Notes under the pieces: model-generated
Databases searched by the model: none
The model's input: only the letters and a program-made list of their open reading frames with translations
Told to the model about the DNA's origin: nothing
From: Eunapius fragilis
Taxonomy: Eukaryota > Porifera > Demospongiae > Spongillida > Spongillidae
Direction: 5' to 3'
DNA length: 64,000 bases
Assembly: GCA_963681505.1 (NCBI GenBank)
Contig: OY811985.1
Span: forward strand, 1,908,713-1,972,712
Shown: piece by piece, positions 1 through 64,000 of the stretch
Position numbering within the stretch: position 1 is the stretch's first letter
Layout of the letters: each line of letters opens with the position of its first letter
Translations under genes and position numbers: made by a program

Positions 1-680
1 AAACTTTCAGTTGTGCCATCTCCTGGACTCAACCTACATCTGGAATCTGCAGAGTTCCAAACTGCAATAAAATGGTGGCTTGGGATTGACCTATTCAGTG
101 GGGAGAAATGCCCTTGTTGTCTTACCTTGTCATTAGATCCCTTGGGTCACCATGCATTCGATATAATGGTGACGTGGTCTCTCGCCATAATAGGGTTCGG
201 GATAGTTTTTTTGAGTCTTGTAGGCAGGCGGGTATTGGTGGCCAAATGGAAGTTGGAAGTGGTTTGGGACATGATGCCCGACGTACAAGGCCAGCTGACG
301 TGCTTGTTCCTAATTGGGTTCTGGGAAAACCTGCAGCTTTTGACATAACTGTCACATCACCGCTTACTCCAATTACTCTACATGAAGCGAGTGTGACAAG
401 TGGGTCAACTGCTCAGGTGGCTGAGAACAGAAAACATGCCAGCAATGACACCAAGTGCTCAGAGCTTGGATGGGTGTGTGTACCTTTGGCAGTTGAGGTA
501 TATGGATGTTGGGGTCCTGAAGCACAGACAAACCTTTCTCGACTTGCAGCGCGCCTGGCAATTAGATTAAATTGTTGCAAGTCCCAGGCCACTTCGGCTC
601 TATATGGCAGGTTAAACCTGGTTCTAGTTAGAGCGAATGCCAGAGCTCTGCTGTCCCGTTCAATGGCAACTGGATGTTAG
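1..680 (+). pseudogene. 3' end of a LINE polyprotein with REL endonuclease (copy 1, cut by window edge)
   Basis: This is the C-terminal part of a non-LTR retrotransposon polyprotein. A KWWLG motif is followed by a zinc-knuckle start (CPCC at about 108-119, then LDPLGHH), the RHN motif, and RPAD followed about 14 residues later by AFDITV. That order matches the restriction-like endonuclease of R2-type LINEs (CCHC, RHD-like, PDX12-14D). The coding frame changes near 150-170: the knuckle is read in one frame and RHN onward in another, and the last Cys of the knuckle is missing, so the copy is dead. The frame then stays open to a stop at 678-680. Related fragments lie near 12.7, 42.8 and 60.5 kb. 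The family is well supported; the exact LINE clade is not. Confidence 0.75.
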
Positions 681-805
681 TCTCCTCACCTTCTCCGTTC
701 CAGTGTATTGTTTTTTGTTTAGTAACATTGTGTAACTTAAAACTGTAAATGTTGTATATATATGGAGTATATCAATATAATAAAATGTGTTGGTTAATAA
801 ATTTA
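681..805 (+). other. AT-rich 3' tail of LINE copy 1
   Basis: After the LINE stop codon the sequence becomes AT-rich, with an AATAAA-like signal near 777-783 and a degenerate TA-rich end. It stops only about 20 bases before the ALG9 start codon. I read it as the 3' untranslated tail of the retrotransposon; the boundary is approximate. Confidence 0.5.
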
Positions 806-821
806 TATTAATTGATTCATA

Positions 822-1325
822 ATGGCTCTCAGTCTCGAAGCAAGTGCTGTTATATTTTGGCTGGTGCGTTTGCTAAATGCACTCTACAGCAACATATCGG
901 ACTGTGATGAGACGTACAATTATTGGGAGCCGGTAAGGAACACTTTCTCTGTGATCAGTATTGACATGGTACTAGCAACCCATGCAGTAACACTTTATCC
1001 TTTCAGACGCACTTCCTTCTCCATGGTGAAGGCTTTCAGACTTGGGAGTATTCTCCTGTGTATGCCATCAGATCGTATGGGTATTTGCTGCTCCACGCCA
1101 TTCCTGTTCTAATTACAAGCACTAGCTGCTATTAACAAGGTTCTGTGAAACGTTGCAGTGTAATACTGTTATTATATTGAGACCCTTTTATGCGGCTCAG
1201 GTGATTACTTTCTATCTTTTCAGGGTTTTCTTGGCAACAGTGTGTGCACTTTGTGAGGTCTACTTTTGCAGGTAACAGCACTGTAGTTTGAGGCTGGCCA
1301 TTCTTCCTTTCTTTAGGCATTGTCT

Positions 1326-1401
<76 letters not shown>

Positions 1402-2706
1402 TTGCATTCATATCTGTTCTTTTAACCTGGGCAGGGACATAGCAGAACCCAAATCCTCCAAACATGCATCAGAGAGAGAGAGAGAGAGATGGGGGGGGTG
1501 GAGTAAGAGAGGGAGGGAGAGAGTGTGAGATAAGGTGGGGGGGGGGGGGGGAAGAGGGATGGAGGGGGTTGGGTTGGCTTTATCATTTAGCAGAAGCTAC
1601 TTCAGAGAATAGAATATGCTTTGCCTTCTCACAGGAGCCCTTCATGTCTATCTCTCTCCTCCTCATACAAGGGCCGTGTACCGCAAGTATGGCTCCAACG
1701 TTGCCCTCTGGACAATGCTGCTTCTCCTGGGCAGCTGTGGTATGCACATATCTGCAGCTGCTTACCTGCCCAGCTCCTTTGCCGTGTACTGCACCATGGT
1801 TGCCATGGGAGCATTGTTTGAAAACAATTATAAGGTACATATTCATGTTGGCTGTAATAACACCAGGCATTACCATATAAGGTACATGGCGGTTGTAACA
1901 CTGGGCAATACCATATAAGGACATGGTGGTGCAACACTGGGTAACATATGTGATCACTAGCAATACATCAAATTTAAGTGACAAACAAAACTGTTTTCCC
2001 ACAACCTTCTCTGTTCGACAAAACCTCTTGGCTTAACTGTAGATGATAGAATGCAGTATGGGAAACTCCATACCTAAATTTGTGCATGATGTCACTTCCC
2101 ACGTACATGTATAGTCTGTTACTCATTTTCAAGGTATTTGAAATTTCTGGAGTCTTTTGTCAGGTGCATTTTGTGTTTCTAAACTTACTACTTCAGATAG
2201 CTTTTCTGATACTACAAAAGGAAGGTTGTGTTTTGATTGTAGTTCTACACAAGGTATAGGAGAGATGGTTATTGTTGGTTGGGCGTTGATTTTAGTTGCT
2301 GATGTCATTATTATTTAACTCCTTTATGCTACTGATGTCATTGTTATTTAACCCCTTTAAGTTTAAAGTGTCATTGTTATTTCACCCCTTTAAGTTGCTG
2401 GTGTCATTGTTATTTAACCTCTTTTTGCTAATTGTTATTTAACCCCTTTAAGTGGCTGGTGTCATTGTTATTTAACCCCTTTAAGCTACGATATCGTTAT
2501 TTAACCCCTTTAAGCTACGATGTCATTGTTATTACCCTTTAAGATACGATGTCATTGTTATTTAACCCCTTTAAGTTCATGTTACAGACCTGACTGAAGT
2601 TTTCATGGCTAATAATTATCGTTGTTCCTGTTGGCAGTGGTCTATCATAGCAGTAGCAGCCAGTGCCATTGTTGGGTGGCCTTTCAGTGCAGCCCTTGGG
2701 TAGGTG

Positions 2707-2746
<40 letters not shown>

Positions 2747-3311
2747 CACTGTGATGACCACACACACCACTTACTACAGATTGCCCTTAGTCCTTGACTT
2801 TATCTTCTTCAAACGTCAACTTTTCTTATTCATCAAATACTGTGCATTTGCTATGGTGACAATTGCGGTAAGTGATGCACTTCTGGACTATTCTATCAGC
2901 TGCTTTTCCCTCCACTTATCTCACCCTTCTATTGTTCCAACTTTCTTCTCTCTATTTTCCCTCCCCTTTTCCTCCTCCCTCCCCTTCATCTCTCCCTCCT
3001 CCTCTCGTATCCATATCGGTAGGGTCCACTGTTCGTTGTTGATTCGGCCTACTACGGCAAGGCTGTGTTCACACCGCTCAACATTCTGCTGTACAATGTG
3101 TTTGGCGGAGGGGGGCCTGACTTGTATGGTAGGACTGGGCACCCATGTGTGTGAGTGCTAGCGTGATGATGACTTTCAACAGGGGTGGAGCCTTGGACTT
3201 TCTACTTCTTCAATGCCCTGCTGAATTTCAACGTGGTCTTTGTTCTTGCTATGGCAGCAGAGTTGTTTGTGGAGATTAAGGCATGCTGCCAGTGTGTGAT
3301 TGTTATGTGTG

Positions 3312-3344
<33 letters not shown>

Positions 3345-3381
3345 TTGCATGTGTGTGTGTGTGTTTGCATGTGTGTGTGTT

Positions 3382-3415
<34 letters not shown>

Positions 3416-6400
3416 TGTGTGTGTGTTGCTGCATCTATAACATGTGTAGGTGTATTTTGGCAGGTTGTTGTGGACATGTGGCTTGTTCAGGACACCAAGC
3501 AAGGTGGGCATCACCAGAGATAATATATAGGTGGCGTCACAACCATTTTTGATGTGATGCACAGTAGTTATCAGTAGTTATCGGTGGGGCTATGTAAGCA
3601 TGCTTGTAGTCTCTCTCTCTCTCTCTCTCAGGGTGCACCTATGGCAGTGGGTACAGGGCTGCCGTCCAGCCATTATTGGTGTGGATCATCATTTTCTTCA
3701 GTCAGGCACATAAGGTAATGCATAGGGGTGTGGGCCTGTAGGGAGGGATAAGATCTCAGTGGGGGAGCTAAGGTCATCTTAAAGTTGACGTCATCTGTCT
3801 GGGGGAGGGGGGGGGGGAGTTGAGATCATTTTTCCCGGCAGGAACATTATTCCTGCTTTTCCCAAGATAAAGATCAGGGCCCTGGTATAACAAAGGATGG
3901 TAATAAATAGTAAGACTTTTTAAACCTCTCAATGGTACACACTCAGAGCTTCAGCATATATAGGGATTGGCATGGGATACATGTAGTTGTGAGTGTTGTG
4001 TATAACTGAGTGTGTGAGTGTGTAAATGGATGCATGTAATGGAATATGGGACATGAGGCATGGTACGTCATGATGTGGCAGGTACTGTGAGACAGGAACA
4101 AATCGTCCAGTACATACAACACATTAATCCAGTACATAAAACCGATGGGGGTAGGAGTTGGGAAGGGGGCCTTCCTCTGAAAAAATTGTTGGGGCCTTTG
4201 CCCCCATAGCCTCCATGCTCCCATACCACTATGCATAAAACACACAATCCAGTTACACGTGAAAAGCACATCAGTCAGAATACAAATAGTTGAGAAAGAG
4301 AGTTGTATAGTAGGCCAGTACAAGCACTGTAACCAAAAGACATAGAATAAAAGTTCAACTAGACAAAGCTTATGAGTGAATCCATGTAGCACATAACAAT
4401 TTACAGGGTGTACAGCAAGGGGAAAAGAATAGTGGAAAGAGTGTGTATAAGTGTGACGTTAGACGTGTGTATGTGTTGGTTCATGGGGGTGTGTGTGTGC
4501 CAGCCATGCAGATGAAATGAAAAACGGTGGGCGTTTAAAATATATGTGCCAGATCCCGACAATTAGGAAGGGTTACATGTGTTCCAGCCTAGCTACGCTC
4601 CATGTGTCTTTAACTCGACCAAGCCTCTCCCATAGCCTAGCTGATACACCGTGCACTATATATGCTCTGACGTACAGGTTGTGAGCCTATGAATGGCCAC
4701 GCAATGAGTGGCACCCAAAGAGTATGACCGAATCGACAGGGACACATAATATTGTGCGCGCGCATCGGTACTGGTAATACGTACCGTGTTTTTTGTATGG
4801 TGACGGTAACTGAATCCCACACATTTCGATCGCTTAACGAATCTTGTCCATTATAGAAGAGAACCCCTGACGTTTCACGTTTGTAAGAACGGTGGTAATA
4901 CAGTGGCATGGGCACGGGAGGTTATTGTATATTCATGTGCTCGGAGTAGCGGGAACCAGGTTGCAGTAGGTTAATGGCGCGGAATGAACGAAAAATGTGC
5001 AATTACTTTGCACAGCTGTATCTCCGTAACGGATCAAGTAAAAATTAACGAACAGGGCACATCCATAGGTACAGGACCCCTCTGCGTATAAACCGAATTT
5101 GAAGTTAATTGAGACCTCCTGCCGAAAGATATGGCCAGTTTGAACCCCAAGGGGTATCGGACGTTGCAACACTGGCACGAAGCTAATGCAAGACTCCAAA
5201 ATCTATTTTACCTTATAGAAATGGTGTAGTATGAAGTGTTGAAAATAGGAAATCAATGGCGTGTACCGTTCCGAAGTTATAGCGATTCAAACGTGAGTCA
5301 TTTTTATAACTTTAAAATTATATAGCGAAGGGCCATTTTCTCGGAGACTGTCCCATATATATATATATACAGGGTCTTTGCGAAAGAACGCAACGCTTTA
5401 AAATGAATATAATTCATTAATAGGATTACCAATCTAAATGAATTTATGAACGTACAATAACCACGTTTAGTCAAATACGAACCGCATTGTTACAATTCGT
5501 TTATCTTTAGCCGTTCAAAAGATAAAATCAAATAGCTTGCAATTAACTAAACTGACAAAACAATGTACGACAACTTTTAATTAATAACGTGATTTATAAA
5601 CTGCAGAATAGAATTGATGAGACTTTGAAAAAGTATGAAATTTGAATGGCGTTTTACTAGTTAATATTCAAAACAACAAATCAAACTTGAAAAAGCTATA
5701 TGACCACTACATTTTTATTAACTTTGAGTTTTAATAACGCACCATTAAATAATCCATAACCAAATCAAGTAGTGTTTTGTACTTCATTTTATACTGGAAT
5801 AATTTATGATGGTTATTAAAAATATTAACCACATAACAGCTTCAACCTTAATAACTTTAAAGCAAATGATGGTCTTAAATGTGAATAACTCACTATTGAA
5901 CCTAGGAACTTGAAATCAGTACTGTTCCACCGCATATCCAGATAGTGTGTTACTTATTACTAGTTATTAAAATCAATTATCGCAAACCACAATTTTGAAT
6001 AACTTTGTTAATAGAGGGCTTTGAATATTTTGATTTATGAGGGTTACTTAACCGCTTATAATAATTGAAACCTAATTGGATTATTTGTATTTGCCTAACT
6101 ACTGCAACATATGTTAAAGAAATCAAGCAGTTAATTAATTTCGATCCTGTGTTATAGGGGTTTTAAAGCGTTGCGTTCTTTCGCAAACACCCTGTATATA
6201 TATAAAGAATACATGAACGTGCACAATAATACTGGAACACTACACCTAACTGGAAGCATGCAAGTAACCAAAACATGGTGTCATGGGAAATAACTATCTG
6301 TAGATCTAGCTAATTGTGCCCTTGTGTTACATCTAACAAGGATTGTGCTCATCTTCCCATAGAGATTATTATTATTAATATAACTAAACTAAACAGTTCT

Positions 6401-7795
6401 GTTTTCCAGGCAAGGTTTAATCTCAAATAGCTTATTGTCTTGATGGATGCACTAAGCAGCATGATGTCTTCCTGTAATCCTGTCACCTGTGTCAGTGAAG
6501 GAATTCAAGCTTCTCTCGTATGAATGGTGTTGGCCCCAAGTCCAAATCATTGGCTACTATGTATAGGTGTATAGTTTAAACCTTATAAGAGATACTACAA
6601 TATTGTGGTGCATACATTATGATTTATTATAACACATCCCCAGTAATCTAACAGCGGTTAATTAATTAATCATTGCAGTCTGTTAAGACCAACCTTTGAC
6701 ATTGCAAGGGAGGAGTGGGGGAGGAGTAGTCTGGGGACCCTAGCATGATGTAGGGTCTGGAACCACGCGTATACCAAACATGTTCTGATTACTTTTTGTT
6801 ATTTGTGTATGTTTATATGATATTCATGATCCGCAAAACCACACTCTCACGTGAATCTAATCAACATTCACCTTGGCCCTTGTTGATTAGATTCACGTGA
6901 GAGTGTGGTTTTGCGGATCATGAATATCATATAAACATACACAAATAACAAAAAGTAATCAGAACAAGTTTGGTATACGCGTGGTTCCAGACCCTACATC
7001 ATGCTAGGGTCCCCAGACTAGGGGAGGAGTGGGGTTAATGAAATATGTCAAGGGCTATGTGTGTAGTGTGTTATGGGGCTACACAGGGGCAAATCCAGAA
7101 ATTTTTTGCGAGGGGGGGGGGGGGGGGGCAAAGGGGAGGGGCATATAATCTTAATACTTTGGGCATAGGTAGCTAATATTGGGGAGGGGTCTGGGGCAAG
7201 GCCCCAGCTGCTGTATACTGTTATCATGTTACTTCAGCACGTTTTCACAAGGCCGTAGACAAGGGGCGGGCTTGAGCCCCCCTAAAATTTTTCTATGAGA
7301 ATAATATTAAAAATTATCCTGTGTAATTAGAATTAACCACTGATAGCGGTAATCGCGTACGTACTATGTTTTAAAGTTTATCTGTAGCGCATCAACAAAT
7401 GATCCATCGCTTGATTTGATCCCTTAGCATTAGCATGCTTAGGAGCAGTATGAGTCTGCAGTGGTGGGTGTGGCATAGCGGTGGCAAACCCGCGTACGTT
7501 CGTATACGTTCATATACTTGTCAGTTTACTGGTGATTATGCGGAGAAATACTGGTTTGCTCCCCCAGCCACACTGCCTTTGTGAATATGGCTGAACTGTG
7601 ATTATTCAAAGTTTAGCCAACGAATTTATGAACCGTAATGCCAGTCATCACATTTATATATTTGGAGTTTTCATTTGATTTAAGACCAGGTGTTAATTAT
7701 TTGCATACACACATCCATGCAATTGGTGATTGAACTGCATACGTATACGCAGTAATGCCTCGATTCATGAAATCTTATTAACAATCACACACACC

Positions 7796-7860
<65 letters not shown>

Positions 7861-9102
7861 TATCTATAGGGTTGCCGCGGTACCGGTGAAGGTTAAAATT
7901 TAAAATTAACCCTAGAACTGTGGAGGGCATCATTTTGTGCCGAAAGCATGCATAGTATAATAACATGCGGATCTGGATTTTGACATTTTAGTTGTCCTCG
8001 TGCAGTTTACGCTATTGGTTATTATTTGGATTGTAGTGCGGAACTACTTGCAAAAAGCCGAGTATCTGTGCATTGCTAGCAAAAAAATAAATAGAAAGAC
8101 TGCGTAACTAAACAGTGAATTAATTAGGGGATTCCAATCAGAAACGCGTCATTTGGCGTTGTTTGCATGTACAGTACAGTGCATTCATTACCAATCGTAT
8201 GAATTCCTTTAAAGGCTTTCTATGACAACCATGCAGCGGCTATGATTTCAATTCTAAAGCATTGCTTATGCATTCATGAAATATCCATAAATGATTTGTA
8301 TCATTGTATATTAGCATGCACTGATGGATCGTTGCTGTACATTAATTTGTTTTGTATATGGCCGAATATTCTCGCATTTAAGTTTTTGCTAGCAACAAAT
8401 ACGGAAAAGTTAAACCGGCTGGGGCTTCCCCCCAGACCCCATTGGATGAGCTTACAACACTCCCCCAAAACCCCTCCCCCTTGGTCAATAAGCCCCCCCA
8501 AACTTTGAAAGTTGTCTACGGCTATGTTTCATAGCATCAGCGCAACATACGTCACCGCCCTTGAAGCTATGAAATTTAATTCTTACTTGGCGGCCCCCCC
8601 CCCCCTCCCCCAAATCTGCCTTTGCTACAGGGTTCTGGGAGTTGGAAAAACCTAGTTAAATATGCATGCATCTATATAATTAATGTGTCGATGTCATCAT
8701 CTGTGGAGTTATTTATAATGTTTCCGAAGTAGGTTGCCTTATTTCTGAAATAGGTGTGTCTTACTCTGAATATTCCGATCTTTCTGCAGTTCAATTTGTC
8801 AGGGTGTCACTTTGTTGTTGATCTGGACGTGCCAGTGGCTTCACACAGAGAGCCCCGATATGCACAAGACAATGTCACATGGGAGGTGTTGGTCAGTTAT
8901 CCTTTCCTTGATGCCAGCAGGTGGGGTTGGAATCTATGTTAGTCATTTCATCCCACATGCCCCTCTACCTCACAGGTCCAGTCCCATGTACAGGACATTT
9001 TACATCCCATGGCTTTCATACACGAGGCTTGCCTTTGCGGATTATGTCCTCCTGAAGAACAGAGCGCTGGTACCTTCATCGCTGCCAACCCTGAAAACAT
9101 AA
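822..9102 (+). CDS. ALG9: ALG9-like alpha-1,2-mannosyltransferase (multi-exon, middle exons not found)
   Basis: ALG9 adds alpha-1,2-linked mannose from dolichol-phosphate-mannose to the lipid-linked oligosaccharide in the ER membrane (GT22 family). Exons I can place: 822-932 (SNISDCDETYNYWEP), 1007-1139 (GEGFQTWEYSPVYAIRSY), 1201-1271, 1672-1834, 2638-2699 (GWPFSAALG), 2780-2867, 3023-3128 (NILLYNVFGGGGPDLY), 3183-about 3293 (EPWTFYFFNALLNFNV), 3632-3714 (VWIIIFFSQAHK), 8790-8920 (CHFVVDLD, SYPFLDASR) and 8976-9102 (RTFYIPWLS, stop TAA). Most junctions are GT-AG and phase-compatible. The ATG at 822 opens directly into conserved sequence. Two oddities: exon 2 needs a one-base shift near 1120 to reach its conserved end, and the segment normally following HKEERF (roughly 150-200 residues) is not visible between 3714 and 8790. 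About 395 residues are present against roughly 600 for the family. It may be a functional gene with assembly errors or a damaged one. Confidence 0.88.
1329..1400. repeat. (TG)n microsatellite in ALG9 intron
   Basis: About 70 bases of uninterrupted TG repeats lie in the intron between the 1201-1271 and 1672-1834 exons. A (GA)n tract and a poly-G run follow at about 1471-1550. Confidence 0.95.
2290..2580. repeat. Minisatellite, about 32-bp unit, in ALG9 intron
   Basis: Imperfect tandem copies share a core of TGTCATTGTTATTTAACCCC followed by TTTAAG and a variable stretch. There are roughly eight copies of unequal length, just upstream of the 2638 exon. Confidence 0.85.
2707..2743. repeat. (TG)n microsatellite adjoining an ALG9 splice donor
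   Basis: A (TG)n tract starts a few bases after the donor of the exon ending at 2699 and fills about half of that short intron. Confidence 0.9.
3305..3427. repeat. Interrupted (TG)n tract in ALG9 intron
   Basis: TG repeats are broken by TTTGCATG and similar interruptions. The tract begins immediately after the proposed 3'-splice-donor region of the 3183 exon, so the donor position (about 3293) is hard to fix. Confidence 0.9.
4090..5350 (+). repeat. Interspersed repeat family A, longest copy
   Basis: Several blocks recur elsewhere in the window. CCAGTTACACGTGAAAAGCAC at 4250-4270 recurs near 12112. The run from about 5085 to 5310, including TTTGAACCCCAAGGGGTATC and GTAGTATGAAGTGTTG, recurs at 12290-12510 and in part at 9505-9600. 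The stretch 4965-5160 with ATATCTCCGTAACGGAT-like wording and the terminal ACTGTCCCATATA recur at 27490-27895. No protein-coding frame is convincing. I do not recognise the family. Confidence 0.65.
5370..6194. mobile_element. Non-autonomous Tc1/mariner-like element, 825 bp
   Basis: The left end CAGGGTCTTTGCGAAAGAAC (5370 on) and the inverted right end (6160-6194) form terminal inverted repeats of about 34 bp with very few mismatches. Both ends abut TA in a TATATA run, the target-site duplication expected for Tc1/mariner. The interior is AT-rich with no open reading frame, so it cannot encode its own transposase. The superfamily call rests on the TA duplication and the ends only. Confidence 0.75.
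6727..7020. mobile_element. Near-perfect foldback MITE with 8-9-bp target duplication
   Basis: Two arms of about 135 bp, starting TAGTCTGGGGACCCTAGC, are inverted copies with only a handful of differences. They surround a short loop (about 6862-6880). The sequence GGGGAGGAG occurs directly before 6727 and directly after 7020, a 9-bp (or 8-bp) target-site duplication. That length fits Mutator-like or hAT-like transposases. There is no coding capacity. Confidence 0.85.
7085..7300. repeat. Degenerate interspersed repeat with poly-G run
   Basis: The wording GGGCAAATCCAGAAATTTTT followed by a G run resembles degenerate GGATCCAGGATTT plus G-rich fragments near 35975, 51150, 56650 and 59570. I treat these as copies of one short interspersed repeat. 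Boundaries are uncertain. Confidence 0.4.
7300..8780. other. ALG9 intron interval without identifiable exons
   Basis: Apart from the (CA)n tract and a poly-C run at about 8592-8606, I see no conserved coding sequence here. I looked for the expected ALG9 segment between the HKEERF region and the final two exons and did not find it. Confidence 0.5.
7788..7858. repeat. (CA)n microsatellite
   Basis: About 60 bases of CA repeats lie in the long ALG9 intron interval. Confidence 0.95.
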
Positions 9103-9504
9103 GTGCATGTATACACAGGCCCCAGACCCAACATATATTCTCTACTCTGTATGTACAACAATTAAGCCTGTGATCAATGACATCTTTACAGAATTAGTGG
9201 TCGGCATCTATGAACGCTAAAATGTGGCGGCTTTCAGCAAAGTAATATTAATACTCTTAGTATTAATAACACTCAGACCGAATCTGTGCATATCTGGATT
9301 GACATCTTTGCTTTGGTAATACCTACTATTGCAAGACAGTGAGCATGTTCCCTGTTTAACTAGCTCCATAGCATAGTGTACTTTAACCCTTCACATTCAG
9401 TTAGGAAACTATTTAGCATGGCCTTTTAGAAAAGTCAGTGCTGCCTGGCATTTGTAGAAACAGAGCTCAGAGTTTTATATCCAGCATGAGAGATTGAATA
9501 GTGC

Positions 9505-9605
9505 AGTATGAAGTGTTGAAAACAGGAAGTCGATATAGCGTAAATCGTTAATTCGAAAGTTATAGCAATTCAAATGTGATGCGTTTTTATAACAAAATAA
9601 TATGC
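9505..9605 (+). repeat. Fragment of interspersed repeat family A
   Basis: GCAGTATGAAGTGTTGAAAA and the following 80 bases match the family A block at 5223-5320 with scattered differences. It lies about 400 bases after the ALG9 stop; no other feature is seen between. Confidence 0.7.
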
Positions 9606-9761
9606 ACTTCCCTTTTCGCTGCCTCGATCTTCAACATGGAGTTAAGTTATCTTGGGCATTGTCAATGGGTTCATGAACATCTAGTGCAGAGGTGTTAAAA
9701 TGCATGTCCAATGTGATTTCTCAGATATAATGTGAAGTGAAACAGTGATGCCTTTAGATTT

Positions 9762-10865
9762 TCAGCATTTCAATACACGCATTGATTGTACGTTTCTAAT
9801 ATGGTGTAAGGTCCTAATCAGCAAGTGGTTCCATTTGTTACGCAAAGCGTGTAAGGATGCAGTTTTGACTTTGCAATCACCCAGAGGTTTTCTACTATGA
9901 TCCATAAGAGCATTCAGTACTAGACATGCCTTGTTTGATACTTCATACGTAGATATTGATGACCCTTTACCAAAGGTTGGTCCAGGTGAGGATTTTGTTA
10001 ATCTGTGTAATACTGATACCACAGCCTTCAAAATCATGCACAAAATCTAAATCACATCCTGCATTAAACTCTTCTTTTGGATATATGATTCCTTGTTTTT
10101 TAAGAGCTTCAATGTCTTTTTGCTAATCTCTTGTGTCTTTTTTGATGGTATTGATTTACCTTCTTCATAGCTCCAATGGCATGGGAAAGTATCCAGATCA
10201 TTTATGACTAATTTTCTGAAAGAACATAAAGAGTATTGTGATGAAGATGTTCAGGATTGCCAAATTTCATTTTGCCACACATAGCGTTCAAAAGAGTATG
10301 GAGTGTAAGTGTCTCAAGCCTAGTGCTGCTACAAGGAGTATACTTCCAGTGCTTTCGAATTCCCTTTTTTCTTTGCCTGCCACCGTTCTGGACTAAAGGC
10401 TTCTTGAACCTTAGTAAACAAATGCATCTCATCAGAACAAAAGTGGGTAGACATTAGGGTGATGAACAAAAAATTAGTTGCAGCAGTTGCAGCCAATAAC
10501 CCATCAGCTAGCGCTGGAGAAAACATCGTGCACTCATATATAAAATGAGGAAACAGTTGATTCTTTTGCTTGTAGAAATCCCTAATCTTGTTTTCTAGAT
10601 GTTTCGATTCATGTCGGTTTTCTTGCAATATTGGACGTAGCGCAGAAGACCTTACCGGTCGTCCACTGTTATCACCACTGCCTTTGTGTCTGGCTTTATG
10701 ATCAAATCCAGAATAGACAATAACACCTTTAATTTTGGTCGAGTGCCATTTTGTATCCGTGTACGCATGCGTGTTTGTGCTGGCATGGCTCCAGCTAGAC
10801 TGTACTCTGGTCTTCCGTATGACAGTTAAATAATGTGTATACGGAACAGTGTCCAGCAAAATCAC
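9762..10865 (-). pseudogene. Unrecognised minus-strand coding-like region, broken frames
   Basis: Three overlapping minus-strand reading frames (10865-10329, 10432-10208 and 10043-9762) look more protein-like than random. The first contains HESKHLENKIRDFYKQKNQL and a small-residue-rich hydrophobic stretch, then HLFTKVQEAFSPERWQ. The 10432 frame repeats this stretch shifted and continues with RLETLTLHTLLNAMCGKMKF. The pattern suggests one decayed gene with at least two frame changes. I do not recognise the family; a transposon gene is likely given the neighbours. Confidence 0.35.
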
Positions 10866-11464
10866 CCTTATGATACTTTATCAAATTTTCCAGGACAAAC
10901 AAAAGAAAAGTAATAATGAAGCTTTGGTGAGGCGTCCAAAAGGCATGACGAAAAACTAATGCATGGCCTAAGGGGCTAGGCCGGCTGGACCCAGTGCGCC
11001 GTCCATGAAGCGAATGAGAACAAATGCGTACAGAGGCGGATACAGTATGTAGCAAGGAGAAATTAATATACAGTACATGGAGTGCTCGCTGTAAAATTGT
11101 TTCAATGTGCTGTAACACAAAGAGCGCTTCGATGAGCATGGCGATACCCAATATTATAACGCTTTATAGACGGTGGCTATTAGATTAGTATGCATATTTG
11201 TGCAGGTGGGGGAATTCCGAGGGTGTGGTTGCATGTGTACACGTACAGTACAGCTCAGGAGAGAAAAATACAGTTGGCCGCCAACTAGTTAACCCCATTA
11301 CGTCTGATCAGACAGGACAGTATTTGAAATGCTCATTGAACTAAAACTTTCGTTTTCCCATATTATTAGACCCTTGTTCCTTTCCTTTTTACACCACTAT
11401 TGCCTTCTAATCCTATATACCACTGGTGGAGGTCCGGACACAGCTTGCTAAGCTTTTTCAAGAC
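10866..11464. other. No identified gene
   Basis: A short GC-richer patch lies at 10960-11040. I see no repeat copy or coding motif that I can name. Confidence 0.4.
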
Positions 11465-11465
11465 C

Positions 11466-11550
11466 ATGTGTGTGTGTGTGTTTGTGTGTGTTTGTGTGTG
11501 TGTGTGTGTGTGCATGTGCATGTGTGCGTGTGTGTGTTTGTTTGCATGTG
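11466..11550. repeat. Interrupted (TG)n tract
   Basis: TG repeats are broken by TTTG and CATG units, similar to the tract at 3305-3427. Confidence 0.9.
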
Positions 11551-12089
11551 TAATTTATTTGTAGGCAAGCTACTTACCTTGCATATAGTGGCAGTGGATA
11601 TTATTGCTACCCTATCTCAAATGGGCCACTGTAGAGTTTATACAGAGAGCATTCACAGACATGGCTTCTATTTACCCGTGGAAATGGCATACATGCACTA
11701 AGTTGAAGTGTCCTGATATTTACTTACACAACAGTGATGAAGCATCAGGACTAGTATGTACAGTTAGCTATATATACAAGGGCACCACCAGCACGTAATA
11801 ATTATATGCACACTGTAGTATAACTTAGTAAGCACTGCCAATAAGAAAGAGTACCATTGACGGGGACATGAGATTTGACCATCTCCCCCTCCCCCCATCA
11901 TTCCAACCCTTTCATGACCACTATCAGCTGAAATAGAGGAGTCCTAAAATAATCTAAAGCCCTCCCAATGATGCACAATTTGAGTATAGTGAATGATATA
12001 TGGGACATGTATAGTGGAGCCTCACGGGAGCCCTCTGATAAAGTTGCCCCCATGCCCCCCGTGCTTCCTACCTCACTGACACCGGTCCA

Positions 12090-12560
12090 ATAATATTACA
12101 TGCAACACACAGTCCAGTTACATGCATGCGTGAAAAACACATCAGTGACATGGGGAGGCCTTTGGACATGACCATGTAGGGGAGACCATGGGATATGAGC
12201 ATACAGTGGAGGGCATAAGTCTGAAAGGACATACCACCATTTTTGTGCTGATACAATGATGACCACTAAAGAAATAGAAAGTAATGAAATCCCTCTACGT
12301 ATAACCAAAATCAAAGTGAATTGAATTTTCCTGTAGAAAGTTTGAACCCCAAGGAGTATCGGACGTATAAACGCTGCAATGAAGCTAATGTAGGACTCCA
12401 AAATGTTTTCTACCATAGAGACATGATGTAGTATGAAGTGTTGTAAATAGGAAGTAAATAGCGCTTACCGTTCGGATGTTATAACGATTCAAACTTGAAT
12501 CATTTTATATATATAATTATAACTATATAGCGATGGGCGTGAACTGTCCCAGATATTTAC
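12090..12560 (+). repeat. Interspersed repeat family A, second long copy
   Basis: The order of blocks matches 4245-5340: CCAGTTACATGC, then TTTGAACCCCAAGGAGTATC, then GTAGTATGAAGTGTTG. The copy is shortened internally. The stretch from 11550 to 12090 before it shows no gene. Confidence 0.7.
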
Positions 12561-12659
12561 TTTTAGTTATTATTATCACTAAAAGTGAGTAAATAAATGA
12601 ACACACACAAAATACATAACTATGACTGGACAGCTGAATGTCAACCTAAAGCTAAGCTG

Positions 12660-12935
12660 GGATGTCAGCGCTCATGCGATATGCTCGGGATAGCAGTGCC
12701 TTTGCATTTGGTGTGACCATAGATTTGGAGCAATTAATCTAGCAGCCGGATGAGAGGCAAGGCGCAAAAGATGAAGGCGAGCTTCAGCTCCCCTGTAGCC
12801 GTAAGTGTAACAGCCAATGGTACGCATGAGCAACCTAACTCTGAGCATTTAACATCATTGAAGGCGTGTTTCCTTTGTTCGGAAACCCGGACAAATGATC
12901 CCGCTCTAGTAATATATATAATTTTCACTAATAAT
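12660..12935 (-). pseudogene. REL-endonuclease LINE fragment (copy 2)
   Basis: On the minus strand, SEQRKHAFNDVKCSELG followed by CSCVPLAVT corresponds to AENRKHASNDTKCSELG and VCVPLAVE in the copy at 1-680. The match is clear over about 35 residues and then degrades to a stop near 12734. Only the region after the nuclease core remains. Confidence 0.75.
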
Positions 12936-13149
12936 GAAGTTATTAACTTTCATAGCCCAAAATATCATGTGCATATAGTGTCATCTAGAATCTATGCTTC
13001 AAACGTCCAGTCGAGCGCACGACTTCATAACAAAAGATCATCCCATCTAGCTGTTGTGCAATTCATTGTACGATTATCTTCACTTCTTCACCAATTGCAA
13101 TTGGTTATGGGTTTTTGGTTTGTATTGCACTTCAGAGTGATATGAGCAA

Positions 13150-13378
13150 TCACCATTATGCCAATTCGATCATACTCTACCCCTCTAATTCATGGCAAGA
13201 GGTATGGTATATCAAGTGCATAATGCATGGAGTGTTTTTGTTAGGTTTTAGTATGGTGAGGGTATACCTCGGTGTGAGGTGAACCACTGACCTTGCACTG
13301 TGATTACACCAGTGTAACCACTATGCCAATCTGACCATCCCCTACCCCCTCCAATTTAGGAAAAGAGCCATGCTTTAT
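13150..13378 (-). repeat. tRNA-derived SINE copy
   Basis: On the minus strand the element starts CCCATAAAGCATGGCTCTTT and contains a tRNA-like pol III promoter: GGCATAGTGGTTACAC (A-box-like) and AGTGGTTCACCTCACACC (B-box-like). A second, weaker A-box-like unit (GAATTGGCATAATGGTG) follows further along. A second copy with the same start and promoter lies at 39430-39570. The insertion coincides with the premature end of the transposase reading frame at 13375. Confidence 0.7.
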
Positions 13379-14886
13379 GGGTTAAATCCACATAGGTCAT
13401 ACAAACGATAAAATATACACTCTCCAGTCACACCTGTGTCTTTAGATATAGCTTGCTTATCTGCTTTGGTTGCGGCAGTGTCAACACTAATCCCATATTG
13501 GCGATTTGTATTTGGATCACGATTTTCACAGGGATTTCGATACCGGTATCTGAAATTTCCATAGTAATAATGTTTTTTCTCTGGTACATAGATACCACTT
13601 ACAAAGCACCTTCTACACCCATGGAATCCACCTGCTTTAGTTAAACCAATTTTGCAATGTGCCTTGGAATCTGCTGTAACCAACAATGGCAATATTCTAA
13701 GGTTTGGAAATGTACCTTGCTCAGCATCACCTTCCATACCAGCAAAGTAAACTTCTTCTCCATTTATAAATAATTCTTCTATCTCCTCTATCAGTGGCTG
13801 AAAAAAAGCATCATATTTATGGGGAGTGGATTTTGGCAACATATGTGTGGGTATGAATGAATATACCCTAACATTGGAACCATAGCTACGGTTCAGTTTG
13901 GACATGCATCCATGGGTTATTGTAATGGCAGCTATTGAGTGGGCTGAAGATGTTGAGTGAGGGCTCCACCCATCTTCATGGATTATAACAACTTGATTTC
14001 GTGGGTCTCCATGTACAAACGATTGGAAATATGTAAAGGAACCAGAACACAGTGCATGCATTGGAGATTCGTGTTGCCACCATTTGATTGTAGATACTTG
14101 GTTGGAATTATCTTTAAACATCGAGGGCATTTTTCAGGTAGCAAATACTGCTTGCTAGAATCCCAAAACCATGATAACTCTCTAAATCTTCGCCCATGCC
14201 ACAGTTCCGACTGAGAAGGAGGTTGATAGTCATTTTGACGATTAAACCATTCATCCTTTTGTTCCCAATGTGCCATTAGTTTTTGACACTGATCTCTGGA
14301 GCTAAACCAGTTACAAAAATCCAAACCTAGACAATAGTAATCTAAACAGTCAGACCATGTTTTTCCGCATGCTGGATAGGGTGAATTTTTTTGCTTTTGA
14401 GCAAGAACGAATGTGATGATGAAACGCATACCTTGTAATGTTGTGGCGCTTTGTATCCCGCATTTTCCATTACTTTTAGCACGTCTGTTCATTTGTGGGT
14501 ATTACATCGTCTCCAAGCAGCTGAGCAGCATTTCTTAAGTGTTCTTCAATTTCTTGCACTGAGAGTCCACTTTGCAGTTTTGCCTTGGCTTCTTTCATAA
14601 TAAATGAGGTAACATTCTGTTCAGTTAACTCAAATACAGCGCTAGCATTTAAGCATTTAGCAGCATCTGTAATAATGTCGTCATTGCTGCTCTCGTTGGA
14701 AGTAGCACAATTTTCACATCGAGGATCGGACATACACTTTGGCATCCTGGTAGGTGAAGATGGTTCAGTGATTGTAGTAGTGTAACTGTGCAATGCATGG
14801 CGCTCGACAGTTCGTATGTCTCGTAGCTCATTATTGCATGCTGGACAACAGCACGGTACCAGCTTTCTTCTCTTTGCAGCATACAT
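13375..14886 (-). pseudogene. Transposase_21 (TNP2/EnSpm-CACTA-like) transposase, frameshifted and truncated
   Basis: The product would be a DNA-transposon transposase. Reading from 14886 the parts are: an N-terminal Cys-rich region (CCCPACNNEL, then CMSDPRCENC); KTWSDCLDYYCLGLDF; SELWHGRRFRELSWFWD; CPRC and CMHC zinc-type pairs; FVHGDPRNQVVIIHEDGW; and, near the end, ADSKAHCKIGLTKAGGFHGC and EKKHYYYGNFRYRYRNP. These resemble the Transposase_21 proteins common in sponge genomes, where an HCK/GC..C pattern replaces the plant SPARA/CxxC one. At least three frame changes are needed: near 14485, at an A run near 14400, and near 14040-14130. The frame then stops at 13375 exactly where the SINE lies. 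The start ATG at 14886 faces a divergent gene 75 bases away. I am confident of transposon origin and less so of the family. Confidence 0.6.
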
Positions 14887-14961
14887 ATCATAAACTTAAA
14901 TGCACGTGATCTAAGTGGTTACGCCGTATTATTAATTGCCACGGCGTGTTCAAGCTCGAAA
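14887..14961. promoter_or_regulatory. Putative bidirectional promoter between divergent genes
   Basis: Only 75 bases separate the ATG of the minus-strand transposase from the ATG of the plus-strand gene. The interval contains a CACGTG E-box at 14903-14908. No TATA box is evident. A shared promoter is inferred from geometry alone. Confidence 0.35.
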
Positions 14962-17339
14962 ATGTCCGGCTACATCGTTGTAACTGTTGACGGCAAGGAA
15001 AATCTTGAACTTGAATGCAACACCGCTGGCAAATTTTTGATCTCTGACCTGGAATCGCTAATCGGAATTTCCGCTGTTGGATTAAAGTATGTGTCTGAAA
15101 CATCACGTTATCGAGGTGTCAGAGTAGAGGCCGGAGAGCTAATGAAACCGAATGGTGGTTGGCAGCCGGAAAGCAGAATTTACAGCGTTGTTGCGAAACG
15201 TGAGATAGCCACAGCAGATGTACTCTCGACTGACGCTGCTAGCCACATTGCTCATTCTGATGGTGGCGCCACGACAGTACCTCTAGAACCACATTCAAAA
15301 GGTACCTATTTATATTGTATTGCCATTCACTTTCATGTGCACGGTTTTTTCATCAGCAACTATTTCCTTAACAAAGCGGCAACTTCAAGTATGAGCAAAG
15401 CCAACTAGGCATCATGGGTGCTTTGTGATGTTCGTTACATTTTGTGTATGTTCTATCAATTGGAGGTATACCTGGAACCAGATATTATGATGACTGAGCA
15501 AATTTCTTTTTAAAATTCAGTTTGAAGGTTCTGGAAGCCTCATCAAATGTGATGGAACAACTCAGGCACAGGCGATGGCCAATCAGGCTTTGCGGCAGAA
15601 AATAACTTCAGATTCTGAAGTAACTGCGTTTTACGAGACATTTGTTTTGGAAGACAAATTTTCCTGTTGTACTTGATGATTTGAAGGCCTCTGAACAAGT
15701 TAGAATTGTGCTGAACAACAGGAAGCGCTCCAAACCAGTACTGTTTTGTTCTTTGGTGTATATCTGTTTGCATATCTATCACTTGTGTATCATTGTAAGT
15801 ACATGTTTATCTCTCTACTGATTACTGCAGGTGTTCCCATTTTCATCTCTAACGTCTTCAGCTGCAATTACTGTAAGTGCTATGATTACAATTCCTGCTT
15901 TGAATGCCATTTAATTGTTGGTGTCACATTTTAGTCCTACTTTTGCTGGTGATCAGGTAAATTTCCAGGATGTATATTATCAAAGTGTTCACAGATTTAT
16001 TCCCCCAGTTGGCATCTGATTTCTACAAATCTACAAAGTAGCTAAGTAGTAAATTTTAGTTTACTAACTCCTGTATCCAATATTCTAGAGCTTCTACTCC
16101 AAGCCAACCTGTTACCACGCAAAAAATGACCCCATCACGTCCTCCAATGAAGGTCTCTGCACCAAAAGCATCAACTCTCAACCCGTGCAACAGTCATCAG
16201 AGGTGCAGCATTTTTTCATGCTGTGATGACCTACCTGGAAAACATGTGCAGGGTGATGATCAGCCTGAGAAAGGAGCAGAAATATTTGGGGTGAGTATAA
16301 AGGCATACTACACCTATCTGTCAGTATTATGATGCACACGCAGACATCAAATGCAAAGTGCATATGGCAGGCCTCTTCTTACCTTGTCCTTTTTTTCAAA
16401 GTCAACCTGCAGTGATGACGAATGTGAGAAAACAACTGAGTATGAATTGGCTAGGGCCCAAAAACTTCCAACAGACAAAATGCAAGGTGCATATGGCAGC
16501 TGCATGTATAAATACAGGCTGTATACTGCAAAAACAAAAGTATAAGAATGGGTGACGGTCCCAAAATTTTTTTTTTTGTGTGATATCATATGTGAATTCA
16601 CTCTGCGATTTGGTGTGACCTTCACTCCGTTTTAGTTTCTATTACGAAGTGATGACACTGGGATAAAAGATAACTTCGTTGCTATTTAACTATTGATGTT
16701 ATGGCAGCTTGTAGAGTTAGGTACAGGGCTGTAGTACAGGTGATCACGGGTTTGAATCCTGACCAATGCATAGTTTTTTTCCCTCCTTTTTGCTTTTGGG
16801 TGAAATCTCTAGCACTTGATATGAAGGTCACACCTCATTTGGTGTGTGCTACCTTCACACCAAATAATTGGGGACCTTTACACTTTTGATTTTGCTGCTA
16901 GACCACTTACCTTGTCCTTGTTTTCAAAGTCAACCAGTGATGACGAATGTGAAAACAGAACGAAATATGAATTGGCTAGGGCCCAAAAAATTCAACAGAA
17001 CAGGGAGTTTCTTATTCAGCAAGAAATCGTATGTTACTGTTCAAATTAACACATTCCAATAACATGACTTTCTTGTAGCTTACTACCAGAAACACCATGA
17101 ATGATGACGATTCTGTACTTGTTGCATCGCAGTGGTGGCATTCGCAAAACAGTGCCCGTGTCTGCATTACAGGGATCGTTGCTCAAATTGACAGTCTTGG
17201 AATTCCCAGCCCAAAAAAGAACTGCACACTTCGGGAACTTCTAATCCATTTTGGAAATAGACTAGTAGAAGAGAAATTAGTACAATTAAAAAAACCAGCT
17301 GGATTATGTAAAGACGATGTAATTGTGTTGAACATGTAA
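14962..17339 (+). CDS. Unrecognised multi-exon gene with possible ubiquitin-like header domain
   Basis: The first exon (14962-15301) starts SGYIVVTVDGKENLELECN, then SDLESLIGIS, then GLKYVSETSRYRGVRVEAGE. This strand-strand-helix-strand order and length would suit a ubiquitin-like fold such as Crinkler header domains; that is inference from pattern. A 32-base second exon (15357-15388) splices in phase. A third block starts at 15521 and carries a frame change near 15640. Later pieces are 15831-15872, about 16089-16290 (Pro/Ser-rich linker), 16930-17028 and 17079-17339; the last three join in frame and end CKDDVIVLNM. A near copy of exon 16930-17028 lies at 16402-16486, and its inclusion would shift the frame. 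The gene diverges from the transposase and converges on the Crinkler/RHS-like gene. No database family is recognised. Confidence 0.45.
16402..16486 (+). repeat. Duplicate of exon 16930-17028, out of phase
   Basis: Both segments follow ACCTTGTCCT and a TTTCAAAG acceptor and encode DDECE, then YELARAQK. This first copy is 85 bases to its GT donor, the second is 99, so only the second keeps the frame with its neighbours. Confidence 0.65.
16713..16775 (+). repeat. tRNA-like (SINE-type) fragment
   Basis: GGGCTGTAGTACAGGTG followed by CACGGGTTTGAATCCTG resembles a pol III A box and B box (GGTTCRAATCC consensus). No full cloverleaf can be drawn, so a SINE head or decayed tRNA is more likely than a working tRNA gene. 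It sits in an intron of the plus-strand gene. Confidence 0.35.
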
Positions 17340-18019
17340 TTCATAAAGTTCATTCCTTTATAAAGTTTAGTCCTAGTTAATGTTAATTAATGGCTGCACA
17401 TTCTCGTTCCTAGACTTATGAGGAATTACCACAGTGCTATACAATGTAAAGTCGGGGCACTAGTAACGACATTTGTGGTATTTTCAAACACATGCATTGC
17501 TCCTCTGAGTCAGTAAAAGTATTGCAATACAGAATTGCTACTGTAGCAAAGTATGCAAATGTAGAGCAAATTTTACTACCAAAGTAAAAAATACATGCCA
17601 TGTAAAACACCATTTTTAAAGCATTAGCAAATCACAGTTTACATCGGTTTACAACATTTACATCAGATCATATGGAACTACTCTAGATCTTCAGGGTAGC
17701 AAAACAATAAATTTTCCCTGTGAAAGTAAAACGGCCGACAAATTTAAAATAAAAATTGGTAAAAACGCTATGGAGCATGTGACCGAAAGAATTACAATCC
17801 ACGACTTTTGTGACCGTTCATTTCTCCATGTTTAAAATCATTTCCCTCTGCTGTACATCCATGCAACAGAATGTTTAAAACATGCATGTGTGCAACACTG
17901 TGCAACCGATCATATATATCTTGCCACGTAATCTTCATTTTACACAACTAACAAACAATACAAAAGAAACAATCATCCTGAGATGATGGTTCAGCCACAC
18001 AAAACAAATCTTTGTACAC
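17340..18019. other. Convergent 3' region, no gene seen
   Basis: AT-rich sequence lies between the stop of the plus-strand gene at 17339 and the stop of the minus-strand NTPase-nuclease at 18020. I see no additional coding signal or repeat. Confidence 0.5.
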
Positions 18020-19567
18020 CTAACAAAAGGATCTGAAGTCTTGAGCACCCAGTATCCTAGCAGACTGTGTTTCTTTCCCCTTTTCCCAATCATGAAATGC
18101 ATGTAGTAATCCTTCTCCTTCTACAGGCGTAATCTTAAATGTATTCATTATGTCCATCGGAGTAAGAAAGCATATATCCAATATCGTTGTCTCAAAATGA
18201 TTTCTAAACTGGTCCATTAAATCACGGAAATATCTAATCTTAAATGAATGTTTAGATGCCTTAGTTACTTGAACAAATCGAGTAAGTTTGTTTTTTTTAT
18301 CAACATAGACAGCATCATATCCCCCTTGATCATGTTTAATTGGTCTGTACCAAACAGGATCAGAAGATAAAGCAATGATATGATTAGGATCCAAATCATA
18401 AACATTGCACTTATTCCAATGCTCGAGTTGAGAATTGTTTCTATCAATCACATCAATACCATTATGTTGGATTGATAGAAAGAACCAACATTCTAGCAAC
18501 TCACCATGCATGGCGGGATTGTCTCTTGCTTTTGTGATTTCAATTATTTGATTTATTAACTGTGGACCACGTTTTATAGCAATTGATGTAAGTGCAAATG
18601 CACTAATAATAGAACTGCCATGTCCTTCATAACATCCATACAAACTATTAACTACTCCAACTGAACGGTCACCAATGTTTTTTTCAGCATAAGATTGAAA
18701 ATCTGTTACTCGATCAATAGCACTATATATACATGAAATAACCTGTTTAGTGGATTTCTGAAACATGAATCTGCAAGAACCACCAGCAAAATGATGCTTT
18801 GATGCAAGCAAATCATATCTGGTGGGTGCTTCTTGATCAGTAGTCCCAGTACTAGCTAAATGACAGTCTTCCATGGCATCCTTGATATTGATCCATACTT
18901 CATCCACAGCAATAGCTGATTTGTATTCATCAAGAGTCCAAGAATAAAGAGTGAATGGCTCTATCGTAACCTCATCAATATTAGTTGGAAGATTGGAACG
19001 ACCAGCCATTGAGGAGATAAAAACTAATCGACGGTAATCTGTGTCATCTTGATACCAGGTAGTACAAACACTTAGCAGTACTGTAACTGCTTGAGAGGTT
19101 TTACTAATAAAAACACCATCAACAAATAGTATGTGCTTTCTCTTACAATCTTTATTTTTTGATAAGCTCATCAGCAAATCAGATAGGCCATCATCATCAG
19201 TGAATGATGATTGTGATTTCTTATTCTCTTCAAAGTGCACAAAATAACAATAACCTAATGCAGCACAGCATATAAATGAAACTTCCCAAACTCTGCGATC
19301 TATTCCCATAGAAAAAGCAAAAGATGACACTGATTTGCCACAACCTGGAGGCCCTGAAATCCAGCCTACTTCATTTTGTGCAATAACACTGGTCTCTAAA
19401 AAGGAAAATAGATCTACTACTCCTTGTCGACGATACAAAGGGCCTTTGATTTTCAGGTAAGTACCAACAGTATAAGAAGATGGAATAGTGCACAAGTTGC
19501 CATCATAATTCAATGCAGGAAAGCTTCCTTCACATTCTACCAAGGCTATGGAATAAGAACAAAACAC
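18020..19567 (-). CDS. Crinkler/RHS-type P-loop NTPase fused to REase-like nuclease
   Basis: This intact 515-codon frame has a Walker A motif GPPGCGKS (residues 72-79), a Walker B HILFVDGV (145-152), and an RLVFISSMAGR sensor-like strand. These are followed by EPFTLYSWTLDEYKSAI (about 203-219), the F-x-W-(T/S)LDEY signature I know from Crinkler and RHS proteins. AGGSCRFMF follows near 261. The C-terminal third has E at 356/359 (GELLECWFF), GGYDAV (D418) and FVQVTKAS (Q433, K436), fitting the PD-(D/E)XK-like nuclease of that class. In oomycetes, fungi and trypanosomes such proteins are nuclear effectors or selfish-element nucleases. The minus-strand sequence TTCCATAG before GCCTTGG suggests a splice acceptor at 19546-19547, so the true protein probably starts in an upstream exon and the first seven codons are intronic. 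No header domain is fused here; a possible one is encoded by the convergent neighbour. Confidence 0.7.
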   Translation of the reverse strand: MFCSYSIALVECEGSFPALNYDGNLCTIPSSYTVGTYLKIKGPLYRRQGVVDLFSFLETSVIAQNEVGWISGPPGCGKSVSSFAFSMGIDRRVWEVSFICCAALGYCYFVHFEENKKSQSSFTDDDGLSDLLMSLSKNKDCKRKHILFVDGVFISKTSQAVTVLLSVCTTWYQDDTDYRRLVFISSMAGRSNLPTNIDEVTIEPFTLYSWTLDEYKSAIAVDEVWINIKDAMEDCHLASTGTTDQEAPTRYDLLASKHHFAGGSCRFMFQKSTKQVISCIYSAIDRVTDFQSYAEKNIGDRSVGVVNSLYGCYEGHGSSIISAFALTSIAIKRGPQLINQIIEITKARDNPAMHGELLECWFFLSIQHNGIDVIDRNNSQLEHWNKCNVYDLDPNHIIALSSDPVWYRPIKHDQGGYDAVYVDKKNKLTRFVQVTKASKHSFKIRYFRDLMDQFRNHFETTILDICFLTPMDIMNTFKITPVEGEGLLHAFHDWEKGKETQSARILGAQDFRSFC

Positions 19568-20098
19568 AAGTTATGACCATACCAATACACTATACCAAAC
19601 TACAAATTATATTAGTTTTATTAATAACTCAATTTTTTGTGGGCAGTGTCAGACTTCAATTTAATGTCTGGGTACATGGTTTTAAACTGTTGTTAGCCTT
19701 TTAAATTGCACAGCAGTAGCCTCAGGGCAATAAAGGCGTGGGCTTTTCTTTGTTTTTTTTTTTGAGTTAGTGAGATTCATTGCTACTTAAGTGCAAACGT
19801 ATGGCTTTTAGTGGAGTAACTTATAAGTAAAACGAGAAAACACGTCTTACCTTTTCAATTCATGATACCTGTTATCATCTAGCAGCCAAAAGAGCAACAG
19901 GTTATCCTACTATAGCGGGCATGCGTGGGTATCATAATGGAGGAACCACTTTATGAAGGCAAAAGATATGGAGATGATGCCATGTGTTTATCTTCTTATT
20001 ACATCAACCCTATTACTTTAAATTTGTTGTACTTGTTACATTCCAGTAAGACCAGACCATGATTTGCTTCGTTGCAACTTATTACAACTATTCATTGA
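19568..20098. other. Upstream of the NTPase-nuclease gene, no gene identified
   Basis: A 5' exon and promoter of the minus-strand gene are expected in or beyond this stretch. I could not define either. Confidence 0.35.
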
Positions 20099-20713
20099 TT
20101 AAATTGACTTAATTGCCCAAGATCCAGCAACTAAAAGAGGTTTGCCACCACTGCTTTTGGCAGTGAGGTGCAACTTCTCACAGTATTGGCTAGAAGCTGG
20201 TCCTTGCAAAAGATAGGAAGGGACTAATGACATGGCAAGGCAAGCCAAACAACGTTTTGCTGGAAATGGAGTTCTTTCCATTCCAAATCCTACAACGGGG
20301 CATCCACTTTCCAAAGACACAGTTGAAAAGGTAGAGTGTTTCTATTGCAGTGGAGTGGCCAAATGCCTGGAAAGAAAGTCTTTGCATCCGTGACTTCAGC
20401 CCTTGGGGTGAGAGAGCATCTACAGAGGTGATTCATCTTCATTTCTTGATGGACTGGTATCTCAGACATCCTGCTGCTGTTTGTATGACCTGCTTCTGCT
20501 CCATCAAAACAGCTATCTGCAGGAGGTTGAGCTCAGTTTGGTCTCATTATAAAGCTTGCATAAATTTTTAGCTGCACTAATCTTATAGCCAGGATGCAGT
20601 AGAAGGGATGGGTGTTTAGCAACTATTTCATTGGATATGATTTGCAAACCACAGCAGTAGTTGAGCTTCTTGTGACGCTCCATTGAATCACAACAGTATT
20701 TCTTAGCTGACAC
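20099..20713 (-). pseudogene. Unrecognised broken coding-like region
   Basis: Two minus-strand frames, 20713-20513 and 20320-20099, look coding-like: one contains KKYCCDSMERHKKLNYCCGL, the other SLESGCPVVGFGMERTPFP. They are separated by stops and are not in the same frame. They could be remnants of a transposon gene or an upstream part of the neighbouring gene. I do not recognise them. Confidence 0.3.
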
Positions 20714-20770
20714 CTGAAGCGCTATTTACTGACATAAGGACACACTGTAGCTCAACAGATCAAAATTGAC

Positions 20771-21200
20771 ACAAGCTGGTATTTATATGTTTATTGCCCT
20801 TACATCATTATCGACTATGTGCATATGAATGCTTCGGTAAACGAACAAAGAGTGATTGAAAGAAAAAGAAAGAATAGGACTTCTGTTCATTCATTCTAAA
20901 GATGTTTACACAATAGTGAAACCAAAATGGATTGATTTGCATTGTGGTGAATGAATTAAATCAGACTGATTCAATCCACTCACCACGATGCGGATCAATC
21001 TGTTTTGGTTTTTCGGTCCCATTCAATTCATTCACCACAATGCAGATCAATCTGTTTTGGTTTGATTTTACGTAGACACCTTTAGAAAGAACAAATGACC
21101 TATTCTTTCTTTCAATCACTCTTTGTTTGTTTATCAAAGCATCCATATGTGCATAGTCTATTATGATGTAAGGGCTATAAGGATACAAATACCAGCTTGT
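20771..21200. mobile_element. Inverted-repeat element, about 430 bp
   Basis: ACAAGCTGGTATTTATATG at 20771 on and its inverted counterpart ending ACCAGCTTGT at 21200 begin arms of about 100 bp with moderate divergence. The arms continue inward through GAACAAAGAGTGATTGAAAG and CATTGTGGTGAATGAATT. The centre carries an extra direct copy of GATCAATCTGTTTTGGTTT. Weak complementarity extends outward to about 20745 and 21235. No target duplication could be fixed, and there is no coding potential. Confidence 0.7.
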
Positions 21201-21884
21201 TTCAGTTCTCATCTGTATACAATGTGTGTTGGCAGGAGTGTATGGCACACACTCTTATCTGCATGACTCACCAAAATGTGAAGCAACCTTACATCACTGG
21301 GGTGTTTGTCAGTCATGTTGGAGTCAGTTCATATTAACTTTTACCCCCCACCATAAAATTTCATACTCTTATTTTAAATTTAAGCCACCCTCCATAAACA
21401 TCTCTCGCATTAGTGGCAAAAATACTATACATTTGTATACCCTACAGTGCCCTGTTTGCCCAATACCACACCATGAGTAATTGATCATTTGGATGACTCT
21501 TTGCTCTGTGAGGGATGTGCCCTTGGTGTATAGAAGTCATATGATGGTGTCTTTTGAGTGCACCAATAAAAGATTCCTGAATTATTAGAGATTAGTGTTT
21601 GACGAATAAATAATGAATTTTAGTGCAGCATTCTTTTTTCCTTGGGTGGCTCTTACAACACCTAAGATTAAGGTAAATATATGTGGACCAAATAACATGA
21701 CGTCACTTAAACCCACTAAAGACCGAATTGTCTTTATGCAATAACTTCAATATTGGCTGTTGCTAACGTAGATATTATTGTCTCAAAGAAAGCCTATTCC
21801 AGCTGCTGCGAATTCGCAGGAACTGTCCTTAAACCGGTAATTAATTTCAGCAGCAAATTTGTGGCTACGGTCCCGAATCGAACT
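21201..21884. other. No identified gene
   Basis: This stretch is unique-looking AT-rich sequence. A minus-strand AAGTTCGATTCGGGACC near 21869-21885 resembles a pol III B box, but no A box is found. Confidence 0.4.
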
Positions 21885-22105
21885 TGTGCCAACATCTCAC
21901 CACACATGTACCCACACCTCAACACATACATGCACCACCTCACCACACATGCACCTACACCTCACCACACATACACCCACACCTCACCACATGTACCCTC
22001 ACATGCACGCACACCTCAACACATATGTACCCTCACATGTACCAAAACCTCACCACACATGTACCCACACCCCACCACACACATGTACCCACACACATGC
22101 ACAGC
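21885..22105. repeat. CACC-rich minisatellite (part 1)
   Basis: Degenerate tandem units of about 18-24 bp have the form CCTCACCACACATGTACCCA. The same units reappear at 22500-22630 after a 400-base interruption. Confidence 0.85.
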
Positions 22106-22499
22106 GTTTCCCACAGCATACCAAAAACAGGGCGCTCCGCCCTGTTTGAATTTCCCAGAAATTAATCTCTCGCTCGCATATTGTGTGTGTGTGTGTGTGT
22201 GTTCAATTAGTGTATCTACAGTGTAATTAGCATGCAAGTGTACGAAGCCCCCACAAAAAGGCTCATGTTTGAATGAGCGTATTGTTATGATCTTGAGCGC
22301 TGCTGCACGCCATTCTTCAAAATCTTGTATTTCTTTCGGTGGGGGCAGAGGGATGCATACAACATCAAATTGAAGGATTTAGAATAGTTAATTCGGGACA
22401 TGCAGTGATCTCCACATCTCTTTGTATGCTGCATAGTGACACAATTATATCATATCTCATTAACTATTCATGATTGAGCGCCTAGTTTGAAAAGCATTC

Positions 22500-22630
22500 T
22501 GCGGGAAACACTGCATGCACCCACCTCACCAGAAAACACGCACACCTCACCACACAAACATGCACACCTCACTACACATACATGCACACCTCACTACACA
22601 TGCACGCACACCTCACCACACATGTACCCA
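22500..22630. repeat. CACC-rich minisatellite (part 2)
   Basis: Units such as CACACCTCACTACACATGCA match those at 21885-22105, suggesting one array split by unrelated sequence or two related arrays. Confidence 0.8.
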
Positions 22631-23066
22631 ATAATTTTGTGACCTTCATTGATTTCAACTGTGCTCAGAGCATTACTGAAACCAGTGTAGGTGAATATGG
22701 TAAACGTTTCATGAGTAAAGAACAGAACAACCAAACTGTAGAACTTCTGGATTAAACAATTGTGAATCTACTCATCTTTAGTATCATGAAAGGCATGAAG
22801 CAGACTGAACTAAATACGAAGTCAAAGGAACACATACACTGGTTGGGAGTTTAGCACACTGTTACAAATGGGATGAAACCTAGGTGCTGAAGACCTCTCA
22901 AACCAAAGTACTATGACAATGTATTGAGCAGCACAAACTTTAGTGAACTTTGTTTTCTACTCATTGTATAAATCATCTCTCACCTGTATACATATAGACA
23001 TATAAAGGTTCAGTGAAGGTTGGGAGTATCCCAAGTCAGCACCCATCCTTGCCATAAATTAGGGTT

Positions 23067-23095
23067 TATGCCCCCCCCCCCCCCCCCCCCCCCCC
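23067..23095. repeat. Poly-C run
   Basis: About 27 C residues lie in a degenerate interspersed repeat context (TATGCCC... GGCTAGGG). The run length is probably unreliable in the assembly. Confidence 0.8.
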
Positions 23096-23264
23096 GGCTA
23101 GGGTGTACAGAGGATCCTCTCTGTTGTGTGTTAGGGCCCCCTTCTCTGTTTTCAAGTACTCTCTCTGCGTGTTACACACACCCTTTCTCACTTTACCCTC
23201 CTCCCCTTCCCTCTCACTTCACCCTTCTCCTCCCCCTGTGTGTGGTGAGGTGTGGGTACATGTG

Positions 23265-23445
23265 TGGGATGATGATCACACTAGATGTCGACCACATTAG
23301 ATGATGACCCACACTAGATGATAACCATACCACAGGTGACGAACACACTGGATGATGACCACACTAGATGATGATCACATTGGATGATGATCACATTGAA
23401 TGATGACCCCACTAGATAACAACACTACATGACGACCACTCTGCA
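23265..23445. repeat. Minisatellite, about 19-bp GATGATGACCACACTA unit
   Basis: Around nine degenerate copies of GATGATGACCACACTA are present. A looser version of the same motif occurs at 25560-25740. The surrounding 22630-23060 and 23446-24247 show no gene. Confidence 0.8.
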
Positions 23446-24247
23446 AGTTTACTTATAAGTTAATAGAAGTTAACACTTATCCTTGTTTCACCAGTGCTGC
23501 CTTAGATGCAGTACATGTGGAGGGTTTGAATGACATCATGCATATTGTTACATAACTACAAATATTTATGTTAGAATTAATACATGAGCAGAATACACTT
23601 TCAATCGCATTTGTTCCTATTGGGGTTAGTGATTACTCGTACCCAGGCAGTATATAGTTATCACATCTAATGATGTAAGGCAATGCCATATGCAATTCCA
23701 CCATATTAATGGTGTACACTTTCAAATTTTTTGCTCTGCTGCTAAGAGTAGGATTTTTATACAACACATTAAACATGATCACAGTGGTTTAAAACCATAG
23801 TTGATGATGACATTTCTGAACCATGCAAGAAAAATTACACAATTGTTTCACAATATATTAATAATATAGCCTACTGTCATTAAACTGGTTCCATTAATAA
23901 TTAAAACAGTTTGAAAATCAAACCACAACAATCAAGATTACCAAAACAGACCACAGCAGTTATTTATGTATATGCTTATAGTGATCAACTGATTCATGTA
24001 TAGCCCTAATTCGGATCTATATAAATATCTATAATGTAACTAATATTACGTAATACAAATCAAGGCAAATCTATCAAGATATGGTAAGAGTTTCAATCAA
24101 TCTATAAATGTTCAGACAAAACAGGGATTGAATCTGCACCTTGAAGATCAGCTCCATCAGTAAAAACACATGCTATCAGGTTATCTTCCAGTGATAAGCA
24201 CCCACTTATATAGCAACATGTCGATGTGGACAGGAGCAAACACTATG

Positions 24248-24568
24248 CTATCCATTGCTGGTGACAAAGTAGTATCCTGCAGCTGATGGTATTACAGTAG
24301 GCTCATAAAGAACTTCTTTCTGGTATGAGAGAAAAGCTTCCTTGGTCTGATCTAGCTTTTTGGATCGATTAAGCTTGCTCCACTTTCTCCTCAGTACGTC
24401 CATTCGGTTAATCCAATGCTTTTTTAGCTTGTTAACTTCCTCCTTTTCGGTAAGAAGGCCTACGTAAGTAAGAAACAAACCAGCAGCCTCCCAATCACTT
24501 TTAAACTTCTTAATGTAGGCCTATTTATCATAAGCGTCTAAATTGCAGATCCTTCTCTTTTCGGCCAT
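24248..24568 (-). pseudogene. Small lysine-rich coding-like frame with internal stop
   Basis: From an ATG at 24568 the minus strand reads MAEKRRICNLDAYDK, a TAG stop, then AYIKKFKSDWEAAG and on through NKLKKHWINRMDVLRRKWSK to a stop at 24248. The same frame continues for about 90 codons after the internal stop, so I read it as one 107-codon frame with a nonsense change. The basic, helical, Trp-containing composition would suit a DNA-binding or MADF/Myb-like domain, but that is only a guess. Confidence 0.35.
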
Positions 24569-26100
24569 GGAACGCTTGAAGTAGTAATGTTAACTGTGTT
24601 AAAAAATTTGCGCGCTTTCACGTAATGACTCACTTATACAAACAACAGCAATCAAACAGCTTCGCATCAAACAAGAGACAACTACAATCGCAAACACAAG
24701 TTCTTATATACAGGTATCTGCATACGCGCGCACTACACAGAGCGCTGAACAATAGAACAAAGACAGTGCTGCCTCAGCCTGCCTGCGATAGTGGATACAG
24801 CAGGGTTCCAACCTCACAGAACGCATAATAGAACCCAATGACCACGTAAACACAGTCCCATGTATGCAATTATTAAAATAATTATTGATAGATTAGTCAC
24901 CGCATGTCTCGTGTTTGAAAGTTAGTAGCAGCGCTAAACGAAAAGTCGGTTAGAGTCGGCTAAGTCTGTAGATTGGAAAAAGATAGTCAACTCGATTCAT
25001 AGTTAACATTTCTTTCGTTTGGTCCTAGAATCGTGTAGAAAAGTCCTTGAAGTTGGTACATGGAAATTTTTACGCTTTTTAACCGTATAAAAAGGTTTAC
25101 AATTATTGCAAGTGTCATAATGGTACTTACAAATATAGGATCACTAGAAAGAGGAAACAAAAAGCTATCAATTCACATACTCACCTATTCATTTTTTAAT
25201 GCCAGAAAGCCAAAACAATTTAGAAAACATTAATGATGAAAGCACTTATAATATTCACTTTAAGTTAGTACACTTTATTCAAACTTCTGTTAATTTCTTT
25301 CTGACTTGAAATTCGAGTGGTATAATGAGTTGCAAAACAGTTTCTGAAATAAAACTAATACATTATTTTCATTCCCATGTCATCATCCTAAACCACTGTG
25401 ATGATGTCACAATTACATCATTAAACATATAAACAGCAGATAAAGTTGTGTAGTTTTATTCTAGTGTATGAACGATGTAAAAACACATACCTGCATTGCA
25501 TCTTCGTTTTTTAGATGGTGGCATAGCGGCATCTGATGAAAACACAAAATGCAGGTCAACATCAGATGATATCTGATGAGCACACTTAAATGCTGATCAC
25601 AATTAATGTTAATGATATAGATTTACCACTAGATGATGACCACTACTCGATCACACTTGATGATCAAACTACATATATGACCACAACTGATAATATCACA
25701 AAAGACCATGACTTCAGTTGATGATAACCACACCACTAGATGTCCTACTACTCTCCTGCATGCTATATGGTTACTAATTAAACGAGATTGTATAGATGGA
25801 TGGATGGAAGGGAAGGGCTCCATTGATACAAATTAAACGCAACTACCTGATACACAACAAACAATTAATGATCAAATAACTCCTACAAAACATAAGAGAT
25901 GAAGATGAAGGTTTGACTGTTCACTTTGTTAAAGATGCACCACTACAACTAAACTCATCATATAACCACCTGAAATTTTACCAGGACATGAAATGATTAT
26001 TGCTAATTCTAAAATGGTGTCAAAAATGGCACATTTAGGTTCACACTCATGGCTTTCAGTTCGACATGTGCTCATCACTGCACAACTTAACCCATATGCC
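24569..26100. other. No identified gene
   Basis: Unique AT-rich sequence with a loose GATGATGACCAC-type repeat at 25560-25740 and no persuasive coding region. Confidence 0.4.
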
Positions 26101-26109
26101 CCTACACAA

Positions 26110-27115
26110 AGCATGAACAAATAGGAAGGAAGGTAGGAGGGAAAATGAGAGGGAGTAAGAGGAAGAGGAGGAGGAGAGGAGGAGAGGAGGAGGGGAGGAG
26201 GATGGGTGGATGAAGGAAGATAGGAGGAGGGGGAGGGGAGGGGAGGAGGAGGATGGGTGGATGCAGGAAGATAGGAAGAGGAGGAGGGAGAGGAGGAGAA
26301 GGAGGTAGAGGAAGAGGAGAAGGTGGGGGTGGATGCAACGTGAAGAATGGAAGGAGCAGGAGGGGAGGTATAGATGAAATCAAAAGAAAGGAGGAGGGGG
26401 AGGGGTAGGTGTAATAGGAAGGAAGGTAGGAGGGAAAATGACAGGGAGTAAAAGGAGGGGAGGGAGGAGGAGGGTGTGTAGATGAAGGAAGATAGGAGGA
26501 GGAGAAGGAGGTAGGAGGTAAAATGCAAGGGAGTAAGAGGAGGGGGAGGAGAGGAGGAAGAGAGGAAGAGGGAGGTGAAGGGGAGGAGGATGGGTGGATG
26601 AAGGAAGATAGGAGGAGGAGAGGAGGAGGATGGGTGGGTGAAGGAAGATAGGATGGGGGAGAGGAGGGGAGGAGAAGGTGGGTGTGGATGCAACGGGAAG
26701 AATGGAAGGAGGAGGAGGGGAGGAGGAGGTGGATGGGTGGATGATAGAAGATAGGAAGAGGAGGAGGGAGAGGAGGAGAAGGACGTAGAGGAGGGGGAGG
26801 AGAAGGTGGGGGTGGATGCAATGGGAAAAATGATAGGAGGAGGGGAGGATGCAACAGGTAGAAAGGTAGAAGTAGGATGAGGAGGAGGAGGCGTGGATGC
26901 AATCAAAAGAAAGGAGGGGGGTGTTAGGTGTAATAGGAAGGATGGTAGGAGGGAAAATGAGAGGGAGTAAAAGGAGGAGAAGGGGAGGAGGAGGAGGAGG
27001 GAGGAGGAGAGGAGGAGGAGGGAAGAGGAGGGGAGGAGGAGGATGGGTGGATGAAGGAAGATACTAAGAGGTGGAGGGAGAGGAGGAGAAGGAGGAAAGA
27101 TAGAAAGAAAGGCAG
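26110..27115. repeat. 1-kb polypurine tract (GGA/GAA-rich minisatellite)
   Basis: The plus strand is almost purely A and G, interrupted mainly by T in units such as GGAGGAGGATGGGTGGATGA and GGAAGATAGGAGGAGG. Sub-arrays of about 50-90 bases recur. The long Ser/Pro/Leu frames on the minus strand are a by-product of this composition. Confidence 0.9.
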
Positions 27116-27486
27116 TGAATATGAATGCTCTAGAGAGATATGCCATACTAAGTAAGGTACTGCAGTTTGTGTACCAGAAAACTGACTGTGGCAAGCAAGT
27201 CATCTGATCCCCAGACTAGTGTAGAGCGTGTAGAGGGTGAAGAAGGTGGCCCCATGATTAGAAGGCATGGTACGTGATGCTTACATGTGCATGCCACTAA
27301 CTGAGCAGATATAGAAAAAGGGTGCACAATATAAACTACCATGAATATTCACAGCATCCATCATAAGCGATACATGTGAACGTACGATACTGTTTTATGT
27401 TGAAACATAGCGTACGAGCTTATATACCATGTAGAACGATCAAAGCTGAGTTCATTACCTAACTTCAAATTTAAAGGGCGTGACCA
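27116..27486. other. No identified gene
   Basis: Short unique interval between the polypurine tract and a repeat family A copy. Confidence 0.4.
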
Positions 27487-27895
27487 TTACATAATGGCAT
27501 ATTGGAATAGGGTAAGTGGCGCGAAATGTTGAATTACTTTGAAAATCCATATCTCCGTAACGGATAAGAAGAAACTTAACGATCTGCAGAAATCAATAGC
27601 TACAGGACCCTTCTATGTACACTCCAAACTTGACATGCTATCGTCACTCGTATCTGGAGAAATGTGGAATCTTAACCCATTGGGTTAGAGACCTTTTTAA
27701 CCATGGCATGGAAAATATCTAGAGCACCAAAATCGGTTTGCACAGAGAGAACTGATGTGTGAACAAGTGTACGAAATTCGAAAAGAAAATATAAAACCGT
27801 TGTGAAGATATGTTGCTTTGCGTAATGTACAATTTTTATAGTGATAAATTTTAAACTCCAGAAGGGTGATTTTGCTGGACACTGTCCCATATAGC
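27487..27895 (+). repeat. Interspersed repeat family A copy
   Basis: GTGGCGCGAAATG, ATCTCCGTAACGGATAAG, AGCTACAGGACCCTTCTATG and the end GACACTGTCCCATATAG match 4970-5360 in the same order with moderate divergence. Confidence 0.65.
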
Positions 27896-28054
27896 AATAG
27901 ATTAACATTACACATTACACCTAATAACACCTTATTTGAATCCAAATAACACCCGGAGTATAGTTACACCCTCCTTTTCCCTCACCTGGTGATTGAAGAG
28001 AAGTGACCTGTTTCTCTTTCTGTATTAGATCCATGATCTTATGTATCTGTTTCT

Positions 28055-28130
28055 TGTTCTCAGATATCTGTCCCAGATATCTGTCTCTTATTCTCAGATA
28101 TCTGTCTCTCTTTCTCAGATATCTGGCCTC
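28055..28130. repeat. Short tandem repeat of TCTCAGATATCTGTCTCT
   Basis: Three to four imperfect copies are present. The flanking sequence (27896-28420) shows no gene. Confidence 0.75.
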
Positions 28131-28423
28131 TCACAAATGATAAGTCATTCTGATTCTGTTGATTAATTACATAACAAGCTTAAACTATTACTAATGGATA
28201 GGTGATAGTAAATACCCTGTTCGATGGTATATTAAACAACCACTGAATTAAGACAACAATATGAATGTAGCAACCATTTGCATAACTGATATTGACCACG
28301 CAAACCAGGTAGCCAAATGAAAGACAAAGGTTACTGCTTTCCCCAAGCACATCAAGCATGTATTGGAAGTACAAGTATGCCCAAATTACATCAAAAGCCT
28401 TGAATGAATGTGGTATGCATGCA

Positions 28424-28639
28424 CTAAATACAAAACAATTTCCTTAGTTTCTTATTTTGCTGTACCGGCGATTGTTCTCTCTGCGACAAATCTTTCAATT
28501 CTTTTTTTAATTCTTCCGTGTCTCCATCCAATTTCTCTATGTCCTTGTTCAATTTTTTCGTGTCCTCATCCAATTTCTCTATGTCCTTTTTCAATTCTTT
28601 GATTTCCTCCTTCATCTCTTCCAATTTGAACATTTCCAT
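28424..28639 (-). CDS. Short coiled-coil frame, unrecognised
   Basis: The 71-codon frame begins MEMFKLEEMKEEIKELKKDI and is almost entirely heptad-like Lys/Glu/Leu sequence, with a 14-residue near repeat (DTKKLNKDIEKLD). Just upstream on the minus strand, CCCAG precedes the ATG, so it may be an internal exon of a longer coiled-coil gene. No partner exon was identified. The repeat could also mean it is a small minisatellite that happens to be open. Confidence 0.35.
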   Translation of the reverse strand: MEMFKLEEMKEEIKELKKDIEKLDEDTKKLNKDIEKLDGDTEELKKELKDLSQREQSPVQQNKKLRKLFCI

Positions 28640-29870
28640 TTCACTGGGAAAACATAGGACAAGATCACCCTATCAACACAAACAGACTCACACATACACA
28701 CAACTGCTGAGATCCAGTAACACCCATAGCTTCTGTGATCAAGCAACACCAATTGTGCGCAAGTTGAGATGTTTAATTACACCACTAACGCCTCCAATAA
28801 ACCTTCTCAAACAAAAATTACTTGTACTAGAGATGTCAACATTTACCTTCTTGTATCACTTGTCAAATAACAGGAGTCTCTGAAACAAGTAGTCTCCAAA
28901 CAGGAAGATGAACTGGTAGCTCCAAGCAAAAAACAATGAATTGATAATATCTGTGCAACCAGTACACTCCAGACAAAACAAAATCAATTGTCGCCCTAAA
29001 CAATGAATGAATTAATGACTGAATGAATAAATAAATCCATGAAAGGATACCAACTTATATTGTACTGAATTCAGTATCAACCAGCGTGCTTGTCATAAAA
29101 AATTGTGACAAGTCGCAGAAAAATCAACTATTCAGCAAGTCATATCAATAAGATACCACTCATCTATATCACGACACAAATGAAAATCACCATACACTAG
29201 TATTGGAAAGACACCTGATAGTAAAGTGATGAACACTCCCCTCTGAAAGTAATACCTGAATTTACCCTGTAATGTGGTGTTAAGCCTATCCTATTGCTTA
29301 ACGAAAGCTAATCTCACCATTGAAAACATTTAATGCTACATGAAAGGGAAGGTTTGGTGCAGACAACATAAGACAAGTATGACTTAATATGCACTGCAAC
29401 AATGAACATGTATAGAAAATTACGAAAGTAATGTAATGTTTTTGATCTGTTAACACTGATTGAAACTTGGATCGTCAATTGTGTGGGTGAACAATAAAAT
29501 AGTGGCCAGGAGTAAAGAGGTGACCAGAAGTGTAGAGAAAAGTAACCATGAAAAGTGTACATGACCATGACTGCAAAGAAGGTGATTATGAGAATGAATA
29601 ATGGAATCTTATCTATAACTACTAATGATTCAAGTCTTTTGGTTTATCATTTCAAGGCGATTGACATAATGTACACAATGATGCCAAACATCTATATCGA
29701 GTATCCGAAAGAGGTTACACAGGTTTTGATGCACATGGTTCATTATGAATTAATGAACTCTACCCATCGTAACTAAGAGCAAACAGCCAACCTACAATTT
29801 GATACACAAGTTTTTAATGCGAAATGTTAAAAGTAGGGTACCATTAGTGTAGAGAAGGGTGACCAAGAGT
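28640..29870. other. No identified gene
   Basis: AT-rich unique sequence; I see no coding motif, tRNA or repeat match. Confidence 0.4.
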
Positions 29871-29884
29871 GCAGAAATCGGTAA

Positions 29885-30490
29885 TCATGAGTGAAAAAAA
29901 GAGTGGCCATGATGTGATAGAGGAGTGTCCAAGAGTGCAGAAAAATGATGCCATGAGAAAAGGGTGCCATGCGTGAGATAAGGGTGCCATGAGTAAGAAA
30001 AGGGTGCCAGGAGTGAGAAAAGGGTGCCATGAGTGAGAAAAGGGTGCCATGAGTGAGATAAGGGTGCCATGAGTGAGAAAAGGGTGCCATGAGTGAGATA
30101 AGGGTGCCATGAGTGAAAAAGGGGTGCCACGAGTGAGAAAAGGGTGCCATGAGTGAAATAAAGGTGCCATGAGTGAAATAAGGGTGCCATGAGTGAAATA
30201 AGGGTGCCATGAGTGAGATAAGGGTGCCATGAGTGAGATAAGGGTGCCAAGGGTGCCATGTGTGGGATAAGGGTGCCATGAGTGAGATAAGGGTGCCATG
30301 AGTGAAATAAGGGTGCCATGAGTGAGATAAGGGTGCCATGAGTGAGATAAGGGTGCCATGATTGAGATAAGGATGCCATGAGTGAGATATGGGTGCCATG
30401 AGTGAGATAAGGGTGCCATGAGTGAGATAAGGGTGCCATGAGTGAGACAAGGGTTCCATGAGTGAGATAAGGGTGCCATGATAAGGGCAT
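29885..30490. repeat. Minisatellite, 20-bp unit GGGTGCCATGAGTGAGATAA
   Basis: About 25 regular copies with substitutions (ATAA/AAAA at the end, AGTGA/ATTGA). It decays at both ends into GTGACCATGAGTGCAGA-type units. Because 20 is not a multiple of three, all three minus-strand frames read the same peptide repeat, so the long frames there are not evidence of a gene. Confidence 0.95.
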
Positions 30491-30839
30491 CATGATGTCA
30501 AAAGGGTGACCACGAGTGCACAAAAAGGTGAAGAGAAGGGTGACCATAAGCACACCATGAGAGAAGGGTAAACATGAATGCAGAGAAGGGGACCACGACA
30601 GAAGACAAGAGTGTAGAGGGAAGTTGAATCACCCTCATAATTTGGCTCAACAAGTTAAAAAAGAGTAAATCCAATTCCAAACATGAACACACAAAAATAA
30701 AACCCAGTTCAATATTTGCCCTGACTAGCTTTCCTACTTCCACCACCTAAACCAGGGAGAAGTTCAATCTCCTGATGCCGTTCAGGACATTCTCGTGCAT
30801 GTATTTAAATGTGATTCCAACTTGCCTCCAACAGAAGAC

Positions 30840-31140
30840 TAACAGAGGAATCAGTAAACAGAGACCAGCAACCTCCAGACTGAACAGAGGAACCAGTAGT
30901 CAGGAACAGAGACCAGCAAATTCCAGACTAAACAGAGGAACCAGTAGTCAGGAACAGAGAGCAGCAAACTCCAGACTGAACAGAGGAACCAGTAGTCAGG
31001 AACAGAGACCAGCAAACTCCAGACTGAACAGAGGAACCAGTAGTCAATAACAGAGACCAGCAAACTCCAGACTGAACAGAGGAACCAGTAGTCAATAACA
31101 AAGACCAGCAAACTCCAACTGAACAGAGGAACCAGTAGTC
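30840..31140. repeat. Minisatellite, 48-bp unit
   Basis: About six copies of a unit containing AACAGAGGAACCAGTAGTCA and GACCAGCAAACTCCAGACTG. The unit is a multiple of three, so the plus strand reads a 16-residue repeat (RGTSSQEQRPANSRLN). A frame starting at 30775 runs through it. I regard a coding role as unlikely but not excluded. Confidence 0.9.
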
Positions 31141-32449
31141 GCCAAATAGAAAAACACGTAAGACACTTCTTAACAAAAAAAAAATACGTTGTTGAACCAT
31201 CACCCCCCTTCCCCCTACTCTACGCCCATGCAATAGCAATAGCATGATAACACCCAAAGCCGCCTACGTACAGTACGCTATCCATAGAAGCGAAGGCAGG
31301 TGCGGGACCGCCCTTCCCTGCCACCCTTATGCAGGCGTATGGCCCAGCTGGCCGGCGCAAAGTACGATAACTCTAGATTTAAACCAATTCCGAGGGGAGA
31401 GAAAAAGAAAAACTGTGACCCCAATATTTACTTACCACCAGCTTTTTTATTCCAATGCGATGAGCATGCGCACTCTAAAAGTGTACCGTAAATACTTGGG
31501 ATTCACGGATATCGGACTTCCATATAGGTTTTGACCCCGACTATGAATTCCGCGACCCTACCGTAGCTTCGCTCCCGACGATCGGATCGTCTAACTTGTT
31601 GCGGCAATCGATCTAGACGTCAAAACCGAGTAGTTTCGTCACGTCGTAGAACCGCGTGGTTGTCTAGAACGAAAAATACTGCAGCTGTCCTCGTTCCCTT
31701 CCAAAAATAATGGGCGGGTCGTCTTCTTCTTCTTGAGAACACATAACTCGGGACAGGAACACTTTTAAGCCATGAAAATTGCACCAATAGCTTTAGAATT
31801 TGCTGGAGGACTCGCTTTTAGGCTTTGAAACACAAAAGCCTAAAAGCCTACATACGGTCTTATCAAGTCTAATTAACCGATTACCGGCCAATTTAATTAT
31901 CCGTCAATACGTACGTTCACTGCCGTAGAATATTTTCGTAGCTGCCTCGAAATTGCGTTAGAAATAGGGATCGTCTTAAAAATGCGAACAAAAGCAGAGC
32001 GAAGCAAAATATGTATAGGCAAGTTTCTTTCTACCGTTAGTAAAGTCTCTATTGCATATTTTAAAACCTACGCTTTGTTGCGATCGTTTCTTTCTCCATC
32101 GAGGCGCTCGTGCAGTGAAATCGGTTCTTTTTCGGCAATGACACGAATGTTCGCATTTTCAGTCGAAATACCAAGTAAGAGGACTATTAAGTATTATGTG
32201 TTTTCTTTAAAATGTTGTTGCCTTACGCAAAAGTTATGGCAGCAGCTAACCCATGTTGAAGTGAGTTCTAATTATTGCGCGCATGCTATGCTCTGTTTGA
32301 GTACCCTCTTTCTGTAGGAACTGTGCAAGCCTAGCTGATTTTTAACCCATTTACCTTTGAAGGCCACTAATGGCACAATGTAAAGCTTTACTGCGTTTGA
32401 AGGTATGTTTGTTCACACAAGCTTCCCACACATGTGGTGGAGAGGTGCA

Positions 32450-33465
32450 ATGGTGATATGGGGGTGTAGTGGTGATGTGGACATGTAGTAGTGATGTAGT
32501 TGTGCCGTGGTGATGTGGGGTGCACTGGGGTGTAGGGTTGGATGTGTTCAGTACTGATGTGGGGTGAAGTGCGGATATGGGGTGATGTGGGGGGAAGTGG
32601 GGATGTGGGCTGAAGTGGGGGTGTGGGTTGAAGTGGTGATGTGGGTTGAAGTGGTGATGTGGGCTAAAGTGGGAATGTGGGTTGAAGTGGAGATGTGGGA
32701 TTCAGTGGGGATGTGTGGGGCACTGGGGATGTACGGGTTCAGTGGTGTGGGAGTTCAGTGGAAATGTGGGTGATGTGGGTACCCGGAAGCAGTGATGATG
32801 TGGGGTGCCTTGGTGATGTGGGGTGCAGTGGTGATGTGGGGTGATGTGTGGGTGCGGTGGTGATGTGTGGGTGCAGTGGTGATGTGTGGGTGCAGTGGTG
32901 ATGTGGGATGATATGTGGGCGCAGTGGTGATGTGTGAGTGCAATGGTGATGTAGGGTGAAGTGTGGGAGTGTAGTGGTAATGTGGGGTACAGTGATGTGT
33001 GAAGCAATGGTGATGTTGGAGTGGAGTGGTGATGTGTGGGTGTAGTAGTGATGTGGGTGCAGTGGTTATGTGGGTTCAGTGGTGATGTGGGATGATGGGT
33101 GGGTTTAGTGGTGATGTGGGAGTGTAGTGGTAATGTGGGGTGCAGTGGTGATGTGGGAGTGTAGTGGTAATTTGAGGTGCAGTGGTGATGTGTGAAGCAA
33201 TGGTGATGTGGGGTGCAGTGGTGATGTGTGGGTGCAGAGGGGATGTGGGGTGATGTATGAAGCAATGGTGATGTGGGAGTGGAGTGGTGATGTGGGTGCA
33301 GTGGTGATGTGGGATGATGGGTGGGGTGATAGTGGGTGCAGTGTTGATGTGGGGGGATGTGTTAGTGCAGTGGTGACGTGGGGTGATGTGTGGGTGCAGT
33401 GATGATGTGGGGTGATGTGGGGTTCAGTGGTAATGTGGGGTTCAGTGGTAATGTAGGATTGTAGT
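32450..33465. repeat. Minisatellite, 15-18-bp GTGATGTGGGTGCAGTG-type unit
   Basis: About one kilobase of variable units (GTGATGTGGGGTGCAGTG, GGGATGTGGGTTGAAGT). It occupies most of the TTAA-flanked element. Confidence 0.9.
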
Positions 33466-33739
33466 CTGCTTCATTCTCGTCCTCTTCCACTTCTACCCCT
33501 CTGTCCTCATCACTTCCAGCTGCCCAGCCCATCCATGTTATCATCACTACTGGCGAAGTCGATATTTACAACACAGAAGTCTTCATCCCTGTTCATGGAG
33601 TCAAAAACCTCTCCCAGTTTCGTCATATCTAATGCCATTCATTGATTGTGTTTTGTGGGTGATGGTATCTACAGCACTTACCTCACGCTTGGTACGGGCA
33701 TATACTACGACCCGCCTCTTGACTTTTTAAACGCGAGTA

Positions 33740-34066
33740 TTAGTCGGGCGGGCCCTACCACCGCGTTTGGTCGGGTGGTAGGGCGTCAAGCCTATACTGC
33801 TGCAATGGGCATTGCAGCTCCAATCGAATTGCAGCGTTCAAGTGGGTTCATTATCACCCAATTAGCGGTTGATGTGAGATAGCCCTACATGTATGGCTTG
33901 TGTCCGCTTCTGCCATTTTGGTACGGTGGTGGTAAACCACATAAATGTGTATATTATAATATAATGATATTCACAGCATATATTACATAACTGTTCTGCA
34001 CAAATCTTGGTATAGGCTTGACGCCCTACCACCCGACCAAACGCCGTGGTAGGGCCCGCCCGACTA
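33740..34066. mobile_element. MITE with 8-bp target duplication (hAT-like)
   Basis: Inverted ends of about 60 bp (TAGTCGGGCGGGCCCTACCA) are nearly identical. CGCGAGTA occurs at 33732-33739 and again at 34067-34074, an 8-bp duplication as for hAT transposases. The loop of about 200 bp has no gene. It sits inside the TTAA element. Confidence 0.82.
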
Positions 34067-34696
34067 CGCGAGTATGTGGTTGAGTCGTCTACGGCCGTTA
34101 AACATCCTTAATTACGAGACGCATTTATATGCGCCTCCGGCCGGTAATCAGTTAAGCAAAAGTACCTATTTGGGTGTTAAAAAAATTAAGGAAACAAGTA
34201 AATAAAAACATTCTCACTGAGAAAGTTGGTGGGATATAGGCTTTGCAGGCAAATAGTATACTGGTGTAAAAAGCAAGGAAACAAGTTTTATCAGAAGGGA
34301 AAATGTACTAGTCCTATATTTAGCACAGAAACAGCATATGCCTTAGTCGAAGTGTGCTAAATATAGGAGTAGTACATTTTCCCTTCTGATAAAACTTGTT
34401 TCCTTGCTTTTTACACCAGTATACTATTTGCCTGCAAAACCTATATCCCACCAACATTTACTTGTATAAATAACCTGTCTTGAATGACCGGCTGACTTTC
34501 GATCTTGGTGTGATTGAAATACTAACCCTGGTAGGCAAGCGCGAAGTAAGACATCACTTTATTTAAGAAAAAGATGGCTCAGAAAGATGCTGCAATAAAA
34601 CATTTGAAAACTGAAAACATATATTGTTGAAGCAAACAAGTATAGATGGTGTGAAATAACCCACTCAGAAGAAAACTGCAAAAAAAACTGCAGGAT

Positions 34697-35032
34697 GTGG
34701 CTGATGGAAAGGCCCAGCTGCATGACGAGTTCCCAGAACTACAGGATAATCAGAGAAGCACCATTACTGCAATACTCACCAATCCAGCCATAATTATTGG
34801 ATTTCACTTTGAACATATGTGGTTTGTAGACAACCAAAATGTCCTTTACCAAGGTCATGTCTTATCAGTAAAGTGTTCCAAAAGGTCAAATATGCCAAAA
34901 TTTACTGCTACCTACATGTACTGGAAACACGATGAAAATCAGGATGAAGGAGATGACGTTACTATGGCCGTTTATGAGTTCTTAGTTGACTGTGTTACTG
35001 ATGACCTGCAAATACCTGAAAATGTTATTTAA
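34697..35032 (+). pseudogene. C-terminal fragment of a transposon-type protein, unrecognised
   Basis: The 111-codon frame contains GFHFEHMWFVDNQNVLYQGH followed by VLSVKCSKRS and ends with VYEFLVDCVTDDLQIPENVI. The layout (a short Tudor-like strand set then an acidic C-terminus) resembles the tail of multicopy invertebrate proteins I believe to be transposon-derived. Protein-like wording continues a little upstream of the ATG, so the frame is probably the end of a longer decayed gene. A precise family cannot be given. Confidence 0.4.
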
Positions 35033-35034
35033 TC

Positions 35035-35570
35035 TAATTTGTATGCATATATATGTGTACCCTACATGTAGTTATATTCTGTCAAGATAATATTGAGTGG
35101 TACAATAGCTGCAGTAAAGAGAACATAAACCGGTCACAATTTTTTATACGATCGCGCATACCATACTACCGTTCACTCAAAATGTAGTCTTTGGAACGCT
35201 GTAACTTTTGATGTACTAAACCAAATATCAAGCTTAAGGTGTCATTCTGCTGCATTTGTATTGCTCTTTTTGATGATAATAAAATCGCAACACAAAACAC
35301 GATTTCAAAGAAATCTTGAAGTACCTACTTTAATTGTTTGGCATAGGGCCTACTCTATTTAAATACGTTATTACTGGTTACAATTTTGGCCGAGGAGGGT
35401 GAAGAACCCGGAGCACCCTCTCTGGGATACGTTAGCTTCGGCTATATATATATATTTGTAACCGTTAATTATTAACGATAACGTATTTGCTGTGGGCCAA
35501 ACAAAGGGCCCCCACTTTTTGTATCGGACACCTGAAGCGGACAGCACCTCCCCCCAAGGGCGTAGAAAAG
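35035..35570. other. No identified gene
   Basis: AT-rich interval followed by a short TATATA tract near 35440; nothing supported. Confidence 0.4.
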
Positions 35571-35990
35571 TTTTAAAGGGTGGGGAGGGGGGGGGGGGGG
35601 GGGGGGGGGCTAAATGTGGTTGGGCGTTTAGACCCGCGATACGACAAGCGGGGGGGCTGTCCGTTTCAGGCCCGATACGAAAAGCAAGGGGGGTGGGGGG
35701 GGGGGGGGGGGGGTGGTGTGCTGTACACTTCAGGCACAATACAAAAGGCGGGGGGGTTAGGGGGTGGGTGTGGCTGCTTAGCAGAAGAGGGGGAGGTACC
35801 TTACATGAAAGGGCAACTCTATGATCTATTGCGCTTCACAATTGATTATTAACGACTTCAGAGATTTTAATAACTCAAGTGCAAAAATCTGGGGAGCTAA
35901 AGCCCCCCCCCCCCCCCCCCCCCCCACCCCTGTTTTCATATCGAGTCTGACCTGAAGCACCCCCTTCGCTGAAATCCTGGATACGCCACT
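35570..35990. repeat. Poly-G/poly-C-rich degenerate interspersed repeats
   Basis: Three G runs (35588-35609, 35695-35713 and near 35750) are separated by copies of CAGGC(C/A)CGATAC-like sequence, and a C run lies at 35905-35925. The end GAAATCCTGGATACGCCACTG is the inverted form of the GGATCCAGGATT-type repeat. G-run lengths are likely assembly artefacts. Confidence 0.6.
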
Positions 35991-36080
35991 GATGGTGGAG
36001 TATGCTATGTCTCTGCAAACAACTATGTGCATGTTTTGCTCCTCGAATACAAAGTCCTTCCCTAAATCAAAATGTCTCTA

Positions 36081-36280
36081 NNNNNNNNNNNNNNNNNNNN
36101 NNNNNNNNNNNNNNNNNNNNNNNNNNNNNNNNNNNNNNNNNNNNNNNNNNNNNNNNNNNNNNNNNNNNNNNNNNNNNNNNNNNNNNNNNNNNNNNNNNNN
36201 NNNNNNNNNNNNNNNNNNNNNNNNNNNNNNNNNNNNNNNNNNNNNNNNNNNNNNNNNNNNNNNNNNNNNNNNNNNNNNNN
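36081..36280. other. Assembly gap (200 N)
   Basis: Exactly 200 N bases, a typical scaffold placeholder, so the real gap length is unknown. Confidence 0.99.
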
Positions 36281-36398
36281 GTCACTATGACCGAAATATA
36301 GATCATTCTCATACCTCCCTATATGCTGTCCCCCACTTCCTTTCCATTTCTTCCCTCCTCTTCCTCCCCTCCTTCCCCTCCTCCCTCCATCCACCTAG

Positions 36399-36602
36399 GC
36401 CCAGAAGGCACATGCAGCAGGCAATACTGCTGTTGCCTTTAGCAAGGCCAACACTGCTCATCGGCTGATGACAGCAGCTCTGGTCTATGCTGTGGTTGGA
36501 TGTATCAGTTACATTGTGATTTCCATCATTGCAGTTTCAGTTGGTGTTATAGTCAGTGCTGCTGCTTCTTCCTCTTACTATGATAGTCTAAATTCCTCTT
36601 GA
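36399..36602 (+). CDS. Last exon of a CD225/dispanin-family membrane protein
   Basis: After a polypyrimidine tract and CACCTAG acceptor, an in-phase exon encodes 67 residues and a stop: AQKAHAAGNTAVAFSKANTA, a short linker, then a hydrophobic helix (LVYAVVGCISYIVISIIAVS) and a small Ala/Ser tail. This is the second half of a CD225 domain: the conserved A-x2-A-x2-G-x-(4-6)-A-x2-SK-A loop followed by the second membrane segment. Dispanins are two-pass membrane proteins that include IFITM proteins. The first membrane segment should be encoded upstream, in the N gap or beyond. I place it in the family, not in a named subgroup. Confidence 0.6.
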   Translation, partial: AQKAHAAGNTAVAFSKANTAHRLMTAALVYAVVGCISYIVISIIAVSVGVIVSAAASSSYYDSLNSS

Positions 36603-37114
36603 GCTCCCGTTGGGTATCAAAGGAATAATGGTTGACATAGCTGCATCTAGAGATGACTAAAGCCATATTGCACTGTACTTCATAGCTAAGTTTAGTGTAT
36701 TCTCTCAGGACTACAAGATTTGCACATTTGTTTAGTTGCGTCTGTATGAAATTAGCAACACTGAAAGCTATAGATATGCCAAAGTGCATGTTATCCTAAT
36801 TATATAATACACACTTAACAAAACTCATAACTTGATGCAATTCTCTAATCAGTCTCAAAATGCAAAAAAATAGTTTCATTAATGCTTCACTTTTATGTTG
36901 TTGATGAACAAATTAATGCCCTATTGAATGACCTTTGAGCAGTATAGCCAACCCAAAGGGATATGGGTTAAGAATATGGTTTTGGTTTCAACTATAGGTG
37001 TTGATGCATAGTCACAGGCAGTGAAGGCCTCATGTCATGCTGTTGATATGCATACATGAGAGTCTGTACATGTAAAAAAGCATTCAAGGCATTATGATCA
37101 TGCATGTCATTAAC
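36603..37114. other. 3' flank of the CD225-like gene, no gene seen
   Basis: AT-rich sequence containing the likely 3' untranslated region; no clear AATAAA signal was found close to the stop. Confidence 0.35.

Positions 37115-37115
<1 letters not shown>

Positions 37116-37184
<69 letters not shown>
37116..37184. repeat. (CA)n microsatellite
   Basis: About 67 bases of CA repeats. Confidence 0.95.
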
Positions 37185-37187
<3 letters not shown>

Positions 37188-37449
37188 TGTGCATCCTTTG
37201 TGCTTTGCCATGATTATTTCAATCTATAGTTTGCATTGAAGAAACGACGGCGGGCAAGTCTTGGAACTTTATCTGCTCTGTATCCTACATTAGTACACAC
37301 GAAAGAACATCACAATTTGAGCAGCTGCAATTCTGGGTTATTTTCACCCATGGGGCTTGAACTGTGGATCAGCTTCTTCAATAAAAAAATTAGTGGTTCC
37401 CTGCTCAGTTGTACATGTACTCATGCAGCATCTTGCCCATTAGCTGGTC

Positions 37450-37740
37450 GTGAGTAACAGATACGGCAGCAATGGTATAATATATCGGAACCTATCCTGC
37501 AGTATCATGAAGTCATTAAAAACGTGTCTAGCAAGACATAGTGGCGATCGAGCGATATCAAAAAGGAGAACAATCCTGCGTTGTTTCCATGTCATAAGAC
37601 TGTGTACTTTTAGTGAACAAAAATACCGTCCGTACCCAGTCCCATCTAAAATTTCTCCTCCGTCGTCATCGGGATAGCATAACCATAACTCACGACAGGA
37701 ACGTTTTTAAAGCACGCCAAGTGTACCAATCGGTTCGGGA
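37450..37740 (+). repeat. Degenerate family B relative
   Basis: ATATCGGAAC, TAAAAATACCGTCCGTACCCAGTCCC-type wording and AACTCACGACAGGAACGTTT correspond in order to parts of 31512-31800 and 41964-42190. Divergence is high. Confidence 0.45.
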
Positions 37741-38090
37741 TGTGCCCCAATGTTATCTTCAGGTAAATGTTTGGTCATTTTAATAGACACCGGTGCAATG
37801 GCTGAACAAACAACATCATATGACCATACTCAATGACAATGAAATTATAACGTAAGACAGTAATTTTCTAAAATCTAATAATATAAGGTTGTTATATTGC
37901 TGGTCCTGGTCGAACTCCTGTTACCATCCTAATATAGATGCTATCCTGATTTATGTCGTAGGACATGTTAAACTAAGCCAGCATCCACGTTTCACTCACC
38001 TTTTAAAAACATTTCTTTTCCACTGATCACAATATTCCTGTATCAACTTGCAGGAGAACCTCAGCTCTGCAGAGGGTTCCAGTTGCACAT

Positions 38091-38091
<1 letters not shown>

Positions 38092-38124
<33 letters not shown>
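38092..38124. repeat. Poly-G run
   Basis: About 32 G bases; length probably unreliable. The flanks 37741-38338 show no gene. Confidence 0.85.
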
Positions 38125-38125
<1 letters not shown>

Positions 38126-38339
38126 AGGGAGGTACTGGTACAAAACATCCCTTTATCCCCTACTGTTAATTGAACTTTTGTTCTTCACAATAAAGTGGCC
38201 TGCCATTTTGAGTTCAAACTGGCAACAGGATTTTGTGCTGCCATATATTTCAACCACTAAAGTATTAGCTGACCATCATCATCTTGAATCTAACCTATAA
38301 TTTTTCAGCAACAATAAACCAAGTGTGGTTTATATTTTC

Positions 38340-38748
38340 AGAATTCGGCCCTTAAAGAAGCAATGCTGGAGATAAAAACTTTATTACATATGTCATCATC
38401 AAAGACTGCAAGACCTTCACTGATCAAAGATTATGGAGTTGATCTAGTAAGGTGCACATGATGAATGTAACTTTGCACATTTTTCATCTGAATTGGCAGT
38501 GCATACTAGCAGCATATATGTGCACATACTACATACAATATAATTCTCACTTCATCAGAGGGGTGAGATAGCCAAGAGATATTGCGTTAATGATTAAATC
38601 TAGAGCTGTTTATCTTACTTCATCATCCCTTCTCTCCCACTCCATTCCCTCTCCCTTCTTCATACTCTCCAGAGTGCATGTACTGACACACTCACCTACA
38701 GAACACCAGCAGCCATTCAGGATAAGATGGACCAGTTCATTGGCACAG
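38340..38748 (+). CDS. Two candidate exons of an unrecognised gene
   Basis: After TTTTCAG at about 38333-38340 an exon of roughly 36 codons reads NSALKEAMLEIKTLLHMSSS and ends YGVDL at a GTAAGG donor. A second exon begins after TCTCCAG near 38671 with SACTDTLTYRTPAAIQDKMD and ends QFIGTG at a GT donor near 38747. Both keep phase 0 and have sensible splice sites, which is why I list them. No further exon was fixed, although ASSLVQLIITAASDNALYHG near 41503-41562 could be a later one on the same strand. Function unknown. Confidence 0.35.
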
Positions 38749-38774
38749 GTAGAAGGGTATTTGGCCTTGCTTGG

Positions 38775-38870
38775 GACCCTAGTGAGGTGGGTGTGGTTAA
38801 CTCTAGTGAGGTGGGTGAGGTTACCACTAGTGAGGTGGGTGTGGTTAACTCTAGGAGGTGGGTGTGGTTA
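38775..38870. repeat. Short tandem repeat of CTAGTGAGGTGGGTGTGGTTA
   Basis: Four imperfect copies of a unit of about 24-33 bases, directly after the candidate exon. Confidence 0.8.
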
Positions 38871-39424
38871 CATTTATCGTGATGGTGTGTGATCATCTTC
38901 GCATGACTTATTGACAAGTGCTCATGGATCTATTTCACCTTTTATTTTTGTGTGTTAACTATTCTATTTTATACACGGTGTCTATGAGCGTTAAAAATAA
39001 GCTGTGTTGTATATATTTAGGCGGTACTGGGAGAGAGTCATGGCGAAGAGGAGTGTGGTTGTGTGATACGTGTGGTGTATGTGTAATGTGATGTTTAATG
39101 TACTGTGATGTGGGTGTGATATAGTTTATCACACACATCACATCACAATATGTGTGCATGCGCACATTGGACCACGTGTGAATGGTAATAACTTCTCTTC
39201 TAATTAGAAGGAAAGCACTACAAGTAAAGATGTAAGGATGGCCTGGTAAGTATACCACATCAGTTATCTCATCAGTTATTACATCACAAATCATTTGTGC
39301 CCTAAACTTGCACATCGCCAGCAACATTATTAGTTGTTTAGTTTCTATTATATCATCATACTTATACTGTCCCTCCTATTTGAAATTTTTTGTGTCTTTT
39401 TGATTACTTCCAAATTTGCACCTC

Positions 39425-39600
39425 TTTTTATGACACGTGATATCCCATAAAGCATGGCTCTTTCCCTAAATGGGAGGGGGTAGGGGATGGTCAGATGGGC
39501 GTAGTGGTTACACCAATGTAATCACAGTGCAAGGTTAGTGGCTCAAATCATACCGAGGTACAAATTTCAACACCAGCCCAACCCAGGCAGCCTAGCATGC
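39425..39600 (+). repeat. tRNA-derived SINE copy
   Basis: CCCATAAAGCATGGCTCTTT, then GGGCGTAGTGGTTACACC (A-box-like) and TTAGTGGCTCAAATCATACC (B-box-like), matches the minus-strand copy at 13150-13378. It ends in a short less conserved tail. Flanking 38871-39424 and 39601-40440 show no supported gene. Confidence 0.7.
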
Positions 39601-40440
39601 ATATAAGATAACCAATTTACTGCACTGGGTATAAGGAATTGAACAAATATTCTATTGCATTTTTAAGCAGATTTGTAATCCTCTACAATACAATGGGGTC
39701 CGTACAGTTTTTTTTTTTTTGCCCCCCGCCCCATACTAAAACCTAGCAAAATACTCCAAGAATGTTTTTGGACATCATGAGCATGCAGTACAATGAATAG
39801 GGCATAGGCACATTAGCTCGTACACATAGAACCTCTGATTGTGAGTGTCATTGTGAGAATGTGTTGTGAGAATGTGGTTGCACAGGCACAAATTCTTTGC
39901 AGGAGTGAAAATACATTGTACAATGAATTGCAATACACCAAGACGGGATGATCTTTTTGTCATGAATGAAGTCGGGTGCTCGACTGGACATTTGAAGCAA
40001 AGATTCTTGATGACATTATATGCATATGATATTTTCAGCTATGAAAGTTAATAACTTGATTATTTTAACTGGTGGTACTGCAGCTACCCCCCAGCTGTAG
40101 GAAGGCCATTGGGGCTAACAGGTTTCATATGCCTTCATATAGTTTGTGTATGAGTGTCACACTAGTGGTAAGCCGCACTTTAGAAGCAATGGCCAAATGT
40201 TCACAGCATCATAAGCCTTCTTAGTTTCAAAGAAGCAGATGTGTAGAGGGCACTGCTGCTCGCCAACTTTCTCCTGTTTTCGTCTTGTAACAAAAACTGT
40301 GTCATTATGTAGATGTACATCAACACTTCTTCCTAGCATCTTGCATACTGTGATCTCAGATAGTTGTTGAAGCTTCGCTGTCATCTGAGTTAGTGTATGC
40401 TCGTGATGACTATGATAAGATGGGACAGGCAAATATATTT

Positions 40441-40566
40441 AGGCGTGGTGCTCTTGGGTGCTGGTGCTAGGTGTGGTGCTCACGGGTGATGGTGCTCCCA
40501 GGTGTGGTGCTCTTGGGTGCTGGTGCTCTCAGGTGTGGTGCTTGTGGGTGCTGGTGCTCTTGGGAG
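40441..40566. repeat. Minisatellite of GGTGTGGTGCTCTTGGGTGC units
   Basis: About four imperfect copies, 32-36 bases each. Confidence 0.8.
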
Positions 40567-40649
40567 ATAAGCGACTCAAGAGTCATTCTCCTGCCATACA
40601 ATATTTTGATAATGGCACCTCACTTCATAGTATGGGTACAGGGTACATT

Positions 40650-41440
40650 AGAAGGTATGGTGGGAAGGTGAGGTGGTAGGAAGGTGAGGAGTGATGTGCA
40701 TAGTGGGAAGGTGAGGAGTGATGAGGGCGGTGGGAAGGTGAGGGTGATGAGGGTGGTGGGCAGGTGAGGGTATGATGAGGATGGTGGGAAGATGTGGAGT
40801 GATGAGGGTGGTGGGAAGGTGAGGAGTGATGAGGGTGGTGGAAAGGTGAGGAGTGATAAGGGTGGTGGGAAGGTGAGGAGTGATGATGATGGTGGGAAGG
40901 TGAGGAGTGATGAGGGTGGTGAAAGGTGAGGAGTGATGAGGGTGATGGGGTGGTGGGAAGGTGAGGAGTGATGAGGGTGGTGGGGTGATGAGGGTGGTGG
41001 GAAGGTAAGGTGTGATGAGGGTGGTGAGAAGGTGAGGGTGGTGGGAAGTGAGTGATGAGGGTGGTGGAAAGGTGAGGTGCGATGAAAGTGGTGGGAAGGT
41101 GAGTGATGAGGGTCACAGGGAAAAATATCGTATTCCCAGCCTGGATTTTGTACAACGATCCCAGGTTGATAACGACTAAATCAACTGTGAATTTTGTTAA
41201 TAGCCTATCAACCTGGGAAATTCTGGGATCAACCTGGGATCGTTGTACAAAACCCAGGGTAAACCCAGGGCTGGGAATACGATATTTTTTTCCTGTGGGT
41301 GGTGGGAAGGTGAGGAGTGATGATGATGGTGGGAAAATGAGGAGTGATGAGGGTGGTGGAAAGGTGAGGAGTGATAAGGGTGGTGGGAGGGTAAGGAGTG
41401 ATGAGGTGGTGGGAAGGTGAGGAGTGATGAGGGTGATGAA
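40650..41440. repeat. Minisatellite, about 27-bp GTGGGAAGGTGAGGAGTGAT unit
   Basis: Roughly 20 copies with the core GTGGGAAGGTGAGGAGTGAT then GAGGGTG. The array is interrupted by a MITE at 41114-41297 and resumes directly afterwards. Confidence 0.92.
41114..41297. mobile_element. 184-bp MITE inserted into a minisatellite
   Basis: Ends CACAGGGAAAAATATCGTAT and the inverted CACAGGAAAAAAATATCGTAT form inverted repeats of about 28 bp; complementarity continues through GTACAACGATCCCAGGTTGA. GGT lies on both sides, a possible 3-bp duplication, although the host repeat is itself GGT-rich. No coding potential. Confidence 0.8.
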
Positions 41441-41963
41441 GTGGGATGAATTGTAATATTGTTATTTTAAGGTAAGCAGACATCTCATTCCACCCAAACA
41501 GGCCTCATCACTGGTGCAGCTCATCATTACTGCTGCATCTGATAATGCATTATATCATGGGTCTGTTGAAGGAGCGCATAATTAGATTTGCAACTTGATC
41601 AAATGAATTTCCTCACCCTCTGAGGAATGCAATGAGGTGAGAGGGTGGCATGTCTAGGTCTTTGTGGTACCATGACCGTGTGTCTAGGGGCCATGTGTGT
41701 GTGTGTGTCTACAGAGGTATTTTGTTGTGGTTTCAGTGTAGTGCCAACACACACACTCATACACACCTCATTATGTACCTACAAACACATCATAGCAATG
41801 ATCCTATACCATCATGATGCCACAGCTCCTTTGAGCTTGGATCGCCACCTATGTTTTACAATTGCAATGATAATTCTGATGTACCACCTATCCACATAAG
41901 ACACCCCACACCTATCCACATAATCACACCCCACACCTATTTGCATAATCACACCCCCACCCC
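41441..41963. other. No firm gene
   Basis: Contains the weak exon candidate near 41503-41590 (ending GAHN and stop) and a loose tandem of CCACACCTATCCACATAATCA at 41895-41965. Confidence 0.3.
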
Positions 41964-42190
41964 TATCGGAAGTTTCGCTTGAAACTTCCATATAGAATTT
42001 CACCCCAACAATGAATCTCATTAAAAAGGCGCAACCCGTCTCTAACAAGATTCCCGATGATCAGATCATCAAGTTTGTTATAGCAATCGAACTAGAAGTC
42101 AAACATGAGCAGTTTCGTCTTAGTCTTATGTCATAGAATCGCGCGGTTGCAGAGAATAAAAGTGTACTGTCTGCCAACGTACCCAGTCCC
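41964..42190 (+). repeat. Diverged family B copy (left end only)
   Basis: TATCGGAAGTTTCGCTTGAA, ACTTCCATATAG, GATGATCAGATCATC and TAGAATCGCGCGGTTG follow the order seen at 31512-31680 and, inverted, at 62409-62240. The right part including the foldback is absent. Confidence 0.65.
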
Positions 42191-42761
42191 AGAACATGGT
42201 CTTCTTCTTCCTCCTCCTCCTCCCCAGATCCCCAGAGTTAGGGCAATCTGGGGATCCTCTAGTTTCTGCAGTTGTTGGTGCAAGATATTGGAAGCCCTGA
42301 TGGCTGATGATGCGAAGTCTTCACAAAAGCTTTTATCTCCAATCGGTGAGCCAAGAATGACAAAATTGGGAACGTTTGATTGTGTAGTGATAGCATCATG
42401 AAAATCAGGTAGGGTTTTTTTTTTGTAACATGACGTAGATAAACAGTGCAAAAAAACCACCTATCAATTTTTTGTGCTCACGAGTGAAAGAATACTTTTA
42501 AAAATCATGCGATAATTTTTTCATCTTCAAAATCATTAATTCAACTTACACTGTGATACTGTAATTCCACTATAACATAAATGAATTGAACCCATGCATG
42601 GTAGAATCTTCACCTAATTTATACGCAAAACCTGCTTGTGATTACAATATATAGTTGCGTGACGTTTACTCTTCATACAGTGATTTTAAAGTTTAATCAG
42701 TGTATCTGATGGACAGCGACCCAGGTAATTACAAGACTTTAGAAATATAATTTATGACATA

Positions 42762-43372
42762 TCAGATTGGTGGCAAGTTCAGTTTAGCCTTAGTAGAGTA
42801 GCTCTAGGCCTCCGTCGGTTGGAGTTACATTGTTCAGCTGCTTACTTGGCATCAGTTATCAAAGCTGGTTGTGCAGAATTGATGACTACCAATTCGACCA
42901 GCTGTGCGTCATCTCATCTTCGGCCAACCATGCCCGTCTGTTATCTGTCTCATCACATCGTGCTTCCTCTTGGCTAGCTGTCGTTCCATCTAGGAGACTT
43001 AATCTTAGCTTGGAGCCAGAAGAGTTCCAGGTTGCCTCAAAATGGTGGCTTGGGATGGACACATCATCACCGCTACGTTGCCCTTACTGCCCTGACCACC
43101 AGCTGGATCCTCTTGGGCATCATACTGTGACATGCAAAGGGGGCGGGGTGGCTGGGGGAGGGGGTGATGTTGTTGTGCATCACAATATCTTGAGGGATGT
43201 TTTTGCCCAATTTTGTTATCAGGCTCGGCTTTGTGGTCAACTTGAGGCAGGTCACGGGTATGGAGGTGATAGTACAAATAGCCGGCCAGGTGGTGGCTTC
43301 TTGGCCTGGAAGTGTCCAGCTTGTGAGTGGTCGATCAGGTCATCCTCAATCTCAAGGTTAAGTGCATGCTAA
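42762..43372 (+). pseudogene. REL-endonuclease LINE fragment (copy 3)
   Basis: The fragment starts with the C-terminal RT/connection wording FSLSRVALGLRRLELHCSAA followed by YLASV. It then has RLNLSLEPEEFQVASKWWLG, a complete knuckle (CPYCPD, LDPLGHH, TC), HHNILRDVF, and RPGG where RPAD is expected. An insertion of a few Gly-rich codons lies after the knuckle, and the nuclease core PDX12-14D is lost. The copy is non-functional. It extends further upstream than copy 1 and helps place the family as an RT-bearing LINE. Confidence 0.75.
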
Positions 43373-43486
43373 AATTTCAGAATGTGGATCCAAGTCACCC
43401 CTTTGGACAAGATGGCTGCCCCACATTGTAAGTTGGAGCATTTACAATATGTTAATCATAAATTCATGAGATTGTTTCTTCTATAG

Positions 43487-43735
43487 ACACAGTCAATTCT
43501 CTCAAGTTCATGAATCCACAAAGGACACACCATATGAGTTAGTGTTGGTATTACCAGATGTTTCATTCAGAGGAAAGATAGATGAAGAAGACCTTAAAGA
43601 TGACACATGTGCCAAAGAGGAGGATAGCAGAAGGGAGCATAGTGAATTTGTTGTGGATAGAGTAGTACATATCGAGAAATCACCATACATTAGCGGTCAT
43701 CTTGCATTTTATTTCAAATTGAATTCTAAATGACC
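43487..43735 (+). CDS. Candidate terminal exon of an unrecognised gene
   Basis: After a TTCTATAG acceptor the frame reads HSQFSQVHESTKDTPYELVL, continues PDVSFRGKIDEEDLKDD and ends HLAFYFKLNSK with a stop at 43731-43733. An AATAAA signal lies at 43790-43795, at the expected distance for a polyadenylation site. The acidic-basic composition is unlike the LINE remnant before it. I could not find its upstream exons or a family. Confidence 0.45.
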
Positions 43736-43839
43736 TTAGAAAATACTAAAAATTGGTCTGAATTTGAATTGTAGTTTTCATTGCGTTCCAATAAAGCAAT
43801 TATATACAAAAATCAAGACAAAAAACGTAATTACCATCG

Positions 43840-43871
43840 TAGTCTCGTTCCCGGGTCTGGGGACGAGACTA
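43840..43871. mobile_element. Collapsed inverted-repeat pair TAGTCTCGT...ACGAGACTA
   Basis: TAGTCTCGTTCCC and GGGGACGAGACTA face each other with almost no spacer. Outside them, GTAATTACCA (43827-43836) and TGGTAATTAC (43874-43883) form another inverted pair. Similar GGTCTGGGTACGAGA wording occurs at 52773 and 63685. It may be a pair of transposon ends left after an internal deletion. Confidence 0.4.
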
Positions 43872-44267
43872 GCTGGTAATTACAATTACTGCTCAATAAC
43901 TTCAAATTAATGCAATTTTAATTGCGCTTCGTTAATAAATTCCTATACTCAAGCGCCCCACCCACCAGACAAGTGGTGGATGCACAAATAATAAAACTCG
44001 GACTTCCGCCGTGACATATATATTACTCGTTTATCAAGGCAGTCTGATAAACTTAAGCGGTACCCCCTACAGCCTTGGGAATCCTTGCATTGCCGTAGTT
44101 CTCTTTCAAGATATGTATGGCTACCGTTTTATTATTTTTTATTGTACGCTTTAAGTACTGTGACGTCACGTTGAGAACCTCATAGCAGGGCCTGTAATAA
44201 CCCTTGTTGTGTGGAAGTCCTGGGTAGCAATTCATGCATGTAGTGATGTATATTCAGGGTCTGGTGA

Positions 44268-44411
<144 letters not shown>

Positions 44412-44524
44412 GTTGCATGCTCATAAGGTTTCTTGACCACATCAGCAGTGGTCATGTGTAAACAGATCCCAAATTGAACTGTCACATCTACATGTAGAGC
44501 CAGGACAATGTCCCATGTCATGCC

Positions 44525-44527
<3 letters not shown>

Positions 44528-44610
<83 letters not shown>

Positions 44611-44641
44611 ACACACACACACACACACATACACACACACG
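44528..44641. repeat. Long (CA)n microsatellite, about 114 bp
   Basis: CA repeats with two small interruptions (CT, AT); the inverse of the tract at 44270-44407. Confidence 0.97.
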
Positions 44642-44869
44642 TGTGAATCATCATGAAAGTCCCCTGCTGTGCTGAAGCATTTGCCCATTGCCCATTGCGA
44701 CAGAAATCAGTTTATGTGGAGAGAACTGAAATGTTTACACTACCAAACAAATTCTATACATAACACACATACATGAAAAGTTTGATTCATGCACATGTTA
44801 GTGACCTCTGGCTGCCTCTGTTCTCTTCTCTAGACCTTACTCCAATATGGGTTGGTAGGCATGGCTCTG

Positions 44870-44923
<54 letters not shown>

Positions 44924-44935
44924 AACACACACACG
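44870..44935. repeat. (CA)n microsatellite
   Basis: About 60 bases of CA repeats. From here to 45840 no gene is supported, though a minus-strand frame of 89 codons at 45218-44949 is open. Confidence 0.92.
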
Positions 44936-45839
44936 GAGGAGGGGCACATTAAGATGGAAATCTGATATCAGCAGTAGTCTCCTGGGCAAGTGCCTTCATG
45001 AGGTCAGCATCTATTTCAAAAATCATGTAATAATATGCATTGCCCAAAACACATTCAAGTATAAACCCAGAAGCAGTTTTAGGATTATCAGCTCTGTCAA
45101 ATTTGTGGTTAACTGGACTAAGGTAGGTTACATAGTACATGTACTGCTTCATGCTGTGGCCTCGCTTGTGGTATACATGTATAAAAGGACTATAAATTAG
45201 CATCAACTTCAAACCCACATGTTAAAAAGTCCTTCCTATTTTCAGGACTTATAGCCACACCATACACTGTATGTGCTGTGTTGTATGTACTCAACTGGTA
45301 TGTTGTATGAGGGGGGAGGAAAGGGGTGGGGCATTGCCCCTGCACAAAGAGGGAGGGTGGTGGTGAGGAGGATGGTAGACCAGTGTACCATCCTCAGAAT
45401 TTTTAAATTTAGGTGAGATCCCCCCACACTCTGAAGCCTTGGAGAAGCCATGGGTTTATATGAAGCCATGTGTGTGAATAGCTTAGCATATAAACTTTCC
45501 AGTGGCCCAGTCCTTACATCTATTGAGATAGGGTTTCACTGCCACTATCAAGGCTTCCTTCCAGTAAAAAGCTACAGACCCCTAGAAATGGACCATGTAC
45601 ATCAACAAAAAAACGCGCGCACAAGCCCACACACAGTTTGCTATGAAGAAATGCAAAACCTCTCATTTAAGTCATTTAGCACATGGAATGTAGAAATATG
45701 TGAGGTGGTGGCAAGCAGATAGGCCAGCGAATAGCTAATGCCTCTGTACTGCATGTAGGACACAGGAACTAGTGAGACACACTCACCCATAATCAGAGTA
45801 CTTGGTGCCATTGTTTCTGGATCACAGTGCCACATTGCA

Positions 45840-46490
45840 ATCCAGTAGGTACATCACACATACAACATATCCGTCCAGTGCATACAACAACACACTTATA
45901 TTCTTATGAACACACCAGTCCAGTACATAAAACACACTTGTACAGAACTTTCTACACACCAGACCAACACACTAGTCCAGTACATACAACACATCAGTCC
46001 AGTACATACAACACACCAGACCAGTACATACAACACACCAGTCCAGTACATACAACACACCAGTCCAGTACATACAACACACCAGTCCATAACATGCAAC
46101 ACACCAGTCCAGTACATACAACACACCAGTCCAGTACATACAACACACCAGTCCATAACATGCAACACACCAGTCCAGTACATGCAACACACCAGTCCAG
46201 TACATACAACACACCAGTCCAGTACATACAACACACCAGTCCAGTACATGCTTGTAACACGCCAGTCCAGTACATACAACACACCAGTCCAGTACATGCA
46301 ACACACCAGTCCAGTACATGCAACACACCAGTCCAGTACATACAACACACCAGTCCAGTACATGCAACACACCAGTCCAGTACATACAACACACCAGACC
46401 AGTACATACAACACACCAGTCCAGTACATGCTTGTAACACGCCAGTCCTGTACATTAACAACACACCAAACCAGCAAACACCAGTCCAGT
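45840..46490. repeat. Minisatellite, 22-bp unit ACACCAGTCCAGTACATACAAC
   Basis: About 27 copies with alternations CATACAAC/CATGCAAC. Short runs of the same wording occur at 4105-4140 within repeat family A, suggesting the array grew from such a repeat. As 22 is not a multiple of three, several frames on both strands stay open; none is considered a gene. Confidence 0.95.
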
Positions 46491-46616
46491 TGATAGGAAC
46501 AGGCTATGTTTTGATATGAAAGCCTTTGCACTTTTGTGGCTGCTGTTTTATAGGATTGGTACAACTTTTTTTCCAAGTTGCCGTCATGACTTGGATGCTC
46601 CAAATGCAACCTGGTA

Positions 46617-46811
46617 CAGTACTGGCTCGATCATAGAGAAAATTCGCAGCTCGATCATACAGAAAATAAAGCATATACATTGGTAACTAAAGAAACCATC
46701 AGTGTTCATAGCAACCACTATGAAAACTAATAGTTGGCTTAGTCCCAATGTATATGCTTTATTTTCTCCATGAGCAAGCTACGAAATGTCTCTATGACTG
46801 AGCCAGTACTA
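46617..46811. mobile_element. 195-bp foldback MITE with TA duplication
   Basis: Arms of about 70 bp start CAGTACTGGCTCGATCATAG and share AGAAAATAAAGCATATACAT. TA flanks both ends (46615-46616 and 46812-46813), as for Tc1/mariner. It lies directly beside a long (CA)n tract. Confidence 0.75.
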
Positions 46812-46812
46812 T

Positions 46813-46942
<130 letters not shown>

Positions 46943-47001
46943 TATTCCAGGATACAGGAGAACCAATCAAAACAGCTCATAACAATTTAACATAGATTAG
47001 G

Positions 47002-47500
47002 TCAGAGGTCATCAACAATAGTGTCCAGTGCAATTGAGAGGTCATCAACAATAGTGTCCAGTGCAATTGAGAGGTCATCAACAATAGTGTCCAGTTCAAT
47101 TGCCAAGTAGCCCTTGCAGTTTAAGTTAGTGGTATCTTCTTTGGATAACCTGAATACATCTGGCAACAGCCCGGTGCTCACCAGTGTTTCAAATTCAGGA
47201 GGGCATAATGGCAGATCCCTGCAAGTCTGTGTAGCTAAGCAGTATGCCAGCTCTTGAGCATCCACAGGCTTCTTGCACTCCATGAAAGGCCCACCTATAG
47301 AGTACCGAAGTAATGTAGCAACCACACCTCAGTGCAAGTCTTATCTAGGTGTCCTCCAAGATTGTACAGGTCATTAGGAACATCATAGGGACAGTCTGCA
47401 GATCTGTTATATCTAATCCTGTGAGTGTTCCAACATGCCTTGAACTCGTCCAAGTCGTTTTGAATCAATGGTGTGAAAACAAACCCTGCAACATGACTAT
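47002..47500 (-). pseudogene. Integrase-core-type transposon gene fragment with in-frame 33-bp repeats
   Basis: From about 47490 the minus strand reads GFVFTPLIQNDLDEFKACWN, then THRIRYNRS and DVPNDLYNLGG. This is the C-terminal part of the integrase-core proteins found in many invertebrate and fish genomes (a W-N-x-H-R-I-R motif then VPNDLY). A frame change near 47310 leads to CKKPVDAQELAYCLATQ and further to a repeated ending: three copies of an 11-residue unit (ALDTIVDDLSI) coded by a 33-bp tandem repeat at 47005-47100. Stops and the frame change make it a pseudogene. Confidence 0.55.
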
Positions 47501-47609
47501 AGGGTCAAATAAAATTTACATTTTCTGATGACACTAACATTCCGTATCACTGAAGTAGATCATCAGGGTCATACAGGCCATCCTCAACCAAAGACTGAAA
47601 ATTTGTAAC

Positions 47610-47690
47610 CAATACAACTGTCACATGCATCCTTCAAACGACTGTCACATGCATCCTTCAATAGACTGTCACGTGCATCCTTCAATCTAT
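47610..47690. repeat. Three tandem copies of ACTGTCACATGCATCCTTCAA
   Basis: Copies of about 27-30 bases with few differences, shortly upstream (on the minus strand) of the integrase fragment. The stretch 47700-48080 holds no supported gene. Confidence 0.8.
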
Positions 47691-48084
47691 GTGCCTTTAT
47701 GTATTGCAACAAAGCACAACCCTAATTTACCTTCCAGCTTCAGAATCGTTTCCAGAAAAAAGATCATTATTGGATGAGCACACTTTAGCTCACATAACCT
47801 TCTTTGAGAACCTAGGAATAAGAAGACATACTTATAATGGCTCACACAAAACATCGAGATTTACCCATCAATGCAGGCATGAATTGGAAAACCGAATGGT
47901 TTCAGTTTCCAGCAGGCAGGAGATGCAGAGTTAAAAGGATGAAAGGCTGCCAGAGAAAACGGAACAGCTGCTAGGAGTACACTCAAACTGGAGAAGGACT
48001 AGTAGTTTACATATCTGTGCTGTTTGTTCGTAATTATCAGGTACTGGACCAGTCATCATTGGAACATGTTAACATCGTACCCTC

Positions 48085-48300
48085 TCTTCCCTCCCCTGTC
48101 CTCCCACCTCTCCCTCTCCTCCCTCCTCTCATCCTTCCCTCCCTCTCCTCCCTGCCCTACCTCCTCTCTCCCCTCCCCTTTCTCCCTCCTCTCCCCCTCC
48201 TCACTCCTCCCTCTCCTCTGCTCCTCCTCTCCTCTCTCCCTCCCTCCCTCCTCCCCTCTCCTCACTCTCCTTCTTCCTCCCCTCCCTTCTCCCTCCCCTC
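48085..48300. repeat. Polypyrimidine (CCTCCCT-rich) tract
   Basis: About 215 bases almost entirely C and T. It is the complement type of the polypurine block at 26110-27115. Confidence 0.9.
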
Positions 48301-50010
48301 CGTAATAATTCTGTTTACACTTATAACTACACTGTCAAAGTATTCCTCATACACGTCACAAGTACAGTCCTATTTTGAATCAGCACCTACATGTAATGGC
48401 ACTTCCAGTGGGTGCCGTCAGGGGATGTATACTTATGGTAACTCTGAACATTGATAGAATGCCTTCCTTTTCTTACGTATAGCCACCAGAAGGCTTCCAT
48501 AGACTCTGCAACGTTTCTGGAGCTGGTCAACGTGGTGTTACATCTAGGCTATGTGACCGAACAAAGAAACAGAAGCCGCATTATGCAAAGCAAAGCCGTT
48601 TATTGTGTGATGAAAAAAAAATATGATTGCATCTGAATAGTGTTTCTGTACAGCGTAGTTTACGATGTGGCATACCAACCCAGAGCCGGCGGAAGGTCTA
48701 AATTTCAACCCAGGCAAGAGGAGGAAGCTTTTTAAGTATGTGTCATGAAACTAGGTTGTTTTTTTAATAGTACGTATAGCCGTATATTTATTTATTTATT
48801 TAAGATTAAAAGATAAACCTTAATTAAGACACTAGGAGTCAATAAACTGTGGAAGATAGCTAGTTAACATGGCCATGGCCCTTACATTATTTGGCTCTCT
48901 CCAGGACGATGCTGAGCCTACCGTACAGAGCCGATCGCGACACAGCCGAAGACTTGGAACGAGCCGTGCTTATTTAATTTACTTTTTAAGCCCAAAAATC
49001 TACCCAGGCAATTGCCTGGGTTGCCTGCTGCGCTCCGCCGGCCATGCTGAACCGTCTTGAGAATTAGTCTGTGCTTGGTACGATATCCGTATATAAATTG
49101 GCTACGCGTTATTAAGGGTTGCGATATGAAGAGTGCGCATATAGTCTCTACTACGACGATACACCAGTTAAATGGGAGGGATCAACTGGTATTTGATGTT
49201 AAATGAACAAGATGCAGCTCTCTCAAAAAACACCATATTAATGAGGCCATGGCGCATCTAGCCGCAATGGCTTACGGTATTGTCTAATTATGGACCCTTT
49301 TGTCCAGCCATATGTATGCAGGGCATGATAAAAATAACTACAAGTTATTAATTTGTATTACGATGCCCATGGATTACATCAGCTGGTAAGCGCCATTTTT
49401 TTTCAGCAGTGAATTCTATTATGGCCAATAGAGGACCTTGTTCACTTTTAAATTGTTAGGAAGGAACATATTAAGAGAAATAAATCATATTCAGCTGTCA
49501 TAAAATACTAGAATGTATGAAGAGTAGTAATCCAATGGCGCAACTAGAAATATCTTTATGTGTCAATAATTATTCTTTGTGGAATATTGTAATGAGGTCA
49601 AAAAAATAGCACATTGCATACTTGTCTATGGGAAGCACTATTTTGCTTTTTGGAAGCGAAAAGTTCAATATAAAGGGATACATTTTTTTACTGATTTGAT
49701 GAACTGTGATACTGATTGAGATAGATCCGTTGGCGCAAGTGTTGTATCACCTAGGGCTGGTTAGTTATTATCAAGTATTATAATTTTCCGTACAAAATCA
49801 ATAGAACAATTCTTGAATATTACACAAAAGTAAAAAACGGAACAATCAAAAAAAAAATCATATTTAAACCTTGGTAAACATTAGCAACAGCAAACAATTA
49901 CAAATGACCGAAATCCAGACTTTCAGGTTTCCCGTTGACCGCTCATTTCTCGATATGAAAGGAGAATGGCAATGAAGAACACTATTGTAAAAGGACTATG
50001 ATGACACTAA
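48301..50010. other. No firm gene
   Basis: A possible exon at 48483-48632 reads PPEGFHRLCNVSGAGQRGVT after a TAG acceptor, but nothing joins to it. The remainder is AT-rich unique sequence. Confidence 0.3.
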
Positions 50011-50018
50011 TAACATTG

Positions 50019-50270
50019 GAGATGGCACTAAGGAAGAGGACCATGAAGATGGGCAGCATGGAAGATGATGGCACTAAGGAAGAGGACCATGAAGATGGTG
50101 GCAGCGTGGAAGATGATGCACTAAGGAAGAGGACCACGAAGGTGGTAGTAGCATGGAAGATGATGGCACTAAGGAGGAGGACCATGAAGATCGTGGCAGC
50201 AGGGAATATGATGGCACTAAGGAGGAGGACCATGAAGATGGTGGTAGCAAGAAAGAAGGCCGTAAACAAA
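50019..50270 (+). repeat. Minisatellite encoding an acidic linker
   Basis: Units of 36-48 bases around GGCACTAAGGAAGAGGACCA and TGAAGATGGTGGCAGCATGG. In one frame they read DDGTKEEDHEDGGS. They lie just upstream of the integrase-type module and may be its decayed acidic linker. Confidence 0.6.
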
Positions 50271-50529
50271 GTAGCAGCATGGAAAATGATAGCAGTATGG
50301 AAAACAATAACAATGCAGGTGGTAAAAGTATTGGATAAAGAGGCTGCAAGGAGTATAAAGATGGTGGCAGCATGATAGATGATGACAATGCAGATAATGA
50401 CACTTCAGTCAGCAAGGAAGAGGTCAATGAAAATGGTGGCAGGAATGTGAAGGAGCACACTGATATGAAGAAAAATCACAACAAGATCAACTCATGCCCT
50501 GGAACTCCACTAGTAACAGTTTAGAAACA

Positions 50530-51015
50530 TCTGAAGGATCATGAAAAGGCAAATGACGCATACTTAGCAACAGTAAAACGAATGACTAAGAAATATTCTA
50601 AGCAGCATAACGTTAAAGAGTTTCTTGTTGGAGATAATGCAAGTCTGCGCATTCCTTGCATAGGTAGAACATGTTCTGACATTTTGCGCTTCCCATGTGT
50701 CATCGTTCAGATAAAGATAACTGGTGAACACCACTATCTCTATCGCCTTCGATGCAATTCAGGAGCCTATTAAAGGTGACTACTCAACCCTGTAGATGGA
50801 TGGGAAGTCCAGCCCATATTAACATTGAAAGAAGCTATAAGCAGGCAGCCACCTTGGAACCCATTCACTGCCAATAAATGTAACTGCAAACCTGGTACCT
50901 GTGAGAGCCGCAGATGAAGATGCAAAAAAAAAATGGAATTGAGTGTAGCAGCCATTGCCACAAAGGGGACCACTGCAAGAACAAGCAACAAGATAGCAAG
51001 ATCCCTAACCAAGGT
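50530..51015 (+). pseudogene. Integrase C-terminal module with CXC cysteine-rich domain
   Basis: The frame from 50582 reads KYSKQHNVKEFLVGDNASLR, then IPCIGRTCSDILRFPCVIVQ, the pattern of KRBA2/Ginger-type integrase C-termini (K..VGD.V.L.IP..DR...D..R.PC.I). After a stop near 50771 a shifted frame continues PVDGWEVQPI and then NKCNCKPGTCESRRCRCKKK and ECSSHCHKGDHC, a CXC/tesmin-like cysteine cluster typical of the end of such proteins. Stops and the frame change show it is degraded. It is followed on the same strand by protease and PHD fragments. Confidence 0.55.
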
Positions 51016-51619
51016 TAGTGCAGATTCTTTTAAAATTTTTTAAATTGATTTGATTACATAGAATCTGATGCATGCAATTAGATTAAATGTGCAGTGGGCA
51101 AATTAGGAGGGTTGCAACCAACCCTCCCTTTTTTGGACCAACCCTTTTTATTATAAATCCTGGATCCGCCCTTTATGTGATGTATATAGATAATTCTACT
51201 TTAACATACATAACTTTAACCATGCAAGCTACACTGAACATGCATAGTTTTATGCCACATCTTATTATCCCTCTTCAGATTGTAAAAGCAGAAATAGATG
51301 TCATAGCAAGAGAACATGCAAATGCAAAACTGCTGGCTTCTCCTGCACATCACTTTGCCATCCTGGGCATACATTCACTAATAACGAGAAAGTAGGTTGA
51401 CATAAATAGAAACCAAATTGATGCTGGTTCTACATCCTCCTCTTCACAGAGCAATGTTTGGCTCAACTGCTGTGGGATTTTACTCACAAAAGGGCATTAA
51501 GACATCTTGCTATCTTGTAATAGCTGGATAGAGGACATTTTTGACAGTGCATCACAGTATTTGATAAAGAAGGGAAACCCTACATGTAGAGGTCTTCAAT
51601 CTACTCAACTTGCAGTACA

Positions 51620-51958
51620 TTTCAGATGGAAATACAAAAAGGACAATTTGTTCAAGTACTGAACATTAATAAGTCACACTGGATAGCTGTATCTTCTATG
51701 AACTGCCAACTATCTACCATAAAGGCTTATGATTGCTTTCATGGGTACCTACCTGAAGACACAAAGAAACTAATTGCTGATATCATGCAATCTCCATGCC
51801 CCAAAATTGAAGTGCAGTACATTGATGTGCAAAAGCAGAAAGGACAAAAGTGATTTTGGGTTGTTTGCTATGTCATTTGCCACCTCACTTGCCCATCTTC
51901 AAGACCCTGCAAGCATAACCTATGACCAGGCTAAAATGCGAACACTTCTAATCCACTG
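51620..51958 (+). pseudogene. Ulp1-like (C48) protease fragment, catalytic Cys missing
   Basis: The frame from 51626 reads FVQVLNINKSHWIAVSSMNC (His-Trp of the active site), then IKAYDCFHGYLPED (catalytic Asp position). After a frame change near 51850 it continues SDFGLFAMSFATSLAHLQDP, where active members have SDCG. The nucleophilic Cys is therefore replaced by Phe, so the protease is dead. Ulp1-like proteases of this type accompany Ginger-like and other large DNA transposons. The start lies after an upstream unread stretch (51016-51619) that contains GGATCC-type repeat wording. Confidence 0.65.
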
Positions 51959-52037
51959 ATTTGAAACACATAGTATGACACCTTTTCCTTCATGTGGGTC
52001 TCGTAGACCCAGTGATCCAAATATCGAGCCTACTCAA

Positions 52038-52240
52038 TCTATTGTGTCTGCCGGATGATTAATGATGGCTCTCCCATGATCCAGTGTTTCTCATGCACAG
52101 AGTGGTATATCATATGGCTTGTTGTGCTGGTTCATGACGAACAAAAGACTACAATGGAAATGCCAGTCTTGTGCAAAGTGTCATGCATGCATGTACATGT
52201 ATATGCAGCTGATCCTCATTTCATTTGTTCCAATTGCAGC
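52038..52240 (+). pseudogene. PHD-finger fragment after the Ulp1-like protease
   Basis: YCVCRMINDGSPMIQCFSCT then EWY is the first half of a PHD finger (C-x-C, then C-x2-C, W). After a one- or two-base shift, YHMACCAGS supplies the following His-x3-C. Further Cys residues follow near 52200. The order protease then PHD fits a single degraded transposon protein. Confidence 0.5.
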
Positions 52241-52794
52241 CGGTCATCCTTCCTTATTATATTGTTCAATGCTATACAAGCATGTAGAATAATATTCATG
52301 TGGTTTTCAGGTATTGTAGAAGATGCATAAACACTGCAAGCGATTTAGGAATCAATTGGTCAACATAACCAAAAATAAATTTCATAAATGCACAAATCAC
52401 ATGATGCATGCGTAATATGAAGGCAACGTCATTCGATTAGGATTTATCTCATGTAACGACGTTTGGAAAGTTGCGATGCACCTTGGATACAGCTCTACTT
52501 CAATTGGATATTACATTGTTAAATAACCGGATGGTTGATCAACAGGACCTGTCCCGTTAAACAACCGGACAGCGGTTATTCAACTGTCTGATATTATGCA
52601 TCCGGTCAGCCCCGGGATAACCGGTTAATATCGATAATTAGTATATGACGACACATAATGACACCCCATTTATGTGACGACACAAAGATTGCATAACATT
52701 CGAGGATCCACAGAACGCCAGACCGACTTTCCACGCATGGGTGATGTAATCCATCCGCAGTTGTCGGGAATCTAGGTCTGGGTACGAGACCAGC

Positions 52795-52915
52795 TAGTGA
52801 GTGGGTGTAGCTAAAACCAGGAGCAGGAGCAGGCATTGCTACCTAAAACCAGTAGCAGGAACAGGAGTCTCTACCCAAAGCCAGGAGCAGGAGAAGGAGC
52901 AGGATTGCTACCTAG
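52795..52915. repeat. Short tandem repeat with CCAGGAGCAGGAGCAGG units
   Basis: Three copies of about 42-48 bases (AAAACCAGTAGCAGGAACAGGAG-like). From 52241 to 52794 no gene is seen. Confidence 0.8.
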
Positions 52916-53369
52916 GAAAAGTTGACAGGAAGTGGTTGTTGATGAAATTTTGGTTTGGTGTATCATGAAGTTGCAGATTCCATATTTTGGCTATTTTTGT
53001 GAACCATTCAGTATTTTCATAGATGAAATGCTTGTTCGAATGTCACAATTGACCCTAGTACAGCAACCGTTTGATTATTAAAAGGGCATACCAGATCTTT
53101 TACATTGGTGTGGGTAAAAAAAAAAAAAAAAAAAACCTACGTTTGATTTGTTGGCTGTCAAGAAATAAAAGTAATCAACATGACAAATATTTTTATTTCT
53201 GTGAATGAGGAGGGAAAGAATTGCATACTGTTGATAGTGTTGTCTTGTTAGTATTCATTCTTCTATTCATTGGTATCCAGTTTTTTTCTCCAGATTTGAC
53301 CATGTTCTTTCTTCATCCTAGTTTCATATTGGATCAAAGAAAGCTTGTCAATGAATCAATGGAGGGTAA

Positions 53370-53530
53370 CACTGGTAGGTGTAATAGTAATACTGGTGTA
53401 GAAGGGGTAGGTGTAATAGTAATACTGGTGTGGGTAGGGGGGAGGGGGTATCAATAGTAATACTGGTGCGGAAGGGCTAGGTGTAATAATCATGGTGCAA
53501 TTTGGTGTTGGAGGGGTAGGTGTTTATAAT
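53370..53530. repeat. Short tandem repeat of GGGTAGGTGTAATAGTAATA
   Basis: Three to four copies of roughly 33-45 bases, immediately before a degenerate foldback element. Confidence 0.8.
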
Positions 53531-53770
53531 AACAAGTGATAAAAACATTCTCTATACGAGAAGGTTGGTGATGGTTGTGTAAAAAGCATAGGAACAACAA
53601 GACGTCTGATTGAAAAGCATGTTGTCATATTTAACTGTTTGTGCTAATACAGGTCTATTTCATTATTCTTTTTCAATCAGAAGTCTTGTTCCCTAGCTTT
53701 TTACACCACCACCGCCTTTGATTCATATATTCTCATGTAGAGAATATGTTGATCACTTGTTTCTTTAAAT
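53528..53770. mobile_element. Degenerate foldback related to family B
   Basis: ATAAAAACATTCTC, AGAAGGTTGGTG, GTGTAAAAAGCATAGGAACA and the inverted counterparts (CTTGTTCCCTAGCTTTTTAC, GAGAATATG) match the palindrome at 34180-34465 and 61699-61986. Divergence is considerable. Confidence 0.65.
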
Positions 53771-54029
53771 TTATTCTCATGCTTCAGAATATTGAAATTT
53801 ACATTTTAAACGCTGTCTCAACAAAATCCGGAATTCCAAGTCCAGATTATGAAATTTTAGTAGTACACCGAACATGACGGTTTAGGTCCTGAACTATAAT
53901 GTGGTTTAGGCCCTAAATGAAGCTATGCCCATATACGGTGAGTTCACATGTTAACGAACATGACATGACATATATGTTTTATTGTACTGTAACCATTAGC
54001 CCTAAATTAGGCACAACTGAGGAGTATTT

Positions 54030-54215
54030 GGAGTAGTAATTGAGGACCGATATACATTTTGTAAACGTTAGTGATCGCATCGAAAGTTATTTCTACAACA
54101 ATGGTTAGTAGATTTTAAAGATTCAGTTCTATGTCTGCTTTCCGTGATCACATCGAAAGTTCTTTAGAACTACAACAAAGTACTTATTAAGATTCCTACC
54201 TGTCTTTGGCTTCTT
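54030..54215 (+). repeat. Duplicated segment, copy 1
   Basis: From AGTAATTGAGGACCGATATA through TTCTACAACAATGGTTAGTA to GATTCCTACCTGTCTTTGGC the segment matches 55455-55630 with few differences. CA-rich DNA follows in both places. Confidence 0.85.
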
Positions 54216-54470
54216 ATCCCCACACTGCACACGCACACACACACACACGTACACACGAACACACACATGCTGTTCAGTTCACACACACACACACATGCTG
54301 TTCAGTTCACACACACACACACACATGCTGTTCAGTTCACACACACACACACACACATGCTGTTCAGTTCACACACACACATGCTGTTCAGTTCACACAC
54401 CCACGCACTGTTTAGTCTGCACACACTGTTCAGTCCTCACCACACATACCATCCACACACTTCACTGCAC
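54216..54470. repeat. CA-rich minisatellite with CATGCTGTTCAGTTCACACA units
   Basis: Five copies in which a 14-base GCTGTTCAGTTCAC core is embedded in variable (CA)n. Confidence 0.88.
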
Positions 54471-54699
54471 ACATGCACCATCCAGCAACTACACAAACTG
54501 TTTACACACACCATCCACCCATTACACACACACACGCAACTTTTAGTCCACACAAACACACACATCATTCAGTCCTCATCACATACATGCACGCACTCAT
54601 CCACACACTACACAATGTTCAGTCCATGCACCATACATGGCTCTGTGCAGTTCACACCACACACACTTTTAGTCCTCAAACTACATTATACATTGTTCA

Positions 54700-54741
<42 letters not shown>

Positions 54742-54779
54742 CACACACATTGTTCCGGTGTGGTGTGTAGATGTGTATC

Positions 54780-55080
54780 TGTAATCTAGGTGTGTCCCTG
54801 TGTGTAGGTGGTGTGTCCTGGTGTGTAGGTGTGTCCCTGGTGTGTAGGTGTGTCCCTGGTGTGTAGGTGTGTCCCTGGTGTGTAGGTGTGTCCCTGGTGT
54901 GTAGGAGTGTCCCTGGTGTGTAGGTGTGTCCCTGGTGTGTAGGTGTGTCCCTGGTGTGTAGGTGTGTCCCTGGTGTGTAGGTGTGTCCCTGGTGTGTAAG
55001 TGTCCCTGTGTGTAGGTGGTGTGTAGGTGTGTCCTTGGTGTGTAGGTGTGTGCATGTGTGTAGGTGGCATGTAGTTGTGG
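54780..55080. repeat. Minisatellite, 19-bp unit GTGTGTAGGTGTGTCCCTG
   Basis: About 14 regular copies; a TG-rich array lying opposite in strand sense to the flanking CA-rich DNA. A poly-C run follows at 55097-55113. Confidence 0.92.
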
Positions 55081-55454
55081 AGGGGGGGGGTGGCCCCCCC
55101 CCCCCCCCCCCCCTTCCTCCCACCCAAGGCTGTTAGATCCACCACTGTTGCTGTAGGATTTAAAGCACACGATTCACATCTGGCAAAACGCGGACTGTAC
55201 GTAAGGAATTATATTCATTGGCCTGTTTCCGACCATTACTCTAAAATCTATTATTCTATTGGACCAGTATTGTAATAACAACATTGGGTCAAGACGTTTG
55301 GTGGCTATCATGACTGGATCAACACATTATCAATATTGGGTACACATGTTTGGGTCATATTGCTCCACTAAGAATGATAACATCCTGCTCCAATAATGAG
55401 TCAGTATTGATCCAAGTTTTGATATCTCACTGTGTATTTGGTGTATAGGGCCTA

Positions 55455-55640
55455 GACTAGTAATTGAGGACTGATATAAATGTTAGCAATAGCATTGGAA
55501 GTTATTTCTACAACAATGGTTAGTAGATTTTAAAGATTCAGTTCTATGTCTGCTTTCCGTGATCGCATAGTATGTTCTTTAAAACTACAACAAAGTACTT
55601 ATTAAGATTCCTACCTGTGTTTGGCTTCTTTTCCACACAC
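55455..55640 (+). repeat. Duplicated segment, copy 2
   Basis: Matches 54030-54215; copies start about 1.42 kb apart in the same orientation and both lead into CA-rich repeats. Confidence 0.85.
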
Positions 55641-56401
55641 CTCACACACACACACCACACACACACTGTACAATAATCCACACACTGTTAAGTCCACACA
55701 CACACACCACACGCACACCACACACACACACTGTACAATAATCCACACACTGTTAAGTCCACACACACACACCACACACACACCACACACACACACACCA
55801 ACTGTTCAATCAACACACACTGTTCTGTACACACACAACACACACACACTGTTCAGTCCACACACATGCACCATCCATACACTACACACACAACACAGCA
55901 CAATTTTTTGTCCAACACACACACATGTACACACTGTTCAGACCTCATCGGACACACACAACACAAAACACATTTCAGTCCACATACACATGCACACTGT
56001 GCAGTCCACCACAGAAACAATCTGCACACACCACACAATTTTTAGTCTACGCACACACACTGTTTAGCCCTCACCACACACCATCCACATAACTACACAC
56101 TCCACACACATCTGTTCAGTCCACACACACACGTCCATCCACACACTATACACACTTCAGTCCACACACATTGTTCAGTCCTTATCACACACATGCACCC
56201 ATCCACAAACACTGTTCAGTCCACACAAACTACTCCACACACAAACACACACACCACATGTGACAATTTCCACCACACACACTGTTCATGCAGTCCTCAT
56301 CAGACACCCACGTGTGCACCCATCCACATACTACATACATGTTAACTATGCTGCACAATTCTAACACACACACACAGACACACACACATACACACACACG
56401 C

Positions 56402-56466
<65 letters not shown>

Positions 56467-56470
56467 ATGA
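55641..56470. repeat. CA-rich block with CTGTTCAGTCCACACACA motifs, ending in (CA)n
   Basis: The motif CTGTTCAGTCCACACA recurs irregularly. A perfect 60-base duplication lies at 55654-55760, and (CA)n occupies 56360-56462. A further CA-rich patch lies at 56720-56870. Confidence 0.85.
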
Positions 56471-57032
56471 ATCAAGTAAGCCTTCCAGAGGATGAAATCA
56501 AAGGAGCATCCTGGTTATTTTGGTGTTTTCGTGTGTGACTAAAATTTATGTCATGTGGTGTGGATTGAATGTTCAGTGTGTGTGTATAGTGTGTGGATTG
56601 TGCATGGTGTGTGCATGTGATGAGGACTGAACAGTGTGTGTAGGGGCAGATCTAGGATTTTGGTAGGGGTTCAAATTTAATTAAGTACTCAAATTATGCA
56701 TGTTACAGTTAACATTGTAGAGATGCCACACACATTGCTCAGTCCACATACATATTTTCCAGTCTTCACCAAACACACACTGTTCAATTCACACACCACA
56801 CCACAAGCACACTGTTCAGTTCAAACACCACACACACTCTTCAATCACACACACACCACATATGAACACACATGCTCTATGTCTCTGTATAGTTTACTCT
56901 CTGTGTACATGTGGTAATTTTTTTTCCCACTACATGTAGAACTTTGCTGTGAAGTGCTTCAACTGTTTGAATAACAGAGGTGTTTATTGAAATTAGCTTT
57001 ACAATTAATAAAATCAGGGTTGCCAAAAGTCA

Positions 57033-57215
57033 GGCCAGGCTGTGGCCAGGTCAACCTGCCGGGCCAGGCTGTGGCCAGGTCAACCTGCCGGGCCAGGCTG
57101 TGGCCAGGTCAACCTGCCAGGCCAGGCTGTGGCCAGGTCAACCTGCCAGGCCAGGCTGTGGTCAAGTCAACCTGCCAGGCCAGGCTGTGGCCAAGTCAAC
57201 CTGCCAGGCCAGGTA
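57033..57215. repeat. Minisatellite, 29-bp unit GGCCAGGCTGTGGCCAGGTC plus AACCTGCCG
   Basis: Six copies, GC-rich in an AT-rich setting. The 29-bp period makes all three plus-strand frames read the same Gly/Pro/Ala-rich peptide. Confidence 0.95.
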
Positions 57216-60200
57216 ATCAAACAAGTAACTATGTATTCAGAAAAAATACAATTATTATAGTTTCATTCATTAACAAATTTAATCAGAGTTCATTCTCTGA
57301 TGCGGTTAACATGCTTTGAGTTACTAAACTTTCACATCATGTATGTATAGTGGAACAGTGCAGCCAATTGAAATATTTATTAAAGGGATCAAAGTTATCC
57401 TTTTGGATCATCAAGAAGCATGCAACAAGCTGTTTACATTCTTGTAAACAACCTCGACAGCTGCATGTTCCTATTGGGTGATCCCACTATGCAACTCACA
57501 AGCAGCAATGCTTCAAAAAGCCAAGCATCAATTAGAACACTTTAAGTTCTATATTATATGCTCTGCTCATCGTAACCTCTGCTGGAACATATGTCTTTAG
57601 TGATTACGTGGCCGGCATCACTAATAAAATATAAATCACATGTACAGTTACTGGGCAAATTACAGCATGAAAGTTTGGATTTACAATATATTTACTACTG
57701 AAGAAATGTGGTGCAAATGTGTATGTAAATATTGTATATGTGAAATTTTATGAAGCGCCGTTTGGGACAAAATTCACATTTTTCTGTCGATGCGATACTT
57801 TTTTATCGATGTGTACTTTATCAATCGTAGCGACCGCTTTTCCTATCTCATCGATCGATCTTATCTTCGATCTGGTAATAATTTGTCGTAGTGGCTGACT
57901 TCCGTCGCATTTTTTTTTTCTATCGCCTTATTAATCCACCACGCGGCTAAAACATCGCCTTCGACGAACAATCTACGTTATCGAGGGTACAGCGATCGAT
58001 CGGATACATGTATATAGCTGGACTCGAGCATCGATTCAGTGGTAAATCATACATAAGCCTATTTCACGTTCAATAGAAAGCCCTATATTTAATACCCTTC
58101 GTACAGGATATGTTCAGGGTCCAGGCAGGAAGGGAGTGTGTATGTATGTGCATATGTTTGTGTGCGTGGTGTGTGTGTGTGTGTGCAGTGTGCGTTCGCA
58201 TGTGTGATCAAAGCATGTGTGTGAGTTTGTGTGTGTGTTTGTGTGTGTAGGTGCCCCTCCCCTCCCCTTGGTAAAACTGATCCTTTGCTAGTCACTATGC
58301 CCCCTACATAGAAATTGATAATATAACGTTTACTCGCCAAGCTAGGGGAAGCTATGCTTATTGTGCAGTTCCAATCTTCAGACCCATATAAGAGATTTTC
58401 TTGCGTGTGTGGGTGTGTGTGTGCAGTGTGCGCTCGATGTGGCCACCCATTGGCCTGCTCCAGTTAAGGCACAGGCTCCAAAGAAAGCCATCACTGCCAG
58501 CCTTTATAAGGCAGAGGTAGACCTTGGAAAGGTCTAGCTGTGTGCGTGCATGTATGTATGTGAGTGTGTGTGTGTATGTGTGTGTGTGTGTATGTGTGTG
58601 TGCACTATAATAGCAGCCTGCAGTGAGCAGTACTCACTTGATTTCATGAGCATAGGGTGCCCGTGGGAAGGAGGATTGAACTTGGAGAGCTCTCAGAGGC
58701 CAGTCATGGTGCCATCACGTGGTAAGTAGGTCTGCATAGCATGTGTGTGTGCTCATTTTATATTAGATTGTACAATGTGGACCCTTTTTGCTAGCATCTG
58801 GTGGTGAGTGATGGAAGGGTACTTTTTAATGTTCTACAGGTATAATGCAAGGAAGTGACAGTTAGGCTTGGTTTTTGCCTTTAGATGGGGACATTCCACA
58901 GGGAAAAGGACACCCTTTTTAAATAGTGTAGCTAGGATGCTTCCTGCTTAGATACATGTATTTATCTAGTCAGACAGTGGCACCAATTATATTTAATGAT
59001 CATTTGAGACCCTGTGTTAACAATACACATGTGCAAGATTACAGTTCAGCATCTAATATTTAAGGAGGTAGTTGGAATGGTGTGTGTGTGTATGTGTGTG
59101 TGCAAGTGTGTGTGCATGTGTGTGTGCATGTGTACTGTTTGCGTGTGTGCTTTAGTTTTATCCAGCATCCAGGTGACAATGTGAGGATAATCAACACAGC
59201 CAGAAATGTCTCAGAATTGCGCCAACTTGTTAGAAATTTCAGACACACACAGCTTTATATAGGAAGAACTGCAAAATGATGTGGCACAAGTGTAACACTT
59301 AACCTTATGTTATTTTTTACACTGGTTGTGTATGCAAGTTAAAACAATTACTGTTTTGCATTTTAATCGAATACATTGGATTTGTACATGTACTGCTTAA
59401 CAACTCAATGTTATAGGTTTTTCAGAAAGATTCACATGTGCACACATTTAGTTTGCATTTATAATGGGCAATGTACATGTAACGTGTGTAACTATATAAT
59501 TTCAGTTTTCAAAGATTGAAGAGGGCGTGGTGTGGCGACCTTTGATTGTACCCTTCCACCCTCTTCACAAAATGCTGGATCCACTATTTATAGAGCTAGA
59601 TCTAAAGTGAGCTAGTTAGGGGACTATCTCTCACATAGCCTACAACATTGGTTTTGTGTAAGTGTGATTGAAGAATCAAAATGTAGGGACATCACGCACT
59701 ATATGTAGACCAAACGTCTATACACACCAACACATATCACCATCACATAAAAACGTATAAACTAACCTAATTAGGCCTGGTGACAGGGACTCACCCAAGA
59801 TGCATTCTCACATCACCTCTGTCCACAATGACACCACGTACCATTGTCACATACTGGGTCCTAGTGATGAATACTATGTGGTACAGGAATGGGTTTGTGT
59901 TACTAGCTAGTTATTGACTCCTTTATGTGATGCACCTATTGTTCTGCATAACCATAAAATCTTTCACCAATGATGGAGTATGAGGTGTATTCAGTACATT
60001 TACCAAATTCTGGTCACTTTGGACAGCTAGTTCAGACCCTTAGCTTCTTATGTAACTGTTCATCAACCACAATGGTACAGTTTATCAGTCACACATCAAA
60101 TAGCAAGATCTTCTGTTAGTTCCATATGAGTGAAGCCCAGGTTCCATTTTGTTAAGAGATAATTAATTGAATTGGTAAGTGCAAATGTGCATGTCAAGAT

Positions 60201-60480
60201 TTATGATTGAGCACTCTTGGTAGACGAACTTTAATGCACAATAACTTGATACGAGTGGCCCAAATATTCGTGTTGTGTAGGGGTCAATATGCACTCACTA
60301 CTAAAGAAATATCAGTTAGCTTCAATATTTGCTTTCTAATAATATTTATGATAGGTCATTGTAGATGCACTAAAGAATGTTGAACAGAACTTTCATTTGC
60401 AACCGATGCTACATAAAAACTATGTGGTATGACAAATTAGAATACTATTATCATTACTTAAAAATTACTTAAAAATTTGT
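57216..60480. other. No identified gene; scattered (TG)n tracts
   Basis: Short (TG)n-like tracts lie at 58130-58250, 58400-58425, 58555-58605 and 59080-59140. The sequence near 59530-59590 resembles the GGATCC-type interspersed repeat. I see no coding region I can support. Confidence 0.45.
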
Positions 60481-60489
60481 TTGTCTGCC

Positions 60490-61060
60490 AATAGAGTCTT
60501 CTATCAGCCTTCCCCCTCATGCGACAAATGATCCTATCCATTGGTTTGGGCTTACACTTCGAGCCCAATGAGTACAAGGTGGTGGTTGGATTTGGACACT
60601 GGGTGCCAATTCTGCCCAAGACATAATACCCTCATTCCCCTCAGCCACCATGCAGTGACCTGCAGGCATGGGGAAGATGTTGTCATATGCCACCACCTGG
60701 CAATGTGGTTGTCAAACTATGTATTCATGCTCATCTGATCATAAGTTTCTGTGTGGAGAAGGGCACAGCCATACTGAGCAGTGCTAATCACTGGTTGGCA
60801 TAGAGACAAGCCAGCTGTTCCCTACAACCTTGGGCAAGCCATGTCACAAGGCTGGTGCTAGCAGCCCTTCCTGCAAAGGCCTGTAAGCTCCACGCCAATG
60901 GACCCAAATACCAGGAGTTAGGTTGGTCCTGCATTTGATTGGCATGGAGACATACAGCCATTGGGACAAGGAGGCTTGGGACCCCCCTCCATGCTGGCAT
61001 CTTACCTGGCCTATTACCAGTCCTCCTTCGAGCCAATGGTACTATCAATCACACTGAAAC
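60490..61060 (+). pseudogene. REL-endonuclease LINE fragment (copy 4)
   Basis: TRWWLDLDTGCQFCPRHNTL, then SHHAVTCRHGEDVV and CHH, carries the full knuckle and the RHN-equivalent of copies 1 and 3. About 170 bases further on, KYQELGWSCI corresponds to KCSELGWVCVPLA of copy 1, with a stop and later LLRANG matching LVRANA. The PDX12-14D core between them is deleted. Non-functional. Confidence 0.7.
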
Positions 61061-61164
61061 CTATATTACTGCATAATAATTTGGATTTACATTGTATTTA
61101 CTGTTTTTTTTGTGGTAATGAAAAAAAGATAAACACTAATGTCCAACTACATTAAACTAGATAC

Positions 61165-61719
61165 ACTAAATAACAAATTTATACAAAAAACACTTCATCT
61201 TCACTGTCCACCTTCATTGTCCCAACATGGAAGCTGCATTGCCCCGTTGGACGGCAACTGATAGAGGCAAGCATAGGAGTTAGCTTCACCAGACACTGCC
61301 TCAACCGATGGCCCAAATGTTTAAGGAACTCAGTTGTCCTTGGTCCAAACACTCCAGTTGTCTCTATTGTCACTGGAGTGAAAAAGTGGCATGAGTCAAG
61401 TTATTCATCTTCTTATCTTCTGCCTGTTGAGCAACTGCTCCAACTTGCTGTGCAGAAATTGTAGAGTAAGATGGTGCAAAAGTATCTGGACACGTTGCAT
61501 CCCACATTAGAAGTTGGCCACATTTCCAAGGGACAATTGAGACACCATCAGGTCGCTTCCTATCTGAGCGATACAAACCCGAAGGCTCCAGATGTGATGG
61601 AAATGTGCCGCAGCCAAAGCTCTGTGTATGATGTCATTGACAGCTGAATGACGGTGGTACCGTCCTGTGCTCTTTCTGCAGCTTAAGCCACTCTTATTCA
61701 AACAAGTAAATAAAAACAT
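61165..61719 (-). pseudogene. Second LINE family with REL endonuclease, C-terminal fragment
   Basis: Minus-strand frames read GRYHRHSAVNDIIHRALAAA (RH motif), then SDRKRPDGVSIVPWKCGQLL followed by WDATCPDTFAPSYS, giving PD-x12-14-D of a REL endonuclease. STISAQQVGAVAQQAEDKK and ETTGVFGPRTTEFLKHLGHR follow. These differ in wording from copies 1-4, so this is another family. Two frame changes (near 61560 and 61375) inactivate it. Its 5' side is cut by the family B element starting at 61699. Confidence 0.7.
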
Positions 61720-62409
61720 TCTCTCTGAGAAAGTTGGTGGGATATAGGTTTTGCAGGCAAATAGTATACTGGTGTAAAAAGCAAGGAAACAAGTTTTATC
61801 AGAAGGGAAAATGTAATAGTCCTATATTTAGCACACTTCGACTAAGGCATATGCTATTTCTGTGCTAAATATAGGACTATTACATTTTCCCTTCTGATAA
61901 AACTATTTTACACCAGTATACTATTTGCCTGCAAAACCTATATCCCACCAACTTTCTCAGAGAGAATGTTTTTATTTACTTGTTTCCTTAATTTTTTTAA
62001 ACACCCAAATAGGTACTTTTGCTTAATTAGACTTGATAAGACCGTATAGGCTTTTAGGCTTTTGTGTATCAAAGCCTAAAAGCGAGTCCTCCAGCAAATT
62101 CTAAAGCTATTGGTGCATTTTTCATTGCTTAAAAGTGTTCCTGTCCCGAGTTATAAGTTCCCAATAAGCAGACGACCCGCCCATTATTTTTGGAAGGGGA
62201 ACGAGGACAGCAGTATTTTTCGTTCTCGACAACCACGCGGTTCTACGACGTGAAACATAAACGAAACTACTCAGTTTTGACTTCTAGATCGATTGTCGTA
62301 ACAAGTTTGACGATCCGATCGTCGGGAGCGAAGCTACGGTAGGGTCGCGGGATTTTAATTCAATTCATAGTCGGGGCCAAAACCTATATGGAAGTCTAGC
62401 GAGACTTCC
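61699..62409 (-). mobile_element. Interspersed repeat family B, uninterrupted copy
   Basis: On the minus strand it starts GGAAGTCTCGCTAGACTTCC (itself palindromic) and ends in a foldback of about 290 bp with arms GTTGGTGGGATATAGG and a loop holding CTTCGACTAAGGCATATG. It gives the unoccupied TTAA target for the insertion at 31877-34151. No coding frame. Superfamily unknown; it lies flush against the LINE fragment at 61165-61690. Confidence 0.8.
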
Positions 62410-63270
62410 GATAAAAGATGCTGCGGAGGTTACCTCATCCCAAGACCCAATGATACAATCATTTGTCATGTGGGCCAGGGGACAAGACTACCTTGGAGAC
62501 GTTGACCATATAGTAAGCCAAATTGATCTTATAAAAATGGTATGACAGGGAATTTGCTACCCATCTTTAACGTTACCATGCACGGTTGTTTTCAATGCAT
62601 GGTCTCATACCATAGATAATGTATAGAGGGATTGGAAATGAATCACGTGCGCTTCTGGAATGGATACGTGGATATCTCAAGTGATGGGACAGTCTAGCCT
62701 TTGTTTGAGTCAAATAGAGAATTGTTGGCAAATGCTCCAGCATGTATAAAAGTGTTGCCTGTTGTGTGGCGTACATGTACTTTTATGAACCAAAGAAATT
62801 TGTTTACACACGAAGTAATTCAGTTAGACATATCAGGCTAGGACAATCAAATTAATATTAACATAATCAGAGCTCCAGCCAGGATAGCCCTGGCCAATAG
62901 TCAGGTTTAGAGACAATTAAAATTGCAAGTTGCTGCCTTTGATTTAGACACACTGTGACTTTGCAGCACGAAAAGAGGTTAGCTGGAGAAATATGTCCAT
63001 ATCACCAAAGTCTCACAACTTTGGCACCACCGCAAGGCTGCTACCGCAAGCTCTTGCATGGGAGAGTCACATTAAGTGTGTACTTATTATTATCGCCCCA
63101 TACTTTTCATGGTCTACTGAGCGATGTCAGGGAGATGGGAAATTTATTGCCACGAACTATGTACACGCAAGCACATTTCTACACCTTCTCACCTGAATGT
63201 GGAGTTGTACGTTCATGAGCAAGTAGCCGAATAGGTCTGTCGCATCCATAAACGTTTACAGACGAGATAA
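62410..63270. other. No identified gene
   Basis: Unique sequence without persuasive coding signal. Confidence 0.4.
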
Positions 63271-63279
63271 CAACAGTCC

Positions 63280-63925
63280 TCAGTCCGTAGAGATGGAGGG
63301 AGTGTAGATTTTTGTTGCGTTGGAGGAACTGAACGAGCACGACACACGCGATGACGTGCTTCCAACAATAGACAGGGAAAGGTCCGTGGCGTTCACGAAG
63401 ACAGGCGTGGTGAGGGAGTGGTCTCCATCTAGGAGGTCCACCTTGACGCACTTCCCGGGCCCCTGGCGGGAGGAGAGGTTACGAAGATGTCTTCGAGGGA
63501 CTGGCAAGATGGGTTCGAGGCACTGGAGCATCCTGCAGAGGCTTGTACGGACACACACGAGTTTTGTGTCGTCATTGTACATACAGCAGTGAGAAATAAA
63601 AGAACCTGTGAGTGTAGGTCTACACGGGACATCATTGGCAGTTCACTCTCGGTCCCAGGTCCAGTTCACCGGTGCAGAAACCTGGGCCTGGGTACGAGAA
63701 AACCTCAGAAAGATTTGTTCTATTGACAGGGGATCGGTGAGAAACCTCGTGTCTTAGAAAACAGCCTCTTACATTTTGAAATGGACAATGAAACACCATC
63801 GCAAGCAAACATAGCTTGCGTTTGACAGGAGCAAAGCCAAATTCAGGACCGATTTGCATCATTAATAATTCGGCACCGTCGGGGTATCCTCGCTGAGACG
63901 GGGTCTCGTCGAGGATGTCAGGCAC
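63280..63925 (-). other. Open, GC-richer minus-strand frames, unrecognised
   Basis: Two minus-strand frames, 63925-63632 and 63582-63280, are open and lie in sequence that is richer in G, C and CpG than the surroundings. One contains LVCVRTSLCRMLQCLEPILP, the other FGFAPVKRKLCLLAMVF. They could be exons or a young transposon fragment. I do not recognise them, and no splice pair is clear. Confidence 0.25.
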
Positions 63926-64000
63926 CGTAGGTGCTCAGTCCCATTGGGGCCGTTCCACAGCGCTAAGGGCGGAGTCCCTGAGGCTCTAGCCTGATAGCAG

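Follow-up and report, generated by a model that had tools for sequence, protein, structure and literature searches.

A probable relic of a two-gene CACTA/EnSpm-type transposon carrying a TDP-43 N-terminal domain, beside an NTPase-nuclease-like gene, in the sponge Eunapius fragilis

Three coding units lie within 6.2 kb of each other in the window analysed here (the whole stretch of 64,000 nucleotides at positions 1,908,713 to 1,972,712 of contig OY811985.1, Eunapius fragilis assembly GCA_963681505.1), in the order Transposase_21-like gene (-), gene with a TDP-43 N-terminal domain (TDP_N; +) and 515-codon NTPase-nuclease-like frame (-), and the question is whether they belong to a single mobile element. 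The initial annotation had tentatively read them as one block, a metazoan composite transposon or its relic, in which a Crinkler-type header and its NTPase-nuclease were separate genes. The individual genes that it described were all recovered: the transposase on the minus strand (Pfam match at 13375-14130), the divergent multi-exon plus-strand gene starting 75 bp away (ATG at 14962 vs transposase ATG at 14886), and the convergent frame with Walker A/B, SWTLDEY and nuclease-like core motifs. The block is another matter. Bases 13374-17722 are very probably what remains of a CACTA/EnSpm-type transposon with two genes, and the NTPase-nuclease gene is most likely an independent neighbour (Table 1); the relic of a metazoan-type transposon was thus correctly seen and the divergent gene is part of it, but the NTPase-nuclease gene lies outside.

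Table 1. Positions of the features in the window (exon models and element class as predicted).
Feature	Position	Strand	Remarks
Probable CACTA/EnSpm-type DNA transposon relic	13374..17722		lacks left end and 3' part of transposase; retains right end
Transposase remnant (Transposase_21-like)	13375..14886	-	several broken frames, C-terminal half missing
Second gene, exon 1, TDP-43 N-terminal domain	14962..15301	+	PF18694, E 9.3e-11; exon model on C6 copy
Second gene, exon 2, truncated	15360..15403	+	deletion in window starts here
Second gene, exon 3, frameshifted in window copy	15521..15737	+	comparison with C6 copy and L062
Second gene, exons 4-7	~16089-16202, 16252-16290, 16930-17028, 17079-17339	+	C6 exon model carried over by eye; exons 4-6 uncertain
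Right terminus	17707..17722		ends ...TTTTCCCTGTG; other strand CACAGGGAAAA
NTPase-nuclease-like frame, 515 codons	18020..19567	-	outside transposon; probably one host-gene exon, coding from ~19545 downwards

The nature of the element was judged from its other copies. Eight near-identical relatives were found in the genome (98-99% over transposase residues 27-251), all of which keep the head-to-head pair of transposase (-) and second gene (+) at equal spacing and have both element ends mapping beside them, with sizes of 17.7-21.1 kb by coordinates. Two of the eight, 18.3 and 17.7 kb long, were read base by base over their full length; their termini are of the CACAG type (left CACAGGAAAA, right CACAGGGAAA), and they are flanked by 3-bp target duplications (TAA/TAA and GTC/GTC). 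Both therefore show the inverted ends starting CAC(T/A) and the 3-bp target-site duplication by which CACTA/EnSpm elements are recognized, and a second protein gene, a typical though not defining trait, is present in the eight near-identical copies and in one diverged copy. Short inverted ends that start with CAC, target duplications of 3 bp, a second protein gene, many shorter relatives sharing these ends and a transposase that would be of the Transposase_21 type (here sub-cut-off) link it to plant En/Spm (TNPD and TNPA) and to Schistosoma SmTRC1. Unlike these, the sponge element ends in CACAG, has its second gene divergent and its second protein starting with TDP-43_N (no other Pfam match), carries large tandem arrays in its left half, and lacks subterminal repeats in a crude test (exact 8-12-base words in the outer 450 bp of each end of one copy, not above shuffles). 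KolobokP composite-like transposons (PMC9587614) are likewise animal DNA transposons with an extra gene beside the transposase, but belong to another superfamily, and their extra gene is a homing endonuclease. Intact copies of the sponge element comprise the transposase (-) and the multi-exon accessory gene (+), with starts 75 bp apart, between CACAG inverted ends; a shared promoter within the 75-bp gap and cut-and-paste chemistry would be expected from the family.

When the whole window is aligned as DNA with another copy (the C6 copy), identity is 98.3% at 13374-15403 and 96.6% at 15390-17726, and the window holds no further long match to the element of that copy. The boundary is placed by two alignments, that of the two fully read copies together and that of one of them against the whole window, both of which stop at 17722-17726. 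The 40 scored right-end matches, of which the window is one, end precisely at 17722 in 24 cases and short of the query's end in 36; the query extended only 4 bases past the terminus, and the match endpoints alone do not show a stop. Beyond the boundary, 17727-21200 has no long second copy in the genome (DNA search, in which a lack of matches is no proof that a sequence is rare). Compared with the other copies, the window has a deletion of ~1.0 kb that begins at the truncated exon 2 of the TDP_N gene (15360-15403). The remainder of this exon is also present in the diverged copy (L062), from which we conclude that the window lost this DNA; a ~1-kb insertion in the other copies, with the window as the original state, is ruled out by the same exon. 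Against the 1046-aa open transposase frame of the C6 copy (tblastn), residues 1-507 are found in the window in four pieces and three frames, and residues 508-1046 are missing; the remnant frames continue through 13983-14492 and 14476-14886. Transposase_21 (PF02992) scores lie below the Pfam cut-off of 28.6 both in the window (26.9 bits, E 3.3e-6) and in the C6 frame (22.4 bits, E 7.7e-5).

The second gene starts with PF18694, which scores above its gathering score of 27.1 in the window (41.9 bits) and in the C6 copy (38.4 bits), and the C6 protein has no other Pfam match, including none to an RRM. The ~70-residue domain at the protein start and its RGVR...G.L..P..GW core are shared with the ALS protein TDP-43 (TARDBP), unlike the remainder of the protein, which differs and is without an RRM match. 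Compared with solved TDP-43 domains the sequence match is weak (best E 0.0082), and a single-sequence AlphaFold model of exon 1 reached pLDDT 38, too low to show the ubiquitin/DIX-like fold of this domain family. Exons 1, 2, 3 and 7 are backed by tblastx against the diverged copy, and exons 4-6 come from reading two copies by eye. The diverged copy (C10:4.34 Mb, ~68% DNA identity) keeps both genes in order and has the last exon, exon 7, conserved; pS and pN are 0.80 and 0.185 for the transposase (284 codons) and 0.79 and 0.28 for the second gene (226 codons). Because this copy retains the pair while synonymous sites are saturated and protein changes are restrained in both genes, the pairing is, judged from these substitutions, old and selected. 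In the literature we found no paper tying the TDP-43 N-terminal domain to a transposon.

The NTPase-nuclease-like frame begins 297 bases beyond the end of the element. Its length and its 30-47% identity to three genomic relatives indicate that it is not a chance frame. A splice-acceptor-like sequence, seen by eye within its first codons, makes it probable that the frame is a single exon within a longer gene and that the GTG is not the true start. Its motifs are, in order, GPPGCGKS, HILFVDG, SWTLDEY and LLE...GGYDAVY...VQVTK; Walker A and B occur, by motif, in all three members spanned cleanly by the alignment (window, L010, L013), and E359, D418, Q433 and T435 are invariant in the four aligned family members (window included). 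A pattern of invariant E, D and Q-x-T is seen in restriction-type nucleases, and the SW[ST]xxEY motif of the frame is one that we take to be linked to Crinklers. Crinkler-RHS (CR) proteins combine a header, a P-loop NTPase and a restriction-type nuclease (review, PMC5289972), and the frame resembles them by motif only, in carrying SW[ST]xxEY and, after the P-loop NTPase, a restriction-type nuclease motif. The P-loop part of the likeness proposed initially is present, but Pfam searches up to E 1 for the window protein and up to E 10 for four relatives (L010, L013, L014, L022) gave neither a Crinkler nor an RHSP family. A conserved upstream header exon was likewise not found among four loci compared (two of these in part), where the upstream matches to the window are simple-repeat-like. 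One pair of other NTPase loci shares a short upstream coding stretch that is not tied to the NTPase. NCBIfam and PADLOC gave nothing for the window frame and, for two relatives, matches only at E 0.014-0.22; of 35 pattern matches in viral contigs, none was confirmed as a relative of the NTPase. On its motifs, the gene may encode a restriction-type nuclease gated by an NTP-driven switch, in the manner of Crinkler-RHS proteins.

That the transposase, a header gene and the NTPase-nuclease move, or once moved, as one element is suggested by their closeness in the window and by some Transposase_21 match within ~10 kb of 2 of the 13 other NTPase places (C1:5985307 and C9:7394074; ~0.4 expected by hand estimate), but we consider it extremely improbable. 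In the genome-wide copy search the transposase and the TDP_N gene occur together in eight of eight two-ended copies and the NTPase in none; none of 18 NTPase matches lies in or near these copies (the nearest is 142 kb away), the element ends at 17722, short of the NTPase gene, and the genome search gave no further long copy of the NTPase DNA. Together these results refute a composite three-gene transposon for this element family; copies in which the three genes never occur together are also what the initial annotation had named as refuting it. The TDP_N gene was also rejected as header of the NTPase. The domain at its start belongs to a type called ubiquitin-like, as headers often are, and a split Crinkler header/toxin arrangement found no support. 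The neighbour could instead be a plain NTPase of the STAND/NLR type that lacks a nuclease fold, in line with the Pfam matches of the window frame (NPHP3_N, E 4e-4; nSTAND3, E 0.14) and of its relatives (nSTAND and AAA families), all below cut-offs, and with the structural comparisons (no PDB match for the frame sequence at E 1, four for its profile at E 0.77-0.99, taken as chance, and a single-sequence AlphaFold model at pLDDT 33). We think this improbable, as conservation is higher in the C-terminal part, which holds the invariant E, D and Q-x-T (54% mean column identity, against 47% for the whole), and the Pfam list of the window frame at E 1 includes no sensor-repeat family.

As for the TDP_N gene, it might be a passenger, captured as a piece of a host gene and contributing nothing to transposition; sequence capture is frequent in CACTA elements (PMC8195511), and a TDP-43-like gene exists in the host genome itself (L063). 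This seems unlikely to us, given that the gene sits at the same place in a copy with saturated synonymous sites and restrained protein change, that it has several exons with the last conserved and no other Pfam match, and that an intron interrupts the host domain at a point where the element's domain has none, the two sharing 48-56% over only 18-21 aligned residues. A role in transposition is suggested by analogy. In plant CACTA elements the subterminal repeats are bound by TNPA, with which TNPD interacts (PMC8195511, PMC1636069), and the TDP-43 N-domain forms head-to-tail chains (PMC5830921); for the second protein of SmTRC1, PMC1636069 reports no detectable similarity to TNPA or to other animal or fungal element sequences and leaves DNA binding as a hypothesis. 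We infer that the TDP_N protein may be the animal counterpart of plant TNPA. The accessory protein has the TDP_N domain at its start and another conserved part at its end. It would bind element DNA through the part outside TDP_N, and TDP_N would join one protein unit to the next, head to tail, in the way known from TDP-43; such chains could then hold the two element ends close to each other so that the transposase can act, or could regulate the promoter. We tentatively propose that in an animal CACTA lineage the part of TNPA is played by a TDP_N protein, which would polymerise along the element, pair the ends and gate the transposase; this we regard as possible rather than probable.

If it is true, the TDP_N domain would occur both in a central RNA-binding protein and in a selfish element, with descent in either direction. 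The TDP-43 N-terminal domain may thus have a life outside RNA-binding proteins. The second CACTA protein here begins with a domain whose structure and polymerisation chemistry are known from TDP-43, which makes TNPA-like mechanics directly testable.

The transposase, the divergent multi-exon gene that starts 75 bp from it (hereafter the second gene) and the convergent 515-codon NTPase-nuclease frame are all present as described in the initial annotation. For the transposase piece in the window, the match to Transposase_21 (E 3.3e-6) falls just short of the curated cut-off; exon 1 of the second gene matches the TDP-43 N-terminal domain (TDP_N, PF18694; E 9.3e-11, above the cut-off), and the 515-codon frame gave weak P-loop matches to NPHP3_N (E 3.9e-4) and nSTAND3 (E 0.14), both below the cut-off.

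The genome (219 Mb, 24 contigs; the window is C15:1908713-1972712) was searched with a transposase fragment and with the TDP_N profile. The former identified eight places with 98-99% identity across residues 27-251, the latter 17 places (Table). In all eight copies the order and spacing of the transposase and TDP_N domains are those of the window, and the transposase frame is open over 1046 codons in six of them (928 and 863 in the remaining two). Loci L038-L043 match TDP_N weakly (E 1e-4 to 4e-4), in two short pieces that recur inside a locus, and possibly belong to another, unlinked TDP_N-like family.

Two of the eight copies, on C6 (18295 bp) and C9 (17737 bp), were read base by base; both start with CACAGGAAAA, end with TTTTCCCTGTG and are flanked by 3-bp duplications (TAA/TAA and GTC/GTC). 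These termini and duplications correspond to the anatomy of CACTA/EnSpm elements, which generate 3-bp duplications (PMC4158355). When the genome was searched with each end (40 scored matches per end, from 76 and 73 first-look candidates), both ends were found beside all eight copies, giving sizes of 17.7 to 21.1 kb (by coordinates; the interior was read through in two). Among the 40 scored right-end matches (window included), 24 stop exactly at the equivalent of 17722 and 36 before the query end at 17726; because this query extended just 4 bases beyond the terminus, the stop at 17722 rests also on a DNA search with 17727-21200 and on longer alignments (the C6 and C9 copies with each other, and one full copy with the whole window, both ending at 17722-17726). 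Many more end matches at about 90%, paired a few kb apart by coordinates only, look like short derivatives. In two-ended relatives of about 3.7 kb, fragments of exon 3 appear two times, oppositely oriented, alongside the last exons, which suggests non-autonomous derivatives that have been amplified. Within the left half of the C6 element are two large tandem arrays (one of 164-bp units, the other of short units of ~17 bp or multiples of this); a third long non-repetitive frame was not observed there. Immediately next to the C6 copy are large polyprotein frames of retroelement type, with reverse transcriptase and integrase recognised by eye.

The window copy is a relic. Apart from a single gap, positions 13374-17726 align to the C6 copy, whose left part matches no long stretch of the window. 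Its transposase is broken into several frames and lacks residues 508-1046; in the second gene, a deletion of ~1.0 kb removed most of exon 2, and exon 3 carries a frameshift.

Coordinates of the element, its relatives and other features (plain numbers, window positions; C-numbers, contigs; L-numbers, loci of the same genome)
Feature	Location	Related location
Window relic	13374-17722	
Second gene, window (+)	ATG 14962	
NTPase-nuclease frame, window (-)	18020-19567	
Fold-back repeat	20755-21216	C9:3839813-3840134
TDP_N places (17)	the 8 transposase places; window; 6 weak partial	diverged relative C10:4347844; host TDP-43-like gene C9:788646
Weak TDP_N loci L038-L043	C2:1478407, 1495094, 1479355, 1496042	C9:4764965, 8738058
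Relatives of ~3.7 kb (examples)	C1:720741-724395; C6:596842-600497; C3:1942997-1946650	
Tandem arrays (L058, L054)	C6:3491241-3493516; 3495531-3497486	
Retroelement-like frames	L056:1470-5940	C6:3505469-3509939
NTPase relative, Transposase_21 neighbour	C1:5995722	C1:5985307
NTPase relative, Transposase_21 neighbour	C9:7384954	C9:7394074
NTPase pair	C9:7286890	C9:7384954
NTPase pair	C9:6265000	C9:7308142
NTPase pair	C9:7955413	C9:8256933
NTPase pair	C9:3593059	C19:2820310

The three genes had been proposed to form one composite transposon, a reading we reject: the NTPase gene begins 297 bases past the right end of the element, and all 18 NTPase protein matches in the genome (14 places, window included, mostly on C9) are at least 142 kb away from each of the eight copies. 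In the DNA search with 17727-21200, no match other than the region itself covers more than 446 of the 3474 bases, a missing match being no proof of rarity; within the NTPase coding part, the matches were limited to short pieces and to 287-base stretches of two relatives at 68%. The protein search agrees that there is no close second copy, the best other full-length match having 35% identity and one partial match 47%. Against placing the NTPase gene outside, however, there is a lead: two of the 13 other NTPase places lie within ~10 kb of other Transposase_21 matches, where a hand estimate, based on 305 candidates across the 219 Mb, gives an expectation of ~0.4.

NTPase-nuclease genes also form near-identical pairs (L010-L019), with both members on C9 at distances of 0.1 to 1.0 Mb or one of them on a different contig. 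Recent duplication has spread them, for the most part on C9, and several have retroelement pol fragments (recognised by eye) beside them. An imperfect fold-back repeat (~76%) is located upstream of the NTPase gene in the window, with a similar copy on C9. Where aligned parts span cleanly, the family members have in common Walker A and B, SW[ST]xxEY, E359, D418, Q433 and T435, a motif set that fits the NTPase plus restriction-type nuclease layout described for Crinkler-RHS proteins in PMC5289972. Crinkler-RHS family profiles did not match these proteins, comparison of upstream regions found no header, and structure prediction of the frame gave no usable model. Judged by its motifs, the NTPase-nuclease is likely a Crinkler-RHS-like host gene, short of a demonstrated member of that group.

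On the C6 copy, the second gene was modelled with seven exons, of which the last is conserved (exons 4-6 and their joins are uncertain). In the diverged copy L062 (C10:4.34 Mb; 68.8% DNA identity over the best stretch), exons 1, 2, 3 and 7 are retained in the same order; the only end of it that was seen, the right one, reads ...TTTTTTCCCTGTG. Comparison with L062 gave pS 0.785 and pN 0.277 for the second gene (226 codons, exons 1, 3 and 7) and pS 0.798 and pN 0.185 for the transposase (284 codons from three of the four pieces tried, after excluding any piece with at most 25 codons or at most 45% identity), without a pN/pS ratio because synonymous sites are saturated. Both proteins are nevertheless plainly under restraint. 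The L062 transposase contains stop codons, and this copy is therefore now decaying. The host TDP-43-like gene has an intron within the domain followed by RRM-like exons (by eye), whereas the domain of the element lacks the intron and a profile search found no RRM in its second protein; the element domain thus seems not to have been captured recently from the present host gene.

Full-text searches, with most subscription papers and Repbase outside their scope, returned no paper naming PF18694, and among the papers listed none tied the TDP-43 N-terminal domain to a transposon in its title or opening abstract lines, which falls short of proving novelty. Transposition of plant Spm requires both TNPA, which binds DNA, and TNPD, which interacts with TNPA (PMC1636069, PMC8195511); the animal element SmTRC1 also has a second protein, whose sequence is reported to show no conservation with TNPA or with those of other animal elements (PMC1636069). 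Against regarding the second protein as a TNPA counterpart, a search of the outer 450 bp of one copy detected no subterminal repeats, and structure prediction gave no fold. The TDP-43 N-terminal domain builds head-to-tail chains (PMC5830921), and in the element it may provide self-assembly. We infer that the second protein, linked to the transposase in all eight copies, is probably the counterpart of TNPA, in which case it would bind DNA, polymerise and have a role in excision.
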